Translations under genes and position numbers: made by a program | Notes under the pieces: model-generated | Databases searched by the model: none | Seen by the model: the letters and a program-made list of their open reading frames with translations, nothing else | Told to the model about the DNA's origin: nothing | Source: a virus | Direction: 5' to 3' (one strand) | Length of the DNA stretch: 64,000 bases | Virus record (IMG/VR): IMGVR_UViG_3300003690_003063 | Location: 48,059-112,058 of that record | Part shown: one piece after another, positions 1 to 64,000 of the stretch | How the letters are laid out: the number at the start of each line of letters is the position of its first letter | How positions within the stretch are numbered: position 1 is the stretch's first letter

Positions 1-435
1 CAAGTTCATTTAGATGTTAACTATGGTTATCTAGATGACCTAGATAACGATACAGGGGGAGGCGAGAGTGTCGCATTCGGCACGGGCACGACTACTGCTG
101 GAAAGCTTTATTACTTAAAGAATGACGGGGTATGGACAGAAGCCCGGGCAAACGCGGTTGCCACCGGAGCCAAAGAGCTATTGGGTATAGCATTAGGCAC
201 CGACCCGGCCACTAACGGAATGTTACTGCGAGGGTTTTTTCAAATGACTAGTTATCTACAGGGAACCTGGGATGAAGGCATTCCCGTCTATGTCAGCGAT
301 ACACATGCTGGCCAAGGAGATATAGATATTCCAGCAAGTTCCGGTGATTTTGTAAGGGTTATTGGATATTGTGGCGCGGGTACGACTGATCTGATCTATT
401 TTAATCCCAGTAGCACCTACATTGAACTTTCATAA
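1..435 (+). CDS. Tail fibre-like structural protein, C-terminal part
   Basis: The frame is open from the first base, so this is the 3' end of a longer gene; at least 144 residues are visible. The segment is rich in G, T and small residues and alternates short beta-type stretches (SVAFGTGTTTAGKLYYL, then LLGIALGTDPATNGMLLRGF), the style of phage tail-fibre C-terminal domains that end in a small sandwich. No catalytic motif is seen. Its stop overlaps the start of the next gene by one base (TAATG), so the two are probably co-translated. The true N-terminus lies outside the window. Confidence 0.6.
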   Translation, partial: QVHLDVNYGYLDDLDNDTGGGESVAFGTGTTTAGKLYYLKNDGVWTEARANAVATGAKELLGIALGTDPATNGMLLRGFFQMTSYLQGTWDEGIPVYVSDTHAGQGDIDIPASSGDFVRVIGYCGAGTTDLIYFNPSSTYIELS

Positions 436-1349
436 TGTCTGAAGTTAGTAAAGTCAGTGCTGTAGCGATAGCCGACATAGAAGCTATTAATGGTGTTGAC
501 GCAGATGACATAGAGTCTCTTGATGGCGTAGATTTTGTGACGGGGTTTAGTAATACGTATTCTCTTCGACAGATGGTCACGGCCGGGACGGGCTCTATGC
601 AAGTAGCAAATCCTAATAGCTATCATTTTGAAAGTGGGGGCACCGATCAAGCATTTAGTATTAGTGCGTGGGTTCATGGGAAAGTAGACCCTCCCAGTAA
701 ATTTAGAATTGCGAGCAAGGGAACTGTTGCGGTCGGCGCGACTGCAACTAATCGGGAATGGGTTTTAACCACTGGTTCCCCTCCTTGGTATGCTCCCAGC
801 GACCCACCTCCTATTCAATTTACTATTTACGGAAATACAGATGCATCCGTTTATATTCAACGATTTGGAGGCGAGATGACTATTAGCGGAAGCTGGAATC
901 ATATCGTGGCCACTTATGATGGTAACGGCTCTTCGGGAGCAAGCGGAAGTTTGGAGATATATCTTAATGGAGTCCGTTTCCCCGGCACAAACCCATCTGA
1001 TGTCGGTTCATACTCATCCCTTGCAGACAGTGGGCTGCCGGTTATAATAGGAGCAATTGCCGGCAACTCTGACAGGTTTCAGGGGTATATAGATGAGGTA
1101 AGTATTTGGAACAAAGAACTGTCCTCTGGTGATATCACACATATTTATAATTCCGGAACGCCAACTGATATATCAGCTTCTGGCAGTTTATTATCTTGGT
1201 GGCGAATGGGCGACAATGATGGGGGCTCCGGGACTACGGTTACGGATGTACAGGGTGCTGGAAATGGTTCCTTGGATAACGCGAACGGCCCCGCAGGAGC
1301 AGGAAAGTTTAGCGCTAGCGATGGAATTTCATCGGACTCGGTACCATAA
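435..1349 (+). CDS. LamG/concanavalin A-like adhesion protein
   Basis: 304 residues. From about residue 60 to 225 the sequence follows the laminin-G-like (LamG_3) jelly-roll pattern: FSISAWV near the start, WNHIVATYDG in the middle, IYLNGV, then YIDEVSIWNKELS near the end. The N-terminus (VSAVAIADIEAINGVDADDI) resembles short linker motifs seen at the start of phage fibre proteins. Proteins of this kind bind glycans, so a virion adhesin or receptor-binding tip is likely. It sits in a tight run with the upstream fibre end and the following gene (one-base overlap on each side). The specific ligand cannot be inferred. Confidence 0.7.
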   Translation: MSEVSKVSAVAIADIEAINGVDADDIESLDGVDFVTGFSNTYSLRQMVTAGTGSMQVANPNSYHFESGGTDQAFSISAWVHGKVDPPSKFRIASKGTVAVGATATNREWVLTTGSPPWYAPSDPPPIQFTIYGNTDASVYIQRFGGEMTISGSWNHIVATYDGNGSSGASGSLEIYLNGVRFPGTNPSDVGSYSSLADSGLPVIIGAIAGNSDRFQGYIDEVSIWNKELSSGDITHIYNSGTPTDISASGSLLSWWRMGDNDGGSGTTVTDVQGAGNGSLDNANGPAGAGKFSASDGISSDSVP

Positions 1350-1741
1350 TGTCTGATGATAAACAACAGTATATCGCAAAATTAGAAAAAGCCATCTCAC
1401 AAAAGTATGGCGAAGAAACTATTAATAATCCTCGCCGGTTTTGGGATGCGGAAAAAGAACAAGAGTACATAACTCAATCTCAAGCGCAACAAATAAAGTT
1501 TGGGAAACTGGCTGAATCTCAAGACAAAGTAGAACAAGATGGATTTTTAATAAATAAAAAACTACTTACTAGAGACCACAATAGGACTTGTCCTGTGTGT
1601 GAAAAATATTCTTTTCATCCTCGTGATGATTTATATATGAATAAGTTTCAAGCGTGCTTTAACTGTTTCGTATGTTACGTGGAAGGAAGAGAAGAGAGAT
1701 GGGCAACTGGTTGGAGACCACAAAATGAAAATAGCACATAA
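1349..1741 (+). CDS. Small zinc-ribbon-like protein of unknown function
   Basis: 130 residues, charged N-terminal half rich in K, E and Q, likely helical. Around residues 81-110 it carries two Cys pairs (CPVC and, about 20 residues on, CFNC followed by FVCYVEGREERW), which fits a structural zinc ribbon. I do not recognise a named family. It starts one base into the stop of the adhesin gene and overlaps the next gene by 17 bases, so it belongs to the same transcription unit just upstream of the packaging genes. Confidence 0.55.
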   Translation: MSDDKQQYIAKLEKAISQKYGEETINNPRRFWDAEKEQEYITQSQAQQIKFGKLAESQDKVEQDGFLINKKLLTRDHNRTCPVCEKYSFHPRDDLYMNKFQACFNCFVCYVEGREERWATGWRPQNENST

Positions 1742-2003
1742 AAAACTTCGTCGGATTATTCGAGAGGAAACTGAAGCATTTCAATATGAAAAGATGCTTA
1801 GGGAGCAGGATCCCGACTTATTATTAGAGAATCCAATTGCAGCAGTTGTCTTACAACTGTTGAAAAATCCCCAAGTTGTGGAAATGTTAACGCAGCTTTT
1901 GCTTCCCAAGCTTATGGGAGGGCTGACTGGCGGTGGTGCCTCTGCGGGCACAACCGGTACCGGCGGCGCCATCGGCGCCACCGGCGGTCTGAAAGAGGAA
2001 TAA
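1725..2003 (+). CDS. Small protein with IIREE-type N-terminal tag and Gly-rich tail
   Basis: 92 residues. The N-terminus MKIAHKKLRRIIREETEAF is a basic amphipathic helix ending in EE, the same pattern seen in the protein at 9438 and more loosely at 11519. The middle is a hydrophobic helix (AAVVLQLLKNPQVVEMLTQL) and the C-terminus is a low-complexity run of G, A and T. T4 internal head proteins carry a short N-terminal capsid-targeting peptide cleaved after a (L/I)xE site; IRE here would suit. A role as an internal or prohead-associated protein is inference. Confidence 0.5.
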   Translation: MKIAHKKLRRIIREETEAFQYEKMLREQDPDLLLENPIAAVVLQLLKNPQVVEMLTQLLLPKLMGGLTGGGASAGTTGTGGAIGATGGLKEE

Positions 2004-2006
2004 AGA

Positions 2007-2555
2007 ATGGCAACAGTATACGAAATCATCCAAGGAATTAACCAAGCAGCCTCGAATGCCTATGATGGAGCTCACGAGGAGGGGCTGCAAGCTGATGGTA
2101 AGGCGAGAAAGGCGGGCCTTTCGCGTGAAGACGGTCACTATATTAATGATAGTCGTGTAATGGACGGCTTTAAAGTTTCTTTTCATGGCCCCCTCTTGCG
2201 CGTTAACTATCAGGCTGAGGTAAGACTTAAAGATGTGAAAGAAACTGGTTTCGAAAATGACATCATCTCTCATCTTAAAGATATCATAAAATTTTTAAAG
2301 AAAGAATATAAAGACATTACTGGGAATACCCTTACACTTACGAAAGAAGGAGACCACAAGATCCTCGTTCAAAGAATTTCTAATTATCGCACTGACTGTC
2401 AAGCTCATTGTGATTATCGGATTGGCGGCCTCAAAGACGCAATTGAAGTGAACGAGGGATCTGACGAAGATCGTCTCGATGACGCGATTAAAAAGTGGCT
2501 GGCCATGGGCCCTAAAAATAAGCGTCCCAAGAACGATACCCGTAAAGGTAAATAA
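2007..2555 (+). CDS. Hypothetical protein upstream of terminase
   Basis: 182 residues, no signal peptide or membrane segment. It is mixed alpha/beta with a long charged helix around residues 85-105 (ISHLKDIIKFLKKEYKDITG) and a strongly basic C-terminal tail. It ends nine bases before the large terminase gene. The position is where a small terminase or packaging helper often lies, but no helix-turn-helix or gp16-type coiled coil is evident, so function is left open. Confidence 0.5.
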   Translation: MATVYEIIQGINQAASNAYDGAHEEGLQADGKARKAGLSREDGHYINDSRVMDGFKVSFHGPLLRVNYQAEVRLKDVKETGFENDIISHLKDIIKFLKKEYKDITGNTLTLTKEGDHKILVQRISNYRTDCQAHCDYRIGGLKDAIEVNEGSDEDRLDDAIKKWLAMGPKNKRPKNDTRKGK

Positions 2556-2563
2556 CACATGTT

Positions 2564-4141
2564 ATGGGGAACGCCCTTACTAAACAAGAGATTTTAAAAG
2601 AGATCGTCAAAGCGGGCAAAGATCCGATCTATTTTACGACGAATTATTGTCGTATCTCCCATCCGCAAAAAGGCCTTATACCATTTAAGGCATATCATTA
2701 TCAACAAGATCTGCTCAAAGATTTTAATGATTACCGATTCAATATAATTCTGAAGGCGCGCCAACTCGGTATTTCAACAATCACGGCAGCCTATGTTGCG
2801 TGGCTTATGCTGTTCCACCGCGATAAAAATATTCTTGTAGTGGCAACGAAGCTTCAGACCGCAACTAATCTCGTTAGAAAAGTTAAAGCAATTATTAAGC
2901 ACCTACCTCCGTGGATGCGTATAGCAGAGATTATAGTTGATAATAGAACTTCCTTTGAATTAAACAATGGGTCACAGATTAAAGGATCTTCTACTGCGGG
3001 TGACGCAGGCCGCTCTGAGGCCCTTTCATTGTTAGTCGTTGATGAGGCTGCCCATGTTGAAAAACTTTCTGATTTATGGACGGCACTTTATCCTACACTT
3101 TCCACTGGTGGTCGATGCATCGCGCTTTCAACGCCTAATGGTGTCGGCAACTGGTTTCATCAACATTGTGTTGAGGCCGAAAACGGAACCAACGATTTTC
3201 ATATGACGACACTTTTGTGGGACCAACACCCTGATCGAGATAAGAAATGGTTTGATAAAGAAACCAAAAATATGTCAAAGCGCCAAATAGCGCAGGAGCT
3301 AGAGTGCAATTTCAACGTATCCGGGGAGACAGTTATACACCCAGACGATATTCAGTGGTATCTGGAGAGAACGATCGCTCCAGAGTATCGGACAGGGTTT
3401 GATAGAAACTATTGGATTTGGAAGCAACACGAGGCCGGCAAACCCTATCTTATAGTTGCTGACGTTGCCCGCGGCGATGGAAAAGATAATAGTGCTTTCC
3501 ACATCTTGGAGTTAGCCACAATGGAAGTGGTGGCTGAATATGTGGGTAAACCCACCCCAGACGATTTCGCTGATATTTTATATAATGTGGCAAAAGAGTA
3601 CGGTGATCCCATGTTGGTGATAGAAAACAACAACATAGGCTATGCAGTACTTAAAAAACTATCAGATAAAGGGTATCCTAACTTATATCACTCAACAAAA
3701 GGAGATCATAGCTATGTAGATCCTGTGTCGGCGCAATGGCAATCGAATGTTATTCCAGGGTTTACTACTTCTTCTAAAACGCGGCCTCTTATCGTGGCGA
3801 AGATGGAAGAGTTTATGAGAAACAAACTAATTAAGATTAACTCGAATAGGTTACTTTCTGAAATGAAAACGTTTATTTGGCACCACGGTCGACCACAGGC
3901 TATGAGAAGCTATAATGATGATTTGGTTATGTCGTTTGCTATTGGATGTTGGGTAAGAGATACGGTGATTGTTGAGAGCCAGAAAAATATGGAATATAAT
4001 AAGCAATTTTTATCCTCCATTTCAACCACCAAGACAGCTATCTCGACTACTATCCCGGGAATGCGCGATCATAGAACATCAACCGATATCAAACAAGCAT
4101 CTGAGTTTGTGGAACAGTATATGGCGCTAATAAAAGGTTAA
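2564..4141 (+). CDS. terL: Terminase large subunit (T4 gp17-like)
   Basis: 525 residues. It is the packaging motor: an ATPase that translocates DNA into the prohead and a nuclease that cuts concatemers. The ATPase domain has a Walker A at 64-72 (KARQLGIST), Walker B at 156-161 (LLVVDE) and a coupling motif at 187-190 (ALST). The nuclease domain shows the RNase H-fold acids: D300 in LIVADVARGD, E354 in MLVIEN and D452/D453 in YNDDLVMSF. All expected motifs are intact and the length is close to the T4 family. It is followed three bases later by the portal gene. Confidence 0.95.
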   Translation: MGNALTKQEILKEIVKAGKDPIYFTTNYCRISHPQKGLIPFKAYHYQQDLLKDFNDYRFNIILKARQLGISTITAAYVAWLMLFHRDKNILVVATKLQTATNLVRKVKAIIKHLPPWMRIAEIIVDNRTSFELNNGSQIKGSSTAGDAGRSEALSLLVVDEAAHVEKLSDLWTALYPTLSTGGRCIALSTPNGVGNWFHQHCVEAENGTNDFHMTTLLWDQHPDRDKKWFDKETKNMSKRQIAQELECNFNVSGETVIHPDDIQWYLERTIAPEYRTGFDRNYWIWKQHEAGKPYLIVADVARGDGKDNSAFHILELATMEVVAEYVGKPTPDDFADILYNVAKEYGDPMLVIENNNIGYAVLKKLSDKGYPNLYHSTKGDHSYVDPVSAQWQSNVIPGFTTSSKTRPLIVAKMEEFMRNKLIKINSNRLLSEMKTFIWHHGRPQAMRSYNDDLVMSFAIGCWVRDTVIVESQKNMEYNKQFLSSISTTKTAISTTIPGMRDHRTSTDIKQASEFVEQYMALIKG

Positions 4142-4144
4142 ATT

Positions 4145-6118
4145 ATGGCAAAAAGAGAAAACAACCCTAGAAACCCAGCGGCTCCTCTGTTTAAGAGGCT
4201 TACTAGGCTTTTATCAGGGCCTATTGTAAATTACCGCGCACAGATCGCGCGTCAGGAACGCCGCGGCGACCTGGATAAATATAGATATCGTTTCCGTTCG
4301 ATGAGCGGCCAAGAATTTAAGAGGTCCGACAATAACTTTTCTCAAAACTATAACTTGTTTACATCTGCGGCATTCCGTAATCAAAATCGGTCGGAGCGCT
4401 ATATTGATTTTGAACAAATGGAATACATGCCCGAGATTGCATCGGCTATGGATATCTATGCTGACGAGATGACTACGTCCAACGAGTATAATCAGTTATT
4501 AAATGTTGCCTGTATGAATCTGGAAATTAAAACTATCTTAGAGTCTCTTTTTTATGATGCCCTGAACATTGAATTTAACGCCTTTGGGTGGGCGCGCTCA
4601 ATGTGTAAGTATGGCGATTTTTTTATGTATTTAGATATAGATGAAAAGCTCGGGGTTACAAACGTAATTGGAATGCCGAATAATGAGGTCGAGCGTCTTG
4701 AGGGGCAAGACCCTACCAATCCGAACTATGTCCAGTATCAGTGGAATGGCGCCGGCATAACGTTCGAGAACTGGCAAGTTGCACATTTTCGTATTTTAGG
4801 TAACGATAGACATGCTCCGTATGGCACTTCTGTTTTGGATCCTGCTCGACGTATTTGGCGTCAGCTTACATTATTAGAAGACGCTATGATTGCCTATCGT
4901 GTTGTCCGCGCCCCCGAGCGCCGCGTGTTTAAAATTGATGTGGGGAATATCCCCCCCCAAGATATCCCGCAGTACATGGAAAAGGTTAAAACCGAGATGA
5001 AACGAAATTCATTGATAGATGCCAATACGGGCCGCGTTGATTTACGTTATAACCCCCTATCGCTAGAAGAGGATTATTTTATTCCTATGCGGGGTGGAGT
5101 GGGGTCTGATATTATTTCGCTCCCGGGCGCTAAATCTCTCGATGATATCGACGATGTGAAGTATTTAAGAGATAAGATGTTTTCAGCTCTTAAAATTCCT
5201 CAATCTTATCTTACAAACTTGGAAGGGGCTGACGAAGATAAGACTACGTTAGCACAGAAGGACATCCGGTTTTCTAGAACTATCCAGCGACTTCAACGTT
5301 CTTTGGTTTCAGAGCTTGAAAAAATATCTATAGTTCATCTTTACACTCTTGGTTTCCGCGGCGACGACTTAATTAGTTTTGATTTGACCCTGAATAATCC
5401 CTCCCGACTTGCTGAGCTCCAGCAATTAGAATATCTGCGTACTAAATTTGATGTGGCCAATGCGGTACCAGAAGGAACCTTCAGCAAACGCTGGGTGGGC
5501 CACAACATTCTGGGACTCTCTGACGAAGAGGTGCTACGAAATCAGCGGGAATCCTTCTACGATCGTAAATATTCGCAGGCATTAGAGGCCGTGGTGGACG
5601 AGGGCGCCGAAGAGGCCGCCATGGGCGGCGAAGAAGGCCTTGGCGATCTCGGCGGAGACCTCGGTGGCGATCTCGGCGGAGACCTCGGCGGCGATCTCGG
5701 CGGAGAAGCTGCCCCCGCCGGTGAAGAATCTCCTCTATTAACGGCTCCCGGTCGCGTCGAAGATATAAGAGAAGAGGATGGAGATGTCCGAAATTATGAA
5801 AAAAGTTCATATGAAACTGTACGACGCCGCGGCGGCGACCAGAGACGCAAAGGCCGCTCGGGCCCCACAAGCAGACACATTAAAAATACTGCATTGCCGG
5901 AGGCCCCTAGTCTTGGCACTCGCCGTTCCCGGCTCCCAGGCGTCGTTAAAACTTCTGATTTAGGATTGGGCACAATAGATTTTAAATCAATGGTGGGCTT
6001 GGAAGAACAAAAGGCATCTATTTATAATAGTGAAACGAGACTTCTAGAGAATACTACACGGGTTCGGAGGCTTGTGGAACAGCTAGAAAAAAAAGAGGCG
6101 GAAAAGGATGAAACATAA
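4145..6118 (+). CDS. 20: Portal protein (T4 gp20-like)
   Basis: 657 residues. It forms the dodecameric ring at the head vertex through which DNA is packaged. The family signatures run from about 70 to 470: YMPEIASAMDIYADEMTT, then FRILGNDRHAPYGTSVLDPARR, the stem region, and LKIPQSYLTNLEG. Beyond residue 480 the protein departs from the family: it has a low-complexity segment of repeated LGGD units, encoded by a 24-bp tandem repeat, then a basic linker and a C-terminal coiled coil of about 55 residues. This long tail makes it larger than T4 gp20 (524 aa). Confidence 0.95.
   Translation: MAKRENNPRNPAAPLFKRLTRLLSGPIVNYRAQIARQERRGDLDKYRYRFRSMSGQEFKRSDNNFSQNYNLFTSAAFRNQNRSERYIDFEQMEYMPEIASAMDIYADEMTTSNEYNQLLNVACMNLEIKTILESLFYDALNIEFNAFGWARSMCKYGDFFMYLDIDEKLGVTNVIGMPNNEVERLEGQDPTNPNYVQYQWNGAGITFENWQVAHFRILGNDRHAPYGTSVLDPARRIWRQLTLLEDAMIAYRVVRAPERRVFKIDVGNIPPQDIPQYMEKVKTEMKRNSLIDANTGRVDLRYNPLSLEEDYFIPMRGGVGSDIISLPGAKSLDDIDDVKYLRDKMFSALKIPQSYLTNLEGADEDKTTLAQKDIRFSRTIQRLQRSLVSELEKISIVHLYTLGFRGDDLISFDLTLNNPSRLAELQQLEYLRTKFDVANAVPEGTFSKRWVGHNILGLSDEEVLRNQRESFYDRKYSQALEAVVDEGAEEAAMGGEEGLGDLGGDLGGDLGGDLGGDLGGEAAPAGEESPLLTAPGRVEDIREEDGDVRNYEKSSYETVRRRGGDQRRKGRSGPTSRHIKNTALPEAPSLGTRRSRLPGVVKTSDLGLGTIDFKSMVGLEEQKASIYNSETRLLENTTRVRRLVEQLEKKEAEKDET
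5645..5705 (+). repeat. 24-bp tandem repeat in portal gene
   Basis: Two full copies of a 24-bp unit beginning GATCTCGGCGGAGACCTCGG and a partial third copy lie in frame inside the portal gene and encode D-L-G-G repeats. They form a flexible acidic linker and are a likely site of length variation by slippage. Confidence 0.75.
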
Positions 6119-6914
6119 TAAGAAGCGGAACACAGCATTTATTTATGAAACTTTGGCCAAAGAACTTACGAAGAATATCGTAGATAAAGACGACGGAAGA
6201 AAAAATAAAGTTGTTAGAATTCTTAAAGAGTTTTTTGTTCAGGGAACGATTCTCGCACGAGAGCTTGAACTTTATCAGATTCTTCTTCAAACACAAAATG
6301 TTCAAAAAGAGATAGCCGAACGTCTTTTAGGCGAAACTAAAAAAGCTCGCGTCATCTTAGATCAAAATAAAATTTTTGATGCCCAGTCGCGACTCATAGC
6401 CGCCGTTAATAAGGGAATTGGACAACAAGTATGGGCCAACTTCGTTCCCAATTTTAAGTCTTTGGCCTCAGTTAGTGCTATTTTTAATATTAAGACCGCC
6501 GTTAAACAGAGAGTTTTATTTGAACAATCAATCATCGATAAAATGAGCGCTAAGAAATCATCTCAATTCCCCGATAATCTGAGATCAATTGACAATTTAG
6601 TCTATGGATCATTTATTAAGAAATTTAATAACAAGTATGGAGATCTTATTCAGGAGCAAAAAGATTTATTAAATCATTATATTATTAGTTTTGCTGATGA
6701 TGGTTTTGAGTTGCGACTATATCTTAATGAGGAGATCGGCAGACTTAAGACGTTGCTCTCTGAATTGGGCGCCGATACGCAAGCGTCCCTTATTGTTGAA
6801 AAAACACAGGCTGTACAGGGCTACCTTGAAAATATTCGCAAACGGGAGTTTGCTGAAGCCGATATTGACAAAATTTTAAAGACACAACAATTAGTTCGGG
6901 AGCTCCAAGAATAA
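6108..6914 (+). CDS. Helical protein between portal and protease, possible prohead core
   Basis: 268 residues, almost wholly alpha-helical and rich in K, E, L and I, with the start RNTAFIYETLAKELTKNIVDKDD. It overlaps the portal gene by 11 bases. In T4-like phages the genes between portal and prohead protease (67 and 68) encode prohead core proteins, so a core or assembly role is inferred from position and composition. No sequence match to gp67 or gp68 is evident by eye. Confidence 0.55.
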   Translation: MKHNKKRNTAFIYETLAKELTKNIVDKDDGRKNKVVRILKEFFVQGTILARELELYQILLQTQNVQKEIAERLLGETKKARVILDQNKIFDAQSRLIAAVNKGIGQQVWANFVPNFKSLASVSAIFNIKTAVKQRVLFEQSIIDKMSAKKSSQFPDNLRSIDNLVYGSFIKKFNNKYGDLIQEQKDLLNHYIISFADDGFELRLYLNEEIGRLKTLLSELGADTQASLIVEKTQAVQGYLENIRKREFAEADIDKILKTQQLVRELQE

Positions 6915-7420
6915 TGATTAAGATTAAGATTGGAGGCCCGCAGGCTACTGTCGAACTCAATGCTCGAAAAGCATTAGATGGTTCTCTCCTTATCATGGAT
7001 CATCAAAAGATTGACATTGCGGTGGTGCCAGATAAACTTAAAGTCGTGACATTTCCAAAAACGACATCCACCGAGGACGTCTACGATTATCAAAATAGAT
7101 TGTTAGAATTGTTAGCAGATAAAGGCATCATCGACCGCAGCAGTATTCAGGGGGGGAATGTCTTTCGTTCTCTAGAGGGGACAGTACATGAGAGCGAACA
7201 AATTAACCCCCTACAGGCTGCGGTATATATAATAGCTGAGTTCATCAACAGCGAGGCAGAGCATGAACAAGTCGCCGATAGATATGAGAAAGAGCTTGAA
7301 GATATGTATACCCACCCAGACGATAGAGATTCCACTGAATATGGTGAAGTTCCCCAATATGCCGAAAAGGGTTCCATGCGTCCTGGCTACTACTATTATC
7401 CATTAAGAAATCGATATTAA
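6914..7420 (+). CDS. Hypothetical protein in head-assembly cluster
   Basis: 168 residues. The N-terminal half looks like a beta-rich domain (IKIKIGGPQATVELNARKAL, VVPDKLKVVTFP), followed by a helical part from about 105 to 135 and a Tyr-rich end (RPGYYYYPLRNRY). It starts at the stop of the upstream gene (TAATG). I do not recognise a family. It is inferred to be a virion-assembly protein only because of its neighbours. Confidence 0.5.
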   Translation: MIKIKIGGPQATVELNARKALDGSLLIMDHQKIDIAVVPDKLKVVTFPKTTSTEDVYDYQNRLLELLADKGIIDRSSIQGGNVFRSLEGTVHESEQINPLQAAVYIIAEFINSEAEHEQVADRYEKELEDMYTHPDDRDSTEYGEVPQYAEKGSMRPGYYYYPLRNRY

Positions 7421-7421
7421 A

Positions 7422-7739
7422 GTGGAGCTGTTACATTTTGTGCTTGCCGCGTACGGCATGACTTTTATCATTATTCACGGACATATCTTTAATAAGATAC
7501 GTCCCGCTTGTCAAGCATGGGGAGGTTTTGGAAGATTATTTCATTGTCATCTGTGTATGGGATTTTGGGTTGGCGTCTTTCTTTGGGGCGTAAGTCCTTA
7601 CACAGAACTATTTAATTTTGACTATACGTTCGTAAATGCTTTCATTTGCGGCTGTATTAGCGCTGGTACCTCATACTTCTTAAGTATGTTGGTAGAGGAT
7701 TACGGGATCAGAGTGATCTATAAAGGAGGTGAATCATGA
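7422..7739 (+). CDS. Small membrane protein, DUF1360-like
   Basis: 105 residues, GTG start. Three hydrophobic stretches (about 5-22, 45-59 and 70-90) suggest a membrane protein. The core motif at 41-51, HCHLCMGFWVG, fits the CxxCxGFW pattern of DUF1360 membrane proteins; the role of that family is unknown to me. It sits among head-assembly genes, so it may help dock assembly at the membrane or belong to a lysis or host-takeover function; both are guesses. The gene ends in a strong Shine-Dalgarno sequence serving a tiny ORF that overlaps its stop. Confidence 0.6.
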   Translation: MELLHFVLAAYGMTFIIIHGHIFNKIRPACQAWGGFGRLFHCHLCMGFWVGVFLWGVSPYTELFNFDYTFVNAFICGCISAGTSYFLSMLVEDYGIRVIYKGGES

Positions 7740-7792
7740 AAAAGTGGATGATCCAGCCGGTTCGTCGATGCTGCTCTGGTAGCATACTTTAG
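7736..7792 (+). CDS. Possible 18-residue peptide ORF
   Basis: An ATG overlapping the stop of the membrane-protein gene (ATGA) opens an 18-codon frame encoding MKKWMIQPVRRCCSGSIL. It is preceded by TAAAGGAGGTGAATC, one of the strongest ribosome-binding sites in the window, at normal spacing. The peptide is basic with a CC pair. Either it is a real micropeptide or the ribosome-binding site serves another purpose; no family evidence exists. Confidence 0.35.
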   Translation: MKKWMIQPVRRCCSGSIL

Positions 7793-7834
7793 GTGGGACC
7801 GTAAAGACCCACGTTAAATAAATAGGAATTAATT

Positions 7835-8317
7835 ATGGCACGTAGAAAAAATGTAAAGAGAATAGACCCAAGATACTTCTTGCACGAGACAGTGAATCGT
7901 AATGACGATGGCTCAGCTATTGAAGAAGAACAAGCCATATTTGCCCCCAACCATTATTGCGTTCATCACGGCGGCGTCCAGCATGAAGGCCAGATTAAGA
8001 TGGCTGAAGCTATCAATCATAATTTTAACAGGAAGCTTAATAGAGTTACTCATTACGATATGAGACTTCAAGACGGTACTATTTTAGAAGGCATTGCGGC
8101 CGAAGATATTCAAGTTGTTCGTGCTTCTTTAGCTGAGGAACACAGCCACGAAGAGGGTTGCCCCTCCGAAGAAGGAGGTGCCACCGACATTAGCCAGTTA
8201 ACCCCCGAAGAAGCGTTTGATGCGGGCATGGCCGCGGCCAGAGATGCCATTGACCAAGCCATGGGCGCACCTGATGGGCCGCCTCCTGAAGGGGCTGAGG
8301 ATAATTATGGCCCGTAG
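7835..8317 (+). CDS. Tagged internal-protein candidate 1
   Basis: 160 residues. The first 22 residues, beginning MARRKNVKRIDPRYFLHE, are identical to the first 22 of the next gene, while the bodies are unrelated. The tag is basic and then contains FLHE followed by T, fitting a (L/I)xE cleavage site of a T4-type prohead protease, whose gene lies just downstream. The body has a His-rich central part and an acidic, Ala-rich C-terminus (about 120-160). I infer a scaffold-targeted internal head protein. It overlaps the next gene by 11 bases. Confidence 0.55.
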   Translation: MARRKNVKRIDPRYFLHETVNRNDDGSAIEEEQAIFAPNHYCVHHGGVQHEGQIKMAEAINHNFNRKLNRVTHYDMRLQDGTILEGIAAEDIQVVRASLAEEHSHEEGCPSEEGGATDISQLTPEEAFDAGMAAARDAIDQAMGAPDGPPPEGAEDNYGP

Positions 8318-8828
8318 AAAAAATGTAAAAAGAATAGATCCAAGGTACTTCTTGCACGAGACAGTGAATCGTGGTGAGGAGCTTGATGAAGGCGCCCTTA
8401 ACGTGGTGTTGGATATAGCCGGTCTTATCCCCGGTGTCGGGGAATATGCTGACGTTGCCAATGCTGCTCTATATGCGAAGGATGGCAAGTGGCTGTTCGC
8501 TGCCCTCTCCTTGATCTCGGTGATTCCGGTTCTGGGCGATGCCGTAGGCAAAGGCGGCAAGATAAGCATGTGGGTTGCTAAGAATTTCCCAAAGGGTGCC
8601 AAAGCGATCGCCAAGCATGGGCCAGAAGTTCTCAAGGTAATAGAATTACTTCAGAAGCATGCGTCCACTGTGGCTAATTTGTTTGATGCAGTAGCCCAGG
8701 ACGAACGCGTGAAGGGCTTTTTGGGCGGCGATGAGGGGGTAGCGGAAATGCAACGAGCCCTAGATGAATTTGCCGCCGGCGGTGCTAGTGAGTGGCCCCC
8801 CACCGCGGCCCAAGCAGCAGAGGAATAA
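8307..8828 (+). CDS. Tagged internal protein 2 with pre-toxin-like hydrophobic domain
   Basis: 173 residues. The ATG at 8307 is chosen because it starts the same tag as the upstream gene, at nearly identical DNA; a longer in-frame start upstream lacks this logic. Residues 32-85 are a hydrophobic Gly/Pro-patterned domain (VLDIAGLIPGVGEYADVANA, then LFAALSLISVIPVLGDAVGK) of the kind found as pre-toxin modules in polymorphic and RHS-type toxins. The rest is helical with an acidic Ala-rich end. It is probably packaged and cleaved by the prohead protease; membrane activity on ejection is speculation. Confidence 0.6.
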   Translation: MARRKNVKRIDPRYFLHETVNRGEELDEGALNVVLDIAGLIPGVGEYADVANAALYAKDGKWLFAALSLISVIPVLGDAVGKGGKISMWVAKNFPKGAKAIAKHGPEVLKVIELLQKHASTVANLFDAVAQDERVKGFLGGDEGVAEMQRALDEFAAGGASEWPPTAAQAAEE

Positions 8829-8833
8829 GAACA

Positions 8834-9433
8834 ATGCCACAGCTTCTCCGAGAATTTTATGAACTATGCGAAGGTGGCGTCTGTCAGGATCTTTTGACTG
8901 AAGCCGAAAAGACTTTTGTGCGCAATGGTGGCATGATATTAAGCGGGAAGCTTCAAGAAGCAGAAGTACAGAATGGTAATGGTCGCGTGTATCCGATGTC
9001 GATTTTAGAAAGAGAAGTACAACGTTATGCAAAACTCGTGGAGGATCACCGTGCCCTTGGGGAGCTCGACCATCCCGAGTCTTCGATTGTTAATTTAGCC
9101 AACGTTTCTCATATGATTACCGAAGTATGGATGGATGGTCCGTCGGTGATGGGTAAATGTAAAGTTCTCGACACACCTTCGGGACAAATTCTGCGCGCCT
9201 TGGTAGAATCGGGGGTTAAGATTGGGATTTCATCACGTGGTCTTGGATCTGTCATCGAGCAAAAGGGCAAAACAATAGTGGAAGACGACTTCCAGTTAAT
9301 TAGTTTTGATATTGTGTCAGAACCATCTACTCCAGACGCCTTTATGACACTGTCAGAAAGCAAATTCATGAATGAACAGGTACAAAAAAATAACAAGATT
9401 ATTAATTTGGCCAACAGTATTTTAGGAAATTAA
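8834..9433 (+). CDS. 21: Prohead core protease (T4 gp21-like)
   Basis: 199 residues. It matures the prohead by cutting scaffold, capsid and internal proteins. Conserved blocks are NGRVYP at 50-54, GELDHPESS with H80, and KIGISSRGLGS with Ser133/Ser134, then FDIVSEPS with D159; His and Ser fit the serine-protease active site of the family. The start at 8834 follows a GAGGA site; an upstream in-frame ATG at 8792 lies inside the previous gene and is rejected. The downstream MCP contains a matching LLRE-S site. Confidence 0.9.
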   Translation: MPQLLREFYELCEGGVCQDLLTEAEKTFVRNGGMILSGKLQEAEVQNGNGRVYPMSILEREVQRYAKLVEDHRALGELDHPESSIVNLANVSHMITEVWMDGPSVMGKCKVLDTPSGQILRALVESGVKIGISSRGLGSVIEQKGKTIVEDDFQLISFDIVSEPSTPDAFMTLSESKFMNEQVQKNNKIINLANSILGN

Positions 9434-9437
9434 AAGT

Positions 9438-11522
9438 GTGCAAATATCTAAGCACGAGTTACACTCTATTATAAAAGAGGAACTTTCCGAGCATTTTAAG
9501 TTAACGGATCCATATCATACCCATTGGGGTGGGGGCGAAGAAGAGGAAGAGGAACCAGAAACTACCCTTGATGCTCCCGAAGGCCTCCCCGGCCCGCGCA
9601 AGAGTCGAGCTTCTCGAGGCGATCAAGATTATCCGGCGTCTGAAATGGCGACCATTACGGCGACTCTTTTTGAGGTAGCAGATGAGCTTGGAGTGCCTAC
9701 GACGCCAGATGAACGTGAGGCCATTGTTGCTGAACTAGAAGAACTCCTGCGGGGTCAAGGATACGAACTGCATGAACAAAACCTAATTTTATCAGAACCA
9801 TTGTTTCTAGAAATTGATGAGTCGTCCCCCCGCCTTTTTAGGCTTTTAGATGATATTGAGAATGAAGATCCCGCCGCTCTTGATAGAATCATAGATGCTT
9901 TTGCCCGCGGCGGCATTGATATAGGGACAGGAACTCCCCCCGGCACTGATGATTTGGGCCGCGGCGATATTGTTCTTGTTCCGGAACCCGAGGAAGGTGA
10001 GCGTCACCCCGCGCCCATTTTACCAGGACGGTATGAGGTACGACATTTAGGACGCCGAAGGGGCGTTCCCTCTGCCTTTTTGGGCGCCATTGACGAGGAC
10101 AACGAGATCGATCATGATCGTCATGATTTATATGTTCCCCTTAGAGACATCATACCATATGGTGCCGTATATGCCTACTCGCCTTATGATTCCAAGGACC
10201 TCGATCGAGACTTGGATGATCCTGATTTAACGGATACAGAGATCGATGTGCCCCCCGTCGAGGCGCCCGAGGAGGAAGAGTTGTGGGATCCTGATGACCC
10301 TACGATTGCTGGAGGTGTTCACGATGATGATGTATTGGTGCCCCCGGACGAGGAAGAAGAGCCCGAGGAGGAGGAAGCCCCCCTTAAGGTAGGAGATGTC
10401 GTACGTGTTAAAGAAAACGATCGCGATATAAAGCCCGGGGACTATGAGGTAGCAGAGGTACGAGATTACACGACGGGCGCTTCCGTCGTGGTACTTGCCG
10501 CGGTAGCAGGCAAAGGCGGCGAGGACCGACACCAGGAATATCTTGAAACTATTCTTGATAATCCTGATGTTTTCAAAATAAACCCCTTTTTTCCTAAAAT
10601 TCAAAATCCGTGGAGGTTTAAGTGGTTTTGGGAAGAAGACGAAGTCGACGACGATTCCACGGACGCTTTAAAGAAAGCGGCCAAAGGGATTAGAGATTTA
10701 TTGCCTATCTCTCCTGGGAAGATGACCATTGGCGTACTCGGCACCCTTGGCGGTATTGCGGGCATTGTCGGACTTGTGAAATATATATCCGAAGATGAAG
10801 AGGCCGTTTCTGAGCCCGCAGCCGCAGCAAAAGGCGAACAGATAGAAGATTTAGGCAAAAAGGAGCCTAAAAGTTGGGACTTTCTTTTAAGTTCGTTAAA
10901 ATTTATTCTATCTCTGGCGCTCGACGAAGGACAGATGGATGCCATCAATAAGGTTGAAATCCTCCTTAAAGCGATCACGGGCGCAGTCTCTGTTCAAGAC
11001 CTTGACGCCGAAGCCTTGGGCGGCTTATTAGATGATGTCCCGGGGATAGAGTTTCTTGATAAACTACCGGGAGGCAGAGAAAAGCTAATTGAAATACTAA
11101 TTGAGCAATGGCAAGAAATGCCGCTTGAAAAGAAGGTCAATCTTATACTTGCTCTAATCCCACAAGAAGACCTCAACCAGCTGGACGCCACGTTAAGTGC
11201 CGCACCACATCTCTCAGAGATGCCAGGAATGGATTGGCCTTTAGTAGGACCCGAAATCCAGGAGCTGATTAAAGAAAAAGCAGGCCTTGATGTGGGGGAA
11301 GATCCTCATATGGTGACTCTCTTATTAGCAGCCGGTCAGGCGTTTGGTCTCGCAGATGAAGAACATACGACGGATGCTATGGATGTTACACAGCATTTTT
11401 ATGATTCTCTTGAAAAGGCAAAGAGTGCCGGTAAGTTAGAACGTGGGATGATGATCATGGATGCTCTCTTTGAGCATCAGCAACAAATGAATAGAATGAA
11501 AGTATTAGCAGGCATAAAATGA
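9438..11522 (+). CDS. Large acidic internal-protein candidate with IIKEE tag
   Basis: 694 residues, GTG start. The N-terminus MQISKHELHSIIKEELSEHF follows the same tag pattern as the protein at 1725. It has long acidic tracts, two related beta-type segments (GDIVLVPEPEEGE near 170 and VGDVVRVKENDRD near 320), a hydrophobic Gly-rich helix at about 429-450 that could span a membrane, and a helical C-terminal half. Lying between protease and capsid genes, it is inferred to be a core or internal head protein that may be processed. No enzyme motif is visible. Confidence 0.5.
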   Translation: MQISKHELHSIIKEELSEHFKLTDPYHTHWGGGEEEEEEPETTLDAPEGLPGPRKSRASRGDQDYPASEMATITATLFEVADELGVPTTPDEREAIVAELEELLRGQGYELHEQNLILSEPLFLEIDESSPRLFRLLDDIENEDPAALDRIIDAFARGGIDIGTGTPPGTDDLGRGDIVLVPEPEEGERHPAPILPGRYEVRHLGRRRGVPSAFLGAIDEDNEIDHDRHDLYVPLRDIIPYGAVYAYSPYDSKDLDRDLDDPDLTDTEIDVPPVEAPEEEELWDPDDPTIAGGVHDDDVLVPPDEEEEPEEEEAPLKVGDVVRVKENDRDIKPGDYEVAEVRDYTTGASVVVLAAVAGKGGEDRHQEYLETILDNPDVFKINPFFPKIQNPWRFKWFWEEDEVDDDSTDALKKAAKGIRDLLPISPGKMTIGVLGTLGGIAGIVGLVKYISEDEEAVSEPAAAAKGEQIEDLGKKEPKSWDFLLSSLKFILSLALDEGQMDAINKVEILLKAITGAVSVQDLDAEALGGLLDDVPGIEFLDKLPGGREKLIEILIEQWQEMPLEKKVNLILALIPQEDLNQLDATLSAAPHLSEMPGMDWPLVGPEIQELIKEKAGLDVGEDPHMVTLLLAAGQAFGLADEEHTTDAMDVTQHFYDSLEKAKSAGKLERGMMIMDALFEHQQQMNRMKVLAGIK

Positions 11523-11965
11523 AAAAGTCAGAATTGAAAAAGATTCTTAAACCTCTCATAACTGAATGTATAAAAGAATCGCTCCTTGAGGACGGCCTTA
11601 TTGTGGGCATCGTAAGCGAGGTTGTAAAAAGTATGGGAGTCTCCGCACCAGTTACTAAAAGAGTACCGCCTCAAGCAGACCCCCTAAAAGAACGAATGAA
11701 GCGAAATGCCTTTAGTAAAGAACAGACAGTGAAACTCCGAGAGCATAAAAAGAAATTAATGACAGCTATCGGAGGGGGTGCTTATAACGGAGTGGATCTG
11801 TTTGAAGGGACAACCCCAGCCCAGGCCCAGAAGTCTGGCACCCATCAGGCAACCCCCCTATCAGGACAAGAGTCGACAGATGCTGGTGTTGATATTAGTA
11901 ATTTATTTGGTGCGGTAGGCCCCGCGTGGGGCGCTCATATGAATGATGTTAGAGAAGGAAAGTAG
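11519..11965 (+). CDS. Hypothetical protein with amphipathic N-terminal helix
   Basis: 148 residues, starting in a 4-base ATGA overlap with the previous gene. The N-terminus MKKSELKKILKPLITECIKE, then a hydrophobic helix, resembles the tags of neighbouring internal-protein candidates; IKE followed by S is a possible protease site. The middle is basic, and the C-terminus is Gly/Ala/Thr-rich and ends with DISNLFGAVGPAWGAHMND. No family is recognised. Head-assembly or internal protein by context. Confidence 0.5.
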   Translation: MKKSELKKILKPLITECIKESLLEDGLIVGIVSEVVKSMGVSAPVTKRVPPQADPLKERMKRNAFSKEQTVKLREHKKKLMTAIGGGAYNGVDLFEGTTPAQAQKSGTHQATPLSGQESTDAGVDISNLFGAVGPAWGAHMNDVREGK

Positions 11966-11972
11966 GTATATT

Positions 11973-12194
11973 GTGGCACTAAATGTGAAAGTTGAATTGA
12001 GAAGAGGCGAATCCTCCGAGAGACTGATACGTAGGTTTATTAAGAAGTGTAAAAAAGAAAAAATCATAGAAAAATACAGGGAGCGTACAGGCTATTATGT
12101 TAAGCCTTCGGTAAGAAGGAAATTAAAACGCCAGAAAGCAGCGCGCGCCAGGAAGCAGAACACAGTAAAAATTAACAAGAAATTGTTTAGATGA
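11973..12194 (+). CDS. rpsU: Ribosomal protein bS21 homologue
   Basis: 73 residues from the GTG at 11973; an ATG 30 bases upstream would add ten residues unlike the family. The sequence follows bS21: VKVELRRGESSERLIRRFIK, then CKKEKIIEKYRER, YYVKPSVRRKLKRQKAARARK, matching the bacterial order of a short strand, helix 1 and a very basic helix 2, at the usual length of about 71 residues. bS21 sits near the anti-Shine-Dalgarno of 16S rRNA and is exchangeable. Phage copies are known and are thought to bias initiation to phage mRNA. Its place among late virion genes is unusual. Confidence 0.75.
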   Translation: MALNVKVELRRGESSERLIRRFIKKCKKEKIIEKYRERTGYYVKPSVRRKLKRQKAARARKQNTVKINKKLFR

Positions 12195-12212
12195 AAATCC
12201 CCTGGTTGCGTG

Positions 12213-12222
12213 CTATTTAGTA
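12213..12222 (+). promoter_or_regulatory. Candidate late promoter motif CTATTTAGTA
   Basis: This motif lies in the 117-base gap before the neck-fibre gene, 99 bases from its ATG. The same core recurs upstream of at least seven other genes in the window. The gap also contains a possible 17-codon ORF (12257-12310) whose end covers the ribosome-binding site of the next gene. Confidence 0.45.
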
Positions 12223-12311
12223 CGATATTCTTTATCTAGTACTGGGGTGTTTACAAATGAGCCAACAATTAGGTTATATCTACACTAGTTTAATTAGGAG
12301 AGATTCCTAAA

Positions 12312-13469
12312 ATGGCTGATCCCACAAATAAATGGTCACAACCGGCCGCCCCTCCGGCTCCAATGTTTTTTGGAGCCAAGGAGCGCGAACTTGTAAAGCA
12401 AGTTAATGATGAATTGGCTGAACGCGTTATAGGGCAGGCGATCGCCTACTATCCTATAAGCGTTGAGGAATCAAATTTTAATGATATTTACGGTGAAGCG
12501 CTGGAAAAGGTGTCCCTACCGCCGATCCGTGTATATGCCTATGTGGTGGTCGAAAACGAGCAAGCTAATGAAAAATATGGCTACGATTACACTACTAAAT
12601 TAACTGTTAATTTTCATCGCAAGCGATTAACGGGAGATCAAGATCTATTTGTTCGAGTTGGAGATTTTGTACAATATGGCGATTTCTTTTATGAGATAGT
12701 TCGTACCTATAATGATACACGTTACTATTTCGGCCAGGTAGAACATAAATTTCAAATTAGCGCCGAGTGCGTCCGCGCGCGAGAGGGCGTTTTTCGCGTG
12801 GAACCATCTCTTACGCGTCCCGTTCCCACGTCTGCGTCAGCTACTCAATCTACGACCCCCGCACCCCGTGCCGCCCCTTATCCGCCCCTCCAGGCTTCAT
12901 ATGTTACTATCCTGGCCGACACAAAATTGCCAAACGAGCGCGTTCTGACGGCGGGTCTCGGTATTTCTATTACTGATGGAGGCCCAAATGGGTCTGTTAC
13001 TGTTGCTACTAGTGTCACATCTTCAACTAGTGATATTAACTATCCTATTGTATTCACCGAAGGTTTTCAAACCGATGGGACACTAGGATTAGGCGGGAAC
13101 ACAGCGCTAGTTTATAATCCAAATGATGCGATATTGTCCAGTTCTGCCGGCGCGCAATTTGTGGGGGCCACTATTCTTGGAAACACCTTAAGTGTTAGTG
13201 GTAACGTGAGTATTGGTACCTCAGCGCCTACGGCCCCGTTGACTGTTCAGGGCAACGTTGATATTACGGGAAGTATTTTACCCGGCGCGGACGATACATA
13301 TGATCTTGGGGCGGCCGCTTACCGGTGGGACAATCTTTATGTAACTGACTTACATTTGGCAAATGAGCGCGGAGATTGGACCATGATTGAGGAACATAAT
13401 TATTTAACTATCAGGAACAATAAGAGCGGAAAGCGGTTTAAGCTCCTGATGGAGGAAATTGAAGACTAA
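12312..13469 (+). CDS. 14: Neck protein (gp14-like domain) fused to tail-fibre modules
   Basis: 385 residues. Residues 18-165 resemble the gp14-type neck family: FGAKERELVKQVNDELAERV, an NDIYGEA block, then FHRKRL, VRVGDFVQYGDFFYEI and FQISAECVRAREG. After a Pro/Thr/Ser linker (about 170-195) the protein changes character to fibre modules: YVTILADTKLPNERVLTAGLG, INYPIVFTEGF, and a DLGAAAYRWDNLYV block near the end. The second half shares a module with the next gene. I infer a neck protein carrying an appendage or whisker-like fibre. The gp14 match is by pattern, not strong identity. Confidence 0.6.
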   Translation: MADPTNKWSQPAAPPAPMFFGAKERELVKQVNDELAERVIGQAIAYYPISVEESNFNDIYGEALEKVSLPPIRVYAYVVVENEQANEKYGYDYTTKLTVNFHRKRLTGDQDLFVRVGDFVQYGDFFYEIVRTYNDTRYYFGQVEHKFQISAECVRAREGVFRVEPSLTRPVPTSASATQSTTPAPRAAPYPPLQASYVTILADTKLPNERVLTAGLGISITDGGPNGSVTVATSVTSSTSDINYPIVFTEGFQTDGTLGLGGNTALVYNPNDAILSSSAGAQFVGATILGNTLSVSGNVSIGTSAPTAPLTVQGNVDITGSILPGADDTYDLGAAAYRWDNLYVTDLHLANERGDWTMIEEHNYLTIRNNKSGKRFKLLMEEIED

Positions 13470-14755
13470 TGCCTATTATTATTAGTGGTTCTGATGGTCT
13501 CACAATTATTAGTGGCTCCAATATTGTAGTAAGTGGTTCCGGTGGCGTAACAACTCTTAGTGGCTCGGGGGTGATCACCAGTGGTTCAGGCGGTACCATA
13601 CTAACTGTAACTGGTTCGAATCTTGATCCGACTTCGGGTAGTGTCGGTATTAATACTAGTGCATCGGTCACAACAACGTTGGATATAATCACGCCGCACA
13701 CGGGGGGAATTAGAATACTCACGGGGAGTTCCGCTGGTGTGGCAGGCATGGGCCTTATCATTGGCGCCGCCGCGGCAAGGGCCGTTGACCCGGGCTATCA
13801 TGGAATAAAGACAACTGCTCATGGCGCAAATGATTTTATGCTCCTCTCGAACGGTTCTGATACGCTTCTTTCCGCCAAAGATGCCAGCTCGGTCTACATC
13901 GTTGGAGGCGGCTACAATACCAACAACATGATCACGGTGTATGATCCTGATGTTACGTCGCGGATAGATTTCACCCTAGCGGCGGGCACCGGTACGGCGG
14001 CGTTTAACGGCCATGTCAGCGGAAATGCGACGCTTCAAGCAGTGGGTGCCACCACACTTGGAAGCACCCTGGCAGTTTCCGGCTCTACAACATTAGCTGG
14101 AGCGCTTTCCTCCTCGGCCGCCGCTGTCTTCGTTCAGTCAATATCCTCTTCAGGTGATTTGGCCGTAACGGGTAATGTGCATGGAACCATATTCTATGGG
14201 TCCGCCGCGGGCCTAACGGGCATCAGCTCTGATGCGGTCGATGTTACAAGTTCTACGGCCAATATTAATTATCCTATCGTTTTCACAGAAGGGTTTCAAG
14301 CTGATGGCACTTTGGGGTTAGGCGGCAACAGTAGTTTAACGTACAATCCTTCAGCTCCCACTCCTATGCTTTCTAGTTCTGTGGGACTCCAGTTTGTGGG
14401 CGCCGCTATCCTGGGAAACACTCTAAAAGTTTCTGGAAGCACGACTTTTGCGGCCGGTATTACCCATAACAGAACCGCCATTACAGCAACGACCTATACG
14501 ATTCTTGTAACAGACTATTATATAGGAGTGGATACTAGTTCTAACGCTGTCACTTTAACATTGCCAGTCGCTGCCACAGCCGGCGATGGTAAAACCTATA
14601 TTATTAAAGATGAAGGTGCAAATGCAAGTTCTAACAATATAACAGTTCAGGGGGATGGTTCAGAAACAATCGATGGGGACGCTTCACAGGTAATGACCTC
14701 CCCTTACGGATCTATCGGGGTCTATAGTGATGGCTCGAATTGGTTTGTATATTAG
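13469..14755 (+). CDS. Tail/neck fibre protein with repeated beta modules
   Basis: 428 residues, starting on the last base of the previous stop. The first 45 residues are SGS-type repeats (IIISGSDGLTIISGS). The middle has a VGINTSASVTTTLDI-type module. Around 268-330 it repeats the INYPIVFTEGFQADGTLGLG module of the gene upstream. The C-terminal 100 residues (YTILVTDYYIGVDTSSNAVT ... GSIGVYSDGSNWFVY) form a domain common at the end of phage fibres. It is a trimeric-fibre-type protein by composition; receptor unknown. Confidence 0.7.
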   Translation: MPIIISGSDGLTIISGSNIVVSGSGGVTTLSGSGVITSGSGGTILTVTGSNLDPTSGSVGINTSASVTTTLDIITPHTGGIRILTGSSAGVAGMGLIIGAAAARAVDPGYHGIKTTAHGANDFMLLSNGSDTLLSAKDASSVYIVGGGYNTNNMITVYDPDVTSRIDFTLAAGTGTAAFNGHVSGNATLQAVGATTLGSTLAVSGSTTLAGALSSSAAAVFVQSISSSGDLAVTGNVHGTIFYGSAAGLTGISSDAVDVTSSTANINYPIVFTEGFQADGTLGLGGNSSLTYNPSAPTPMLSSSVGLQFVGAAILGNTLKVSGSTTFAAGITHNRTAITATTYTILVTDYYIGVDTSSNAVTLTLPVAATAGDGKTYIIKDEGANASSNNITVQGDGSETIDGDASQVMTSPYGSIGVYSDGSNWFVY

Positions 14756-14914
14756 TTAAATTAAATACGTCTTTTTTTACTTATACGTCCTATATGTAAT
14801 AGAGACGGAAGTGGGTATTAATATATATTTTGCTCCTTCAGATTGTGTATAATCATTTAATTTGTGTTTATTGAGTTTTTCACCCGTTTTGCCATAATAT
14901 AGGAGGATTTTAAA

Positions 14915-16165
14915 ATGGCATATAATATTTTTTCGGGATTGGTCCAGGTCAGTGGAGCGGTGTCGTCTTCAGCGGGAGACACAGCATGGGTCTTGGCTTC
15001 ATCCCTCAGTTCATCCGGTGATCTTGCGATCAGCGGTGCATTTCACGGTGATGGGCAGTATCTGGCTAACATCGCATCTATAGGTTCTACGAGTGATACT
15101 CAGGTTCTGTTTAACAGTAGTGATTCCGTTGCCGGCAGCGCCAATTTCATTTTCACCGATACGATGGTCAAACTCAATACCGGAGTTGGTCTAAATGTAG
15201 GCGGGAAGACCTGGCTCACCGGTGCTTTGGACGTTGATGGTGCAACTACCCTCAATGGTGCTGTAACTCTTGGTGACGCTCAGACTGATATTACAACGGT
15301 GACCGGTCGACTGACGGCATCCGCTGGTCTTGAGATTGGTTCAGGCGGCACTCTGGAATTTGCCGGGAGTGCGGTCATTGATGCAACCAACGGATCTTCT
15401 CAAGGCAATTATGTGTCCATGAAGGATGACTTGGCCGCGGCCTGGGGTTTTTACGAAAGTAGCAATTCTTACCTCGAATTTGTGACCACCGACGACAAGG
15501 AGAAGATTTCTGCTCAGAAACGCCTCGAAGTAACTGGAGCTTTCAATGTTTCTGGGATTGTCACTTTAGATGCTGCTGTAACTCTTGGTAATGGCACCGG
15601 CGACGATATTACCATTACTGGTCGTATTGCGGCCGATGTTGATCCAAAGACAACCAACACTTATGACCTTGGAGCGTCCGGATTGGTGTATAAAGACATC
15701 TGGGTTACCGCAGTCAGTGCAAGTTCACTGAATGCAACAGGGCCTCTTGACGTTGATGGTGATACTACCCTCAATGGTGATGTAACTCTTGGTGACGCTT
15801 CTGGCGACGATGTTAAGGTTTCGGGACACTTGGAAATAAATGCGGGTCAGTCGTGGACTGTTAGCTCGTCTGGACCGGACTATACCTTAACTGAGGCTAT
15901 GTGTGTCCTGCTAGATGTGTCTAGTAGTAACTCTACCATTACGCTGCCTGCAGCGGAACCCGCTAGCGGGTCTGTGTGGGTTCTCAAGAATGCTAATTCG
16001 GATGATGACAAATGGATGTTGATTACAGGTAGTAACGGAACATGGTCAGACACCTCTACGATCGAGGAGGGGTATACGTATTCCTTGTCTTCGTCGTACT
16101 CCGCGGTTACTTTAGTGTATGGTGGTGAGAATGGTACGGGCGGCGGCCAGTGGTACGTCTTCTAA
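14915..16165 (+). CDS. Tail/neck fibre protein with DVDG-TTLNG repeats
   Basis: 416 residues, preceded by AGGAGG. It contains three imperfect copies of a 28-residue unit: DVDGATTLNGAVTLGDA near 108, a degenerate VTLDAAVTLGNGTGDD near 215, and DVDGDTTLNGDVTLGDASGDD near 275, each followed by a TGRL or SGHL turn. The NTYDLGASGLVYKDIWV block and the C-terminal domain ending GENGTGGGQWYVF match other phage fibres. A double hairpin terminator follows. The 159-base upstream gap is AT-rich with a weak TATTTA-type motif but no other recognisable signal. Confidence 0.7.
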   Translation: MAYNIFSGLVQVSGAVSSSAGDTAWVLASSLSSSGDLAISGAFHGDGQYLANIASIGSTSDTQVLFNSSDSVAGSANFIFTDTMVKLNTGVGLNVGGKTWLTGALDVDGATTLNGAVTLGDAQTDITTVTGRLTASAGLEIGSGGTLEFAGSAVIDATNGSSQGNYVSMKDDLAAAWGFYESSNSYLEFVTTDDKEKISAQKRLEVTGAFNVSGIVTLDAAVTLGNGTGDDITITGRIAADVDPKTTNTYDLGASGLVYKDIWVTAVSASSLNATGPLDVDGDTTLNGDVTLGDASGDDVKVSGHLEINAGQSWTVSSSGPDYTLTEAMCVLLDVSSSNSTITLPAAEPASGSVWVLKNANSDDDKWMLITGSNGTWSDTSTIEEGYTYSLSSSYSAVTLVYGGENGTGGGQWYVF

Positions 16166-16173
16166 GATAATTC

Positions 16174-16196
16174 TAACTTCTCTTCGGAGATAGTTA
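16174..16196 (+). other. UUCG hairpin after fibre gene
   Basis: TAACT-TCTC, a TTCG tetraloop and GAGA-T-AGTTA can fold into a stable stem-loop just after the fibre stop codon. It precedes a rho-independent terminator and may protect the 3' end of the mRNA. Confidence 0.5.
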
Positions 16197-16209
16197 TACA
16201 AATATTTAA

Positions 16210-16242
16210 GGGTGGGTATTCTTCGGGGTACCCACCCTTTTT
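16210..16242 (+). terminator. Rho-independent terminator
   Basis: A perfect 9-bp stem (GGGTGGGTA with TACCCACCC), a 10-base loop and a T5 tail lie between two fibre genes. It ends transcription of the fibre gene upstream. A candidate late promoter follows within 12 bases. Confidence 0.9.
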
Positions 16243-16253
16243 GTGTTCGAACG

Positions 16254-16263
16254 CCTATTTAGA
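16254..16263 (+). promoter_or_regulatory. Candidate late promoter motif CCTATTTAGA
   Basis: The CTATTTAG core lies between the terminator at 16210-16242 and the ATG at 16269. It is only about six bases from the start codon, so a transcript begun here would have almost no leader, and no clear ribosome-binding site is present. Confidence 0.4.
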
Positions 16264-16268
16264 ATGAG

Positions 16269-16977
16269 ATGGCATATAAAGTTGCAAAAGGAATAGTTAA
16301 TCGCGGCGACATCTATTATGAAGATGATGCCCAAAAGAACACTTATATAGACTGGAATGAAGATGCTTTCGGTGTAGTTGCTGGAGGCACCACGAATTTT
16401 GTTGTTTCTGCATCAACGGTGGGCATCGGCACCGCTTCGCCTTCGAGGGCGTTACATATTTCGGGTAGCAACGCCACCGCGGGCATCATTATAGTATCAG
16501 ATTCAGCAGCTATAGAGTTATATCCCGCTACCGGACCGGCGATCAAGCTCGGCATTCCTGCTGACACGGACTCCTACCAGGTCTATGGGACCTTCTCGGG
16601 CAGACATCAGATTCAGCTCAACTCAAACCTCGATTTCCAGATTTCTGGCGCCTTGGGGGGAGTCGGCTATTACTTTGATCAGTCGGAGGGCAATGTCGGC
16701 ATCGGTAGTAGATTATACCGGAGATGGGGCTGCCACCTTTACTCTTCCAAACGTCAGCGGAATCACGGGAAGAACATATCATATTATAAGCCACAACCAG
16801 CACGAGACCGCGGCCCTTACCATTACTGGATCAGGAGGGCAATTCCAGGGCCCCAATCTAGACGACGATTCGGATTCGATTGATATAGACGGTTGGGTAC
16901 CGCAGAGTATAACAGTAGTAAGCACCGGGGGAAACTGGTTTATCCTTACTGATAACAGATCCCAGCATGAAGAATAA
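16269..16977 (+). pseudogene. Fibre gene with a +1 frameshift near 16707
   Basis: The first frame runs from ATG 16269 and reads as a fibre protein (MAYKVAKGIVNRGDIYYEDD, VGIGTASPSRALHISGS) to GNVGIGS near 16709, then turns into basic nonsense and stops at 16883. The fibre-like C-terminus (VVDYTGDGAATFTLPNVSGI ... GGNWFILTDN) continues in the +1 frame from about 16708 to 16977. Skipping one base near 16707 joins them into about 235 residues. There is no homopolymer or stop at the junction, so an indel, a recombination scar or a sequencing error is likelier than programmed shifting. Confidence 0.65.
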
Positions 16978-17044
16978 AATTTACATAAATCAAAACCTTC
17001 TTATGGCAGAAAACATATCTATTAGTCATTTCCTTATGTTAGAT

Positions 17045-17053
17045 ACTATTTAT
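17045..17053 (+). promoter_or_regulatory. Candidate late promoter motif CTATTTATT
   Basis: The CTATTTA core lies about 41 bases upstream of the scaffold gene start in a 108-base gap that otherwise shows no gene. Confidence 0.4.
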
Positions 17054-17085
17054 TGTGATTACATGTCGGAGTTGGAGTAATTTTT

Positions 17086-18225
17086 ATGTCTTCACTATTA
17101 GAAGAAGCGATTGTAGACGCAAAAGCCCTAAAGGATGCCGCTCTTAAAAATGCGGAGAATACCGTGTTAGAGAAGTATTCGGCAGAAGTCAAAGGCGCCC
17201 TTTCTACGTTGCTGGAACAGGATGAAGCTGGCTTAGGATTGGGAGGGGAAGACTTGGGCCTAGGCGCCCCGGCTGCCCCACTTGGGGGCGCTGATGAAGG
17301 CGGCGCCAGCGCCGACACATCCTTTACAGATGACCTTCCTTTCGCATTCCAGACTGAGGAGCTTGATGCGCCGCCGGACGATGAATTAATTGAAATTGAT
17401 TTTAATCAATTAAAGGCAAGAATTGCCGAGGAAGAAGCAGGAGGAGAATCTTTAGAAACTGCGGACCTTACCGATAGTTTGGGATTCGCCGATACTTTAG
17501 CCGAAGACGGTCCTATCACTGATACTGAGTTAAAGGATGATTCTCGCGAGGATGCCGCAAGTCTCGCCGGCGGAGAAGACCGAGAAGAACTTGATGAAGA
17601 TGAAGAGATCTCCCTTACCGAAGAAATGCTTTCGGATCTAATAGAAGAATTAGTAGTAGACATGGTTCCACGCCCCCAAGGATGGTCGTCCGAAGGCTCC
17701 GCTTATAATAGTATAGAGCAAGCGAACAACGATGCCATGGCCGCGGCGAGTGACGCACACCTCGAAGAAGAAGAGGAAATTGAAAAAGTATCAACCGCAC
17801 CTGATGTAGTATCAGATGCGGAATTATTCGAGAGTAAAATTTCGAAATTTACAAAATCTAATAAAGAGCTTCGTGCTCTTTTGAAGGAAGCCAAGGCTCA
17901 GCTTACAAAACTGAACTTGGATAACGCCAAACTTGTTTATCAAAACAAGGCACTAAACAGCGCCTCCTTGAATGAGCGACAAAAAGGTAAAATTGTCGAA
18001 GCTGTTCAATCTGCCAATTCTGTTGAAGAAGCACATATGATCTTTGAAACAATTCAAAGCGCAGTGGGGATTTCGAACTTTAATAGTTCGAGACCACAAA
18101 CACTTCGTGAAGCAGTTCAGAGACCTACATCGCTTTTGATTAGTTCTAATAAGAAAAACAACGAGGCAACACACGACCCAAATATGGGTCGCATGCTGCG
18201 TTTAGCAGGTTTAACAAAACAATAA
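17086..18225 (+). CDS. 22: Prohead scaffold protein (T4 gp22-like)
   Basis: 379 residues, very acidic. It is placed directly upstream of the major capsid gene, as gene 22 is in T4. Features are an N-terminal helix (LLEEAIVDAKALKDAALKNA), a Gly/Ala-rich acidic middle, a basic coiled coil at about 250-300 (SKFTKSNKELRALLKEAKAQ), and a conserved-looking end GRMLRLAGLTKQ. The scaffold shapes the prohead and is degraded by the protease. Identification rests on position and composition, since gp22 proteins diverge quickly. Confidence 0.75.
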   Translation: MSSLLEEAIVDAKALKDAALKNAENTVLEKYSAEVKGALSTLLEQDEAGLGLGGEDLGLGAPAAPLGGADEGGASADTSFTDDLPFAFQTEELDAPPDDELIEIDFNQLKARIAEEEAGGESLETADLTDSLGFADTLAEDGPITDTELKDDSREDAASLAGGEDREELDEDEEISLTEEMLSDLIEELVVDMVPRPQGWSSEGSAYNSIEQANNDAMAAASDAHLEEEEEIEKVSTAPDVVSDAELFESKISKFTKSNKELRALLKEAKAQLTKLNLDNAKLVYQNKALNSASLNERQKGKIVEAVQSANSVEEAHMIFETIQSAVGISNFNSSRPQTLREAVQRPTSLLISSNKKNNEATHDPNMGRMLRLAGLTKQ

Positions 18226-18247
18226 CATACTAGGAGGTTATATAAAA

Positions 18248-20194
18248 ATGTCTATTGTACAAAAACTAACCGAAGGGATTATTAACCGAGACCTTGCTCA
18301 AGAAGGTGCTGCTCTCATTACTAAATGGGAGAATACAGGACTTCTCGAGGGAATCGGTGATGATGCCAAGCGGAATAGTATGGCTCGACTGCTTGAGAAC
18401 CAAGCGAAAGAGCTACTTCGTGAGTCTTCGTCCATGTCGGGTGGAGACGTTGAGGGCTTTGCGGCTGTCGCATTTCCCCTCGTTCGCCGTGTATTCGGCT
18501 CTCTGATCGCTAACGATCTCGTCAGCGTTCAACCGATGAGTTTGCCCTCGGGCCTCATCTTCTTCCTTGACTTTACTGTATCCGGTGAGGTTGGGGATAA
18601 CGGCACGACTAATGGTCGTCTTGGTTATCCCGCGAGTACTTCCCTTTATGGTGGTGGCGTGGTTGGTAGCGAGATCACTGGTGGTGTCAGTCTTGCTTCG
18701 GGTGGACTCCCGCAGCAGGGCCCCTATGCCCTGAACAACGCCTACTCGTCTCCGACAGGTTCGGCGGTGATTACAGCGTTGGGGACTGGTGGAGGCGCCG
18801 GCGCGAGACCCCGTGGTAGTGATATCTGGCGTCTGGTTGTATCAGGTGTCGCGGGTGCCGACAACAACGCCACCGGTTCGCACGATACCGCTGTTAATTT
18901 GGGACAGTTGACACAGTTCGACCCGGATCTTTCCGGATCTGCGGTTATTGTGGTCGAGGCGTTGCTCAGTAACTTTGATACGGCAACGTCGCCTTTAAAT
19001 CTAGACGATCTGGTAGCTATTCAGGTTTCCGCTTCTGCGGTAGCTGGCGATACAGCCGGTACCGGCTTCGGTCGGCTCGGTCTATCCGGCACCGTCGGAA
19101 CCCCGATGACTGGAGTTCCTGTTGCTGGCAGCACCATTGGTGCCGTCCGCCTTGCTCGTCGCCTTACTCAGTTTAGTTCTGCGTCCAATGGTGGTATCGT
19201 CGGTGACCGTAGCTCTACCAGGCTTCTGTTTACTTTCTTTAGTAATATAAACAGTGCTGGTGGTACTGCGCTCGATGCTAGACTGCCATGCTCCGGCGCG
19301 TATGCGCGCCTGAGTGGTGGCGTTACTAACTGGTCTTGGCCAGAGAGGGACGTCTTTAGTGCTGCACAGGGTGGTAGTAGCAACGCACTTGGTGCGCTTG
19401 TTGGTAGTGCCAATTGGGGACTTGAGGGTAATCCGAACATCCCCGAGATCGATATCAAGGTCGACAGTGTGTCCGTTACGGCGGTCACCAAGAAGCTCAA
19501 GGCCAAGTGGACTCCGGAGTTAGGACAAGATCTTAACGCCTACCACAACCTTGATGCTGAGGTCGAGCTGACTCAGATTTTGTCTGAGCAGATTGCTCTT
19601 GAAATCGATCGAGAGATCATTGAGGATCTCGTCCGTGGTTCTACGGGCGCGACTCGATACTGGTCTCGTAGCCCCGGGCAGTTCGTTAATCGTCTGACCG
19701 GTCAGCCTGCTGACGGTGGTGCAAGTCCTCCGGACTTCACTGGTAACGTCAGCGAGTGGTATGAGACTCTCATTGAGACTATCAATGATGTCTCGGCACA
19801 GATCCACCGGAAGACTCTCCGTGGTGCTGCCAACTTCGTCGTCTGCGGACCCGAAGTTGCCAACATCCTTGAGTTCACCGCTGGCTTCCGTGCCAACGTG
19901 ACTGCTGATAGTGACCGCGGCGACGCGGGTGCTGTCAAGGTTGGTTCGCTTTCGAAGAAGTTCGACGTTATTGTCGATCCTTACTTCCCACGTCAGTTGG
20001 TCCTTGTGGGCCGACGTGGTAGTAGCTTCCTTGAGAGTGGCTATGTGTACGCACCTTATGTGCCGCTGCAGACTACGCCTACTATCTTCGGTGTTGAGGA
20101 CTTCGTGCCCCGTAAGGGAGTCATGACCCGATATGCCAAGAAGATGGTGCGTCCTGATATGTATGGACTGGTTATCATTCGTGATATAGTTTAA
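18248..20194 (+). CDS. 23: Major capsid protein (T4 gp23-like)
   Basis: 648 residues, preceded by AGGAGG. The N-terminal propeptide (NSMARLLENQAKELLRE) ends at E59 followed by SSS, a fit to the (L/I)xE cleavage rule; T4 gp23 is cut at residue 65. The family block GFAAVAFPLVRRVFGSLIAN follows at once. The C-terminal half holds KLKAKWTPELGQDLNAYHNL, ELTQILSEQIALEIDREII and TPTIFGVEDFVPRKGVMTRY, all typical of gp23. The region around 130-390 is a Gly/Ser/Ala-rich insertion that makes it longer than T4 gp23 (521 aa). Confidence 0.95.
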   Translation: MSIVQKLTEGIINRDLAQEGAALITKWENTGLLEGIGDDAKRNSMARLLENQAKELLRESSSMSGGDVEGFAAVAFPLVRRVFGSLIANDLVSVQPMSLPSGLIFFLDFTVSGEVGDNGTTNGRLGYPASTSLYGGGVVGSEITGGVSLASGGLPQQGPYALNNAYSSPTGSAVITALGTGGGAGARPRGSDIWRLVVSGVAGADNNATGSHDTAVNLGQLTQFDPDLSGSAVIVVEALLSNFDTATSPLNLDDLVAIQVSASAVAGDTAGTGFGRLGLSGTVGTPMTGVPVAGSTIGAVRLARRLTQFSSASNGGIVGDRSSTRLLFTFFSNINSAGGTALDARLPCSGAYARLSGGVTNWSWPERDVFSAAQGGSSNALGALVGSANWGLEGNPNIPEIDIKVDSVSVTAVTKKLKAKWTPELGQDLNAYHNLDAEVELTQILSEQIALEIDREIIEDLVRGSTGATRYWSRSPGQFVNRLTGQPADGGASPPDFTGNVSEWYETLIETINDVSAQIHRKTLRGAANFVVCGPEVANILEFTAGFRANVTADSDRGDAGAVKVGSLSKKFDVIVDPYFPRQLVLVGRRGSSFLESGYVYAPYVPLQTTPTIFGVEDFVPRKGVMTRYAKKMVRPDMYGLVIIRDIV

Positions 20195-20222
20195 TCATAA
20201 CTGACGTAAGGTCAAAATAGTT

Positions 20223-20252
20223 AAAGCCCCGTCTCTTTGAGGCGGGGCTTTC
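20223..20252 (+). terminator. Rho-independent terminator after major capsid gene
   Basis: A 9-bp perfect stem AAAGCCCCG/CGGGGCTTT encloses an 11-base loop; its 3' arm provides the T-run. It lies 29 bases after the capsid stop and abuts a candidate late promoter, which would let capsid mRNA be regulated apart from the neck and tail genes. Confidence 0.85.
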
Positions 20253-20261
20253 TATTTAGTA
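20252..20261 (+). promoter_or_regulatory. Candidate late promoter motif CTATTTAGTA
   Basis: This copy is identical to the one at 12213 and starts on the last base of the terminator, 34 bases before the neck gene ATG. It restarts transcription of the neck and tail genes if functional. Confidence 0.5.
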
Positions 20262-20285
20262 ATAGTTTAATAGGGGAACTTTTCA

Positions 20286-21578
20286 ATGGCTATTCCTAAT
20301 CTAAATCCAGCATCGACTTTAAATGCTAATATTTTACCAGTGACGGGATCGCCGGCAAATGTCGGTGCCACTCTTCCATTTGGCATGTATGCGAGCTCGA
20401 CTGCCTTTTTGTCGGGCGCGTCAGATCAAGTAGCCTATACATATAAAAAGCTGGGGGGCGATGTCTTAGATATTGAACTGGCCGAGGGAAGCGTATATTC
20501 CGCTTACGAAGAGGCGGTACTTGAATATTCATATCTAGTCAATTTGCATCAATCAAAGAATGTTTTGTCGGATTTGTTAGGAGGCGCGACAGGTTCTTTC
20601 GACCAAGATGGTCAAATGACAAGCGGCCCGGGCCCTTCCTCAACAACCGATTCATTGTCGGGCTCAAATATATCGCTTCGCTATCCCCGATTTGATTACG
20701 GATTTATGCGAAGAGTTTCGGAAAGAAGTGTCACAGAGATAGGCCTGGGAGGAACAGTCCCCATTTATTCTGCCTCTTTTACTCGTATTGTGGGACAGCA
20801 AGACTATGACTTACAGACTGTTATTTCCGGGGCGTCCGCATTGAGTTCTTCGTTTCCATTTTTTGGCCAAGTAGAAGACAAAAGAGTCATTATTCAAAAA
20901 GTGTTTTTCAAGACACCGCGCGCGATGTGGAGATTTTACGGATACTACGGGGGATTCTCTGTAGTGGGAAATATGCGCACCTATGGTCAGTATGCCGATG
21001 ATTCTACCTTTGAGATTGTACCGACCTGGCAGAATAAACTGCAGGCCATGGCGTATGAGGATGCTTTATGGACTCGAATCTCTCACTATTCTTACGAAAT
21101 AAAAAATAATAACCTACGCATTTTTCCACGTCCAGATAATACGAGCCCTGAAAAGTTTTGGGTGCAGTTTATTATAGAAAATCAATATGCTCCCTGGGAA
21201 GAGGGGACGGGGCAGCCTAAAGCAGGTATCGAGGGCATTAATAATATGAATACATTGCCTTTCGAGAACGTTCCTTACGAGCATATTAACTCGATTGGGA
21301 AGCAATGGATTCGGCGCTTTGCATTAGCTTTAACAAAAGAAATATTGGGACAAGTACGGGGTAAATTTAGCACCGTACCAATTCCTGGTGAAAGCGTGAC
21401 GTTGAATGCCGCCGCGCTGTTAGGCGAAGCCCGAATAGAACAAGATCTTTTACGGCAAGAGCTCAAGGAAACGCTGGACCAGCTGACTTACACCGAAATA
21501 GCCAGCAAAGACTCTACTCTTCAAGATTCTACCGCCAAGGTTCTTCAAAATGTTCCTACTGGCATCTATGTAGGATAG
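20286..21578 (+). CDS. 13: Neck protein (T4 gp13-like)
   Basis: 430 residues. gp13 proteins join the portal and neck after DNA packaging. The pattern fits: an N-terminal YEEAVLEYSYLVNLHQSKN helix, PRAMWRFYGYYGG in the middle, LRIFPRPDN, and the C-terminal block YEHINSIGKQWIRRFALALT with VPIPGESVTLNAAALLGEAR and ELKETLDQLTY, which is the best conserved part of the family. It is the first gene after the capsid terminator and is followed 12 bases later by the gp15-like gene. Confidence 0.8.
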   Translation: MAIPNLNPASTLNANILPVTGSPANVGATLPFGMYASSTAFLSGASDQVAYTYKKLGGDVLDIELAEGSVYSAYEEAVLEYSYLVNLHQSKNVLSDLLGGATGSFDQDGQMTSGPGPSSTTDSLSGSNISLRYPRFDYGFMRRVSERSVTEIGLGGTVPIYSASFTRIVGQQDYDLQTVISGASALSSSFPFFGQVEDKRVIIQKVFFKTPRAMWRFYGYYGGFSVVGNMRTYGQYADDSTFEIVPTWQNKLQAMAYEDALWTRISHYSYEIKNNNLRIFPRPDNTSPEKFWVQFIIENQYAPWEEGTGQPKAGIEGINNMNTLPFENVPYEHINSIGKQWIRRFALALTKEILGQVRGKFSTVPIPGESVTLNAAALLGEARIEQDLLRQELKETLDQLTYTEIASKDSTLQDSTAKVLQNVPTGIYVG

Positions 21579-21590
21579 GGAGCGCAACCC

Positions 21591-22535
21591 GTGGCCAGAA
21601 GCAAAAGAACAGAAGAGCAGATCAAGGATAAGAAAGCCAATCAGTACGATTATATAGGCGACAAGAAAGTAGCTGACAAGTTACATGAAATTGAATTTGC
21701 ACCTTCTACCTTGGAAACGGTCGATGGTGCGATGATGCGCTTTATTAATGAGGAATTAAACCTTTCTGTTACCACAAATCAGGGATTTAAGAAAGTTCCA
21801 GTTATTTGGGTGTCAGCAGAGAGAGCCTATCAAATTAAGCATAACAAAGATTTGCGCGATAAAGAAGAAATGTTAGTATTGCCCTTGATTACGCTCAACA
21901 GGGCATCTGTTAATAAAGAACCCAACAAGAGAGGGTCGATTTATGCCAATTTATATCCTGCACAAGATGCGAAAGGGGGTGTCATCACTGTTGCTCGCCG
22001 CATAAACCAGGGAAAGACAGCTGAATTTCAAAATGCTCTAAGTAAGAGAAAATTTGGTACCGACGATAGTGTCAAGTCGAAGTATTTAAATACTAATAAG
22101 AGGAATATGTCGACTCAACGTGTGGTTTATGAAACAATCACAATTCCTATTCCTACTTGGATAACAATCAAGTACGAAGTTACTCTTCGAACCGAATATC
22201 AACAGCAAATTAATGAGTTAATCCAGCCATTTATTACGATACCAGGTAATTCTAGAACTCCTAAGCGGATTCATTACGAAAATCATTTTTATGAAACGTT
22301 TATTGAGGGTTCTTTTACTGATGGATCGAACAAAGCAGCTTTGGGGATGGACCGTCGAAACTACGAGCAGACGGTCAATATTGAAGTTTTGGGTTATCTT
22401 ATCGGAGAAGGGGAAAATCAAGAAAAGCCTAAAATTGTAAAGCGTGAAAACGCCGTCGAGTATAGATTTTCAAAGGAAAGAACCATCTTCGGCGATATCC
22501 CCGAGAACATTAAAGATGGATTTTATAGAGAATAA
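21591..22535 (+). CDS. 15: Tail terminator / sheath stabiliser (T4 gp15-like)
   Basis: 314 residues, GTG start. It aligns by pattern with T4 gp15: an early strand KKVPVIWVSAERAYQIKHNK, then LVLPLITLNRASV, the central core VVYETITIPIPTWITIKYEV with YQQQINELIQPFI, a NHFYETFIEGSF strand, and DRRNYEQTVNIEVLGYLIG near the end. gp15 caps the finished tail tube and sheath and joins tail to head. The position, before sheath and tube genes, agrees. Confidence 0.75.
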   Translation: MARSKRTEEQIKDKKANQYDYIGDKKVADKLHEIEFAPSTLETVDGAMMRFINEELNLSVTTNQGFKKVPVIWVSAERAYQIKHNKDLRDKEEMLVLPLITLNRASVNKEPNKRGSIYANLYPAQDAKGGVITVARRINQGKTAEFQNALSKRKFGTDDSVKSKYLNTNKRNMSTQRVVYETITIPIPTWITIKYEVTLRTEYQQQINELIQPFITIPGNSRTPKRIHYENHFYETFIEGSFTDGSNKAALGMDRRNYEQTVNIEVLGYLIGEGENQEKPKIVKRENAVEYRFSKERTIFGDIPENIKDGFYRE

Positions 22536-22556
22536 TACTATTGGAAGTAATTCAGA

Positions 22557-22565
22557 CTATTTACT
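22557..22565 (+). promoter_or_regulatory. Candidate late promoter motif CTATTTACT
   Basis: The core CTATTTA lies 44 bases before the tail sheath ATG, in the 65-base gap after the gp15-like gene. Confidence 0.4.
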
Positions 22566-22600
22566 CTGAAAACTTCTACTGTTTAGGGAGAACGTAGCGA

Positions 22601-25600
22601 ATGTCAGTTAAAAACTACCGATTTGTATCACCTGGAGTCTTTATCAATGAAATTGATAACTCCCAGATGCCCGCGTCGCCGGCGGGAATAGGCCCAGTCA
22701 TCATCGGCCGCGCCGCCAAGGGTCCGGCTCTTAGGCCCACCACTGTTAGCTCTTTTTCTGAGTTTATTAGAATTTTTGGGAACCCCGCTGCTGGCGCTAG
22801 CGGCGATGACGTATGGCGAGAGGGGTCAAGCACCCAAGCGCCTACTTATGGTGCGTATGCTGCTCAGGCTTATCTTCGTAATAGTTCCCCCTTAACTTTT
22901 ATCCGCCTCCTTGGCGTCGAAACCACCGATGGAACGGTGTCCGGCGAAGGCGAAGCTGGCTGGAAGGCCGACAATGCTTATGGCCTTTTTATCTTTGAAT
23001 CAGGGTCGGGCGCGGTGCACACCACAGCATCAGGGTCAGTGACCGGTGCCTTAGCGGCCATTTTTTATACCAATGATAACGCTTCTCCGTCGATCACGGG
23101 AAGTTCGGTTTGTTATGTCCCAGATTTGAGCGCCTGGTCCCCGACCGCGCTCGACGGCCCCCTCCCCTACGGAGGCACTGTGGGCACCGCTTCAACTGAT
23201 CCCCTTTCGAACATCATCGGACGCGCTGGATTTCAGTCGGTGCTTTGGACGAATTTAGCCTCAAATAATTATCAGTTCAAGATGATTATGAGTGGCGCAT
23301 ACGCCGATAACCAACACATTACGGCTTCGTTTAACTTTGATGTCAACAGCTCCAAGTATATTCGCAAGGTCTTTAATACCAACCCACAGCTTATGAATGC
23401 CGCAATTACGGATGCGAGCAATCGCCAAAACTATTTCTTGGGCGAGACGTTTGATCGGTTCCTTAAGGCGAATATTACGCCTGCGCAGGGTATCACGTGG
23501 GCCGCCATCGCGAAGATTTATAATACGGGGTCTTATGGCTCCGGATCTGTTTATAATGACAGCGCCCAAAGTGCCCAGACCCCATGGGTTGTTGGATGTG
23601 ATTTGGGCGATAACCGGATTCCGAGACTCCTGAAGCTCCACGCTCGTGGCCAAATGGGCGATTGGACCAATCGAAACATTAAGATCTCCGTCCAGGATGT
23701 TAAACAATCTACTAATGAATCTACTGATTATGGTACCTTCTCAGTGGTGGTTCGTAAACTCAGTGATTCTGATAATGTTGTGGTTGTATTAGAACAGTTT
23801 AATGATTGTAACTTAAACCCGGAGTCGTTGAATTATGTCTGCCGCAAGATTGGTGACAAGTATCTTAGCTGGCGAGAAGATGAACGACGATATCAAGAGG
23901 TTGGAGATTATGACAACCGCTCCGACTTTATTCGCGTCGAAGTCGCCGGCGATGTAGACGGCGCCGTAATGAACGCTATGTACCTTCCCTTCGGATTTGA
24001 AGGCATCATTAAGTACAAGGATGACACTGGGGCCAGCGTAATTTATGGCTGCGGCGAAGGTGGCGCCGTCGCGTCGACCAATTCTCCGGCCGGCAATTGG
24101 GCCACAGGAAGTGAAGCCCATATAGCGGGACAGTACCCACCCGACAATTTCTTCGTCCCCGGCGCACTCGGAGGCATGGCTACTACCGGCAGTGTCTTTG
24201 TTGTTAGTGGCTCCCGAATGACCGCTTCTGTTTTGTTCCCCGCACCTGAACTGCGCGTGAACGCTTCTGCTGGCGGCCTAGGGGAGTTAACGGATGCATA
24301 TTTTGGATTCCAAACCACGAGAACTACGGCGGGCACTGTTTATGATGCTTCGACGATTGACCTTCTGCGCCCCCGCGGCGCTCTTGTTGCTAACATGTTT
24401 GCTGGCGTTACGGGCAGTGTGAACCGTTCTGTACAGTTCACCTTGGACGATATATCTGGTAGTCTGGGAACGTGGATTTCCGGTTCCCGCGCCGAGTCCG
24501 GCGCCACGGTCGCCGGCACATCGCTTAGTGCGATGGACGGTGCCATCAGCGGTGTTCTGGACGCAGGTTTCGATCGATTTACCATTCCTATGTTTGGTGG
24601 CTTTGATGGTCTTAACATTGATGAGATGAATCCCTTCAGAAATAACGTGATGGGACAAATATCGAGTATTACTGACCAAAATAGCTATCAGTATAACTCA
24701 ATTCGGCGCGCCATTGACTCGACGTCTGATCCCGAAGTTGTTCAGATGAACCTGCTCTCAATGCCCGCGCTCACGCACGAAGGTTTGACAACGAACATGA
24801 TTCGAGTATGCGAAGATCGCGCTGATTCTTTGGCCGTTATTGACCTTCCTGATGGGTTTACTCCACGAGCTGAATCCACCGTTTCCGCGCGGAATAATAC
24901 AGCTAGTACGATTAGGCAGGCAATTGCGAATCTTCGGGCTCGGGGACTCAACTCTTCGTATGCTTGTACGTTCTATCCGTGGGTTCGTGCGCGAGACACC
25001 ATTAGCGGGCAACTCTTATGGCTACCACCTTCTGTTGCGGCTATTGGAACTTTCTCAAGTTCGCAGCGCAAGACGCAGGTTTGGTTTGCCCCCGCTGGTT
25101 TCAACCGCGGCGGCCTCACTGAGGGCGCAGCTGGAATTCCAGTCGTAGATGTGGCCCATAGGTTGCGTCGGAAGGATCGTGACGATCTTTACGCCGCGAA
25201 TATTAATCCCATCGCGAAGTTCCCCGCAGAAGGCATTGTAATCTTCGGTCAGAAGACCCTTCAGGTTACTCCCTCTGCTTTGGACCGGATTAACGTACGT
25301 CGTCTTATGCTTTTCATCAAGAAGCGCATTTCTCAGATGGCCTCTACCATTCTGTTTGATCCCAATGTGGCGACCACCTGGGCACGCTTCACTTCGATGG
25401 TAGACCCCTTCTTGGCAGACGTGAAGACCAATTTTGGTCTAACTGAGTACCGGGTGGTTTTGGATGAGACGACAACGACGGCCGACTTAATTGATAGAAA
25501 TATCTTGTATGCCAAGATTTTCTTGAAGCCGACCCGTGCTATTGAATATATTGCGATTGACTTCAATATCACTAGAACCGGAGCATCTTTCGATGATTAA
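22601..25600 (+). CDS. 18: Contractile tail sheath protein (T4 gp18-like)
   Basis: 999 residues. The N-terminus SPGVFINEIDNSQMPASPAG followed by GPVIIGRAAKGPALRP and the C-terminal third (ARGLNSSYACTFYPWVRARD, NINPIAKFPAEGIVIFGQKT, RLMLFIKKRISQMASTILFD) are the conserved sheath core. The end, IEYIAIDFNITRTGASF, is also family-typical. Residues 100-700 are larger and more variable than in T4 gp18 (659 aa), probably surface-exposed insertions. The codon bias is high and it has its own late-motif leader, as expected for an abundant virion protein. Confidence 0.92.
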   Translation: MSVKNYRFVSPGVFINEIDNSQMPASPAGIGPVIIGRAAKGPALRPTTVSSFSEFIRIFGNPAAGASGDDVWREGSSTQAPTYGAYAAQAYLRNSSPLTFIRLLGVETTDGTVSGEGEAGWKADNAYGLFIFESGSGAVHTTASGSVTGALAAIFYTNDNASPSITGSSVCYVPDLSAWSPTALDGPLPYGGTVGTASTDPLSNIIGRAGFQSVLWTNLASNNYQFKMIMSGAYADNQHITASFNFDVNSSKYIRKVFNTNPQLMNAAITDASNRQNYFLGETFDRFLKANITPAQGITWAAIAKIYNTGSYGSGSVYNDSAQSAQTPWVVGCDLGDNRIPRLLKLHARGQMGDWTNRNIKISVQDVKQSTNESTDYGTFSVVVRKLSDSDNVVVVLEQFNDCNLNPESLNYVCRKIGDKYLSWREDERRYQEVGDYDNRSDFIRVEVAGDVDGAVMNAMYLPFGFEGIIKYKDDTGASVIYGCGEGGAVASTNSPAGNWATGSEAHIAGQYPPDNFFVPGALGGMATTGSVFVVSGSRMTASVLFPAPELRVNASAGGLGELTDAYFGFQTTRTTAGTVYDASTIDLLRPRGALVANMFAGVTGSVNRSVQFTLDDISGSLGTWISGSRAESGATVAGTSLSAMDGAISGVLDAGFDRFTIPMFGGFDGLNIDEMNPFRNNVMGQISSITDQNSYQYNSIRRAIDSTSDPEVVQMNLLSMPALTHEGLTTNMIRVCEDRADSLAVIDLPDGFTPRAESTVSARNNTASTIRQAIANLRARGLNSSYACTFYPWVRARDTISGQLLWLPPSVAAIGTFSSSQRKTQVWFAPAGFNRGGLTEGAAGIPVVDVAHRLRRKDRDDLYAANINPIAKFPAEGIVIFGQKTLQVTPSALDRINVRRLMLFIKKRISQMASTILFDPNVATTWARFTSMVDPFLADVKTNFGLTEYRVVLDETTTTADLIDRNILYAKIFLKPTRAIEYIAIDFNITRTGASFDD

Positions 25601-25630
25601 TAATCAACGAGGATTTTATGCCGGTGCGAA

Positions 25631-25640
25631 CTATTTAATT
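25631..25640 (+). promoter_or_regulatory. Candidate late promoter motif CTATTTAATT
   Basis: The core CTATTTA lies 35 bases before the tail tube ATG, at almost the same distance as in front of the gp13-like gene. Confidence 0.4.
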
Positions 25641-25665
25641 TTAGAACTGTAGGAGAACTAAACTA

Positions 25666-26232
25666 ATGCCATTTTGGACAAGCGCTTTATCGGAACCGAA
25701 AAGACAACATAGATTTATCTTGAGGTTGCCCAACCTAATCTCGCAAGACGAGGAACATACGTATGCTGAGTACCTGGCAAAGACGTTTACAAAGCCCTCC
25801 TACTCGATTACTAGCACCGAACACAAGTTTCTTGGAAACACGTATTACTACCCTGGCACCGTGGCATGGGGAGATTGCGCGGCCTCGATTGTTAACTCGT
25901 TGACGCCCGATGGAAATAAGCTTTTATACGATGCCCTCTCAAAATCTGGATATCTTAAGCCAGATCAACAGTTGGATGCCTTGATTGAAGGAAATGTTGG
26001 GACAGTTAATAAGGCTAGCGCCCTCGGCGCGCTGGGACAGGTAGAGATTGACGAGCTCACCGGTACAGGAGAAGTTGCCGGGCGCTGGAAGTTACAAAAT
26101 GCTTTTATCCTGGATGCTAAATTCGGCGATCTCGATTATTCCGGCGATGAATTACTTAATATTGATATGACTTTCAAGTATGATTGGGCTACATATGAAT
26201 CTTTTACTGTGGTAACTGATCCCACGGAATAG
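25666..26232 (+). CDS. 19: Tail tube protein (T4 gp19-like)
   Basis: 188 residues, close to T4 gp19 (163). The start MPFWTSALSEPKRQHRFILR, the strand PSYSITSTEHKFLGNTYYYP, then GTVAWGDCAASIVN and the end ILDAKFGDLDYSGDELLNID with MTFKYDWATY are the tube-protein pattern. Hexameric rings of this protein form the rigid inner tube. It follows the sheath gene, as in T4. Confidence 0.92.
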   Translation: MPFWTSALSEPKRQHRFILRLPNLISQDEEHTYAEYLAKTFTKPSYSITSTEHKFLGNTYYYPGTVAWGDCAASIVNSLTPDGNKLLYDALSKSGYLKPDQQLDALIEGNVGTVNKASALGALGQVEIDELTGTGEVAGRWKLQNAFILDAKFGDLDYSGDELLNIDMTFKYDWATYESFTVVTDPTE

Positions 26233-26256
26233 GCAAAATAAGAAAGAAGGTGCCGA

Positions 26257-27123
26257 ATGGCAAGAAGAAACTCAGAACGACTACAACCTCACCACGAACC
26301 AAATAGCGACGAATCACCTCCCCCTCCTGCAGTTAACCCCTCCGAAGGAGGGAACGTCTTTTCCTTTGTAACACCTACAGAATTTGTAGAGCTTCCTAGT
26401 AAAGGCGCTCACTATAATGAGGACCATCCCCTACGCGGCGCAGATACTATAGAAATCCGCCACATGACTGCCAAAGAAGAGGATATTTTAACTTCGGAAG
26501 CACTTATACGCAAGGGTCTCGCTCTTGATCGACTGTTACAGGCCGTCATAATGGACAAATCAATAAATGTGAATGATCTCCTGGTAGGAGATAAAAATGC
26601 TATCCTTATTGCCTGTCGAAAGACGGGGTATGGTTCGAGTTATGAAACCACAGTGGTATGCCCCACTTGTATGACAAGCGCAGAGTCTGTTCTTGATTTG
26701 GATGATCTCGTCATCAAGGAATCCAAGAACTTACCAGAAAATGTGAGCGAGAATGCGAATGGTAACTATACTATTCGTTTTGAAGATATTGATCTTAATC
26801 TAGAAGTGCGTCTTTTAAGAGGTTCCGATGAAAAGCGCGTGGCCCAGTTACGGGACAACCGTAAAAAGCGCAAGCTTCCGTCAGCAAATATTACGGATCA
26901 GCTAGTTGCCATAATCGTGTCTATTAATGGTATGACAGAAGCCGCTATTATTAAACAATTCGTGGAACGCGTGCCCGCCATCCTTTCACGACAGATCAGG
27001 ACAATTTATGACGAACTAACTCCAGATTTGGATTTAAGTTTTGAGTTTGAATGTGATGAATGTAATTATGTGGGGAAAGTAGGTATGCCGTTGACGGCAG
27101 ACTTTTTTTGGCCTCAATCATAA
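26257..27123 (+). CDS. 26: Baseplate hub assembly protein (T4 gp26-like)
   Basis: 288 residues. After a Pro-rich N-terminus the family pattern appears: VELPSKGAHYNEDHPLRG, IEIRHMTAKEEDILTSEALI, LLVGDKNAILIACRKTGYGS. A zinc ribbon is formed by CPTC (135-138) and CDEC (266-269). This matches the gp26/T4 baseplate-hub family, which builds the central hub. Its last codons contain a T7 run (27103-27109), and a 65-codon open frame without a start codon continues in another frame, suggesting a frameshifted longer product. Confidence 0.85.
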   Translation: MARRNSERLQPHHEPNSDESPPPPAVNPSEGGNVFSFVTPTEFVELPSKGAHYNEDHPLRGADTIEIRHMTAKEEDILTSEALIRKGLALDRLLQAVIMDKSINVNDLLVGDKNAILIACRKTGYGSSYETTVVCPTCMTSAESVLDLDDLVIKESKNLPENVSENANGNYTIRFEDIDLNLEVRLLRGSDEKRVAQLRDNRKKRKLPSANITDQLVAIIVSINGMTEAAIIKQFVERVPAILSRQIRTIYDELTPDLDLSFEFECDECNYVGKVGMPLTADFFWPQS

Positions 27124-27307
27124 ATACCAAGAACTAGTTTACGAAGAGTTTTTTATTCTAAAACACTATGGTGGGTGGTCATTTTTTGAAGTCTATAACT
27201 TACCGGTCCAATTACGGCGCTGGTTTCTTAATCGACTCTCCGCTGAGTACGAAAAACAGAATAAGGCCATGGAAGAAGAGACATCTAAGAGCAAGCAACG
27301 GAGGTAA
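27110..27307 (+). CDS. gp26 frameshift extension (gp51-like helper)
   Basis: From GGC at 27110 a 65-codon frame reads GLNHKYQELVYEEFFILKHY then GGWSFFEVYNLPVQLRRWFL and a charged tail ending KQRR. This resembles small hub-assembly helper proteins encoded after gp26 in T4-like phages. No ATG, GTG or TTG lies in this frame between the TGA just upstream and the hydrophobic core; the only ATG is near its end. A +1 or -2 slip on the seven Ts would fuse it to gp26. The homology to gp51 is tentative; the lack of a start codon is directly seen. Confidence 0.65.
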   Translation, partial: GLNHKYQELVYEEFFILKHYGGWSFFEVYNLPVQLRRWFLNRLSAEYEKQNKAMEEETSKSKQRR

Positions 27308-27358
27308 AAGGCGCCCCTTTTTATTTCTGAAACTAGTTATTGTGGAGTTTTATTTTCG

Positions 27359-27679
27359 ATGGTTTCCGACACATTAGTAATTAATTTAAATGATCCTCTT
27401 TTAAAAGAGATAAAGGTCTATACCCAATTTCGAAACCAGGTTAATAATTTACTTCTAGATTTATATTACGCTGGGGTTGAGTTGCCGGTTTCTATCCGCG
27501 GCACCCAGAGCCAAGTGGAAACCTTTTTTAATGCTTTGCGAAAAGAAAAAAATTATATGGATAGCTATATGAAGTATGGGCTTGATGATTCCGTAACCCT
27601 TCGTAACCGACATAAACTAGATAGGTCGGTACACGATTTTGAGAGGGAGACGGGTCTTAAGTGGCCATTTAAAAATTAG
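27359..27679 (+). CDS. Hypothetical tail-assembly-region protein
   Basis: 106 residues, mainly helical and charged. It begins VSDTLVINLNDPLLKEIKVY and has SMK-type regions DSYMKYGLDDSVTLRNRHKL and DFERETGLKWPFKN near the end. It lies between the hub gene and the tape measure, where tail-assembly chaperones are usually found, but I do not recognise the family. The ATG at 27359 has a poor ribosome-binding site. Confidence 0.5.
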   Translation: MVSDTLVINLNDPLLKEIKVYTQFRNQVNNLLLDLYYAGVELPVSIRGTQSQVETFFNALRKEKNYMDSYMKYGLDDSVTLRNRHKLDRSVHDFERETGLKWPFKN

Positions 27680-27692
27680 GGGCACATAGAGA

Positions 27693-30317
27693 ATGGCAGA
27701 GCTAACTCAAGAATCTATTAATGCACTTAATCAAATCCTTGGACGGATCGATCGGCATCTCAGGACTGAGGGTCGACCAGGTGGTGGTGGTGGTGCCCCG
27801 CCTCGTCTCGGCCCGGATTTGGGACCTGCGGGGGGTGCCGATGATCTCTCCTATCGCGAGAGAGCCACCCGGCACTATGGGAAGCAAGCCGATGAGGTGA
27901 CGCGGCTTTTAGTTCAGCTTCGCGAAAAAGAAGAACTTATGGGAAGGCTTACGTCTGCCGAGAGGCTCGAAGTAAAAGAACTCCAGCAACAAGAAGATGC
28001 ACTTCAAAGGGTGAACGCCGCCCTTCAAGACAACACGGAGGACTTAGGAGCTGCTGTTAAGGCCCTTGACAAGTTGACCGAGGCGCACAAACGCCATCGT
28101 GAACAGCTTAAAGAAGGCGCACAAATTGCCGAGAATTATGAGAATAAATTATTTGGATTAAGCGGTGAATTTGGGGCTCTTTATACAAGGTTTATTCCCA
28201 AATCTATTACTTCTTTTAAGTCGTTTGGCAAATCTCTTGTTACAAATATCTTTTCTATAAATGGAGTTATTTCTGCTGCTCTTAAGCTCGCCAATATCTA
28301 CTTTAACCTGGCGTTTGCTGCCGATCGCGCTGCGTCATCTTTTAAGAAATCAACCGGCGCTGGTGAAGGCTATACTGATAATATAGAACGAGTGCGCGAT
28401 GCAAATATACTCGCGGGCGTCAGTTTCGAGGACTCATCTGCTGCCATGGCCGGCCTTTATAAGGGCTATACCTTATTTAATCGGGAGAGCGAGGGTACCC
28501 AAGATGCCATGGCATCACAAGTGGCTGTATTTGGGAAGTTGGGGGTATCGGCTGGCACGACAATCGGAATTATGGGACTTGCTCGCCAAGGTTTGGGAAT
28601 GACTGGTAAAGAAGCCCTGAAGCTTACGGACCAACTTAAAGATACGGCCTTTAGCTTGCACATGGACCTGGGGGGCGTACTGGAATCGTTCTCACAGGCG
28701 GCCCCCCAGCTGGCTTTTTACGGAGATGATCTTATTCATGTGTTCCGCAAGCTTCAGATGCAGGCCAAGGATACGGGGTTGTCGGTAAGTGATATTCTGG
28801 GCATCGTGGGCGAAGGCTTTGATACTTTTGATGGAGCAGCTAGCAAGGTGGGGAGAATGAACGCTTTATTGGGCGGCCCTTATCTTAACTCTATAGACAT
28901 GTTAAATGCCTCCGAAGGCGAACGTCTTGATATGCTTAAGCAATCCATGGACGCCTCTGGCCGCGTGTTCTCGGATTTGAGTAAGTACGAACAAAAGGCG
29001 TTTGCGGCAGCCCTGGGCACCGATGTCCTCAGCCTTCGAAAAGCTATGGGCGCCTTAACTTGGGAAGAAGAGGAGCGCATAAAAGTACAGGAAAAGGCAG
29101 AGAAGCGCGCCAGAAAGGCTAAAGACGCTATGGAATCGCTGGCTTTGGCGTTTGAGAACTTGTTCAAACAAAACAAGAATTGGATGAAAAAGGTTGTCGA
29201 GGGAGTCAGGAAGTTCGCGGAATATGTTCAAAAGTTTGACGACTGGAAAGACCTCCTTAAAGATATTCCTAAGCAGCTGAAAAAACTTATCCCACCCAAA
29301 GTGCAAAAAGGGCTGAAGATATTTGGGATTGCGTTGCTGACGATGGGGGCAATGCTGCTTGCTTTGAAAGTTGCTCTCATCGTTACTGCGGGCATTCTTT
29401 TGGTGACCTTCTTGCCAGCCATTATGGCCGCCATGGCCCCATTCTTGCCGATCATCGCCGTTATAGGCCTCTTTGTTGTTGCTATCGGTCTTATGGTGGC
29501 TGCCTTCCTTTCATTCAAGCCCGAAGATGTCGGCTGGATCCAATGGTTTAAAGACTGGGCGTTTACAATCGCGGGTATAGTACCGGGCTTACAAAGCGTC
29601 GCCAAAGGTTTTGGTATGTTTTTTGATAAGTTAATGAAAGGCGAAACTATTATGAGCGCTTTAAAGGGGGCTATGCTCGAATTTGCCAACAGCTTAACTT
29701 ATGGCAAATTCGGCTGGGTTATGGCGAAGCTCACCGGGGACGAATCATGGAAAGGGGGAGGTGCGTCAACGGTGCCGTCACCACCCAGGACGCGCCCGAC
29801 GTCGCCCTCCACGATTCAGGATGGTGGCTTTATCGCCGGCACACAGGGGGTGGCCGAATTCGCGTCTGCGGATGATGTGCTCGCTCTGAAACCCGGAGGG
29901 GGGATTGGTAGCGCCTTCGCCCAGATCGCCAAGGGCGCCGCCGAAGGCGCAGGCGCCAACTTCGCGAAGATGGGTAAGGGAATACAGACGTTTGACACCG
30001 AAGCCAAGGCAGTTAAAAGTCCAGAAGATCTTAAAAATCTTCTCGGCATGGGTCCAGGTGGAGTGTGGCAGCAGATGGCGTCTACGATCAAGAAAGGTAA
30101 AGACGCCCAACTGAAAAAGTTGTTGACTCCTCCCGTTGATGATGAAATGTTAAGGAGGGCCATCACGGATCCTCTTATAGTGGCCCTCGCACAGCTGGAA
30201 GATAAAGAAATTATAGTGCAGATTGGAGATGCAGCTGCCGGCCGCATTGTTACAAAAGGTATGAACTCTAGAACAGGGGCAAGCGCGGTATTACCGTGGT
30301 TACCAGGGAGAAAGTAA
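27693..30317 (+). CDS. Tape measure protein
   Basis: 874 residues. It sets tail length and is probably ejected with DNA. A coiled-coil N-terminal region (about 60-150) is followed by a helical, Ala/Gly-rich part with AADRAASSFKKSTGAGEGYT and SVSDILGIVGEGFDTF. A cluster of strongly hydrophobic helices lies at about 545-605 (GIALLTMGAMLLALKVALIV, ILLVTFLPAIMAAMAPFLPI, VIGLFVVAIGLMVAAFLSF). A Pro/Gly-rich linker precedes the C-terminal domain. Size, composition and position after tube and hub genes support the call. Confidence 0.85.
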   Translation: MAELTQESINALNQILGRIDRHLRTEGRPGGGGGAPPRLGPDLGPAGGADDLSYRERATRHYGKQADEVTRLLVQLREKEELMGRLTSAERLEVKELQQQEDALQRVNAALQDNTEDLGAAVKALDKLTEAHKRHREQLKEGAQIAENYENKLFGLSGEFGALYTRFIPKSITSFKSFGKSLVTNIFSINGVISAALKLANIYFNLAFAADRAASSFKKSTGAGEGYTDNIERVRDANILAGVSFEDSSAAMAGLYKGYTLFNRESEGTQDAMASQVAVFGKLGVSAGTTIGIMGLARQGLGMTGKEALKLTDQLKDTAFSLHMDLGGVLESFSQAAPQLAFYGDDLIHVFRKLQMQAKDTGLSVSDILGIVGEGFDTFDGAASKVGRMNALLGGPYLNSIDMLNASEGERLDMLKQSMDASGRVFSDLSKYEQKAFAAALGTDVLSLRKAMGALTWEEEERIKVQEKAEKRARKAKDAMESLALAFENLFKQNKNWMKKVVEGVRKFAEYVQKFDDWKDLLKDIPKQLKKLIPPKVQKGLKIFGIALLTMGAMLLALKVALIVTAGILLVTFLPAIMAAMAPFLPIIAVIGLFVVAIGLMVAAFLSFKPEDVGWIQWFKDWAFTIAGIVPGLQSVAKGFGMFFDKLMKGETIMSALKGAMLEFANSLTYGKFGWVMAKLTGDESWKGGGASTVPSPPRTRPTSPSTIQDGGFIAGTQGVAEFASADDVLALKPGGGIGSAFAQIAKGAAEGAGANFAKMGKGIQTFDTEAKAVKSPEDLKNLLGMGPGGVWQQMASTIKKGKDAQLKKLLTPPVDDEMLRRAITDPLIVALAQLEDKEIIVQIGDAAAGRIVTKGMNSRTGASAVLPWLPGRK

Positions 30318-31262
30318 ATGGCAAATGACGAAATGACGATGGCCGAGAAGGCCGCGGCAGCCGAACAAGAGATGGTCGACCTGATAAAGGCGGCCCACAC
30401 ACAACCCTCACATACATTTAAGGCTCCAGAGGACTTTGGTACATTGCGCAAGTCCTTTGGACATGGCCCGGGCTCGAGCGTTGTGAAAATGCCTGCCGGC
30501 TCGGCCAATGATGCCCTTCAGATTCAAATTACCCATATTCCTACACGGAACAAGATTACTTTTGAGGGATGGGTTACCAATTTTGCTGATCAATTTAATT
30601 CTACGTGGTCTGGAACTCCCGCATACGGGCGAATGGATGATCTTTATACTTTTCAACGAACGGGGCGAAAAATTAGTATGGCATTTGATGTAGTTGCTCA
30701 TTCGGGCGACAAGGCCAAAAACAACGCACAGAAGCTTAATAGATTAACACAATTTTTATATCCGGTATATAGTGATGAGTTTGGCACCAAGTGTGATACA
30801 GCAACCGGTCAGTCCACTTCAGTTGAACTAGCGCGCAACCAACGCGTACTTACATCTCCTCCTCTTTTAAAATTACATTGGGCAAACATGGCAGAAAATG
30901 TGCAAACAGGCGAGGGCCTAGTAGGATTTCTGGGTGGCTTCAGCTATGCTCCTATAATGACGTCGGGACAGTTTATAAAAAGTAGCGGCGGCATTTTAAA
31001 TTTTCAACATTTTTCGGTCACTCTTGATTTTACTGTTCTTCATACCCATCTTACTGGGTGGAGCAGGGACTCGAGCGGAAATTATGTTTTTGGGGGTTCT
31101 GAAGCAGAGAGGAACAAACTGGCAAGCTTCCCGCATAAAGCGTCGAATGTCGTTGTGGAGGGCGTCTGGTCTCGAGATAAAGGCGCCATGATCACCGTAG
31201 CTGCCCCGGCCGAAGTTGGAAACCAAGAAGCAGAAGCAGAACAGTGCGCTGTTTTGAAGTAA
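30318..31262 (+). CDS. Baseplate tail-tube initiator (gp48/gp54-like)
   Basis: 314 residues, starting directly after the tape-measure stop. The core, ITFEGWVTNFADQFNSTWSG with YGRMDDLYTFQRTGRKISMA, then LNRLTQFLYPVY, LLKLHWANM and GEGLVGFLGGFSYAP, is a pattern seen in large-phage proteins placed between tape measure and gp53 and related to the tube fold. Such proteins cap the baseplate and start the tail tube. Which of gp48 or gp54 it replaces cannot be told by eye. Confidence 0.65.
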   Translation: MANDEMTMAEKAAAAEQEMVDLIKAAHTQPSHTFKAPEDFGTLRKSFGHGPGSSVVKMPAGSANDALQIQITHIPTRNKITFEGWVTNFADQFNSTWSGTPAYGRMDDLYTFQRTGRKISMAFDVVAHSGDKAKNNAQKLNRLTQFLYPVYSDEFGTKCDTATGQSTSVELARNQRVLTSPPLLKLHWANMAENVQTGEGLVGFLGGFSYAPIMTSGQFIKSSGGILNFQHFSVTLDFTVLHTHLTGWSRDSSGNYVFGGSEAERNKLASFPHKASNVVVEGVWSRDKGAMITVAAPAEVGNQEAEAEQCAVLK

Positions 31263-31288
31263 ATAGGGTATAACAAAGGAGATTTAAG

Positions 31289-31627
31289 ATGGGAACTCGA
31301 TATGATAATAGACTCCTTCTGAGAAACGATGCGGAGGAGTATGAAAATATATTTGAAGAAAGAGGAGTAAAATATATAAAACAATATAATAGCGCGCGCC
31401 TTTATTATCCCACTCCCAATCAAATCGGAGGCCTCCAAAGGGTCCAACATATTTGGAAGGTGGGGGATCGATATTATAAGCTTGCCGCAGAATATTATGG
31501 AATTCCTACTTATTGGTGGGTTATTGCTCATTACAACAAGAAGCCCACAGAATCACAGGTTTCCATTGGAGAAGTTATTTATATTCCTCTTCCTCTTCCT
31601 AAGATTCTTAATTATATTATGCGTTAG
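31289..31627 (+). CDS. 53: Baseplate wedge protein with LysM domain (gp53-like)
   Basis: 112 residues, after AAAGGAG. The N-terminal half is charged and Tyr-rich (YENIFEERGVKYIKQYNSAR). The C-terminal half has a LysM-type fold: YKLAAEYYGIPTYWWVIAHY, then a short stretch and GEVIYIPLP. A gp53-plus-LysM arrangement is common in large myoviruses, where it is a baseplate wedge component. Confidence 0.8.
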   Translation: MGTRYDNRLLLRNDAEEYENIFEERGVKYIKQYNSARLYYPTPNQIGGLQRVQHIWKVGDRYYKLAAEYYGIPTYWWVIAHYNKKPTESQVSIGEVIYIPLPLPKILNYIMR

Positions 31628-31635
31628 GAAGATAT

Positions 31636-34600
31636 ATGGGACTCAAATCACATCCTAATTTAGTAAGTATATGGAAAAAATACTGGGACGAGGTTTTGGT
31701 CCCTGCTTGCTGCCGAGCCTATTTAACAGACTATCTGAGTAGTGCTGCGATCATTAATCAGTTTGCAGATGATCCCACTAAGGGGTTTTTAAAGCCCAAA
31801 TCTGAAATAAGAGGAGCTCCATTTACAGATGACGATTATGTGGGGCTTGTGACCCAGGACCAGTATAAACAAATAGAAGCTAAGATTAATCAGCTTTATA
31901 GCGGCACCGGAACAGAAACGGCTACTGCGGCTGTAAAAGCGTTCCGAGGCATGACGGTAAAACCTGCCATAGATCATAAAAATTGGTGGCCCGGGGGAGA
32001 ATACAAATGGGAAGGCCTGTGGGTCACCATGGATGGCATGCAGGGGGTGGGACTTCATGATTATTTGCCGCGCCACACATCAACGAGTGCCGGCCCGGAT
32101 AACAAGTCAGCTCAGTTATCCATTGCGGATATAATATTGGGTTCTGCACTGATGAGCGTGTCTAATATATTTAAATTTGGTTCCGATTCCATCACCGGTT
32201 TCGGTGCCGGCGCAAGGGGGAAGGATATAGTTGGTTCCGCGATTGATGATCCATCGGGCTATATTATACTACATCCCAAAAAAGACAAACCGTCGGATCC
32301 AGACGACAACGATTATTCCCCTATTCCCACCACACAGGCGTGGGTGAATTCTCACGGCGGTTTTAAGATGCCTCTGTGGGCTAAGCATGTTAAAACATGG
32401 TCCGCCGTTAAAGCCTTACAACCTCAAACTGCTGGTAAACATCTTGATAAGAAGTATAAACAGAATGATGCTTTAATCTTTTACACTCCCGGCGCCGGCA
32501 AGCATGCTAGGGAAATAGCTCCGTGGCAGGTAGAATTCATAGCGCGGATTGCTCGAAATCATGAAGAAGTTCTGGACACTTTGGTCGACGAGATCATTGA
32601 CAATATTTTAGCTGATATCCTCGATGCCGATCCAAAGGGCTTTACGGCCGCCCCCCCTGCTCAGCCGGCCCGGCCGCCGGCAAGGAAGAAGGCCGGCCGA
32701 GAGGAAATGGGTAAGTATGGCTCTTTTTTGAAGCCATTTGATTTACAGTGCTTCTTAATGGAAAACATTAATCTTTTATCAAGCACAAAAGAAGATGCCG
32801 ATCCTTACAAATATTTGGGCAAACTTAATGGCCACAGTAAACATGACCAACCCGGTAATTTGGTGTCTTATATACAACACGCCAATCGAGATAGCGAGGT
32901 TCAAGCACTTTTGGAGACATGCCCAGATGTTTATGCTTTATTGTCTCCATATATTAGACTTTATCGCGTAGATTACAGAGGGGATAATACTCTTTATCCA
33001 TTTCGAGAGACTGAAATACCTTTTCCCAATTTTATTGATCCAAAGGATATTTCGTTGATAGGGTCGGGCCTCCTCGGCCGTGTTCCGGGAGCCGGTATAA
33101 AGTCCTTTTCATGGTCTCTAGATGGTACGCAGCCCGCCGAAGTGGATTTTAATATCAGTGCTAATTTAACTGTACACTTTCAGACAATTCAGGACTTGTT
33201 CTCTTTGAATCGAGACCCTAATGGCATGTATCGCGCCGGTATTGGGGGAGAAGATGAAGTCCCCGCGCCCGGCTATCTTGATTTGATAATCGGGTCCGGC
33301 ACAAGTTTTCTGGAACAACCGGTTGAGATTAAAGAGAAGCCCCCAAGCAACGGCACCGTCTGTGATGTAGTGATGCAGGAGTATGATGGTGCGCGCTTTA
33401 GGATAAAAGTGGTTGTTGGGTGGAGTATCCCTACATTAAGCAGTATTTTAGATGCCACGAGCCTGACAGCCAAGCAGGCTCTTGCTTTTAAACACGCCAT
33501 CGAAGAAACTAAAACAAGTCTGTATTTACAAATCACAGGTCATCAACTAAATTTTAAAGACGATGGTGCACTGGAACTAAGTATTGATTATGTGGCCTCT
33601 TTGGATGGCATTATGGCTGCGAAAGATGCTGATATATTTGCGGGTGATACTACCTATACGGCTAAACGTAAAAGAGCCGAAGATGATCAAAAGGAAGCTA
33701 AGGAGGACGAGAAAAAGAAGAAGGAGGCCGCCAAACGCCACCGCGGCGGCGAGGAAACAGAGGACTCTGATACCGCAGCCGATGATGCTGAGGATTCCGT
33801 ACTAGATAAGGCAAATAAAAAAGTAAAGGAGCTCGCATCGAAGGACAGGATGGCGCGCTATCGGCGCTTTTTGGGAATTTTGTATGACAAAAATAGAATT
33901 TATTCGGTTAAGATTTCTGCTGATATGTATCAACAAGGTCTTATTAGTGGTCAGCAAAATCCTGAAAAACGCGCTGAAATGGCGCGCGTTCGAGTGGGGA
34001 AAGATCCTGCGAAGCGAGGGTTTGGTGAGCCCCAACAATCGAATAACTTTGATTCCACACTTATGAAAGACCTAGCGTCGTTTTCCCGCACAAAAGGAGA
34101 CACAGACAAGAACGCTTTAGAGGGCCCCGACGAATTCGATAAGTATGCGGAGCTGCAGATTAAAAAAGATGACGACGGCTCCGTTACGGTACCGTATTTT
34201 TATTTGGGAGACCTTATAGATGGTATTTTTGAATATATGAACCATCTCCCGGTTGATGCCCAAGGGTATCATGGGAGCCTTCAATTTTTGTTGGGGGCTA
34301 TGGAACTGATAGACCCCCTTCAGGCGTTTCAAGTAAAAGATATTGAATTAGAGTGTGTAAACGCAAACGCAAAACGAGTAATTAGAGCTATTCAAGACGT
34401 AGATCCTCTAAGATTTAGTGGTCCGGGAAGTGGAATTACTTTTTCGATCAATATGGGAAGCATTCCTATTTCTTTACATTCTTTCCGAGAATGGTATGTA
34501 CAGAATGTAGTTCGTTCGAATAGGGATAAATTTATGCTCTTAGATTTTGTGAAGCAAGTCTGCGCGAGTCTTGTTATAAAAGCTTTTAATGCTGTGTGCT

Positions 34601-35328
34601 TTCAAGATACGATTAGATATCATTTAAAATTCGACACTTCTCTGTTTGATCTTGCTGATTCTTATGTGGGACAAAATGCTACTGTGGACGAGGTAGCGGC
34701 CTCAAAAAAGAAGGCCGACACCCTCTCCCGTACCGCACTTGTCCCCGAAGTGAGGCCGAATATTCCTACCGTTATCCTCTATAGTGTTGATTCCCGCCCA
34801 CGCACCGGCGATTATCAAGAAGATCTAGAGGCTGGTATATATCATTATTATTTGGGAGCATCCTGCGGCCTCGCCAAAAATATTAAGTTCAACCGAATTG
34901 ATTTTCCCGAGATGAGAGCAGCACGTATTACTAAGGATGGCTCACTGTCTGCCACCCAGCTTCGCGAATTATACATGGTGGACTTGGACTTAATTGGCAA
35001 CACCCTCCACAAAACAGGTCAATACGTGTTTATTGAACCTATAGGTGTTGGCCTTGGGTCGCTGAAGGCAGCTGGTACGATACCCAATTTAGCGCGCATT
35101 TTGGGGATTGGAGGGTATCACCTTATAAACTCTGTAAAGAGCGAAATTAGTGACGCCGGGTTTAATGTTTCAATCAGCGCTCAGCAGGAGGGAATGGCTT
35201 TTGATAACAATCGTATTATTTCTATAAATCGATGGCCCGAAACGGCGCCAAAGATTAAAGACAAAAAAGGAAAGAGGAAGAAAGGTGGAGAGAAAGAAGA
35301 AGCGCCACTCCCTGCGGACGGTTCTTAG
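31636..35328 (+). CDS. Large baseplate-associated structural protein
   Basis: 1230 residues, one of the largest genes. It follows gp53-LysM by eight bases. The N-terminal 300 residues resemble a peptidoglycan-binding-style region only loosely. The middle (about 450-620) is beta-rich with YIRLYRVDYRGDNTLYPFRE and IKSFSWSLDGTQPAEVDFNI. A highly charged K/E/R linker occurs at about 680-730. The C-terminal end (TGQYVFIEPIGVGLG, GIGGYHLINSVKSEISDAGF) is hub-like. I infer a baseplate hub or wedge protein; no enzymatic motif is clear. Confidence 0.6.
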   Translation: MGLKSHPNLVSIWKKYWDEVLVPACCRAYLTDYLSSAAIINQFADDPTKGFLKPKSEIRGAPFTDDDYVGLVTQDQYKQIEAKINQLYSGTGTETATAAVKAFRGMTVKPAIDHKNWWPGGEYKWEGLWVTMDGMQGVGLHDYLPRHTSTSAGPDNKSAQLSIADIILGSALMSVSNIFKFGSDSITGFGAGARGKDIVGSAIDDPSGYIILHPKKDKPSDPDDNDYSPIPTTQAWVNSHGGFKMPLWAKHVKTWSAVKALQPQTAGKHLDKKYKQNDALIFYTPGAGKHAREIAPWQVEFIARIARNHEEVLDTLVDEIIDNILADILDADPKGFTAAPPAQPARPPARKKAGREEMGKYGSFLKPFDLQCFLMENINLLSSTKEDADPYKYLGKLNGHSKHDQPGNLVSYIQHANRDSEVQALLETCPDVYALLSPYIRLYRVDYRGDNTLYPFRETEIPFPNFIDPKDISLIGSGLLGRVPGAGIKSFSWSLDGTQPAEVDFNISANLTVHFQTIQDLFSLNRDPNGMYRAGIGGEDEVPAPGYLDLIIGSGTSFLEQPVEIKEKPPSNGTVCDVVMQEYDGARFRIKVVVGWSIPTLSSILDATSLTAKQALAFKHAIEETKTSLYLQITGHQLNFKDDGALELSIDYVASLDGIMAAKDADIFAGDTTYTAKRKRAEDDQKEAKEDEKKKKEAAKRHRGGEETEDSDTAADDAEDSVLDKANKKVKELASKDRMARYRRFLGILYDKNRIYSVKISADMYQQGLISGQQNPEKRAEMARVRVGKDPAKRGFGEPQQSNNFDSTLMKDLASFSRTKGDTDKNALEGPDEFDKYAELQIKKDDDGSVTVPYFYLGDLIDGIFEYMNHLPVDAQGYHGSLQFLLGAMELIDPLQAFQVKDIELECVNANAKRVIRAIQDVDPLRFSGPGSGITFSINMGSIPISLHSFREWYVQNVVRSNRDKFMLLDFVKQVCASLVIKAFNAVCFQDTIRYHLKFDTSLFDLADSYVGQNATVDEVAASKKKADTLSRTALVPEVRPNIPTVILYSVDSRPRTGDYQEDLEAGIYHYYLGASCGLAKNIKFNRIDFPEMRAARITKDGSLSATQLRELYMVDLDLIGNTLHKTGQYVFIEPIGVGLGSLKAAGTIPNLARILGIGGYHLINSVKSEISDAGFNVSISAQQEGMAFDNNRIISINRWPETAPKIKDKKGKRKKGGEKEEAPLPADGS

Positions 35329-35370
35329 GGACGATTATTATCTTCATCCATCAAAAAATGAAAAGAGTTA

Positions 35371-35380
35371 TATTTAGTAA
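35371..35380 (+). promoter_or_regulatory. Candidate late promoter motif TATTTAGTAA
   Basis: A variant of the recurrent motif (TATATTTAGTAACG) lies 24 bases before the ATG of the last structural gene. Confidence 0.35.
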
Positions 35381-35394
35381 CGAGGGCGAATAAA

Positions 35395-36834
35395 ATGGCA
35401 CACGACTATACACAATTTACTTTTCCCTACACTCTTAATGAGCTTGTTAACCCTCAAGGAAGAAACGCACTGGCAACCGGTGCTAAGTTTTTTCAGCGCA
35501 CGATGTACAGAGAGGCCATTTATCCAGACCACGCGGCCCATCTTCCACGACCTTTAGATACGTGGTATGACAAAAATCTTTTTGGGCGCGTAGATAGGTG
35601 TCAAAATACTATAGTCCCAGTGGGAAGCAATTTAAAAACTGTTCGTAAAGCTGCTACCTCCAATATCTATTGTTTAAATTTTGTGGAGTTAGCTTTTGAT
35701 GCTCTGGTTAGCCATATGGGAACTGCGGCCATAAACGGCTGTATGTCGACAGAGGGCACGCCGGCCATCTGGGACATGAAGGCGGTTCGTGGGTATGTAG
35801 ACCCTCATCAAAAGTACAAGGCTTTTCTGGACGGCTTAATCGATGCGTTTGCTAACGAACATGTTGACACGGGGCAAAACATTATTAAAAATTTTGATGA
35901 TTTTGTTCCCATATTCAAAAATTATATTTTGTATATTGCTCGTACCTATCCGATTACAAAAGAAAACTTTTTTCTTAGCAATGTTGTAAGCCCCTATATG
36001 ACTGGGCTTAGCCTGGCAATTTCGAGACATTCCGCAGCCGATGACGCCCCCAAATATCAAGACTATATTAACGATGTAAATTTTGACTATTATATAAAGT
36101 CTGCCAAGGAATACGGCTTTTTAGTTAATAAGAATATGCCATGGGTATTGACAGCTGATCTTTTTACCAACGCGATACAACGTTATATGAACTATTATCT
36201 TTTTGGGGACCCCTCTGACCCTGTGGCACCCGATAAGACTAACTTGTTCGAACTATATTATGATGAAGTATATCGGTCAGCTTTCGATAACTTGCGTTAT
36301 GTATTCGCTTACGGTTATTATAGGTTCAGACAACAGAAGCCACTTTATTCCGAGCGTAAGGTAATTTGGAAACAGTGTCACCCGGCCCCGGTGGGAGCGT
36401 CGCAGGGGCGAGTCATAGAGGGCTCCCTTACCGAGCATAATTTTTTTAGAAAGTACTATGGCGATATTACAGTGCTGGAAGGGATGCTTAAAGAGCAGTT
36501 TTTAATTGACCTCTATATCGATTTACGTCATATAGAGAGTAGAGAGAGTCACCCTTCTAAGTCAAATGTCAAAGCTCGTGCATATCAAGTATATGGCGCT
36601 CAATTGCCCACCGGGCAGGCGCCGATGCATGATGTCCTAGAATTCGTTAACGAAGTTTATCGTATTTATCTTTATCCTTCTAACTATGGGGATATTAATC
36701 TTACAACAAACCTTGACAAATTGCTTATTTCCGATATAATGGATACAGGAGTGGAGATAGCTGCCACACCAAGATGTACTAGTGCAACAGCCGCAGCCGT
36801 GGCAACACCTGGTGGTGGTTCTGGCTATCCGTAG
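35395..36834 (+). CDS. Structural protein of unknown role at end of virion module
   Basis: 479 residues, rich in Y, F, D and N, with no membrane segment. Blocks such as TLNELVNPQGRNALATGAKF, FVPIFKNYILYIARTYPITK, NMPWVLTADLFTNAIQRYMN and YYDEVYRSAFDNLRYVFAYG suggest a mostly helical, well-folded protein. The preceding baseplate genes and the late-like motif favour a virion protein. The gene also holds, near its 3' end, the strong sigma-70 promoter for the replication module. Confidence 0.5.
   Translation: MAHDYTQFTFPYTLNELVNPQGRNALATGAKFFQRTMYREAIYPDHAAHLPRPLDTWYDKNLFGRVDRCQNTIVPVGSNLKTVRKAATSNIYCLNFVELAFDALVSHMGTAAINGCMSTEGTPAIWDMKAVRGYVDPHQKYKAFLDGLIDAFANEHVDTGQNIIKNFDDFVPIFKNYILYIARTYPITKENFFLSNVVSPYMTGLSLAISRHSAADDAPKYQDYINDVNFDYYIKSAKEYGFLVNKNMPWVLTADLFTNAIQRYMNYYLFGDPSDPVAPDKTNLFELYYDEVYRSAFDNLRYVFAYGYYRFRQQKPLYSERKVIWKQCHPAPVGASQGRVIEGSLTEHNFFRKYYGDITVLEGMLKEQFLIDLYIDLRHIESRESHPSKSNVKARAYQVYGAQLPTGQAPMHDVLEFVNEVYRIYLYPSNYGDINLTTNLDKLLISDIMDTGVEIAATPRCTSATAAAVATPGGGSGYP
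36713..36740 (+). promoter_or_regulatory. Sigma-70 promoter at start of replication module
   Basis: TTGACA, a 16-base spacer and TATAAT: a perfect consensus pair inside the 3' end of the last structural gene. Transcription would begin near 36747 and enter the family-A polymerase gene. It marks the boundary between late and early/middle genes. Confidence 0.75.
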
Positions 36835-36837
36835 CGC

Positions 36838-38034
36838 GTGAAAAGAGTGTTATTTCAAATTTTAGATTCTAAAGCTGACTGCGTGGGGTATTATGCAGAC
36901 AATGCGATAAATGCGGGATTTCCTCCTCCTCTGACAGGTTCTACGTGGGACTATTCTCCCCACCTCTCTGGAAATAACTATGAGATAGCTCGCATTTATG
37001 GAAGCGGCGCCACGCTAACCGACCTATGTCCTCCAGAAATGAAAGACGAATGGGTTAGCGTTAAAAAAACACTTAAATCATGTCTCAAAGCCTTTGACAC
37101 AGCGTGCTTCTCAATGGAAGAGAATTGTTTTTATGATGCCGTGCCCGAATATTTTCTTTTTCAATACTTGAAAGCGAAAAATAAGATTACCCAACATATA
37201 TTGGAAACCTACCAGCGTCCCGATAACTATGATTTTATGTACAACTTAATTGAAATGCTATCTGATATTCGATCTCGCCCATTGGGTGTCGACATAGGTC
37301 CAATTGGACATTTGCTGAGCTCGGTGCGTGGTCAGAACTTTCAACGCACATTACAGCGCGCCAAACTTATTTGCGATTACAATCCTTGGGGCACCGTGAC
37401 TGGACGCTTGACCACCCAGACGAATAGCTTTCCTATTTTAACGATGAGTAAAGACTTTCGTTCGTGTATCCGCCCCCAGAATGACTGGCTCCTGGAGCTA
37501 GATTTTAATGCTGCTGAATTGAGAGTACTTTTGGCGCTCTGTGGTGCCAAACAGCCCACCAACGATATCCATGATTGGAATGTTAAAAATGTTTTTAAGG
37601 GCGCCATATCGCGGGAAGAGGCAAAGAAGAAAACGTTTGCGTGGCTCTATTCGCAGCGACCCAATGGCTCTTTGGAGCGTCTTTATGATAAGAATTTAGT
37701 GAGAAATAAGTATTGGGATGGCTGTAAAATTAAGACAGATTATGGTAGAATTATAGAGAATGTGGACGCACACCACGCGCTCAATTATGTTGTACAAAGC
37801 ACAACCATTGATATGGTGCACGAACAAGCGTATAAAATCTATAAGCTTTTGAAAGGAAGAAAAAGCAATATTTCGTTTTTGATTCATGATGCAGTTTATA
37901 TTGATCTGGATGATGAAGATCGCTATGAAATTTTAAATTTACTTGACACTTTTAAGGATACACGGTACGGTTCCTTTAAGATCAACATTTCAGCAGGCAA
38001 GAACCTGGGTCAAATGAAAGAACTTAAGCTATGA
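36838..38034 (+). CDS. Minimal family-A DNA polymerase (Pol I palm/fingers)
   Basis: 398 residues, GTG start. It holds all polymerase motifs of Pol I: GTVTGRLTT at 185-193; motif A LELDFNAAELRVLLALCG with D222; the O-helix R259xxxK263xxxF267xxxY271, equivalent to R754, K758, F762 and Y766 of E. coli Pol I; LNYVVQSTTIDM; and motif C with H350 D351. The 5' and 3' exonuclease domains are absent; a separate 5'-3' exonuclease gene lies at 42348. The product looks catalytically competent. It coexists with a Pol III alpha gene, so a repair or gap-filling role is likely. Confidence 0.8.
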   Translation: MKRVLFQILDSKADCVGYYADNAINAGFPPPLTGSTWDYSPHLSGNNYEIARIYGSGATLTDLCPPEMKDEWVSVKKTLKSCLKAFDTACFSMEENCFYDAVPEYFLFQYLKAKNKITQHILETYQRPDNYDFMYNLIEMLSDIRSRPLGVDIGPIGHLLSSVRGQNFQRTLQRAKLICDYNPWGTVTGRLTTQTNSFPILTMSKDFRSCIRPQNDWLLELDFNAAELRVLLALCGAKQPTNDIHDWNVKNVFKGAISREEAKKKTFAWLYSQRPNGSLERLYDKNLVRNKYWDGCKIKTDYGRIIENVDAHHALNYVVQSTTIDMVHEQAYKIYKLLKGRKSNISFLIHDAVYIDLDDEDRYEILNLLDTFKDTRYGSFKINISAGKNLGQMKELKL

Positions 38035-38351
38035 AAAAATTATTATACCATAAATTAGTACGAGACCGAATCCCAGAGATTATTGAAGAGTCTGGGAAGG
38101 CCTTTAAAATACGCCAAGAAAGGGGTGATCGCTTAAAAGATTATGCCATGCGAAAACTTCAAGAGGAGGTAATGGAGTTTGTAGAAAACCCTTGCGCCGA
38201 GGAAGCAGCTGACATTATGGAAATAATGAATTTTATTTGCTACCGATTGAGCATTCATGATCATACTATTTTGGCTGAGGCAACTGCAAAGCGGGTCACC
38301 CGCGGCGGCTTTGATATGGGCTTTATTTTAGAGTGGGTGGACGACTCATGA
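38031..38351 (+). CDS. MazG-like NTP pyrophosphohydrolase
   Basis: 106 residues, 4-base ATGA overlap with the polymerase gene. The start LYHKLVRDRIPEIIEESGK and the metal-binding helix pair (KLQEEVMEFVE, then EEAADIMEIMNF) match the all-alpha NTP-PPase superfamily (COG4997/MazG-like). These enzymes hydrolyse NTPs to NMP and PPi, for nucleotide-pool cleaning or to lower stringent-response signals; phage MazG proteins are common in aquatic phages. Confidence 0.75.
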   Translation: MKKLLYHKLVRDRIPEIIEESGKAFKIRQERGDRLKDYAMRKLQEEVMEFVENPCAEEAADIMEIMNFICYRLSIHDHTILAEATAKRVTRGGFDMGFILEWVDDS

Positions 38352-39199
38352 AAATTATAGGCCTCGGGAAGGCAGGATGTAATCTTGCAAAGGCATTTTC
38401 AAAGTTCCCACAGTATGATACCTACAGGATTGATACCGATAAGGATGCGGACATCACCATTAAAGAACGACATAGCCACGAAGAATACGATGCCCACTTT
38501 CCAAGTCTGAAAAAAAAATTAAAGTTTACGGATGAAGAGGTGTGGGTTATAGCTTGCGGCGCGGGCAAAATCTCAGGGGGACTCCTTCGTCTCTTGGAAC
38601 AACTTAAGGCCAACACCATTTATATTTTATATATCAAGCCTGAGTTGTCGTTACTGAGTGAGGTACAGACTATTCAGGAGAAGGTAGTGCGAAACGTCCT
38701 TCAAGAGTATGCACGTTCGGGACTCGTTGAGGCCATCTGGTTAATTGACAATCAATATGTTGAAGGGGGGCTTGGCGATATTCCCATTTTAGGGTATAAT
38801 GATATTCTCAACCAGGCGATAGTCAACACCGTACACATGATAAACGTATTCAAGAACTCAGACCCTGTGATTGGCACCTTCATGACGCCCTCTAACCTGA
38901 GTCGCATCGGCACCGTGGGAATTTTGGATATTGAAAAAGAAGAAGAAAAATGGTTTTATCCCTTGACAAGCGTGCGTGATGTAGTATACTATTATGGTAT
39001 CAACGAAGAACAACTGAGGGAAGACGGCACACTGTATAGAAGCATTACCAACTATGTTAAGTCCAAGCAAGATGAAAACTTGAATGTTTCATACGGCGTC
39101 TTCAAAACAACGTATGAACAAAAATATTGTTATTGCGTTAAGTATTCTTCTATGGTACAATCATATAAAGACTTACTAGACGATCAGGAGATTAGCTGA
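38348..39199 (+). CDS. FtsZ/tubulin-like protein
   Basis: 283 residues from ATG 38348, a 4-base overlap with the gene before; an earlier in-frame start is rejected. The layout follows FtsZ: glycine loop MKIIGLGKAGCNLAKAF, an NTD-like YRIDTDKDAD, then the T4-loop position VIACGAGKISGGLLRLLEQL, a strand YILYIKPELSLL, a long helix EKVVRNVLQEYARSGLVEAI and WLIDN. The canonical GGGTGTG is degenerate (CGAGKISGG), and the T7-loop catalytic aspartates are not evident. GTP binding and polymerisation are uncertain. Confidence 0.55.
   Translation: MKIIGLGKAGCNLAKAFSKFPQYDTYRIDTDKDADITIKERHSHEEYDAHFPSLKKKLKFTDEEVWVIACGAGKISGGLLRLLEQLKANTIYILYIKPELSLLSEVQTIQEKVVRNVLQEYARSGLVEAIWLIDNQYVEGGLGDIPILGYNDILNQAIVNTVHMINVFKNSDPVIGTFMTPSNLSRIGTVGILDIEKEEEKWFYPLTSVRDVVYYYGINEEQLREDGTLYRSITNYVKSKQDENLNVSYGVFKTTYEQKYCYCVKYSSMVQSYKDLLDDQEIS
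38963..38990 (+). promoter_or_regulatory. Internal sigma-70 promoter upstream of SSB
   Basis: TTGACA, 16 bases, TATACT inside the FtsZ-like gene, pointing to the SSB gene. A second weaker pair (TTGCGT, 17 bases, TACAAT at 39133-39161) lies closer. An abundant SSB would benefit from its own promoter. Confidence 0.5.
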
Positions 39200-39233
39200 T
39201 CGTACTATAACCCAACTATAAGGAGATAAAAAA

Positions 39234-40007
39234 ATGGGTATTAATTTAGACAAGATGAGAGAGAAGCTCTCATCACTACGTGGAGACGGAAACTCCTCAA
39301 ATGACACTTTCTGGCGCCCCGAGGACGGGGACCAGACTATTAGAATCGTTCCGACATCGGACGGAGACCCCTTCAAGGAAATGTGGTTTCACTACAATGT
39401 CGAAAAGGGCGGTTTCTTATGTCCCAAGCGCAACTACAGTGACGAGTGTCCTGTATGTGAGTTCGCCTCACAGTTGTGGCGCGAAGGGGCAGACAACAAC
39501 GACGAACACAGCAAGAAGGTGGCAAAGTCCCTCTTCGTGCGACAGCGTTTCTTCAGTCCCGTGATGGTTCGCGGCGAGGAAGAGCGAGGCGTCCGAGTAT
39601 GGGGCTACGGTAAGACGGCGTATGAGAATCTTCTCACGCTCGTGCTTAACCCTGAGTATGGTGACATTACCGATACCGAAACTGGTACCGATCTCACTAT
39701 GACCTACGGAAAGCCCCCCGGCGCTTCCTTCCCTCAGACGAAGCTTGTGCCGCGCCGGCGGTCTTCCCCTCTTTGCGAGGATCTGACGCCTGAGAAGTGC
39801 GTAGAGCTGCTGGATGCTATCCCAGATTTTACTGGGCTGTTTGAGCGAAAGACGACTGCGGACGTGCAGACGATTCTCGATAACTTTGTCAACTCTCAGG
39901 TTGACGATCCCGAGACGGTCAGTAGCGAGACCGAAAAGTATGGCAAGTCTGGCGATGGCGAAGCTAACGCTGTCGACGCAGCTTTCGCAGAGCTTGGAGC
40001 TCTCTAA
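39234..40007 (+). CDS. 32: Single-stranded DNA-binding protein (T4 gp32-like)
   Basis: 257 residues, preceded by AAGGAG. The N-terminal basic helix (LDKMREKLSSLRGD) serves cooperativity in gp32. The zinc site is visible as H53, C63, C72 and C75 (FHYN, FLCPKRNYSDECPVCEF), the same order as H64, C77, C87 and C90 of T4 gp32. The OB-fold core follows (AKSLFVRQRFFSPVMVRGEE), and the C-terminus is acidic with a hydrophobic end FAELGAL, for contacts with replication partners. Confidence 0.88.
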   Translation: MGINLDKMREKLSSLRGDGNSSNDTFWRPEDGDQTIRIVPTSDGDPFKEMWFHYNVEKGGFLCPKRNYSDECPVCEFASQLWREGADNNDEHSKKVAKSLFVRQRFFSPVMVRGEEERGVRVWGYGKTAYENLLTLVLNPEYGDITDTETGTDLTMTYGKPPGASFPQTKLVPRRRSSPLCEDLTPEKCVELLDAIPDFTGLFERKTTADVQTILDNFVNSQVDDPETVSSETEKYGKSGDGEANAVDAAFAELGAL

Positions 40008-40023
40008 TAATCCCCCCCACAGG

Positions 40024-40048
40024 GAGGCATAGGGTCATCAGGTGTCTC
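40024..40048 (+). promoter_or_regulatory. Repeated RNA hairpin, copy 1
   Basis: CAGGGAGGCATAGGG-N-GGTGTCTCA can pair GAGGCA with TGTCTC. A second copy with the same outer sequence and a changed base pair is found at 40276-40299. They bracket the histone-like gene and lie before ribosome-binding sites, so a translational control role is possible. Confidence 0.45.
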
Positions 40049-40068
40049 ACCCATAGAAAGGAAGAATT

Positions 40069-40257
40069 ATGACTATTGAAACAAATCTACTTGAGCAGCT
40101 GATCACGCTTCTTGAGGAAACTCGCGAAGACCACGAAAAGTTTTTTGAACGTAGCAACAATGCTGCTGGAACTCGTATACGTAAGGCAATGCAAGAAGTG
40201 AAGACTTTGGCTCAGGATCTTCGCATTGAAGTTCAAGAGGCCAAAAACACAGAGTAA
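40069..40257 (+). CDS. Histone H1-like (Hc1-type) small DNA-binding protein
   Basis: 62 residues, preceded by AAAGGAAG. The pattern LEETREDHEKFFERSNNAAG TRIRKAMQEVKTL AQDLRIEVQEAK is that of the short Hc1/histone H1-like family found in some bacteria and their phages: a helix hairpin with AAGTR(I/V)RKxxQExKxLAQ. The C-terminal Lys tail of true Hc1 is missing. It may organise nucleoid or phage DNA. Its place between SSB and RecA agrees with a DNA-linked role. Confidence 0.65.
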   Translation: MTIETNLLEQLITLLEETREDHEKFFERSNNAAGTRIRKAMQEVKTLAQDLRIEVQEAKNTE

Positions 40258-40275
40258 AGCCTTGAAAACCGCAGG

Positions 40276-40299
40276 GAGGCATGGGGATACAGATGCCTC
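40276..40299 (+). promoter_or_regulatory. Repeated RNA hairpin, copy 2
   Basis: GAGGCAT pairs perfectly with ATGCCTC around a short loop. The pairing is kept relative to copy 1 although bases differ (a G-T pair in copy 1 is G-C here), which suggests selection on the fold. Confidence 0.45.
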
Positions 40300-40322
40300 A
40301 ACTTTACGAAAAGGGAGAAAGA

Positions 40323-40811
40323 GTGAAAAATATTATAGAGAAACTTCAGCAACTTAATATTGGACCCGATGATTACGTTTATCTTAACTACGTTGATCGC
40401 GCCGATGTATGGCACATTTCTGATGATTATGTTGAGGAAGCCCTAGGGGAAACAAGCACTGCTAGTAAGTTAGCGGGCCTTTTATCCAGACCTGGTGTGA
40501 GAGTTTATTCGCGTTATGAAGAAGACATACTAGAGTTGATGCGCGACAACGATCTATTAGAAGATTATGATCGGGAGGGATGGTTTGAAAAATATCTCAC
40601 GGAAACCCTCATAACACAGGCGTATGAGTATGATCTATTGACTGTTTCTACAGAGCGGCACGACCACAAGCGCGGCACGTGTGAGATTTCCGCCAACGTT
40701 AAGGTGAGGGCTGAAGATATTTACCATCTTGGTGACGAAGCTAACGCTTTTGTGCAAGATTTTGATGTTGTAGTTCAAACCGAGAACGGCGTCTTGCTGG
40801 TGGCAGTTTAA
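40323..40811 (+). CDS. Hypothetical protein before recombinase gene
   Basis: 162 residues if translation begins at GTG 40323, which has AAGGGAG at ideal spacing; ATGs at 40281 and 40293 overlap the hairpin and are less likely. It is acidic and rich in Y, D and E. Motifs include LNIGPDDYVYLNYVDRADVW and a beta-rich end CEISANVKVRAEDIYHLG. I do not recognise the family. It is probably co-transcribed with the recombinase gene 15 bases later. Confidence 0.5.
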   Translation: MKNIIEKLQQLNIGPDDYVYLNYVDRADVWHISDDYVEEALGETSTASKLAGLLSRPGVRVYSRYEEDILELMRDNDLLEDYDREGWFEKYLTETLITQAYEYDLLTVSTERHDHKRGTCEISANVKVRAEDIYHLGDEANAFVQDFDVVVQTENGVLLVAV

Positions 40812-40825
40812 ACAGGAGGGCCCTC

Positions 40826-41887
40826 ATGGCAAAAAGTAAATCAAAAGCAGGCAAGATTTCAATTGATGGTTTGAGGACTCTTATTAATAAGACATCTGGC
40901 TTGGAGGTTGCTCACAATCTAAATGAAGCAAACCCAACCGAAGTAAAGGAATGGATTCCCACTGGCTCCCGCTGGTTGGATTCTATTGTTTGTAGAGGGC
41001 GCCTCGCCGGCATCCCCATCGGTAAATTTACGGAGATCGCTGGTTTGGAGTCAACCGGCAAATCTTTTATGGCCGCACAGATCGCCGGTAATGCCCAGAA
41101 GATGGGGCTGAATGTTATCTATATGGATTCCGAATCGGCGATTGACCCAGGCTTCCTTGAACGCGCCGGCTGCGACATAAACGAACTCATTTATGTTCAG
41201 GCCCAGTCAGTTGAGCATGTACTAGAAACTGTTGAGAACGTTTTGAAGTCAGGAGCAGAAAGAACTTTATTCATCTGGGACTCCTTGGCCATGACTCCAA
41301 CCATCACAGATGTGGAAGGGGACTTTAATCCTCAATCCACAATGGCGATGAAGGCGCGCATACTTTCAAAGGGAATGTCCAAGCTGACCATCCCCATCGC
41401 CAATACCAAGTCTGCTCTCTTGGTTCTGAACCAACTGAAGACCAACATCCCACAGGGGCCAAACGCGCGCATCGTCGCAATGACGACACCGTTTGTTACC
41501 CCGGGTGGAAAGGCTATGCACTATGTATACTCGCTGCGTATTTGGTTGACGGGACGCAAGGCGAAGTCCGCTTTCATCGAGGATGATAGTGGCTTCCGCA
41601 TCGGCTCCGAGGTGAAGGTTAAACTGGAGAAGTCTCGCTTCGGAACGCAAGGGCGCAATTGTGCGTTCAAGATTCTATGGGGTACTGACGAGGTGGGCAT
41701 CCAAGACCAAGAGAGCTGGCTGGAAGCCATCAAGGGCTCCGACAATCTCAAGCAAGCTGGTGCTTGGTTCTCTCTGGTCCATAAGGACGGTAAAGAAGAG
41801 AAGTTCCAGAGCGCTCATTGGATTGAAAAGCTTAAAGACAAGAAGTTCAAAAGCGCGAAGGAAGCGCTGCGGATTTCTACGACGTAG
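40826..41887 (+). CDS. uvsX: RecA/UvsX-type recombinase
   Basis: 353 residues, with GGAGGG upstream. Walker A at 73-80 (GLESTGKS), Walker B at 148-153 (LFIWDS), then LLVLNQLKTNIPQG in place of loop L1/L2 boundaries, and GGKAMHYVYSLRIWLTG, all typical of RecA/UvsX. It assembles on single-stranded DNA with the gp32-like SSB for recombination-dependent replication. The length matches RecA. The codon use has more strong codons than its neighbours, as expected for an abundant protein. Confidence 0.92.
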   Translation: MAKSKSKAGKISIDGLRTLINKTSGLEVAHNLNEANPTEVKEWIPTGSRWLDSIVCRGRLAGIPIGKFTEIAGLESTGKSFMAAQIAGNAQKMGLNVIYMDSESAIDPGFLERAGCDINELIYVQAQSVEHVLETVENVLKSGAERTLFIWDSLAMTPTITDVEGDFNPQSTMAMKARILSKGMSKLTIPIANTKSALLVLNQLKTNIPQGPNARIVAMTTPFVTPGGKAMHYVYSLRIWLTGRKAKSAFIEDDSGFRIGSEVKVKLEKSRFGTQGRNCAFKILWGTDEVGIQDQESWLEAIKGSDNLKQAGAWFSLVHKDGKEEKFQSAHWIEKLKDKKFKSAKEALRISTT

Positions 41888-41908
41888 ATAAGAAATAGAA
41901 AAGAACCA

Positions 41909-41937
41909 TTGACTTCGAAGCTTCCGTGAGGTATACT
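41909..41937 (+). promoter_or_regulatory. Sigma-70 promoter
   Basis: TTGACT, 17 bases, TATACT in the 80-base gap after the recombinase gene, with expected start near 41944 and GTG start of the deaminase gene at 41968. Confidence 0.75.
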
Positions 41938-41967
41938 CATAGGAGCTTCATACGTTAGGGGACTAGA

Positions 41968-42351
41968 GTGAAGAACAAGAGATACATAGAGTTCGCAAAG
42001 CGAGTAGCAGAACAATCAAATTATGGAAAGTTTAGGCACGGAGCCGTTCTCGTGAAGGGTAGCTCCGTTCGTAGTATTTCCTGTAACAAGCACCGGCATT
42101 GTAGTTTCGGTGCGAGATTTCGTAAAGAGGGTCACGGCGAAGCCACCCTCCACGCAGAGTTGGGAGCCATCCTCGGCATCGAGCGCTCCACGACACAGGG
42201 CTCAGACGTTTACGTCGCGCGCATCAACAGAGAAGGAGAGGCACGCATCAGCAAGCCTTGTCCAATGTGCGAAGCAGCCATGCGCCACGTAGGTGTCCGT
42301 CGCGTCTACTATACCAATGAAGACGGCAAGATCGAGAGGATGCGCCTATGA
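41968..42351 (+). CDS. Deoxycytidylate/cytidine deaminase-like protein
   Basis: 127 residues, GTG start. It carries the zinc deaminase signature: H62-A-E64 in TLHAELGAI and C98PMC101 in KPCPMCEAAM, with Glu as proton shuttle. It deaminates a cytosine nucleotide or base; dCMP deaminase is the usual phage activity, feeding dTMP synthesis. The protein is shorter than T4 dCMP deaminase (193 aa), so the substrate is unsure. It overlaps the next gene by 4 bases. Confidence 0.75.
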   Translation: MKNKRYIEFAKRVAEQSNYGKFRHGAVLVKGSSVRSISCNKHRHCSFGARFRKEGHGEATLHAELGAILGIERSTTQGSDVYVARINREGEARISKPCPMCEAAMRHVGVRRVYYTNEDGKIERMRL

Positions 42352-43313
42352 AACGCGTCATGATCATCGACGCGCTGAACGCCTATTTCCGGGCTTTTAT
42401 CGTCAACCCTAGTCTCTCGGCCCACGGACAGCCCATCGGGGGCTTGAAGGGCTTCCTAGGCATCTTACAGAAGCTGTGTAGGGACATCAGGCCCGACACG
42501 GTGATGATCATTTGGGATGGCCCGGGCGGCAGCCGTAAACGGAGGGAACAAAATAAGAACTATAAGGCAGGTCGCAAGCCTATTCGGGTCAACCGCCAGA
42601 CCGACTTAACACAGGAACAACAGCAGGCCAACATGGCGTGGCAACAGCTACGGTTGATGGAATATCTTAATGAGTTGCCAGTAGTTCAGTTGCGCTTTGA
42701 TGAGGTAGAAGCCGACGATGTGATCGCATACGCCACACAGGTAGAACAATTTAAAGGGTGGGAGAAGGTAGTTGTTTCTAGTGATAAAGATTTTCTTCAG
42801 TTGTGTGATGATGAAACGGTTTTGTTTAGGCCGATCCAAAAGAAGGTGCACACTAAGTTAAACATAGTGGAAGATTTTGACATTCATCCACGCAATTTTG
42901 CAATGGCCCGCGCTATAGCTGGAGACCCTTCGGACAATCTTAAAGGTGTCCCTCGCGCCGGCTTAAAAAGTATTTCAAAAAACTTAAAATTTCTTAGGGA
43001 AGATAAGGACGCGACATTACAAGAGATTTTTGATTTCTGTCTTAAGAGCGACTCCAAGGCCAAGTTTTTCACGAACGTTTTGGAGTACAGAGATGTAATT
43101 ATAGAGAACTATAAGTTGATGCAATTATATGCTCCAGCGTTGTCTTTACAGTGTCGTGACAAAGTACACTATACACTAGATAATTTTGAATATGACTACA
43201 ATAAAACCGAAGTTATTCGCATGATGAATCAGGACGGTTTTGGAGTTTTTAACTGGGATGATTTACATGCTGCGATGAACCGCATGTGTGTTGACAAGGC
43301 GCTGACGAAGTGA
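42348..43313 (+). CDS. 5'-3' exonuclease / flap nuclease (Pol I N-domain type)
   Basis: 321 residues. The start MKRVMIIDALNAYFRAFI holds the first metal-binding Asp; MIIWDGPGGSRKRREQNKNY holds the second and the DNA-binding arch; EVEADDVIAY and VVVSSDKDFLQLCDD follow, then IAGDPSDNLKGVPRAG as helix-hairpin-helix. This is the T4 RNase H / PolA 5'-nuclease family, which removes RNA primers. It complements the polymerase at 36838, which lacks this domain. Confidence 0.9.
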   Translation: MKRVMIIDALNAYFRAFIVNPSLSAHGQPIGGLKGFLGILQKLCRDIRPDTVMIIWDGPGGSRKRREQNKNYKAGRKPIRVNRQTDLTQEQQQANMAWQQLRLMEYLNELPVVQLRFDEVEADDVIAYATQVEQFKGWEKVVVSSDKDFLQLCDDETVLFRPIQKKVHTKLNIVEDFDIHPRNFAMARAIAGDPSDNLKGVPRAGLKSISKNLKFLREDKDATLQEIFDFCLKSDSKAKFFTNVLEYRDVIIENYKLMQLYAPALSLQCRDKVHYTLDNFEYDYNKTEVIRMMNQDGFGVFNWDDLHAAMNRMCVDKALTK

Positions 43314-43319
43314 TATTAT
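43291..43319 (+). promoter_or_regulatory. Sigma-70 promoter before helicase gene
   Basis: TTGACA, 17 bases, TATTAT. Transcription would begin near 43326, right at the GTG start of the helicase gene, or 13 bases before the alternative ATG at 43339. Confidence 0.6.
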
Positions 43320-43326
43320 AGAGGCA

Positions 43327-44706
43327 GTGGATAGAACAATGAAATTAAATGGTGAAGCTGCGAACTTCTCAAAATACGGGAAATCATTTCAAGAAAAGTT
43401 ATGTATGGTGATTTTGGATGATCGCTCCTTCGCAGATCAGATTGAAGAAGTCCTAGATGTAAATTTTTTGGAATTAAATTATCTCAAATTGTTTTTAAAT
43501 AAGATTTTTGACTACCGTAAGAAGTATGGAGTCCATCCATCTCGCGACATCATGAAAACTATTTTGCGCGCTGAACTTGACAACGAGAATGAATTAACAG
43601 CAAAGCAAACGAGAGAATTTTATGTTCGGAGTCAAATCACAGACCTTACTGATGTGGGATATATTAAAGATACCTCATTAGATTTCTGTAAGAAGCAGAA
43701 CTTGAAGTCCGCCATGGTAAAGTCCATTCAACTGTTGCACAACTCATCATTTGATGAGATTTCACGAGTTATTAATGACTCTCTTAAGTTGGGAATAAAT
43801 GGTGATGAGGGATACGACTACAAGAAAGACTTCGAAGAGCGGTTTAAGCCGCGCTTTCGCAACCCCATCACAACTGGCTGGCCACTGATTGATGATGTGT
43901 GTAAAGGAGGCTTGGGACAGAAGGAATTGGGTGTCGTCATCGCGCCGACTGGGGCCGGTAAGTCAATGGCTCTGGTACATCTTGGGACGCAAGCTCTGAA
44001 AGAGGGCAAGACTGTTATTCATTACACTCTCGAACTTCAAGATACTGTGGTGGCATCTCGTTATGATTCTTGCCTTACCAAGATCGCTTTGGAGGACCTA
44101 CTGACCTTTAAAGAAAAAATCTATGAAGAAGTGAGCGACATTGGAGGCAAACTTATTATCAAGGAATACCCCACAAAGACTGCGACCACTCAAACTATTC
44201 GGAATCATTTAGAAAAATTGAAAATGCGCGATACTATTCCCGATATGGTTATCGTTGACTATGGTGATTTGTTACGACCCATGAGGTATTTAAAAGAGAA
44301 GAGAAATGAATTAGAATCTATTTACGAAGAGCTGCGCGCTATCGCAACAGAGTATAAATTTCCAGTATGGACAGCATCGCAGACGAATAGGTCCGGATTG
44401 AACGCAGAAGTGATTACAATGGAGTCGATCTCCGAGGCATTCAACAAGTGCTTTATAGCAGATTTTATTTTTACTCTTTCTCGCACCATTGAAGATAAGT
44501 CAGTAAATGGTGGGCGCTTGTTCGTGGCGAAGAATCGAAATGGCCCAGACGGAATTATATTTCCTCTCTTTATGGACGCCGCCAGTGTTTGTATTAAGGT
44601 ATTGGACCCGCGCGCAGAGGATGAATTTATAGAGGTAAATTCTAAAAGGCAAAAAGAGAACTTGGTTGAGAAATATAAAAAATTTAAACAGGGCAATGGA
44701 GGTTGA
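43327..44706 (+). CDS. 41: Replicative DNA helicase (DnaB / T4 gp41-like)
   Basis: 459 residues from GTG 43327; ATG 43339 is an equally plausible start. The helical N-domain (about 15-160) is followed by the RecA-fold core: TGWPLIDDVCKGGLGQKELG, Walker A at 206-213 (APTGAGKS), HYTLELQD, Walker B at 307-314 (MVIVDYGD) and VWTASQTNRSG as sensor and DNA-binding loop. It unwinds DNA at the fork. No separate primase is seen in this window. Confidence 0.88.
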   Translation: MDRTMKLNGEAANFSKYGKSFQEKLCMVILDDRSFADQIEEVLDVNFLELNYLKLFLNKIFDYRKKYGVHPSRDIMKTILRAELDNENELTAKQTREFYVRSQITDLTDVGYIKDTSLDFCKKQNLKSAMVKSIQLLHNSSFDEISRVINDSLKLGINGDEGYDYKKDFEERFKPRFRNPITTGWPLIDDVCKGGLGQKELGVVIAPTGAGKSMALVHLGTQALKEGKTVIHYTLELQDTVVASRYDSCLTKIALEDLLTFKEKIYEEVSDIGGKLIIKEYPTKTATTQTIRNHLEKLKMRDTIPDMVIVDYGDLLRPMRYLKEKRNELESIYEELRAIATEYKFPVWTASQTNRSGLNAEVITMESISEAFNKCFIADFIFTLSRTIEDKSVNGGRLFVAKNRNGPDGIIFPLFMDAASVCIKVLDPRAEDEFIEVNSKRQKENLVEKYKKFKQGNGG

Positions 44707-44709
44707 GGG

Positions 44710-47130
44710 ATGTTTGATAAAGATAAAGTACGAGAGGATACTCTTGAATATTTTGATGGTGATGAGCTGGCAACGAATGTTTTTATGACGAAGTATTGTT
44801 TGCGTGACAAAAAAGGTAATTTTATGGAGAAAACTCCAGATGATATGCATAAGCGTATTGCTAAGGAGTTCGCGCGGATGGAAGATAAATTTATTACCCG
44901 GAAGTCAAATCATTTGACAGAGGATGAGATATATTCATTCCTCAAAGATTTCAAATACATCGTGCCCCAGGGCTCTCCAATGATGGGAATAGGAAATAAT
45001 TATGTTAATGTGTCACTGTCTAATTGCGTTGTTATTGATAACCCCGCCGACTCTGTATCAAGCATCATGGACGCGGGCAAAGATCTTGCGAATCTCTTTA
45101 AACGTAGGTGCGGTGTTGGGGTTGATATATCTTCTCTTCGTCCTGAAGGGGCTGTGGTCAATAATTCCGCTCGGACTACTACTGGTGCGTGGTCTTTTGC
45201 TGATTTTTACTCCTACGTCTGCCGAATGATCGGACAAAACGGGCGCCGCGGTGCCCTCATGATTTCGCTGGATGTACGCCATCCTGATATCAAAAAGTTT
45301 GTACAAATGAAGAAGGATCTCACAAAGGTGACGGGGGCTAATGTGTCCATTAAAATAAGTGACAGCTTTATGGAAGCCGTAGAGAAGAAAGAAACGTTTA
45401 CTCTACAATTTCCCGTTGATAGCGAAGACCCGGAGTATGTGAGGGACATAGATGCCGCTGCGTTGTGGAGTACTATCGTGGAGTCAGCGACTACGGGTGC
45501 CGAACCGGGCCTCCTGATGTGGGATAATATTATTAGGAATTTGCCGGCCCATGAATATGAGGAGTTCAGTACCAAAACTACTAACCCCTGCGGAGAAATA
45601 CCTCTTTCGGCTTACGATAGCTGTAGGCTTGTATCTCTGAATTTAAAAAGTCTCGTCAAAAATTCTTTTGAAAAAAGTGCAAACTTTGACTTTGGTAAGT
45701 TAAGAGAGATAGCTGCTATTGGTATGCGTCTCTCAGATGACCTAGTAGAATTAGAGTTAGAAAAACTAGAAACTATTTGCAGTGTGGCGGATACGGATGA
45801 CGAGAAAGAACTTTGGTTAAAACTGCACGGCGCCGCAAAGAATGGCAGGCGCACAGGTTTGGGCACCCACGGGCTTGCGGACGCGTTGGCATGTCTTAAT
45901 CTGGCATACGATAGTGATGAGGCCCTTGTGGTTATTGAGCAAATTTACCGCACACTACGCGACGCAGCATACGAAGAGAGCGTTTATCTTGCTCAAGAGC
46001 GAGGCGCCTTTCCTGCGTTTGACTGGAGTGTCGAGGAAAACAACGAGTTTATTCAGAGACTCCCAGAAGAACTAAAGAAAATGATCGCACAGTATGGACG
46101 TCGCAACATTTCTATTCTTACTAACGCACCAACGGGCTCTGTCTCTATAATGTCTCAAACGTCTTCGGGTTTAGAGCCTGTTTTTAGGAATTCTTATATC
46201 CGTCGCCGCAAACTTTCGCACGACGAACAGCATCTTGATGCCGATCACGTCGACGAGGTGGGAGATCGATGGCTTGAGTATGAGGTGTTCCATCACAATG
46301 CTCAGGCATGGTTTGAGTGGCATCCTTTTAAAGAGCCGGGCCCCCTTCCCGCATTTTTTGTAGAATCGGACAGCATCGATTGGACCCGACGAATTGCGGT
46401 GCAGTCTGTCATACAACAGAACATAGATCATAGTATTAGTTCGACAATTAATCTTCCCAAAGGTACTTCGCCGGCATTGGTGGGGGAGCTTTATATGGAA
46501 GGGTGGAAGCAAGGACTCAAGGGGATTACTGTTTATGTGGAAGGATCTCGTTCGGGGGTTCTTTTATCCCAGACAACGGATATTTTTCCACAGCATACTG
46601 CTCCCAAACGTCCGATTGAATTAGACTGTAATATTCACCACACCACCATCCAGGGCGAGAAGTGGATCATTGTTGTAGGCCTCATGGATAACAGGCCGTA
46701 TGAAATTATGGGAGGACTTTCAAATTTGATTGAAATTCCCCGTGACAAGGCGGCAGGTATTTTGGTGAAGAACCCAAGGAAGACGATGAATTCTGTTTAT
46801 GATTTGAAGGTGGGAAAGAATGGCGACCATGTTATCGTAAAAGATTTGGTCAAGGTTTTCGATAACCCTAATCATTCAGCGTTTACGCGCATGATTTCGC
46901 TTGGTCTTCGTCACGGATCCAACATTCAATATGTAGTTGAACAGCTTCAGAAGGATCGGGATAGCGATATGTTTAGTTTTGCTCGTTGTATGGCACGCAT
47001 TTTGAAGAACTACATTCCAGATGGGCAGCAAGCCACGGAGCGCACGTGTGGAGAATGTGGTACCGAAGGACTGATATATGTAGAGGGTTGTGTTACATGT
47101 TCCAACTGTGGTTTTGCGAAGTGCGGCTAG
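44710..47130 (+). CDS. nrdJ: Class II (adenosylcobalamin-dependent) ribonucleotide reductase
   Basis: 806 residues. It makes deoxynucleotides in a B12-dependent way. The sequence shows FKYIVPQGSPMMGIGN, SLSNCVVIDNPADS, KRRCGVGVDISSLRP, the radical-site block NPCGE with C294, NRRTGLGTHGLAD-type GRRTGLGTHGLADALA, and ILTNAPTGSVSIMSQTSSGL. A C-terminal zinc ribbon (ERTCGECGTEGLIYVEGC, then CSNCGFAKCG) is typical of NrdJ. No separate small subunit gene is adjacent, as expected. Confidence 0.92.
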   Translation: MFDKDKVREDTLEYFDGDELATNVFMTKYCLRDKKGNFMEKTPDDMHKRIAKEFARMEDKFITRKSNHLTEDEIYSFLKDFKYIVPQGSPMMGIGNNYVNVSLSNCVVIDNPADSVSSIMDAGKDLANLFKRRCGVGVDISSLRPEGAVVNNSARTTTGAWSFADFYSYVCRMIGQNGRRGALMISLDVRHPDIKKFVQMKKDLTKVTGANVSIKISDSFMEAVEKKETFTLQFPVDSEDPEYVRDIDAAALWSTIVESATTGAEPGLLMWDNIIRNLPAHEYEEFSTKTTNPCGEIPLSAYDSCRLVSLNLKSLVKNSFEKSANFDFGKLREIAAIGMRLSDDLVELELEKLETICSVADTDDEKELWLKLHGAAKNGRRTGLGTHGLADALACLNLAYDSDEALVVIEQIYRTLRDAAYEESVYLAQERGAFPAFDWSVEENNEFIQRLPEELKKMIAQYGRRNISILTNAPTGSVSIMSQTSSGLEPVFRNSYIRRRKLSHDEQHLDADHVDEVGDRWLEYEVFHHNAQAWFEWHPFKEPGPLPAFFVESDSIDWTRRIAVQSVIQQNIDHSISSTINLPKGTSPALVGELYMEGWKQGLKGITVYVEGSRSGVLLSQTTDIFPQHTAPKRPIELDCNIHHTTIQGEKWIIVVGLMDNRPYEIMGGLSNLIEIPRDKAAGILVKNPRKTMNSVYDLKVGKNGDHVIVKDLVKVFDNPNHSAFTRMISLGLRHGSNIQYVVEQLQKDRDSDMFSFARCMARILKNYIPDGQQATERTCGECGTEGLIYVEGCVTCSNCGFAKCG

Positions 47131-47140
47131 TTATATAGAG

Positions 47141-47440
47141 ATGATACAGTTTACTGATAAAGCAACGGAGCGCATCACCAAGGTTTTAGAAGCCGGCGAG
47201 GCTATTAGGATTGCGGTCCAGGGGGGCGGATGCTCGGGTATGTCATATTGTTTGAATATAGAGACGGAAGAGCCGGACGAAGAAGATATTTTACTTGACA
47301 TTACTGCTGTAAAGATATATATTGATCCTATGAGTGCTGGGATTCTAAAGGACACTACGGTAGATTACATAGCCACACTACAGCAAGAGGGATTTGTCCC
47401 CAGAACGTGGGATCTTTTGATAAGGACGAACAACATGTAG
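47141..47440 (+). CDS. iscA: IscA/HesB-like Fe-S protein lacking the CGCG end
   Basis: 100 residues. A-type carriers bind and pass on Fe-S clusters through three cysteines. Here the first is present in VQGGGCSGMSYCLNIE, and the strand IYIDPMSAGILKDTTVDYIA matches the family, but after QQEGF the sequence leaves the family and the CxC pair (CGCG) is missing. The last 15 residues are the out-of-frame reading of the start of the next gene (IscU-like), so the C-terminus was lost by deletion. The ATG at 47141 is chosen over one inside the RNR gene. Confidence 0.7.
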   Translation: MIQFTDKATERITKVLEAGEAIRIAVQGGGCSGMSYCLNIETEEPDEEDILLDITAVKIYIDPMSAGILKDTTVDYIATLQQEGFVPRTWDLLIRTNNM

Positions 47441-47733
47441 GTACGGGTATCGTGGGCGCCCCAGAATGTGGAGATGTGATGAAACTTCAAATTAAAGTAG
47501 ATGACAGTGGGTATATCTGTGACGCCAAGTTTAAAACCTTTGGGTGTGGGTCGGCCATTGCCGCCTCATCACTAGCTACAGAATGGATCAAGGGAAAGAC
47601 CTTGAAAGAGGCCGCCGAGATTAAAAATACAGATATCGTGGAAGAGCTCTCTTTGCCCCCCGTTAAGATACATTGCTCGGTGTTAGCAGAAGAGGCAATC
47701 AAGGCGGCAATAGAAGATTTGGAGAATAAATGA
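47407..47733 (+). CDS. iscU: IscU/NifU-N-like Fe-S scaffold protein
   Basis: 108 residues from GTG 47407. It is very close to bacterial IscU: GSFDKDEQHVGTGIVGAPEC, GDVMKLQIKVDDSG, FKTFGCGSAIAASSLATEWI, and LPPVKIHCSVLAEEAIKAAI. All three cluster-binding Cys (in APECGD, FGCGS and IHCSV) and the LPPVK chaperone motif are present. The usual first 20 or so residues are missing; the frame upstream still reads PQNVGSFDK, like the NPRNVGSFDK of IscU. It overlaps the IscA-like gene by 34 bases, so translation is coupled or frameshifted. Confidence 0.85.
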   Translation: MGSFDKDEQHVGTGIVGAPECGDVMKLQIKVDDSGYICDAKFKTFGCGSAIAASSLATEWIKGKTLKEAAEIKNTDIVEELSLPPVKIHCSVLAEEAIKAAIEDLENK

Positions 47734-48011
47734 CATTTACACCAGTTAATAACTATCTTTATGTGAGAACCATAGAGGACAACGAAACAGAAGACAGCGC
47801 CATCTTATTGCCCCAGGATTACCGCGCAGTTGAAAGCCCATTCGCAGTGGTTGAAGTAGTCAACTGTTCGGGCGAAAACGGAACCTTGTGGGGCGCTGGA
47901 TTACGCCTCGTGGTGGAAGCCCACATGCTCCGAGACATTTGCCACAAGGGGGAGACCTTTACGGTCATCAAGGAAAATCACGTAATCGGTATTCTGTCAG
48001 AAAGCTCTTGA
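47730..48011 (+). CDS. groES: GroES/gp31-like cochaperonin
   Basis: 93 residues, ATGA overlap with the scaffold gene. It follows GroES: PVNNYLYVRTIEDNETEDSA, a mobile-loop anchor AILLPQ, then FAVVEVVNCSGENG, LRLVVEAHMLRDICHKGETF and ENHVIGIL at the end. The loop hydrophobic triplet ILL would contact the chaperonin. T4 gp31 is a divergent GroES that helps fold the capsid protein; this phage also carries a GroEL at 60803, suggesting a pair. Confidence 0.75.
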   Translation: MTFTPVNNYLYVRTIEDNETEDSAILLPQDYRAVESPFAVVEVVNCSGENGTLWGAGLRLVVEAHMLRDICHKGETFTVIKENHVIGILSESS

Positions 48012-48036
48012 CCTAACCATTCACTGGTGCTATACT
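48008..48036 (+). promoter_or_regulatory. Sigma-70 promoter giving a leaderless mRNA
   Basis: TTGACC, 17 bases, TATACT. The expected start, about seven bases after the -10, coincides with the ATG at 48043, and there is no ribosome-binding site between them. Confidence 0.7.
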
Positions 48037-48042
48037 AGCACT

Positions 48043-48771
48043 ATGATGGAACTGCCTCCTCTTAAATATGCCTTCCCTAACGTGGTGGTGGGCTGGCGCG
48101 AGGAGGCAGTTTCATTCGCCCGGGAGCATGGGTACCACTTAATTGTTAATAGTGAACAACGACCGTTCTATTATTCTTTCGGACTCCAAGATGTAAAAAG
48201 TAGGTGGTACGAAGGAATTTTTGATCTCGGAATGAAATCATTATTGCCTATTCCTTTTGAAGTGGAAACGGTGGGCTTGGACGATGGCAAGCTAAAGGTT
48301 GTCACCCAAGGAAAGACCAAAGTCCTAATCGATTTTAAGGCCCTCCATTTATTCGACCTTGATAACTGTGGGAACCTAGGTGCTGAGGAGGTAGTTGAGG
48401 ATTATCTTGTACACGATATGTTTGATATCGTTCAGGGATCTCAATTGGCGCGAGAGATAGTACTAAATCTTAATGATAGCTTTGTGAAGACGGTTAGTTT
48501 TGTGCCGTCAAATCGGATAGATAGGAATACTACCGGCGATTTTAAAGATATCATCACGTGTAGCATCATTAGTAAAGAAGATATCAAGAGTTTTGATTGT
48601 TCTGAAACGGTGATTCGTATACTCTTGGAACGTAAATTTAAAGAACATAAAATCAAGCAACCCAACGGGAGAAGCCTAAAGATCCAACACTCTTTTCGTC
48701 ACGCAAGAAAGAGAAAGTTTTGTTTTAACGTGGTCGATGCTCTCGACGAGAGAATAATTCTCCATGAGTAA
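48043..48771 (+). CDS. Hypothetical protein, probably leaderless
   Basis: 242 residues; begins ATGATG at the predicted transcript start. No recognised domain. It looks alpha/beta with an N-terminal LKYAFPNVVVGWREEAVSFA, a YYSFGLQDVKSRWYEGIFDL block and a basic end KIQHSFRHARKRKFCFNVVD. It overlaps by 8 bases the nucleotidyltransferase-like gene, so the two are probably made together and may act together. Confidence 0.55.
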   Translation: MMELPPLKYAFPNVVVGWREEAVSFAREHGYHLIVNSEQRPFYYSFGLQDVKSRWYEGIFDLGMKSLLPIPFEVETVGLDDGKLKVVTQGKTKVLIDFKALHLFDLDNCGNLGAEEVVEDYLVHDMFDIVQGSQLAREIVLNLNDSFVKTVSFVPSNRIDRNTTGDFKDIITCSIISKEDIKSFDCSETVIRILLERKFKEHKIKQPNGRSLKIQHSFRHARKRKFCFNVVDALDERIILHE

Positions 48772-49615
48772 GCCTACAATGCCGGCAATCATTCCAATTG
48801 CCGGCCTGAACACAGAATTTGGTATGGAATGGGATTCTTCATTGGTACCGATCGCACCTAATTATACAGCATTGGAAGGCGCCGTCTATGAGTGTCTCCA
48901 TGCTGGTTGTACATCAATTTGGATTGTGGCCAATGATGATGTGGCGCCTCTATTGCGCTGGCGCCTCGGGGAGTATGCTACAGATATTGATAGTATTCAG
49001 CGTGGCCACTTTGCAGCCTTCGGACATACAAAACATATAGAGGTGCCAATTTATTACGTGCCCATTCACCCCAAACACCGAGAGAAAGTAGACAACTATG
49101 CGTGGTCCATCATCTATGGGGCCAACGTAGCCTACTGGATACACACAAAGTTTTCGCGATGGGTGCAGCCGAGTCGTTACTACATATCTTTTCCAATGGG
49201 TATGATGGATCCTAAAGAAGTATTAGAGCATCGGTCTCAATTACGAAAGAACGTTCCCTTTTATTTCTCGCACAAGGGCCAAACAGTTAAAGACGGCGTG
49301 CCCTTGAGTTTTGTTATAGACCCAGGAGAGTGGCGGCGCGCCAAGAAAATAATTACCACTAACTCGTCCTATTACAAAGCTCCCCCCCTTGGGGAAATGC
49401 CGTCGGAACCGCTAGCCCCCAGCGAGCGTCACATATCATTGGCCTATGGTCTGGAGGACGTGTTTGGCCCGGGCCGCGACGGCACCCTTTGTGAAATTGA
49501 TAATTTTTACGACTTGACTTTGTGGAGTGGATATGTTAAATTTATATCATCGGAGTTGGGCGCCAGAACGAAACGTCCCAACACAAACACTATGTATAGA
49601 GGGAGAAACAAGTGA
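48764..49615 (+). CDS. Nucleotidyltransferase-fold protein
   Basis: 283 residues. The start PAIIPIAGLNTEFGMEWDSS with LVPIAPNYTALEGAVYECLH and CTSIWIVANDDVAPLLRWRLG follows the Rossmann-like pattern of sugar-nucleotide transferases (substrate loop, then AV..C..AG, then an IWIV strand with NDD). The usual GxGxR-K signature is altered (GLNTEFGMEWDSSL), so activity and substrate are uncertain. It may modify a nucleotide or a surface sugar. Confidence 0.5.
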   Translation: MSKPTMPAIIPIAGLNTEFGMEWDSSLVPIAPNYTALEGAVYECLHAGCTSIWIVANDDVAPLLRWRLGEYATDIDSIQRGHFAAFGHTKHIEVPIYYVPIHPKHREKVDNYAWSIIYGANVAYWIHTKFSRWVQPSRYYISFPMGMMDPKEVLEHRSQLRKNVPFYFSHKGQTVKDGVPLSFVIDPGEWRRAKKIITTNSSYYKAPPLGEMPSEPLAPSERHISLAYGLEDVFGPGRDGTLCEIDNFYDLTLWSGYVKFISSELGARTKRPNTNTMYRGRNK

Positions 49616-52600
49616 ACGAGAAAAAGATTCCTTTCGTAGGGCTTCATGCACACAGCGTAGCAGGCTCTATTTTTGATGCCATCGGATATCCAGATGAACA
49701 TATGGATTTCTGTTATGAAAACGGGGGTGAAGCACTTGCCCTTACAGACCACGGGAACATGAATGGGTTCTCACACCAGTTTTTACACTGGCAAAAGATG
49801 AAGTCCGAAGGAAAGGAATTTAAGCCTATCTTCGGAGTGGAAGCATACTTTCTTCCCTCCATTGATGACTGGCGCGATGACTATAATCGTATTAAGACAG
49901 ATGCCAAGCAAGCGAAATCGTTGGCGAAAGAGGGCGACACGTCGGGGGCCACCGTGGAGGACGAAGAGGCATCGAAGAAGGCAATCAAGTCTGTATTGAA
50001 CCACCGGCGCCATTTAATTCTGTTGGCTCAAAACCAGACAGGATTGAACAATCTGTTTAAGATTGTATCAGAGTCTTACCGGGAAGAGAACTTCTATCGT
50101 TACCCACGCGTGGATTACGATATGCTCGACCGACACTCAGAAGGAGTGATTGCCGCGTCTGCATGTCTGGGTGGACCTTATGCGGGAAACTACTGGGCCC
50201 ACCGAGAAGAGGGACCCGACGCGGTGAGGGAAGCGATGCGGGAAACAACCCGGCGCTTTGTAGAAGTCTTCGGAGACCGATGGTATGGAGAACTTCAATG
50301 GAACCAGATTCCAGAGCAACACGAACTAAACCAGTTTATCATCGAAATGCATCACGAGTTTGGAATCCCGCTGATTTCAACGGCGGACAGTCATTACCCT
50401 GGCCCCGACGCCTGGAAGGACCGCGAGCTTTACAAGCGGCTTGGCTGGCTTGGGAAGGGAACTCCCGCGTGGGCTGAGGATAATACTGAGCTTCCGAAGG
50501 GCGTTGAAGAGATAGGTTATGAAATCTATCCCAAAAACGGCAACCAGATGTGGGACTCTTATAAAACATATGCCAAGATTGCTGAGCAGGAGTACGATGA
50601 TGACTTGGTAATGAAGTCAATTACAGACACACATCACATCGCATTCAATTTGATCGAGGACTTTACCCCCAACACCACCGTTAAGCTACCCGACTTTGTG
50701 GTTCCGGCCGGCTTCACGGACGCCGAGGCCTTGGTTAACTATGCTCTGGAAGGTTTGCGCCATCGTGGACTTCATGAGAAAGAAGAGTACACAACGAGGC
50801 TGCAGCGGGAACTTGATGTTATTGAGGACCGAGGATTCAGCAAGTACTTTCTGACGATGAAGGCTATTGCTGACAAGGCTAACGAGGTTCAGCTAACTGG
50901 CCCCGGCCGAGGGTCAGCCGCTGGTTCTCTAACTGCGTATGTCCTGGGCATAACACAGATCGATCCCATTAAGTACGGGCTTCTGTTTGAGAGATTCTTG
51001 CGCAAGGACGCGACGGACTATCCAGATATTGATTATGATGTGGCTGAGCCTATGGAACTTAAGGAAATGTTAATGGAGGATTGGGGCAAGAATTCAGTCA
51101 TCCCAATTTCAAACTGGAACACGCTTCAGCTGAAGTCTCTTATCAAAGATATTTCAAAGTTCTATGGCGTGGAGTTTGGGGAAGTGAACAAAGTAACTTC
51201 TATGATGATTGCTGAGGCGACTCCCGCGGCAAAGATGAAGCACGGGATCAAGGCAGGAGTATATGCTCCGACTTGGGAAGAGGTTATGGAGTTGTCCCCC
51301 TCTTTGCGTGGCTACCTAGTAAAGTATCCGCACATTAAGACACACGTTGAAGCGTTGGTAGGACAGGTTCGATCTTGTTCTCGTCACGCCGGCGGCGTTC
51401 TGATTGCCGACGACTTGAACGAGCATATGCCCATCATTAGTTCGGGCGGAGTGCGACAATCGCCATGGTCTGAGGGACAACACGTCCGGCACCTTGAACC
51501 GCTCGGGTTTATTAAGTTTGATTTGTTGGGGCTCTCGACGCTTCGTATGATTGCTGAAGCGATTCGGCACATCCTGAAGCGACACGGCAAGAATCCAAAT
51601 CCAACCTTCGTAGATGTAAAAGCATTTTATAATGAGTTTCTCCATCCGGACGTCCTTGACTTCGAGGATCAGAAGGTGTATAGGAATATTTTCCAGAAGG
51701 GAAACTTCGCCGGTATTTTTCAGTTCACAGAGCAACGCGCCCAGGAATTCTGCGCGAACGCAAAGCCGAAGTCTTTAATTGATATCTCGGCCATCACATC
51801 GATCTATCGACCGGGACCCCTATCGGCCAATGTGCACGAGCAATACATTCAAGCTAAGGAAAATCCGGGCGACATCGATTATATCAATGAGCACGTGAAA
51901 GATATTACCAAGGAAACCTACGGATTCCTAATCTTCCAAGAACAGATTGCCCTCCTTGCTCACAAGTTAGGGAAGGGACTAACCCTAGATGAGGGAAACC
52001 TGCTAAGGAAGGTGCTCACCAAGAGGGGAACGGGGAAGGAAGCCAGAGTTAAGAAAGCCCTACGGACCAAGTTCATCGACGGGTGCATAGAGAAAGGAAT
52101 TCGCCACAGCGAGGCCGAAGATATGTGGGAGAGGTTCGAATACTTCTCGGGTTACGGTTTCAATAAGTCGCACGCGGTTTCGTACTCAGCAATCTCGTTC
52201 CAGTGCGCGTGGCTCTACAACTACTACCCCGTAGAGTGGATGGCGTCGTTCCTGGACAAGGAACCTGAGAAGCGCAAGGAACGCGCTATCAACATCGCGA
52301 AGTCAAACGGCTTTGAGATTGTGGAAGCGGATATCAATACTTCATCGTTCGTATGGGAAATCGATCCCGGCGATCCCAAGAGGCTCTATCAGCCGTTGAG
52401 TGGACTCAAGGGATTGGGGGACGCAGCCATCGAACAAATTGTGGCGAACAGACCATTCAATGATATCGAAGAGTTCCTCTTCCACGACGACATTGTGTAT
52501 AGCAAGCTTAATAAGAAGGCGCTGGATGTGTTAGTGCGCTCTGGTGCATTGAATAGCCTCATGGACGAACGATTTACGGGGCGAAAACATTTTTGGTCAA

Positions 52601-53052
52601 CTGTTGCAGTCGACCGGGTCTACAGTCGAAAGAAATTTTTAGATAACATAGAGACTTACAAAGACGAGGGAGACTTTACCAACGAAGAGGAAATTGATAA
52701 TCTAACTACTCTCACTGGTATCTTCCCCATGCATTTGGTCATGACCGAGGCCGTAAGAAACAAATTAAATTCCTATTACATCCCGGCTATCTCAGATTAT
52801 GATCCTGAACTAGGCCTTGTTTGGTTCATTCCCAGAGAAATTATTAAGAAGAAGACTAAGAACGATAAGCCTTACTGGATTGTGGCAGTCATTGATTCCA
52901 ATTCGGTCTTGACAAAGTTTCGCTGTTGGGGTATAGTGGAAGGTAAGGATAGAATTCACTTGAACCACCCCTATATGGGCAAACTAGATTTCGACCCATC
53001 GTGGGGATTCTCAACCAGGTCCATTAGAAGGAATTTGAGGCGACTAGGATGA
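49612..53052 (+). CDS. dnaE: DNA polymerase III alpha subunit
   Basis: 1146 residues, GTG start, near the length of E. coli DnaE (1160). The N-terminal PHP domain starts FVGLHAHSVAGSIFDAI with LTDHGNMNG near 45. The polymerase core has GPGRGSAAGSLTAYVLG, the catalytic PDIDYD at 471-476 (D472 and D474), then CSRHAGGVLIADDLNEHMPI, FKYD-like IKFDLLGLSTLRMI, and GYGFNKSHAVSYSAISFQ. A helix-hairpin-helix and an OB fold lie at the C-terminus. It is probably the replicative polymerase of this phage; beta clamp and proofreading partners are not in the window. Confidence 0.93.
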   Translation: MNEKKIPFVGLHAHSVAGSIFDAIGYPDEHMDFCYENGGEALALTDHGNMNGFSHQFLHWQKMKSEGKEFKPIFGVEAYFLPSIDDWRDDYNRIKTDAKQAKSLAKEGDTSGATVEDEEASKKAIKSVLNHRRHLILLAQNQTGLNNLFKIVSESYREENFYRYPRVDYDMLDRHSEGVIAASACLGGPYAGNYWAHREEGPDAVREAMRETTRRFVEVFGDRWYGELQWNQIPEQHELNQFIIEMHHEFGIPLISTADSHYPGPDAWKDRELYKRLGWLGKGTPAWAEDNTELPKGVEEIGYEIYPKNGNQMWDSYKTYAKIAEQEYDDDLVMKSITDTHHIAFNLIEDFTPNTTVKLPDFVVPAGFTDAEALVNYALEGLRHRGLHEKEEYTTRLQRELDVIEDRGFSKYFLTMKAIADKANEVQLTGPGRGSAAGSLTAYVLGITQIDPIKYGLLFERFLRKDATDYPDIDYDVAEPMELKEMLMEDWGKNSVIPISNWNTLQLKSLIKDISKFYGVEFGEVNKVTSMMIAEATPAAKMKHGIKAGVYAPTWEEVMELSPSLRGYLVKYPHIKTHVEALVGQVRSCSRHAGGVLIADDLNEHMPIISSGGVRQSPWSEGQHVRHLEPLGFIKFDLLGLSTLRMIAEAIRHILKRHGKNPNPTFVDVKAFYNEFLHPDVLDFEDQKVYRNIFQKGNFAGIFQFTEQRAQEFCANAKPKSLIDISAITSIYRPGPLSANVHEQYIQAKENPGDIDYINEHVKDITKETYGFLIFQEQIALLAHKLGKGLTLDEGNLLRKVLTKRGTGKEARVKKALRTKFIDGCIEKGIRHSEAEDMWERFEYFSGYGFNKSHAVSYSAISFQCAWLYNYYPVEWMASFLDKEPEKRKERAINIAKSNGFEIVEADINTSSFVWEIDPGDPKRLYQPLSGLKGLGDAAIEQIVANRPFNDIEEFLFHDDIVYSKLNKKALDVLVRSGALNSLMDERFTGRKHFWSTVAVDRVYSRKKFLDNIETYKDEGDFTNEEEIDNLTTLTGIFPMHLVMTEAVRNKLNSYYIPAISDYDPELGLVWFIPREIIKKKTKNDKPYWIVAVIDSNSVLTKFRCWGIVEGKDRIHLNHPYMGKLDFDPSWGFSTRSIRRNLRRLG
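52909..52937 (+). promoter_or_regulatory. Internal sigma-70 promoter before the endonuclease-methylase pair
   Basis: TTGACA, 17 bases, TATAGT inside the end of the polymerase gene, 112 bases before the endonuclease-like gene. Confidence 0.65.
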
Positions 53053-53672
53053 AAAAGATAATCAAAGATTTCAGAAGAATGAAATACTTTAAGAATTACG
53101 CTGCCACGAGTGGTGCTGTTCACAACGTGGCCAAGCACGAAGATGCGGTGGAAGACATGCTGCGGACCCATGGGCTTCGACGCGTGGAACGACAAGTTAA
53201 AATAGCCGAGAGAGATGAAATGCTGAAGACCGGCGTTGCCACCGATCTTCCTGATGATACATTTATAGCACAGCCCTGCGGTACTCACGCTAGTCCCGAT
53301 TTTATCGTGAAAACAGGTGGCAAGCTGTACTTTATTGAATGCAAGAGCGCCAAAGGGGGGACTCCTATGTATAATAGCGGAGTCCCGAAAGCACAATATA
53401 TCTACGTGTTCTGTTCAGAGAAGCATAACAAGACTACCATTTATTGGGGAGCCGACGTGCTGCCCGCAGAGCAAGAACGACTTATACGCGAACATATTGC
53501 GGAAGCCCGAGTGCGCGACGAACAGTTTAACAAAGGACTCAAAGAAAATGGTTACGGTATGGAATATTATAGCCGCGCTATGATCATCCACAAAGGGGAC
53601 AAGACTATTAAGGATTATTTCCTTAATCCTAGTCGCAAGGAGTTCGAACAGCGGGTATTGGATGGAGTATAG
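53049..53672 (+). CDS. PD-(D/E)XK endonuclease-like protein
   Basis: 207 residues, ATGA overlap with the polymerase gene. The nuclease motif is P83-D84 in HASPDFIV, followed by E97-C-K99 in LYFIECKSAKGG, then PMYNSGVP and YIYVFCSEKHNKTTIYWGAD. The run from PD to TTIYWG is the style of type II restriction endonucleases. It overlaps by 11 bases a DNA methyltransferase gene, which supports a restriction-modification pair. Cleavage specificity cannot be read from sequence. An alternative is a host-DNA-degrading or recombination nuclease. Confidence 0.7.
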   Translation: MKKIIKDFRRMKYFKNYAATSGAVHNVAKHEDAVEDMLRTHGLRRVERQVKIAERDEMLKTGVATDLPDDTFIAQPCGTHASPDFIVKTGGKLYFIECKSAKGGTPMYNSGVPKAQYIYVFCSEKHNKTTIYWGADVLPAEQERLIREHIAEARVRDEQFNKGLKENGYGMEYYSRAMIIHKGDKTIKDYFLNPSRKEFEQRVLDGV

Positions 53673-54525
53673 TTTGATCCATGGCGACTGTTTAAAGTCA
53701 TTGCGGCAGCTGGCGACTAATTCAATTGATAATTGTGTTACCGATCCTCCCTACGGAATGGGAATGGAACACTGGGATCATGCGGTACCGACGACAGAAA
53801 TTTGGGAAGAAGTCCAGAGAGTTTTGAAGCCGGGTAGCTTTTGCTTAAGTTTTTGTAGTCCTCAACTTTACCATCGCATGGTGACCGCGGTGGAGGACGC
53901 GGGTTTCGATATTAAAGATCAAATTATGTGGATGATTACCACAAAGATGCCCAAGAAGAATAGGCTTAAGCCGGCACATGAACCAATTGTTGTAGCACAG
54001 AAGTCTTTTAAGGGGAGTATAAAAGCAAATTTTGAAGAATGGGGAGTGGGACAGATAGACACTGATACTACGCGCGTGCCATGGGACGGTAAACCCCCTA
54101 CCGGATGGGTGAAGGGAGGCATTCAGCGGCGCACCTTTGGGAAAGATGGGAAGACCACCGGCACACAGGAGGAGTTTGGCAAAGAAGATGCCAATCCTGC
54201 TGGTCGATATCCTAGCAACATCATTGGTGAAGTCCAAGAGGAACATCAGAAGTATTTCTATGCTCCCCGTGTCACTCGGAAGGAGCGCGGGGAATATAAT
54301 AATCATCCTACGCCAAAGCCCATCGCTTTAATGTCTTATTTAATAAAAATCTATTGCCCGCCGGATACGACTGTCTTGGATCCTTTTTGCGGGAGCGGAT
54401 CTACGGGGATTGGGGCTTTGCTGGAAGGTCGAAATTTTATAGGGATCGATTTAGAAGAAAAATATATTGAGATTTCACGGCGCAGGATCGAGGATTACTG
54501 TGGTCACTTATTGGAGGAAAACTAA
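53662..54525 (+). CDS. DNA methyltransferase (N6-A or N4-C, beta class)
   Basis: 287 residues. Motif IV DPPY at 28-31 precedes motif I (DPFCGSGSTG at 240-249), the order of beta-class enzymes. Between them are LKPGSFCLSFCSPQ, a variable target-recognition region and NNHPTPKPIALMSYLI, the typical motif X-like start. DPPY allows adenine N6 or cytosine N4 methylation. It partners the endonuclease-like gene upstream or protects phage DNA from host restriction. Confidence 0.88.
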   Translation: MEYSLIHGDCLKSLRQLATNSIDNCVTDPPYGMGMEHWDHAVPTTEIWEEVQRVLKPGSFCLSFCSPQLYHRMVTAVEDAGFDIKDQIMWMITTKMPKKNRLKPAHEPIVVAQKSFKGSIKANFEEWGVGQIDTDTTRVPWDGKPPTGWVKGGIQRRTFGKDGKTTGTQEEFGKEDANPAGRYPSNIIGEVQEEHQKYFYAPRVTRKERGEYNNHPTPKPIALMSYLIKIYCPPDTTVLDPFCGSGSTGIGALLEGRNFIGIDLEEKYIEISRRRIEDYCGHLLEEN

Positions 54526-54672
54526 ATGGCTAAAAAGAATAAAGAGGGAAAGCGGGAGAAACACAAGAAGAAAACTTCGATCGGTAGGAGTAAATTTACC
54601 AAGAAGGGATTGCCGGGGCCCCATGGTGGCAACAAAAACTACAAGAAACCATACAGAGGACAAGGAAAATGA
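54526..54672 (+). CDS. 48-residue highly basic protein
   Basis: This short gene starts at the stop of the methyltransferase gene with GGAGGAAAACTAA upstream. It encodes MAKKNKEGKREKHKKKTSIG and ends NKNYKKPYRGQGK; more than a third of residues are K or R. Small basic proteins of this kind are found next to metabolic genes in T4-like phages; DNA or RNA binding is likely but unproven. Its stop overlaps the dUTPase start (ATGA), which supports it as a real gene. Confidence 0.6.
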   Translation: MAKKNKEGKREKHKKKTSIGRSKFTKKGLPGPHGGNKNYKKPYRGQGK

Positions 54673-55133
54673 TACTTCAATATTATATGATTCATGAAAA
54701 CGTGTATCCACCTGGGCGTTCCAACCCTAGCGACGCGGGACTAGATTTACGCTGGAGTCCTGAGGACGCCCAGGTCACAGGCTTTCGGATCGAACCGGGC
54801 CAGAGTGTCTTGCTTGGTACCGGGTGCCAGTTTGCTGTCCCCCATGGTTATATGCTAGAGGTTAAGAACCGCTCTGGAATGGCAGCGAAGCGGCAGCTGC
54901 TGGTGGGAGCAGGTGTAGTTGACAGTGGCTACGATGGTGAGGTTTTTGTTAACTTGCACAACATAGGGACGGATGTTCAGATCATCGAGCCAGGCGACAA
55001 AATTGCCCAGGCTGTTGTGGTGCCCGTCGTGCATGCTCGGTTCGTGGCCTCTGCATCCCCCGATATTTATGAGTGGTATCCGATTACCATTTCTGAGCGT
55101 GGGAGCGGCGCACTAGGATCGACTGGAAAGTGA
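54669..55133 (+). CDS. dut: dUTPase
   Basis: 154 residues. It converts dUTP to dUMP and PPi, keeping uracil out of DNA. The trimeric dUTPase motifs are in order: AGLDLRW (1), VKNRSGMAAKRQL (2), GAGVVDSGYDGEVFVNLHNI (3), GDKIAQAVVVP (4) and RGSGALGSTG (5). Length matches the family (about 150). The C-terminal glycine-rich motif 5 is intact. Confidence 0.93.
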   Translation: MILQYYMIHENVYPPGRSNPSDAGLDLRWSPEDAQVTGFRIEPGQSVLLGTGCQFAVPHGYMLEVKNRSGMAAKRQLLVGAGVVDSGYDGEVFVNLHNIGTDVQIIEPGDKIAQAVVVPVVHARFVASASPDIYEWYPITISERGSGALGSTGK

Positions 55134-55387
55134 AAAAGCTTCGGAAGATTAATCGCACAAAACGCAAACAAGAAAGAAAAGCCGCCCAAGAAAAGCTTGC
55201 TACTCAAACTTCCCTAATGATGGGCCACCCCACAGAGTGCTGTATATGTGCGAAGGGATTTGAAAGGACTCATCAAACTGTTAAAACGTGGCATGTCACC
55301 GTAGTAGAACAGACTGCGCGCCTGACTTGTCCTACGTGCTTGGCCCGAGTAACCGAGAGATTGGAAAATATAAAAAATGAAAATTAA
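55130..55387 (+). CDS. Small double-CxxC zinc-finger protein
   Basis: 85 residues, GTG start, GTGA overlap with dUTPase. After a basic N-terminus (KKLRKINRTKRKQERKAAQE) it carries CCICAKGF and, 33 residues on, CPTC, with HQTVKTWHVTVVEQ between. This is a treble-clef or ribbon-like zinc site with a Trp-containing strand. Similar small zinc proteins occur near nucleotide-metabolism genes of large phages. Function unknown. Confidence 0.55.
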   Translation: MKKLRKINRTKRKQERKAAQEKLATQTSLMMGHPTECCICAKGFERTHQTVKTWHVTVVEQTARLTCPTCLARVTERLENIKNEN

Positions 55388-56414
55388 AGGACACGCCGCT
55401 AAGGGCCTCACGTATGATGATGTGTTATTGGTCCCGCAGTATTCTGACATCAAGAGTCGCAGACAAATTAATATAGGAAATACCTTTCGCGGCCCCACCT
55501 CAGCCCTGATGCTCGACTTGCCTATCATCGCGAGCCCGATGGATACCGTGTCGGAATCCCAAATGGGGGTCGCGATGTGGAAGGCGGGTGGACTAGCTGT
55601 TATCCACCGGTATAATACAATTAAAAGACAGGCTGTATTGGTTGATGAAGTGATTGTGGGAGCAGCGGCCAACGTTGCGGCTGCAATAGGTGCTTCTGGT
55701 GACTATTTAGAGAGAGCAACGGCTCTTTATGATGCGGGATCCCGCATGTTGTGTATAGATATCGCGCATGGCCATCATCTTTTGATGAAGGAGGCGCTAA
55801 ATCAATTGCGCAGCCTGTTTGGAAACACAATTCACATCATGGCAGGGAATGTTGCCACGTTGGAGGGGTATAATGATTTGGTCGATTGGGGAGCCGATAG
55901 TGTGCGCTGCAATATTGGCGGCGGTTCTATTTGTTCAACTCGGATTCAGACTGGCCATGGTGTTCCGGGCCTTCAAACAATTATTGATTGTGCTAAAGGG
56001 GACCGGCGAGCGCCCATCATTGCTGACGGAGGAATACGGAACGCTGGTGATATTGTCAAGGCTTTGGCGGCTGGGGCTGACTTCGTTATGCTTGGGTCTT
56101 TGCTTGCAGGTACTGACGAAACTCCTGGAGATGTAATCAATACACGGAAAGGTAAGTTTAAATCTTACCGTGGGATGGCAAGCAAAGATGCTCAGATAGA
56201 ATGGCGAGGCAAGACCGCGTCGTTGGAAGGAATTGCCACTACGGTTCCACGTAAAGGTCCCGTCGGAGATATTCTAACAGATTTAGCCCGAGGCATACGG
56301 AGTGGGTTTTCTTATTCGGGCGCGCGCTCTCTCTCCGAGTTACAAAGGAAAGCTCGTTTTATACGACAGACCGGCAGCGGGCAAATAGAAAGTTCCCCCC
56401 ATATCCTTAGGTGA
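55377..56414 (+). CDS. guaB: IMP dehydrogenase (catalytic barrel only)
   Basis: 345 residues. The start [19 protein letters not shown], the active loop GGGSICSTR with Cys186, [20 protein letters not shown], and [10 protein letters not shown] are those of IMPDH/GMP reductase. The regulatory CBS domains between are absent. The C-terminal end, [20 protein letters not shown] followed by ES-S-PH, is nearer to IMPDH than to GMP reductase. It would feed GTP and dGTP synthesis. It starts inside the previous gene. Confidence 0.8.
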
Positions 56415-56746
56415 TGAAGAATAGCTCCCCTCCTCATTCCAAATTAACTTTCTTTTTGGATGCGAAGTTGCATGAGAATTTAAAAATAAGACTGTACTAC
56501 GATCAAATTAAAACGCAAAGTGAATTCTTTCGCTATTGTGTAGAGTCTTACCTAGAACAAGATGATTTGTTCATGAAGTTTTTAGACGAGTACAAGCTCC
56601 ATAAAAAAGTTCAATCTAAAAAAAGAATTACAAAATCTCGGAACTTGCGTGCCCGAGGCGAAAAATTATTACAAGACTTGGCACTTACGGAGGAGGAAGT
56701 GGGGAATATATTTGATATTTTAGAAGAGGAGTTACCAGAATTATGA
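56411..56746 (+). CDS. Ribbon-helix-helix-like protein
   Basis: 111 residues. The N-terminal region KLTFFLDAKLHENLKIRLYY with QIKTQSEFFRYCVESYLEQD fits a ribbon-helix-helix fold (strand, helix, helix). The rest is a basic helical part (SKKRITKSRNLRARGEKLLQ) and an acidic end. A DNA-binding regulator is likely. It lies directly upstream of a sigma-like protein, so both may control transcription. Confidence 0.5.
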   Translation: MMKNSSPPHSKLTFFLDAKLHENLKIRLYYDQIKTQSEFFRYCVESYLEQDDLFMKFLDEYKLHKKVQSKKRITKSRNLRARGEKLLQDLALTEEEVGNIFDILEEELPEL

Positions 56747-56985
56747 GAGAATGTGCAAAAGAATGCTACCTGAAGAAGGAGGCATGCCAGAATAGCCAAT
56801 GTAGATTGTATATCGAGTATGAAGAAGATTTGAATTGTACGATCATAGCAGTTAAAAAACATGGGCCGATGACCCTAGAGCAGATCGGGAACAGGATTCA
56901 GGTTAGTACAGTTCGTGCCAAACAATTGGTGGACGCTACTCTCCTCAAATTAAAAAAGACATTACTCAAGCAAAATACTATTTAA
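56743..56985 (+). CDS. Mini sigma factor-like protein (region 4 helix-turn-helix)
   Basis: 80 residues, ATGA overlap. The N-terminus has four Cys (RECAKECYLKKEACQNSQCR), which may bind zinc or a Fe-S cluster. From residue 34, CTIIAVKKHGPMTLEQIGNR then IQVSTVRAKQLVDATLLKLKK follows sigma-70 region 4 (EIGxRLGVTxERVRQI). No region 2 is present. It may be a late transcription factor or coactivator that acts with a host or phage RNA polymerase, as gp55/gp33 do in T4; this is inference. Confidence 0.6.
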   Translation: MRECAKECYLKKEACQNSQCRLYIEYEEDLNCTIIAVKKHGPMTLEQIGNRIQVSTVRAKQLVDATLLKLKKTLLKQNTI

Positions 56986-56987
56986 AA
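56978..56987 (+). promoter_or_regulatory. Candidate late promoter motif CTATTTAAAA
   Basis: The core CTATTTA begins on the end of the sigma-like gene, 49 bases before the acidic protein at 57027, and is a copy outside the structural module. Confidence 0.35.
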
Positions 56988-57026
56988 GTAGCATATTCGC
57001 GATTTTATGTTAGGAGATAATCCATT

Positions 57027-57938
57027 ATGTCAAAAAAGAATCTATTAAGTGAATCTCAGGTTCGTCACTTCATGAAGTTGGCTAAGCTGGAACCTCTCAC
57101 TCCTGGCTTTGTGAATGGGCTGCTGGAACGAGGGGGTAAGGCGGGCGACGAGGACGATGAACCCGGCGAAGAAGGGCGCAAAGACTACACAGCTAAGAAA
57201 GAAAAGTCTGTTAAAGAAGTGCGTACTGGCACAGACCCCACTCCCAATCTAGGAACTGCGCGCCGAGGCCATGGCCGAGGGCGCGGCGGACAAGATCGAC
57301 TTGAGGAGGTGGCCCCCGAAGAGGAGCTTGAGCTGGATGCCGCTGATGACCTTGCCGGCGGATCGCCCGAAGAAGATGAAGAAGCTGATGTTGATCTTGA
57401 AACAGCCGAGGACGAAGAGCTCGGCGACCTTGGTGAACCCGGCGCTGACGAGGGCGGCGGCCGCATGGTTTCAGTTGATGATTTCTTGGCGTCGCTCGAA
57501 AGTGCTCTCGAAGAGTTTCTTGGCGACGAGGTGGAGATGGACACATCTGAGATGGAAGATGAGGAAGAGGGCGACGTTGAAGATGAAGTTGAGCTTGACG
57601 CTGAGTTAGCCCCAGCCCTAGGCGGCGAAGAAGAGCTTGGAGCCGAAGACGAACTCGAACTTGAAGAGGGTGTCTTTGGTGGCGGCGACAAATACGAGAA
57701 ACTGGCCAAGGGCAAGAAAGACTCCTATGCACCTGACCCTGAGGAAGGTGAAGAAGAGTGGAAGGGTTCGGCCCCCGGCGAGTCCAAAAGACTACGCCCC
57801 CGCGTCCGAGGTCACGCTACGGGCGGCGGCGGCATGAAGATCGGTGGCATTACGGCCGAAGGTCAGGATGATCTCGTGGAGCAACTCACCAAACGCGTTG
57901 CCGCGAGAATTTTGAAGAGCGCTCTTTCCAAGAAGTAA
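57027..57938 (+). CDS. Very acidic protein of unknown function
   Basis: 303 residues. The N-terminus LLSESQVRHFMKLAKLEPLT is a short amphipathic helix, a style seen at the start of internal or scaffold-like phage proteins. Residues 80-230 are almost only E, D, G, A and L. The C-terminus is a basic helix (VEQLTKRVAARILKSALSKK). It may be a scaffold or internal head protein, helped by a late-motif promoter; no direct proof. Large antisense ORFs here are by-products of the biased composition. Confidence 0.5.
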   Translation: MSKKNLLSESQVRHFMKLAKLEPLTPGFVNGLLERGGKAGDEDDEPGEEGRKDYTAKKEKSVKEVRTGTDPTPNLGTARRGHGRGRGGQDRLEEVAPEEELELDAADDLAGGSPEEDEEADVDLETAEDEELGDLGEPGADEGGGRMVSVDDFLASLESALEEFLGDEVEMDTSEMEDEEEGDVEDEVELDAELAPALGGEEELGAEDELELEEGVFGGGDKYEKLAKGKKDSYAPDPEEGEEEWKGSAPGESKRLRPRVRGHATGGGGMKIGGITAEGQDDLVEQLTKRVAARILKSALSKK

Positions 57939-57946
57939 AATAACGC

Positions 57947-57975
57947 TTGACTTTCAAGCACTCCTAACATATACT
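57947..57975 (+). promoter_or_regulatory. Sigma-70 promoter overlapped by a hairpin
   Basis: TTGACT, 17 bases, TATACT. The predicted start near 57982 lies in the left arm of the terminator hairpin at 57979-58006. Confidence 0.7.
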
Positions 57976-57978
57976 AGA

Positions 57979-58006
57979 GGCTGTGGGTAATCCCCACGGC
58001 CTTTTT
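57979..58006 (+). terminator. Rho-independent terminator over a promoter start
   Basis: GGC-T-GTGGG pairs with CCCAC-G-GCC around TAATC, followed by T5. Transcripts from upstream would fold the full 9-bp stem and end; transcripts begun at 57982 would lack the outer GGC and fold a shorter stem. Confidence 0.8.
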
Positions 58007-58020
58007 AGTTTGGGATACAT

Positions 58021-58419
58021 ATGTATGAAGTTACTACACACGACCTAATGATTTTTGTGGTCTTAGGTTTTTGCGCAGGTGTTTTTGCGACCTATTATCT
58101 AGCGCGGCTCTTTGAGGTGATCCACACCTGGCGCCTTGTCCAAGAAACGGTGGCGTACTTGTTAATGATGTGCGCCAAGATAGCGGAAGATGTGGCCTTC
58201 CTTGATGAAGTGAAACGAATGCACATGGAAAAAGCAGATTTCACCCGAGAGCAAATTCGTGAGTTTAAGAAAGTAGACCAACATACCTTGACAAACTGGA
58301 AGGACTCAGTTATACTATCTATAGTGAAGAGAGCACCGCCTCACTTCCGTTCGTTGCTTCCGTTCAAGAACTGGGACGAAGCGATGAAGTTTATGAATAA
58401 TGCCCTTAAGGGCGAGTAG
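58021..58419 (+). CDS. Single-pass membrane protein of unknown function
   Basis: 132 residues. Residues 8-30 (DLMIFVVLGFCAGVFATYYL) form one membrane helix near the N-terminus. A second weaker hydrophobic part (ETVAYLLMMCAKIAEDVAFL) and a basic soluble end follow. No family known. It sits in front of clpP and may be in its operon; the internal promoter at 58288 lies within it. Confidence 0.5.
   Translation: MYEVTTHDLMIFVVLGFCAGVFATYYLARLFEVIHTWRLVQETVAYLLMMCAKIAEDVAFLDEVKRMHMEKADFTREQIREFKKVDQHTLTNWKDSVILSIVKRAPPHFRSLLPFKNWDEAMKFMNNALKGE
58288..58316 (+). promoter_or_regulatory. Internal sigma-70 promoter before clpP
   Basis: TTGACA, 17 bases, TATACT inside the membrane-protein gene, 126 bases before clpP. 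Confidence 0.65.
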
Positions 58420-58442
58420 CCTTACGGGCAGAAAGAAACATA

Positions 58443-59072
58443 ATGTTTTATATTAAAGCAGAGCAGGAAGGGGCCGACGACCCTGTCTTTGAAGAAGAGG
58501 AAGAAAAATCGACATCGCCCTTTGAGTGTGAAGAAGAAGAGCCCCTTGTAGGTCTGGTGGGTGAGATTACCGAAGAAACGGCGCAGCAGGTTGTGCTGAT
58601 GCTATTGAGTCTTAACGGAGGGAAGGTCTTGCGGGACGAGGAACCTGAGGAAAGGCCGGAAGATATTGAGTTCTTTATTTCATCGTCGGGTGGGAGTGTA
58701 AGTGAGATGTTTACCATTTATGATGTAATGGATCTTGTTAAAAGACGCCGGGACATTGCTACATTTGGCTACGGCAAGATTGCATCTGCGGCGGTTCCAC
58801 TCTTAGCTGGCGGTACACCTGGAAAGCGTTATATAGCCAAACACGCTAGGCTGATGCTTCATCACTGTTATAGCAATGCGAGTGGGCCGCGGCCAACCAT
58901 GCACGCCAACTTTAATGAGCTGAAGAAGGTCGAAGATATGATGGTGAGCCTTCTTGCTGACAACTCGAATTTGTCGGCTGGAGAAATATTTGATATCTTC
59001 TCCAAGAATACAGACGAATATTTCTCCGCACAGGAAGCATTAGAAATGGGTCTTGTTGATAAAATCATCTAA
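58443..59072 (+). CDS. clpP: ClpP-like serine protease
   Basis: 209 residues. After a 35-residue acidic N-terminus it follows ClpP: FFISSSGGSVSEMFTIYDVM, then GKIASAAVPLLAGG with Ser115, RLMLHH with His140, and NTDEYFSAQEALEMGLVDKI with Asp191. The triad is intact. The ClpP ring degrades unfolded or tagged proteins with an AAA partner; no ClpX/A gene is in the window, so host unfoldase or a head-protein processing role is possible. The N-terminus is unlike the usual axial-loop sequence. Confidence 0.88.
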   Translation: MFYIKAEQEGADDPVFEEEEEKSTSPFECEEEEPLVGLVGEITEETAQQVVLMLLSLNGGKVLRDEEPEERPEDIEFFISSSGGSVSEMFTIYDVMDLVKRRRDIATFGYGKIASAAVPLLAGGTPGKRYIAKHARLMLHHCYSNASGPRPTMHANFNELKKVEDMMVSLLADNSNLSAGEIFDIFSKNTDEYFSAQEALEMGLVDKII

Positions 59073-59099
59073 TTAGTATTAGCCTTGAGAGGATTACCT

Positions 59100-60749
59100 A
59101 TGGATATTGATACGATGGTGGAGAACCACTTTAAAAAGAACCGAGACATTTCCGGTTTCGAGAGCATCGCTCAGTTGATCGAAGAAGTGATGGATACGAT
59201 GGAAGCGTTGGGGACGGACCCGAAGCTCCTGTACGAAGCAGACAAACCGGCCGGCCCCACCGGAGCGCAGGAACGGGAGCGTGTATTGCGCTTACCCAAT
59301 GTGATGCCTACTGAGATTACGGTAGGCCAGAAGCCCGGCAGCGAAGACCGAAAGATGTTTGAGTTGTGGATGGGCAATCTAGGGATTTCCGGTGGCGGCG
59401 GCGATGCCAGCGCAGTGAAGCAAAAACTGACTGCTATCACCCAGTTCTTCGCCAATCCCGAAGCCAACCTCAAAGATGCATCGATTCCCAAGACGTTATC
59501 TTATTTAATGTTCCTTAATCAATTCGTATGGATGCTTCAAGAGTTTAATGCATCCGTAGCGGGATTCCTTTGGGAGCCCTTTTTGGCGGCTTTATTTGGG
59601 GGCAAGTCCCGACAGGTACCCACCAGTGAGGGCGATATCGCGGATATTCAAATTGACATGGGTGGGGGCGAGATGGCGCCGGTGAGTTTAAAAATTCTAA
59701 ATGAGGTGGGCATAGTTAAAGGAAGCTTTACGGATCTTGTCGGTCACTTTGCGAAAGGCGGTACTGAAATGCGATACGTCATTGTGGTAAAAGAAAAAGG
59801 CGGGGAGGACGTAGCTGGAGTTAAATTTTTTGAGTTTAATATTACAGCCGATAGCTTCTTTCAGTGGATCGGTGGATCTGCGTACGAGCAAGAGGCAGAG
59901 ATGAAGAGGGTTGAATTCACCTTGGCGAGCGCAGGCAAACAAGATTTTCTCAAACTAGGGGGTTCTAAAGTTGATGCCGAAGGTCCAACGGGAGAAGGGC
60001 CCTGGATTTGGATCCGTACAGCTAAAAGCAGTAGGGGCAAAGCCGTTCCGGCGTGGGTGCGAATTGGGAAGATCGACCCAAAGACTAAGTTAGCCAAGCT
60101 CGATCCTACCCTCCCGAAACGAACTGAAAAAGGCGGAATAGATGTAGACCTTCAGGGAGTTCCAGAAAATGGAGTAGTGGATCCAGCAAAGACTCCACTG
60201 AGTGCCAACATTGCTGTTTATAAGGAAGGCGGCGATGGCGCCGCGCAAGTCCAAGCACAGTACAAAGAAAAGCCCGGTCAAGCTGGGCCCGACACCGACA
60301 AGTTATGGGGAGGTAGTGAGGCTCTTGGTAAATGGGGAGCCCTGGCTTCAAAGCTGGGAGATCCTGCTAAATTCTTTCAAGCGGTCCAAGGCAAAATGAA
60401 GGGGGTAAATGCTGCTCCCGGGTACGGAAAAGAACAGTTTCATATTTCACCCACTCATTACACCCAGTTAGCGGAGGACATTGGAGGATTAGAGATTTCT
60501 GCGGAGGCAACGAAAGAGTTTTTCAAACTTGCTGCTGCGAGAATAAATGAAGATTTACGAGTAATGTTTAACTCGCTGGCTGATTTGACTGATAATATAG
60601 GACGGTTTTTCTTAGCGGATTGCGGAGGCAATCAGTGCAGCGAAGAGGATGCTGCCAATCGCACCGAGAGAGGAAACCAAGCGATGGCAGATGCTAAGCT
60701 TCTAGAAGATGCTGTTGCCAAGTCGGTGGGACAGCTACAAGAAAAATAG
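59100..60749 (+). CDS. Hypothetical protein with possible nuclease-like core
   Basis: 549 residues from ATG 59100, after GAGAGGA; an earlier TTG is rejected. Around 160-230 the run AGFLWEPFLAALFGGKSRQV, then EGDIADIQIDM, and PVSLKILNEVGIVKGSFTDL recalls PD-(D/E)XK nuclease cores in which D-x(n)-SLK forms the active site. The rest is Gly/Ala/Lys-rich, with a Lys/Asp middle and a helical C-terminus. This is a weak match, so nuclease activity is only a hypothesis. Confidence 0.45.
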   Translation: MDIDTMVENHFKKNRDISGFESIAQLIEEVMDTMEALGTDPKLLYEADKPAGPTGAQERERVLRLPNVMPTEITVGQKPGSEDRKMFELWMGNLGISGGGGDASAVKQKLTAITQFFANPEANLKDASIPKTLSYLMFLNQFVWMLQEFNASVAGFLWEPFLAALFGGKSRQVPTSEGDIADIQIDMGGGEMAPVSLKILNEVGIVKGSFTDLVGHFAKGGTEMRYVIVVKEKGGEDVAGVKFFEFNITADSFFQWIGGSAYEQEAEMKRVEFTLASAGKQDFLKLGGSKVDAEGPTGEGPWIWIRTAKSSRGKAVPAWVRIGKIDPKTKLAKLDPTLPKRTEKGGIDVDLQGVPENGVVDPAKTPLSANIAVYKEGGDGAAQVQAQYKEKPGQAGPDTDKLWGGSEALGKWGALASKLGDPAKFFQAVQGKMKGVNAAPGYGKEQFHISPTHYTQLAEDIGGLEISAEATKEFFKLAAARINEDLRVMFNSLADLTDNIGRFFLADCGGNQCSEEDAANRTERGNQAMADAKLLEDAVAKSVGQLQEK

Positions 60750-60750
60750 T

Positions 60751-60778
60751 TTGACATTATAAATAAATGTGTTATAAT
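60751..60778 (+). promoter_or_regulatory. Sigma-70 promoter before groEL
   Basis: TTGACA, 16 bases, TATAAT in the short gap before the chaperonin gene. A T4-style TATAAATA box lies within the spacer, which may be chance. Confidence 0.75.
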
Positions 60779-60802
60779 AACAATAGGAAAGAGGGGTAAC
60801 GT

Positions 60803-62377
60803 TTGCCCAAGTGTAAATTTGAGTCTCGCTCTGAGTTAAATGCAAAGGTATTAAAGGGCGTTAACGCTCTAGCGGATAGTGTAGCCGCAACATTGGGCCC
60901 GAAAGGACGTAATGTTATCCTACAGGAGAAAGGCAAGGATCCTTTTATCACGAAGGACGGCGCCACGGTATCGGCATTTGTTCATTTTGACGATGAGTTT
61001 GAAAATGCTGCAGCTCAGATCCTGAAACAGGCGACTTCTCAAACCAACACGATGGCCGGGGACGGCACTACCACCGCGACTGTATTGGCTCAAGCTATAC
61101 TTACAAAAGCCCAGCGCTACATCACGGCGGGAGCTTCCCCTGTTGAATTAAAAAGAGGAATAGATGTGGCCGTCGAAGCGGTTGTCGGGCACCTTAAGGA
61201 GGTCGCTCTACACATTGAAACGCTTGAAGATATAGAAAATATTGCTACCATTTCGGCTAACAATGATATAACAATTGGAAAGCTAATTGCGATGGCGGTA
61301 GATCAGGCCGGTAAGGATGGGTCTATCACGATTGAAGAATCAAAGACGGTTGACACCTCTTTAGATGTAGTGGAAGGATTTAGATTAGAGGCTGGATATG
61401 TCGCCTCGGCTTTTGTAACCGACGAGAGACGTGCCGCGGTGGTGTATGATGCGCCGCTTCTTTTGGTTACCGACAACCGAATTGAAACGGTTGACCAGAT
61501 TCTTCCTGCGTTGGAATTGGTCGCGCGCGACTCACGACCATTAATTATTGTAGCCGAAGAGGTGGAGGGTCAAGCTTTGGCTGCGCTCATAATGAACACG
61601 GTTCGCGGTACCATGAAAATAGCGGCCGTCAAGGCCCCTTTCTACGGGGAACGACGGCGAAATATTTTATCCGACTTGGCCCTGTCAACAGGAGCAGAAT
61701 TTTTTTCACGCGACTCGACGGTACGGCTGAAAGATATCAAGCTTTCTCATTTTGGGCAATGCCGGTCGGTTGATATCACCAAGATAGGCACTACCATCAT
61801 TGGAGGAAAGGGCGATTTTAAGCAGATCGATAAAAGAATTGAGCTGTTAAAAAAGGAATTGGGTGCCACAGATGAAATGCGTGAGTGCGATAAACTACAA
61901 GAACGAATTACAAAGCTCGCGGCTGGGGTAGCCATCATTAGAGTGGGTGCCCCGACGGAGGTAGAAATGATTGAAAAGAAACATCGTATTGAAGATGCGC
62001 TTGAAGCGGTAAAGTCGGCCCAGGAAGAGGGTGTTGTTTGTGGGGGAGGCGTTGCTTTATTAAATGCCCGCGAGGCTATACAACGGAGCACCGTGGATAA
62101 TGAAGATCAGCGGTTAGGAATGGATATTGTATATGATGCCGCCAGCACCCCTCTTCGACAGATGGCTCTCAATTGTGGGCTCTCCCCCGATCTGGTAGAA
62201 GCCGAAATCAAAGGCGCGCCCAAAAATTACGGCTATAATTTTCGAGATTTTTTGCTTGTTGACATGATACAAAGCGGCATAATTGACCCCGTAAAGGTTA
62301 CTAGAGTCGCTCTTCAGAATGCGGCTTCGGCAGCTGGAACATTAATTACAACTTCGCACGCGATTGTCGAGGTGTAA
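60803..62377 (+). CDS. groEL: GroEL-type chaperonin
   Basis: 524 residues, TTG start after GAGGGGT. It has the group I chaperonin layout: LADSVAATLGPKGRNVILQE, GDGTTTATVLAQAILTKA with D87 at the same number as in E. coli, KVVEGFRLEAGYVASAF-type VVEGFRLEAGYVASAF, EDALEAVKSAQEEGVVCGGG with D398, and GIIDPVKVTRVALQNAASAA. ATP-binding and hydrolysis residues are present. The C-terminal GGM tail is absent. Together with the GroES-like gene at 47730 it may form a phage chaperonin. Confidence 0.92.
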   Translation: MPKCKFESRSELNAKVLKGVNALADSVAATLGPKGRNVILQEKGKDPFITKDGATVSAFVHFDDEFENAAAQILKQATSQTNTMAGDGTTTATVLAQAILTKAQRYITAGASPVELKRGIDVAVEAVVGHLKEVALHIETLEDIENIATISANNDITIGKLIAMAVDQAGKDGSITIEESKTVDTSLDVVEGFRLEAGYVASAFVTDERRAAVVYDAPLLLVTDNRIETVDQILPALELVARDSRPLIIVAEEVEGQALAALIMNTVRGTMKIAAVKAPFYGERRRNILSDLALSTGAEFFSRDSTVRLKDIKLSHFGQCRSVDITKIGTTIIGGKGDFKQIDKRIELLKKELGATDEMRECDKLQERITKLAAGVAIIRVGAPTEVEMIEKKHRIEDALEAVKSAQEEGVVCGGGVALLNAREAIQRSTVDNEDQRLGMDIVYDAASTPLRQMALNCGLSPDLVEAEIKGAPKNYGYNFRDFLLVDMIQSGIIDPVKVTRVALQNAASAAGTLITTSHAIVEV

Positions 62378-62379
62378 AC

Positions 62380-62390
62380 CTATTTAGTGA
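62380..62390 (+). promoter_or_regulatory. Candidate late promoter motif CTATTTAGTGA
   Basis: The CTATTTAGT core lies between groEL and the following small membrane protein gene, 29 bases before its GTG. Confidence 0.4.
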
Positions 62391-62408
62391 AGCCGGAGGA
62401 TTCCCACT

Positions 62409-62690
62409 GTGAACGACGAAGAACAACAGAAGTTGACTATTATGATGACGGAGGTAGCAGCGAAAATGCAGGTTTTGCTTGACAAACAAGATGAGCTTGC
62501 CGAGAATATTTCTAAAATTAAGGAGGCTGTGTATAATCCAGATCAGGGGCTTTACGCACGCCTAACAAGCTTGGGTGCCCGCCTCGACAGCCTAGAACAA
62601 TGGAAATATAACAACACCAAAGTAATGTGGTTAATTGCTAGTGTGAGCATTGGGCTTTTAGTGAACACAGCGTGGCACGCAATATTTTAA
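62409..62690 (+). CDS. Small coiled-coil membrane protein, XhlA-like
   Basis: 93 residues, GTG start. A long coiled coil (about 5-60: VAAKMQVLLDKQDELAENIS) is followed by a single membrane helix at 72-90 (VMWLIASVSIGLLVNTAWHA). This arrangement resembles XhlA-type proteins that work with holins, but such folds are common and lysis genes are not seen nearby, so the role is open. Confidence 0.5.
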   Translation: MNDEEQQKLTIMMTEVAAKMQVLLDKQDELAENISKIKEAVYNPDQGLYARLTSLGARLDSLEQWKYNNTKVMWLIASVSIGLLVNTAWHAIF

Positions 62691-62707
62691 AAAGAAAGGA
62701 AAAAAGA

Positions 62708-63052
62708 ATGAGATTGAAATTATCTTACACTGTTAAAGAAGAAGACGTATTAGCTGAAGCGGCAAAATTAATTGGTATATCGGCCGACGATGTCCAGCGC
62801 ATAATCGGTCTTTTCGCGGAAGTTCAAGCCGAGTTAAAGGGGGATGGAGAATCCTCACCGAATATAGGCAAAAGCCTAGAAATGCTGGACGATTTTCGAC
62901 AAAAGCTTATGTCTGTTGATACGCGCGTGGCAGAAGTGGTTCAGATTGTGGTCGGGTATCAAGAGTTTTTAGTGCGCCCTGTTGAGATACCTGAAGAGCC
63001 CCCCTTCCCTGAGGTGCTCGACGCAGAACCGCCAGCGGCGGATACTGACTAA
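62708..63052 (+). CDS. Hypothetical protein
   Basis: 114 residues from ATG 62708, which has GAAAGGA upstream; an earlier start inside the previous gene is rejected. The N-terminus is MRLKLSYTVKEEDVLAEAAK, the middle is helical (IIGLFAEVQAELKGDGESSP), and the C-terminus is acidic and Pro-rich. No family recognised. Confidence 0.5.
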   Translation: MRLKLSYTVKEEDVLAEAAKLIGISADDVQRIIGLFAEVQAELKGDGESSPNIGKSLEMLDDFRQKLMSVDTRVAEVVQIVVGYQEFLVRPVEIPEEPPFPEVLDAEPPAADTD

Positions 63053-63304
63053 ATGAGAACGTTTTATCAGATAGGCGATTTAGTTCATATTCCGCAGGCG
63101 GTTGAACTAATAGAGTGTCGTCAAGGTCTACTGGGGGACCCCCAGCTTCTCATCCCCCTGCGTGTGCGAGAAACTGATCACCCAGAGGTGGGAATAGTTA
63201 CCCAGACTTCGCCGCACGGATACGTTAGAATATATTGTAATGGCGACCATTGGAGTGTCAAGAGCGATCGTGTTTATTGTCTTAATGGAGAACTTTCATC
63301 GTGA
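63053..63304 (+). CDS. Hypothetical small beta-rich protein
   Basis: 83 residues, starting one codon after the previous stop. The pattern FYQIGDLVHIPQAVELIECR, LLIPLRVRETDHPEVGIVTQ, GYVRIYCNGDHWSVKSDRVY suggests a small SH3-like or beta-barrel domain. It is co-translated with the next gene (4-base overlap). Confidence 0.5.
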   Translation: MRTFYQIGDLVHIPQAVELIECRQGLLGDPQLLIPLRVRETDHPEVGIVTQTSPHGYVRIYCNGDHWSVKSDRVYCLNGELSS

Positions 63305-63609
63305 TAAGGTTTATAGAGGTCATTAGTGAAGCCGAATTTGATCCCCGCGCGGGAAGAGGGGCGCCCCTTCAATTCAGGCTCGGAGAGGTGTGGATCAATG
63401 AGAATTATGTGGTCAGTATTCGAGAGGCCCTCAAATATAAGTCGTTGCTTAAGGAGGGTTCGCTGCCCCCTGATCTTGAGCCCTCTCACACTTTTACGTC
63501 AGTTGTTACCCAAAACGGGCAACTAACTGAAACGCACGTTGTTGTGGGTACTCCGTCGCACGTAGCCTCTTGTCTCAATCAAGATACAAAGACTTTATTG
63601 AAAGGATAG
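63301..63609 (+). CDS. Hypothetical small protein
   Basis: 102 residues, GTG start in a 4-base overlap. The pattern MIRFIEVISEAEFDPRAGRG, GEVWINENYVVSIREALKYK and TFTSVVTQNGQLTETHVVVG looks beta-rich. No family recognised. Confidence 0.45.
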   Translation: MIRFIEVISEAEFDPRAGRGAPLQFRLGEVWINENYVVSIREALKYKSLLKEGSLPPDLEPSHTFTSVVTQNGQLTETHVVVGTPSHVASCLNQDTKTLLKG

Positions 63610-63620
63610 AAAATAATTAC

Positions 63621-63648
63621 TTGACAACCAGGCCTCCAGTGTTATAAT
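63621..63648 (+). promoter_or_regulatory. Sigma-70 promoter before hsp20
   Basis: TTGACA, 16 bases, TATAAT. The predicted start, near 63655, precedes an 11-codon ORF (63656-63691) whose last codons contain the AAGGAGA site of the next gene. Confidence 0.75.
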
Positions 63649-63695
63649 ATAACTTATGAGCGGTACAGCTTATACCATGAAGGAGATTTAGATAT

Positions 63696-64000
63696 ATGTA
63701 CCCGGTTTTAAGTAACAGGTTTCGGACCCAGAGGAGCCTCCTCGACGCTTTTTTAGGTGACGATTTTTTCAGTGCTGGAACCCCCAGCATTATCGATGAT
63801 TATGATGTTCGTACGAATGTCGCGACCAACGATGAGGAATACAGAATTGATGTAGTGGCCCCGGGCCTCGATAAGGATGATATGAAGGTTAAGGTTGAAA
63901 ACGATCAGCTTTATGTTTCATATGATAACGGACATACTGATAAAACGGAGCGAGTTTATTATCGCTCTTTTACCCGTTTCTGGAAGCTTCCTTCCGACGC
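63696..64000 (+). CDS. hsp20: Small heat shock protein Hsp20, truncated by window end
   Basis: At least 101 residues; the gene runs off the window. ATG 63696 follows AAGGAGA. The alpha-crystallin domain begins near residue 45 with NDEEYRIDVVAPGLDKDDMK, then VKVENDQLYVSYDN and RSFTRFWKLPSD, a clear Hsp20 pattern. The N-terminus FLGDDFFSAGTPS is the variable arm. Hsp20 holds unfolded proteins; phage copies are known in cyanophages, where a role in capsid or host protein stability is proposed. Confidence 0.88.
   Translation, partial: MYPVLSNRFRTQRSLLDAFLGDDFFSAGTPSIIDDYDVRTNVATNDEEYRIDVVAPGLDKDDMKVKVENDQLYVSYDNGHTDKTERVYYRSFTRFWKLPSD

Follow-up and report, generated by a model that had tools for sequence, protein, structure and literature searches.

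The window analyzed in this study is a stretch of 64,000 nucleotides and belongs to a virus record of 112,058 bp. It contains a gp26-like gene which is located between the genes for the tail tube protein and a probable tail tape measure protein (Table 1). The same gene order is found in Flavobacterium phage immuto and in SP-15, and in both of these relatives a tape measure gene is annotated at the corresponding place. For the ORF of 106 aa in front of the tape measure gene no PHROG match was obtained, its only hit, DUF6176 (E=0.027), falling short of the cut-off. Further upstream (window positions 22601-25600) a tail sheath protein of 999 aa is encoded, which is far above the usual size. Sheath domain matches are confined to its last third (about residues 690-997), leaving some 690 N-terminal residues as an extra part.

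Table 1. Features of the gp26-like locus (positions refer to the window).
Feature	Position	Strand	Remarks
Tail tube protein	25666..26232	+	PHROG 4542 tail tube, E=5.5e-18
gp26-like gene	26257..27123	+	zero-frame product 288 aa; predicted short tail assembly chaperone (TAC-N)
5′ hairpin TGCCG-TTGA-CGGCA	27086..27099	+	3′ end 3 nt before T run
TGA stop in ORF2 frame	27092..27094	+	in hairpin loop; closes ORF2 frame upstream of shift site
T7 run	27103..27109	+	exactly 7 T; preceded by GAC (27100-27102)
Predicted P-site slip of tRNA-Phe	TTT 27106-27108 to TTT 27107-27109	+	basis: TT[T/C]TTTT conserved in all relatives
Putative +1 shift site TTT_TGG_C	27106..27112	+	A-site codon TGG, next new-frame codon GGC
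ORF2, 65 codons, start-less, begins GGC	27110..27307	+	predicted C-terminal extension of long isoform; TAA 27305-27307
Zero-frame stop TAA of gp26-like gene	27121-27123	+	read from sequence
ORF of 106 aa, no assigned function, between ORF2 and tape measure gene	27359..27679	+	
Probable tail tape measure protein, 874 aa	27693..30317	+	PHROG 1272 (weak, E=0.0016); size, position

Read directly from the sequence, the gp26-like gene ends with GAC TTT TTT TGG CCT CAA TCA TAA, and ORF2 continues in the +1 frame relative to it, so that a conceptual fusion of both would comprise 349 aa. The TGA which closes the ORF2 frame lies 18 nt before the first ORF2 codon, and the sole ATG, GTG or TTG of ORF2 is codon 54, past the conserved core. 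A preliminary description of this DNA had already pointed to the T7 run, the start-less 65-codon frame behind it and the TGA in front of it, and the window sequence bears out each of these observations.

The homology of the zero-frame product to the T4 gp26 family is evident at the level of sequence, as it matches the Pfam family T4_baseplate (PF12322; E=3.8e-13, 50.1 bits at a cut-off of 24.5, residues 46-285 of 288) and the baseplate hub family PHROG 150 (E=7.8e-16). AF2 folding was applied to a T4-like gp51 and to the short form, for which a confident model was obtained (pLDDT 86). Its fold matches in BFVD were T4-like hub proteins, the best named one being the SP-15 hub (E 1e-17). Against solved structures the fold of the short form yielded nothing significant (HK97 tail assembly chaperone 2ob9: prob 0.25, E 1.8), and a sequence search of solved structures found no real relative of gp26 or gp51.

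A search of IMG/VR for gp26-like relatives returned 580 stretches encoding one, of which the best 80 (46-66% protein identity) were fetched; the 57 distinct sequences among them constitute family F1. Searches against plasmids and, at the DNA level, against phage records gave no match. Aligning homologous gp26 regions had been proposed as a check, and all 80 fetched relatives (best 80 of 580) indeed keep the T run at the same offset as well as an ORF2 in the same +1 frame. The T run follows the pattern TT[T/C]TTTT across F1, the complete site being TTTTTTTGGC in 51/57, TTCTTTTGGC in 4/57 and TTTTTTTACC in 2/57 sequences. The median omega of ORF2 in F1 is 0.066, its differences are distributed over the three codon positions as 5229/2285/14666, i.e., with an excess at the third, and the two alternative frames over ORF2 contain stops in 55 and 56 of the 57 sequences. 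Judged from these patterns, ORF2 is under strong purifying selection. Homopolymer runs are prone to sequencing error, and the T run is such an error-prone place, for which reason a pseudogene or a sequencing or assembly indel producing a false frame had been considered. However, 80 contigs that stem from different samples retain the site, as do cultured phage genomes, and the low omega of ORF2 is likewise at odds with this explanation. The independent contigs with the same site exclude an indel as the cause, sequencing error was rejected on these grounds, chance conservation is excluded as well, and the probability of this alternative as a whole is negligible.

The codons of the site itself are also conserved. 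Among 50 conserved columns of the gp26-like gene in F1 the three lowest synonymous variabilities belong to F284, P286 and F283, with the fourth-lowest column being far more variable. F284 is encoded by TTT and P286 by CCT in 57/57 sequences, and F283 by TTT in 53/57, compared with 75% TTT at the other Phe codons of gp26, while FF dipeptides elsewhere in the same loci are encoded by TTTTTT in only 31% of cases. Part of the P286 codon conservation is accounted for by the Gly-Leu codons of the shifted frame, which are themselves conserved and overlap this codon. Taken from the preliminary description, the idea of a programmed shift at the T run out of the gp26-like frame is strongly supported by this conservation; the gp51-like character that had been ascribed to the extension is connected to it only via cyanophages (see below).

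In a second family (F2, 59 distinct sequences), that of Flavobacterium phage immuto, the +1 extension is kept as well, at the sites TTTCTTTGGC (28 sequences), TTTTTTTGGC (27), TTTCTATGGC (3) and TTTCTTTACC (1). The shift-site forms listed are accordingly TTTTTTTGGC/TTCTTTTGGC for F1 and TTTCTTTGGC/TTTTTTTGGC for F2, and the A-site codon is TGG or TAC. These variants bear on the direction of the shift. Ribosomes slipping by −2 at the T run, as in Mu, would enter the same frame, and on T7 a TTT codon can re-pair two bases back. At TTCTTTTGG (4/57 in F1), however, tRNA-Phe would come to lie on TCT, which makes such re-pairing impossible or poor, and the same pairing argument predicts poor re-pairing at TTTCTTTGG in relatives. 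A +1 re-pairing of the P-site tRNA is possible at both (TTT to TTT or TTC; CTT to TTT). Because TTCTTTTGG and TTTCTTTGG re-pair after a +1 but only poorly after a −2 shift, and because CUU_U and UUU_U are prfB sites, the direction of the shift reads as +1. The −2 shift was rejected on the TTCTTTTGG members and is very improbable. Hence, of the frame originally given as +1 (equivalently −2), the frame holds and the −2 mechanism does not. Bacterial prfB genes shift by +1 at CUU_U and, in a minority, at UUU_U (PMC5009743). A shift codon of this type is present at the F1 and F2 sites. The stop codon which prfB has in the A site is absent there, its place being taken by TGG (or TAC), and UGG is neither a stop nor known as rare here. 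By eye no Shine-Dalgarno-like stimulator was seen at prfB spacing, the upstream region being a hairpin without a G-rich stretch. The classical −1 heptamer arrangement (X_XXY_YYZ with a −1 extension) was not found either, the extension lying in +1 in all F1 and F2 members.

The hairpin in front of the T run was assessed by comparing folding energies with those of synonymous-codon shuffles, as counting pairs in one register understates it (some members pair in a shifted register). For 44 distinct F1 sequences the 24 nt before the run have a mean MFE of −6.2 vs −3.0 in the shuffles (z −1.79), with three control segments ranging from z −0.10 to −0.17. Within the 26 nt before the run an MFE of −4 or lower is reached in 51/57 F1 members, and the hairpin is kept in the TTCTTTTGG members. 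By this measure the 5′ hairpin of F1 is under selection. No structure above the synonymous shuffles was seen downstream of the F1 site (z −0.1 to −0.3), and the 5′ effect in F2 is weak (z about −0.5).

A selected hairpin before a T run would also fit a shift taking place in transcription, with RNA polymerase omitting one U (or adding two) at T7 and ordinary translation of the altered transcript yielding the fusion. Omission of one base is caused in the IS630 element of Roseiflexus by a nascent stem-loop directly 5′ of T5C5, and the 10 nt between the 3′ end of the hairpin (27099) and the end of the run (27109) correspond to about the length of the RNA:DNA hybrid given for Roseiflexus (PMC5009743). 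Moreover, the full T7 is present in 51/57 F1 members plus the two with TTTTTTTACC. Yet TTCTTTT together with the hairpin is kept in 4/57 F1 sequences, half of the immuto family has TTTCTTTGGC, and slippage at TTCTTTTGG or TTTCTTTGG would require an rC:dA mismatch, which has been called inviable (PMC5009743). As the same ORF2 is furthermore reached via a −1 ribosomal signal in cyanophages, hairpin-stimulated transcriptional slippage appears unlikely.

These cyanophage relatives (F3, 57 distinct sequences) carry the extension in the −1 frame, and in 57/57 of them T TTT TTC is located one codon before the gp26 stop. A stem-loop follows a few nt 3′ of it (mean −13.2 vs −7.3, z −2.2), and a 5′ hairpin is lacking (z +0.6 vs synonymous shuffles). 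A slippery heptamer followed by a downstream stem-loop is the textbook −1 arrangement. The contrast between a 5′ hairpin with a +1 extension in F1 and a 3′ stem-loop with a −1 extension in F3 supports both readings. In S-PM2 (NC_006820, 150471-151363; L117:472-1364) and at the loci L124-L203, gp26 is accompanied by a tiny annotated gp51, and from the sequence both appear to be parts of a single gene that a −1 frameshift connects. The cyanophage gp51 has been described as being without the first ~200 aa (Sullivan et al., 2010; PMC3037559), a shortness which recoding explains.

The cyanophages also connect the extension with T4. PF12322 is matched by T4 gp26 (208 aa) as well as by T4 gp51 (249 aa), and the two proteins also match one another (P 99.4). 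When the two cyanophage frames are joined conceptually, the resulting fusion can be aligned to the whole length of T4 gp51, junction included (P 99.3, E 2e-20, 240 columns), and to T4 gp26 as far as the vicinity of the shift site (P 98.7). An alignment running through the junction was likewise obtained between this cyanophage fusion and the fusion of the window and immuto families (F1+F2; P 97.1, E 8e-11, 286 columns), F1 and F3 fusions giving P 96.4. For the extension alone, P was 99 between F1 and F2, 68 between F2 and F3 and 54 between F1 and F3, the last pair scoring 21.0 vs a permuted maximum of 19.6. The F3 extension matches the C-terminus of T4 gp51 with P 98.4, which none of 100 permutations reached. 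A direct comparison of window ORF2 with this C-terminus (residues about 197-249) gave a prob of 0.1, with 90/100 permuted controls scoring as high; the homology between window ORF2 and gp51 therefore rests on the cyanophage bridge. ORF2 also showed a hit to DUF6760 (PF20546) with 21.5 bits (E 2.5e-4), below the 27-bit cut-off, and a suggestive profile-profile match (P 66-76; reached by 0/100 permutations). At the actinobacterial loci L294 and L297-L317 DUF6760 is encoded behind a Zn-ribbon protein and in the −1 frame relative to it. A GTGA/ATGA overlap and a near-invariant CGCCTGGGGGAATC[G/A]TGACG are present there, with CTG in place of ATG/GTG in L303 and L307. These loci look like contractile injection system operons, and those upstream proteins that were tested had no PF12322 match.

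The +1 extension is further found in the cultured phages immuto and Microcystis phage Mel-JY01, in a more divergent form at the same place in Bacillus SP-15, Streptococcus GXN1 and Listeria LIS04, and in MAG contigs of diverse labels. In the relatives' records examined, ORF2 is missing, truncated or a separate hypothetical gene. The Mel-JY01 gene with its +1 extension (PP395634, L083:3890-4970; TTT TTT TGG CCT AAG TAA), for example, is annotated as two hypothetical proteins. On NHDW01000006, a 305,838-bp contig labelled Methylococcaceae, the gp26-like phage locus occurs near both ends (L094/L095); this contig is probably a whole phage genome with a long repeat that was binned with a bacterium. 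A split arrangement is seen at about 3700-3900 in LR756511 (L088), a 595-kb uncultured phage, where the gp26-like gene has a longer tail and the ORF2-like gene lies in the −1 frame with an ATG of its own overlapping the gp26 stop region.

Such a split version would fit with ORF2 being a separate gene that is translated from a non-canonical start or by coupling or reinitiation near the gp26 stop. A start within the first 7 codons of the short gp51 in 36/57 cyanophage sequences (none near the beginning in 21/57) and the GTGA/ATGA overlap of DUF6760 in actinobacterial injection systems point in the same direction. Window ORF2, however, offers no start before codon 54, and in 41/57 F1 relatives there is no start codon from the upstream stop through ORF2 codon 7, the ORF2 frame of the other 16/57 being open in front of the site and containing a potential start there. 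A separate gene would also explain neither why the shift site is conserved at synonymous positions nor why the proteins can be aligned across the junction, and its probability is accordingly only slight.

It is therefore highly probable that +1 ribosomal frameshifting yields a short and a long isoform of a tail assembly chaperone. The chaperone reading draws on the position of the gene between tail tube and tape measure, which is the usual place of tail assembly chaperones. We infer that the shift does occur and that its efficiency is low: most ribosomes would follow the gp26 frame to the TAA at 27121 and produce the 288-aa short form. In a minority, peptidyl-tRNA-Phe would occupy UUU (27106-27108) in the P site during a presumed pause with UGG awaiting in the A site, slip forward by one base onto UUU 27107-27109 and resume reading at GGC, so that the 349-aa long form (...TADFF-GLNHKYQEL...RRWF...) would result. 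The hairpin 5′ of the run may re-form behind the ribosome and thereby favour the forward step. The lambda G and GT products share a region that binds the tape measure protein, and it is the T part that binds the tube protein (PMC5009743). If the window proteins act analogously, their shared region would cover the tape measure protein, and tail tube subunits would be recruited by the additional segment of the long form. T4 gp26 and gp51 are listed as hub assembly chaperones, with gp51 being absent from the particle (PMC3004832, Table 2). The preliminary description had envisaged a new use of the shift strategy, which was not borne out, as the predicted products resemble short and long tail assembly chaperones, the classical G/GT use.

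A 2016 review describes G-T frameshifting as a conserved trait of long-tailed phages, with T4 as the exception (PMC5009743). T4-like phage genes have since been identified as tail assembly chaperones (Vladimirov et al., 2022, cited in PMC12846349). As far as this citation goes, both the two-gene solution of T4 and the occurrence of poly-T −1 signals among T4-like phages seem to have been published before. A link between T4 gp26/gp51 and tail chaperones was consequently dropped as a new finding, and we count a two-isoform chaperone in T4-like phages as known and the cyanophage −1 signal as probably known. No report was found in the literature that describes UUU/CUU_UGG_C as a +1 site preceded by a hairpin under selection, or that covers its breadth. 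To this extent the forward direction of the shift, its UUU/CUU_UGG_C site and the hairpin on the 5′ side are new, and a +1 slip at a fixed T run is probably used by a large, predominantly marine group of tailed phages. We consider it reasonably probable that these sites represent a distinct class of bacterial +1 recoding (UUU/CUU_UGG_C, without A-site stop and Shine-Dalgarno stimulator, driven by a 5′ hairpin), which is widespread in environmental phages of the T4 superfamily and whose direction was switched within one chaperone family: +1 with a 5′ hairpin, −1 with a 3′ stem-loop, or two paralogous T4 genes without recoding. One need for two isoforms would then be met by a +1 shift, a −1 shift, overlapping split genes or two paralogous genes, a natural series that could serve as a test bed for the evolution and change of direction of recoding signals. 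If confirmed, UUU_UGG_C with a 5′ hairpin would be a simple +1 signal of a kind that is poorly represented among the known ones and that is missed by annotation.

Among known systems, lambda G/GT (TAC-N/TAC-NC; Xu et al., 2004, cited in PMC5009743) shares with the window gene the position between tail tube and tape measure, a short product alongside a rarer long one, a frameshift near the 3′ end and a small start-less extension domain. It differs in its −1 shift and 3′ structure, compared with +1 and a 5′ hairpin in the window, and the window protein belongs, unlike lambda G/GT, to T4_baseplate (PF12322). A tail gene of Halorubrum virus HSTV-2, whose shift was called "very likely +1" (PMC5009743), occupies the tail chaperone position of a myovirus; this archaeal virus is likened here by shift direction and gene position alone. 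Bacterial prfB (RF2), with CUU_UGA_C, has the same P-site slip on CUU_U or UUU_U, and the immuto site CTT_TGG_C (CUU_UGG_C as read in this family) equals the CTT_TGA_C of prfB with a Trp codon for the stop. However, prfB has a stop where the phages have the sense codon UGG and a Shine-Dalgarno-like stimulator 3 nt upstream that the phages are missing, and in the phages, unlike in prfB, the zero-frame product would itself be kept. In T4, both gp26 and gp51 belong to PF12322 like the N-terminal part of the window gene, with gp26 being collinear with the short form and gp51 with the long form (compared via the cyanophage fusion), but these are two paralogous genes, whereas the window has one gene with a predicted shift. 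The gp26/short gp51 pair of the cyanophages S-PM2 and P-SSM5 has the same arrangement and a related extension, and differs in the −1 frame, the T TTT TTC site, the downstream stem-loop and its annotation as two genes.

Follow-up and report, generated by a model that had tools for sequence, protein, structure and literature searches.

The window analyzed here, a 64-kb stretch of a 112,058-base virus record, contains a replication module made up of polA, a MazG-like gene, gp32, and RecA, exonuclease, and DnaB-type genes. Within it lies a gene that we call TUB, whose product is predicted to adopt a tubulin fold; the first-pass annotation had proposed an FtsZ/tubulin-like protein in a replication module at this position, and the neighboring genes agree with that placement. 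The core of the locus is as follows, with coordinates referring to the window.

36838–38034, + strand: family A DNA polymerase, polymerase domain (polA; PF00476, E 2.9e-12)
38031–38351, + strand: presumed MazG-like nucleotide pyrophosphohydrolase (motif)
38348–39199, + strand: TUB, predicted tubulin-fold protein of 283 aa (open reading frame, AlphaFold model, profile comparison, relatives, dN/dS)
39234–40007, + strand: gp32-like single-stranded DNA-binding protein (PF08804, E 3.6e-14; phrog_1192)

The TUB start codon overlaps the stop codon of the upstream gene (ATGA), and an ATGA, GTGA, or TTGA overlap is found in 89 of the 93 relatives open to inspection; gp32 begins 34 nt past the end of TUB. 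We assume the MazG-like identity of the upstream product from its motif, and no match of any weight was found for it in Pfam, PHROG, or NCBIfam. Right after gp32, a 62-aa protein present in most loci (40069–40257) resembles histone H1-like Hc1 (PF07432, E 5.2e-20). Two conserved neighbors, at 35395–36834 and 40281–40811, have no Pfam or PHROG match, and the former diverges fast (23 to 53% identity). Farther downstream are an Fe-S assembly-like pair (47090–47440, an unnamed PHROG, and 47407–47733, NifU-like phrog_8429, E 6.1e-30), a 1146-aa reading frame that by eye resembles a DnaE-type polymerase III alpha subunit, present besides the family A polymerase (49612–53052), and a phage GroEL (60803–62377; phrog_5725, E 2e-135). 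No tRNA was found in the 64-kb window.

TUB is a real gene under strong purifying selection. We gathered 94 further distinct full-length members (54 to 74% identity), or 95 with that of the window. Members entered the family alignment if their 3′ end was complete and they started no more than 15 residues from the N terminus, and because of these entry criteria, the divergent member L492 stands outside the 95. From 30 chosen members, 21 close pairs qualified for dN/dS estimation; 19 of them gave values of 0.025 to 0.125, and the remaining 2 were saturated.

To describe the distribution of the gene, we used gp32 as the query, which found 80 loci. The 75 with at least 300 nt upstream were counted, leaving out L458, L461, L464, L474, and L368, which are also absent from the leader set discussed below. 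TUB lies upstream of gp32 in all 75 of these testable loci of marine T4-like phages; in 3 of them, the two genes are about 1 kb apart, with a methyltransferase-like reading frame between them. Three IMG/VR protein searches over overlapping sets recovered TUB relatives in 125 of 145, 153 of 184, and 78 of 82 pattern stretches, and the contigs that carry TUB reach 194 kb. The window protein had no relative at E ≤ 1 in 50,697 phage records, a divergent member gave two weak partial hits only (E 4 and E 10) among cultured phages, and 83 pattern stretches from cellular genome contigs included no TUB relative. In the nearest isolates by gp32 (Mel-JY01, immuto, and SPO1), the TUB slot holds another kind of protein, judging by eye from their annotation. 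TUB is a core gene of one marine T4-like phage clade without cultured relatives.

The window protein has no Pfam match above the cut-off, and no family library gives it a name. We examined its kinship with an AlphaFold model built on 48 aligned members (pLDDT 87.9, pTM 0.87), which has a two-domain tubulin fold with the central helix H7 and matches the tubulin superfamily from residue 1 to about residue 276. Among the matches listed by Foldseek against the PDB, the best was FtsZ 3vo8 (E 5.1e-12, TMq 0.67), and VIA Z scores reached 23.9 for CetZ 3zid (259 aligned residues, 4.0 Å), 22.0 for FtsZ 2r6r (267 residues, 3.7 Å), and 21.5 for TubZ 2xka (273 residues, 3.7 Å). The best 50 matches listed in each of two PDB comparisons of this main model all belong to the tubulin superfamily. 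A second model, built for another TUB subclade from 15 similar sequences, was of poor quality (pLDDT 65.2), with a best match to TubZ that covered mainly the N-domain (Z 16.3, 159 aligned residues); poor as it is, it pointed the same way.

At the profile level, hhalign scored the TUB family at 42.3 against a joint FtsZ and CetZ alignment (159 columns, TUB residues 1 to 166), with a mean of 15.0 and a maximum of 21.1 in 60 column shuffles. The FtsZ and CetZ sets were built from 13 genomes plus Escherichia coli, and the joint alignment puts T1, T2, T4, S5, S6/T6, and H7 of TUB in register. The match is strong with the joint profile only, FtsZ by itself scoring 23.1 (39 columns) and a set of five CetZ-type sequences 25.0 (20 columns). 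The first-pass annotation had suggested a comparison with tubulin/FtsZ profiles: the joint profile exceeded every shuffle, but PF00091 matched only 2 of the 48 members (best E 0.058), none above the cut-off, and gave no match at E ≤ 1 in a scan of eight records. The motifs on which that annotation relied are present, namely, the glycine loop GLGKAGC (residues 5 to 11), IDT after strand 2 (28 to 30), CGAGKISGG (70 to 78), a strand ending in KPE (97 to 99), LIDN (132 to 135), and a long helix (150 to 169). That TUB is a tubulin-fold protein, as first supposed, is strongly supported by the predicted structure and the profile alignment.

Alternatively, TUB could be a Rossmann dinucleotide-binding protein of the TrkA-N type and not a relative of tubulin, since the TrkA_N profile matched 33 of the 48 members, with a best E of 2.9e-5. 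Yet the window protein itself falls under the curated TrkA_N cut-off, and hhalign to a TrkA_N set of 15 scored 32.3 (maximum of its shuffles, 27.4) over 19 columns that cover the glycine loop alone, compared with 159 columns for FtsZ and CetZ. A fold lacking the tubulin N-domain, or one matching another Rossmann family, had been named in advance as the outcome that would overturn the tubulin assignment; what we found instead was a predicted tubulin fold over the whole chain and, in the listed PDB matches, nothing but the tubulin superfamily. Because of this whole-chain fold and the restriction of the TrkA match to 19 columns, we reject the NAD-type Rossmann reading, which is very improbable.

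We then located the elements of the predicted nucleotide site and scored their conservation in the family.

38360–38380, + strand: T1 glycine loop GLGKAGC, residues 5 to 11 (G5, L6, G7, and G10 in 94/94), in register with T1 of FtsZ/CetZ
38477–38488, + strand: HEEY, residues 44 to 47, at the FtsZ T3 region (H44 in 95/95, E45 in 94/95, Y47 in 95/95)
38558–38578, + strand: GAGKISG, residues 71 to 77, at the T4 position (G71 in 95/95, G73 in 92/95, I/V75 in 94/95, S/T76 in 94/95, G77 in 95/95)
38660–38662, + strand: E105, start of helix H5 (E in 90/95)
38750–38752, + strand: N135, end of strand S6 (N in 92/95), profile-aligned with the Asn of FtsZ IPN
38795–38854, + strand: core helix H7, residues 150 to 169 (model and profile register)

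In FtsZ and tubulin, we take the guanine and ribose contacts to be made by an Asn in T6, an Asn and an aromatic residue in H7, and a Glu at H5. Residue N155 of TUB (95/95) and an aromatic residue at position 151 (91/95) align with the Asn and Phe of FtsZ H7, although the window protein itself has Asn, not an aromatic residue, at 151. E105, placed by secondary structure only, presumably stands where FtsZ has its ribose-contacting Glu. Judged by the alignment, the predicted guanine and ribose contact positions are conserved.

Other loops are altered. The strict tubulin/FtsZ signature in loop T4 is GGGTG[ST]G; as had been noted for the window sequence, it is replaced, and nearly all of the 95 members have G-[AS]-G-x-[IV]-[ST]-G. 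In the H2-S3-T3 stretch, FtsZ has about 20 residues more than TUB. The T7 aspartates had been reported missing, and indeed, no NxDFAD motif occurs in the 95 members and no helix H8 in the model; residue 172, right after H7 (E in 83 and D in 4 of 95), is the sole near-invariant acid there, and its alignment to the T7/H8 acid is uncertain. In this T7/H8 stretch, G176 and R186 are invariant (R186 in 95/95), and E172, F178, and P181 are near-invariant. The protein had also been called degenerate, a description that we do not uphold: the replacements at T3, T4, and T7/H8 are themselves conserved, and selection is purifying; therefore, TUB was rebuilt rather than decayed. It was probably re-specialized, with nucleotide binding kept and the usual T7-driven hydrolysis lost, and with H8 and the T7 motif gone, a canonical protofilament is less likely.

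Conserved base-contact positions combined with replaced T3, T4, and T7 would also suit an accessory factor of the polymerase/gp32 complex that senses nucleotides as a monomer, having kept the tubulin fold and lost polymerization; the overlap of TUB with the MazG-like gene and its location between polA and gp32 fit such a role. However, the interaction with the polymerase or gp32 is putative, and the invariance of the C-domain, as described below, is partly confounded. We consider this reading doubtful.

Compared with CetZ and FtsZ, TUB shares the fold over the whole chain, keeps the T6 and H7 Asn residues, and has a T1 loop, GLGKAGC, close to GxGQAGG of CetZ. In contrast to them, it has 283 aa, lacks H2, most of S3/T3, and H8, reads GAGxISG at T4, and has neither NxDFAD nor a PF00091 match above the cut-off. 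With its FtsZ-like nucleotide face and changed bottom face, TUB would suit a cap, and it could be a decoy that binds host FtsZ, by capping or co-polymerizing, and halts division during infection. FtsZ is a known target of phage proteins, such as Gp0.4 of T7, according to the abstract of PMC13423816. Yet in every testable relative, TUB is part of the core replication operon, not of the variable early takeover genes, and its identity to the FtsZ chains among the matches listed is only 10 to 17%, which makes a decoy unlikely.

PhuZ resembles TUB in being a phage-encoded tubulin fold with an altered T4 loop (GGASGS in the phiKZ protein), and PhuZ of Noxifer was a BFVD match to the TUB model (TMq 0.53). 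Nevertheless, the PhuZ profile phrog_4733, which matches 11 of 14 cellular controls, had no match at E ≤ 1 in six records. The claim that TUB is more FtsZ-like than PhuZ stands in part: the predicted fold is nearest CetZ, FtsZ, and TubZ, and the PhuZ profile is absent from those six records. The available portions of PMC3678025 and PMC7950403 describe a long C-terminal helix H11 in PhuZ, whereas TUB lacks a long C-terminal helix and its model ends in a six-residue, low-confidence helix (273 to 278). The nuclear shell profile found its positive control in phiKZ and no match in five phage records, which may be incomplete, and unlike the nucleus-forming jumbo phages with PhuZ, the records searched reach 194 kb. 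PhuZ-type nucleus positioning was rejected, with the PhuZ profile absent in six records and the shell protein in five.

TubZ, which acts in the partition of plasmids and plasmid prophages, likewise shares the fold, but TUB has polA, the MazG-like gene, and gp32 as neighbors, and no adjacent TubR-type gene was recognized. The closest viral structure among the BFVD matches listed was A0A6J5RW92, annotated “FtsZ Cell division GTPase,” from an uncultured Caudovirales phage (TMq 0.74, E 3.2e-11); it differs from TUB in its length of 452 aa, with 15% identity. Since BFVD names this phage protein FtsZ, other phage FtsZ-like proteins exist. TUB is a separate tubulin-fold family, which is not PhuZ, TubZ, FtsZ, or CetZ. 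In the open PMC papers covered, no account of this family was recognized. As far as their accessible text goes, PMC7950403 confines phage tubulins to large-genome phages, in the two subgroups TubZ and PhuZ, PMC7824862 gives two distinct representatives, from jumbo phages, and PMC13282480 names PhuZ only; the part of PMC10134851 that uses archaeal ftsZ as a marker gene has no bearing on TUB.

The 3′ end of TUB carries a second layer of conservation. Over the final third of TUB, the 95 members have frozen synonymous codons. Excess codon sharing has a mean of 0.164 (standard deviation, 0.306) over 183 scored columns, and it reaches 1.00 at L206 (TTG in 95/95) and G217 (GGT in 95/95), 0.92 at V213, 0.86 at T207, and 0.77 at Y214; 13 codons between 259 and 282 have an excess of at least 0.75. 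The elements of this region are listed below, together with a promoter consensus ahead of polA.

36713–36740, + strand: perfect sigma70 consensus TTGACA-16-TATAAT ahead of polA, within the upstream gene (promoter scan)
38963–38990, + strand: P1, sigma70-like promoter within TUB, TTGACA-16-TATACT, codons 206 to 214 (TTG in 95/95, GTA in 92/95, TAC in 90/95)
39133–39161, + strand: P2, probable extended −10 promoter within TUB, TTGCGT-17-TACAAT with TGG before the −10 (codon freezing, leaders)
39180–39203, + strand: covarying hairpin with an 8-bp stem and an 8-nt loop, spanning the TUB stop codon (distance to the gp32 start codon, 30 nt)

The best promoter score of P1 is 11/12 in 67 of the 95 members and at least 9 in 93. 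For P2, with the element sequence TATTGC...TGGTACAAT, 62 of 67 distinct leaders match the −10 part T[AG]TGGTACA[AG]T exactly. The phage may favor a 16-nt promoter spacer. Between positions 35300 and 41900, the window has 28 promoter-like sites, compared with 12.1 (standard deviation, 3.7) in shuffles. The invariance of the TUB C-domain is partly confounded by these DNA-level control elements; positions with free codons are invariant too, such as Y215, encoded by TAT in 55 and TAC in 40 of the 95.

For the hairpin, 76 leaders were deduplicated to 67, window counted, and the stem is paired at 8/8 positions in all 67. In 36 leaders hand-chosen from these for diversity, a choice that raises the counts of changed pairs, pairing holds in 288 of 288 cells (8/8 pairs in 36/36 sequences), and six of the eight pairs have compensatory changes on both sides. 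The covariation score was reached in none of 500 shuffles, and when the stem is slid along the sequence, no more than 52% of cells are paired. The hairpin model matches once per record in eight of eight records, and no Rfam family corresponds to it; a weak second match in L430 (338–395; 17.7 bits, E 0.63) is probably due to chance.

In L020, L443, L450, L009, and L110, the 5′ stem arm reads TAG for CAG, and TUB therefore stops early; the 3′ arm is changed, and pairing is kept. In L454, L456, and L459, the DNA methyltransferase-like frame (identified by eye) lies between TUB and the hairpin, which stays with gp32, and TUB has no DDQDI tail. Just before the hairpin, these three leaders have TTGACA-16-TATA[CA]T, read by eye; the 17-nt-spacer promoter pattern is found in none of them, the spacer there being 16. 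The divergent L492 lacks both the DDQDI tail and P2, yet it has the hairpin. Given the hairpin, we rejected the view that the conserved tail DDQDI[SG] is a motif of the protein; it is largely a by-product of the RNA structure.

By analogy with T4, the hairpin is a probable gp32 control element. According to the text available from PMC535899, the T4 gene 32 operator is an RNA structure that immediately precedes the gp32 ribosome-binding site and overlaps the preceding reading frame; the leader studied here likewise has a conserved RNA structure a short distance ahead of the gp32 start. The two differ in that the T4-type operator is a pseudoknot followed by UUAAA/UAAA repeats, whereas our leader was analyzed as a simple 8-bp hairpin, and in the gene before gp32, which is segG in T4 and TUB here. 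Most likely, the hairpin controls the translation of gp32 as the autogenous operator does in T4.

For the protein, we favor a role at phage replication sites, as a structural or positioning element; this role is inferred from the fold and the gene neighborhood, and we give it an even chance. As such, TUB would bind GTP or GDP, either monomeric or assembled into a noncanonical polymer, and would do so without the usual T7-driven GTPase cycle; it would serve the replication machinery of the phage itself and would not act as a treadmilling spindle. Within the final third of the gene, P1 and P2 would supply gp32 transcripts, whose translation would be regulated by the hairpin over the TUB stop codon. 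More broadly, and only tentatively, TUB may represent a third phage tubulin lineage, outside the PhuZ of jumbo phages and TubZ: a filament or scaffold that, without the usual GTPase cycle, organizes replication sites in T4-like ocean phages of ordinary size and whose gene gained a second role as a transcriptional and translational control region for gp32.

A tubulin fold present in every testable member of this marine T4-like clade, with its polymerization and hydrolysis loops rebuilt, would widen the known uses of the fold. TUB would also serve as a natural experiment, showing which parts of the nucleotide cycle are indispensable to a cytoskeletal protein. Coding and regulatory information overlap densely at the 3′ end of the gene, a clean case of an RNA structure overriding a protein tail.
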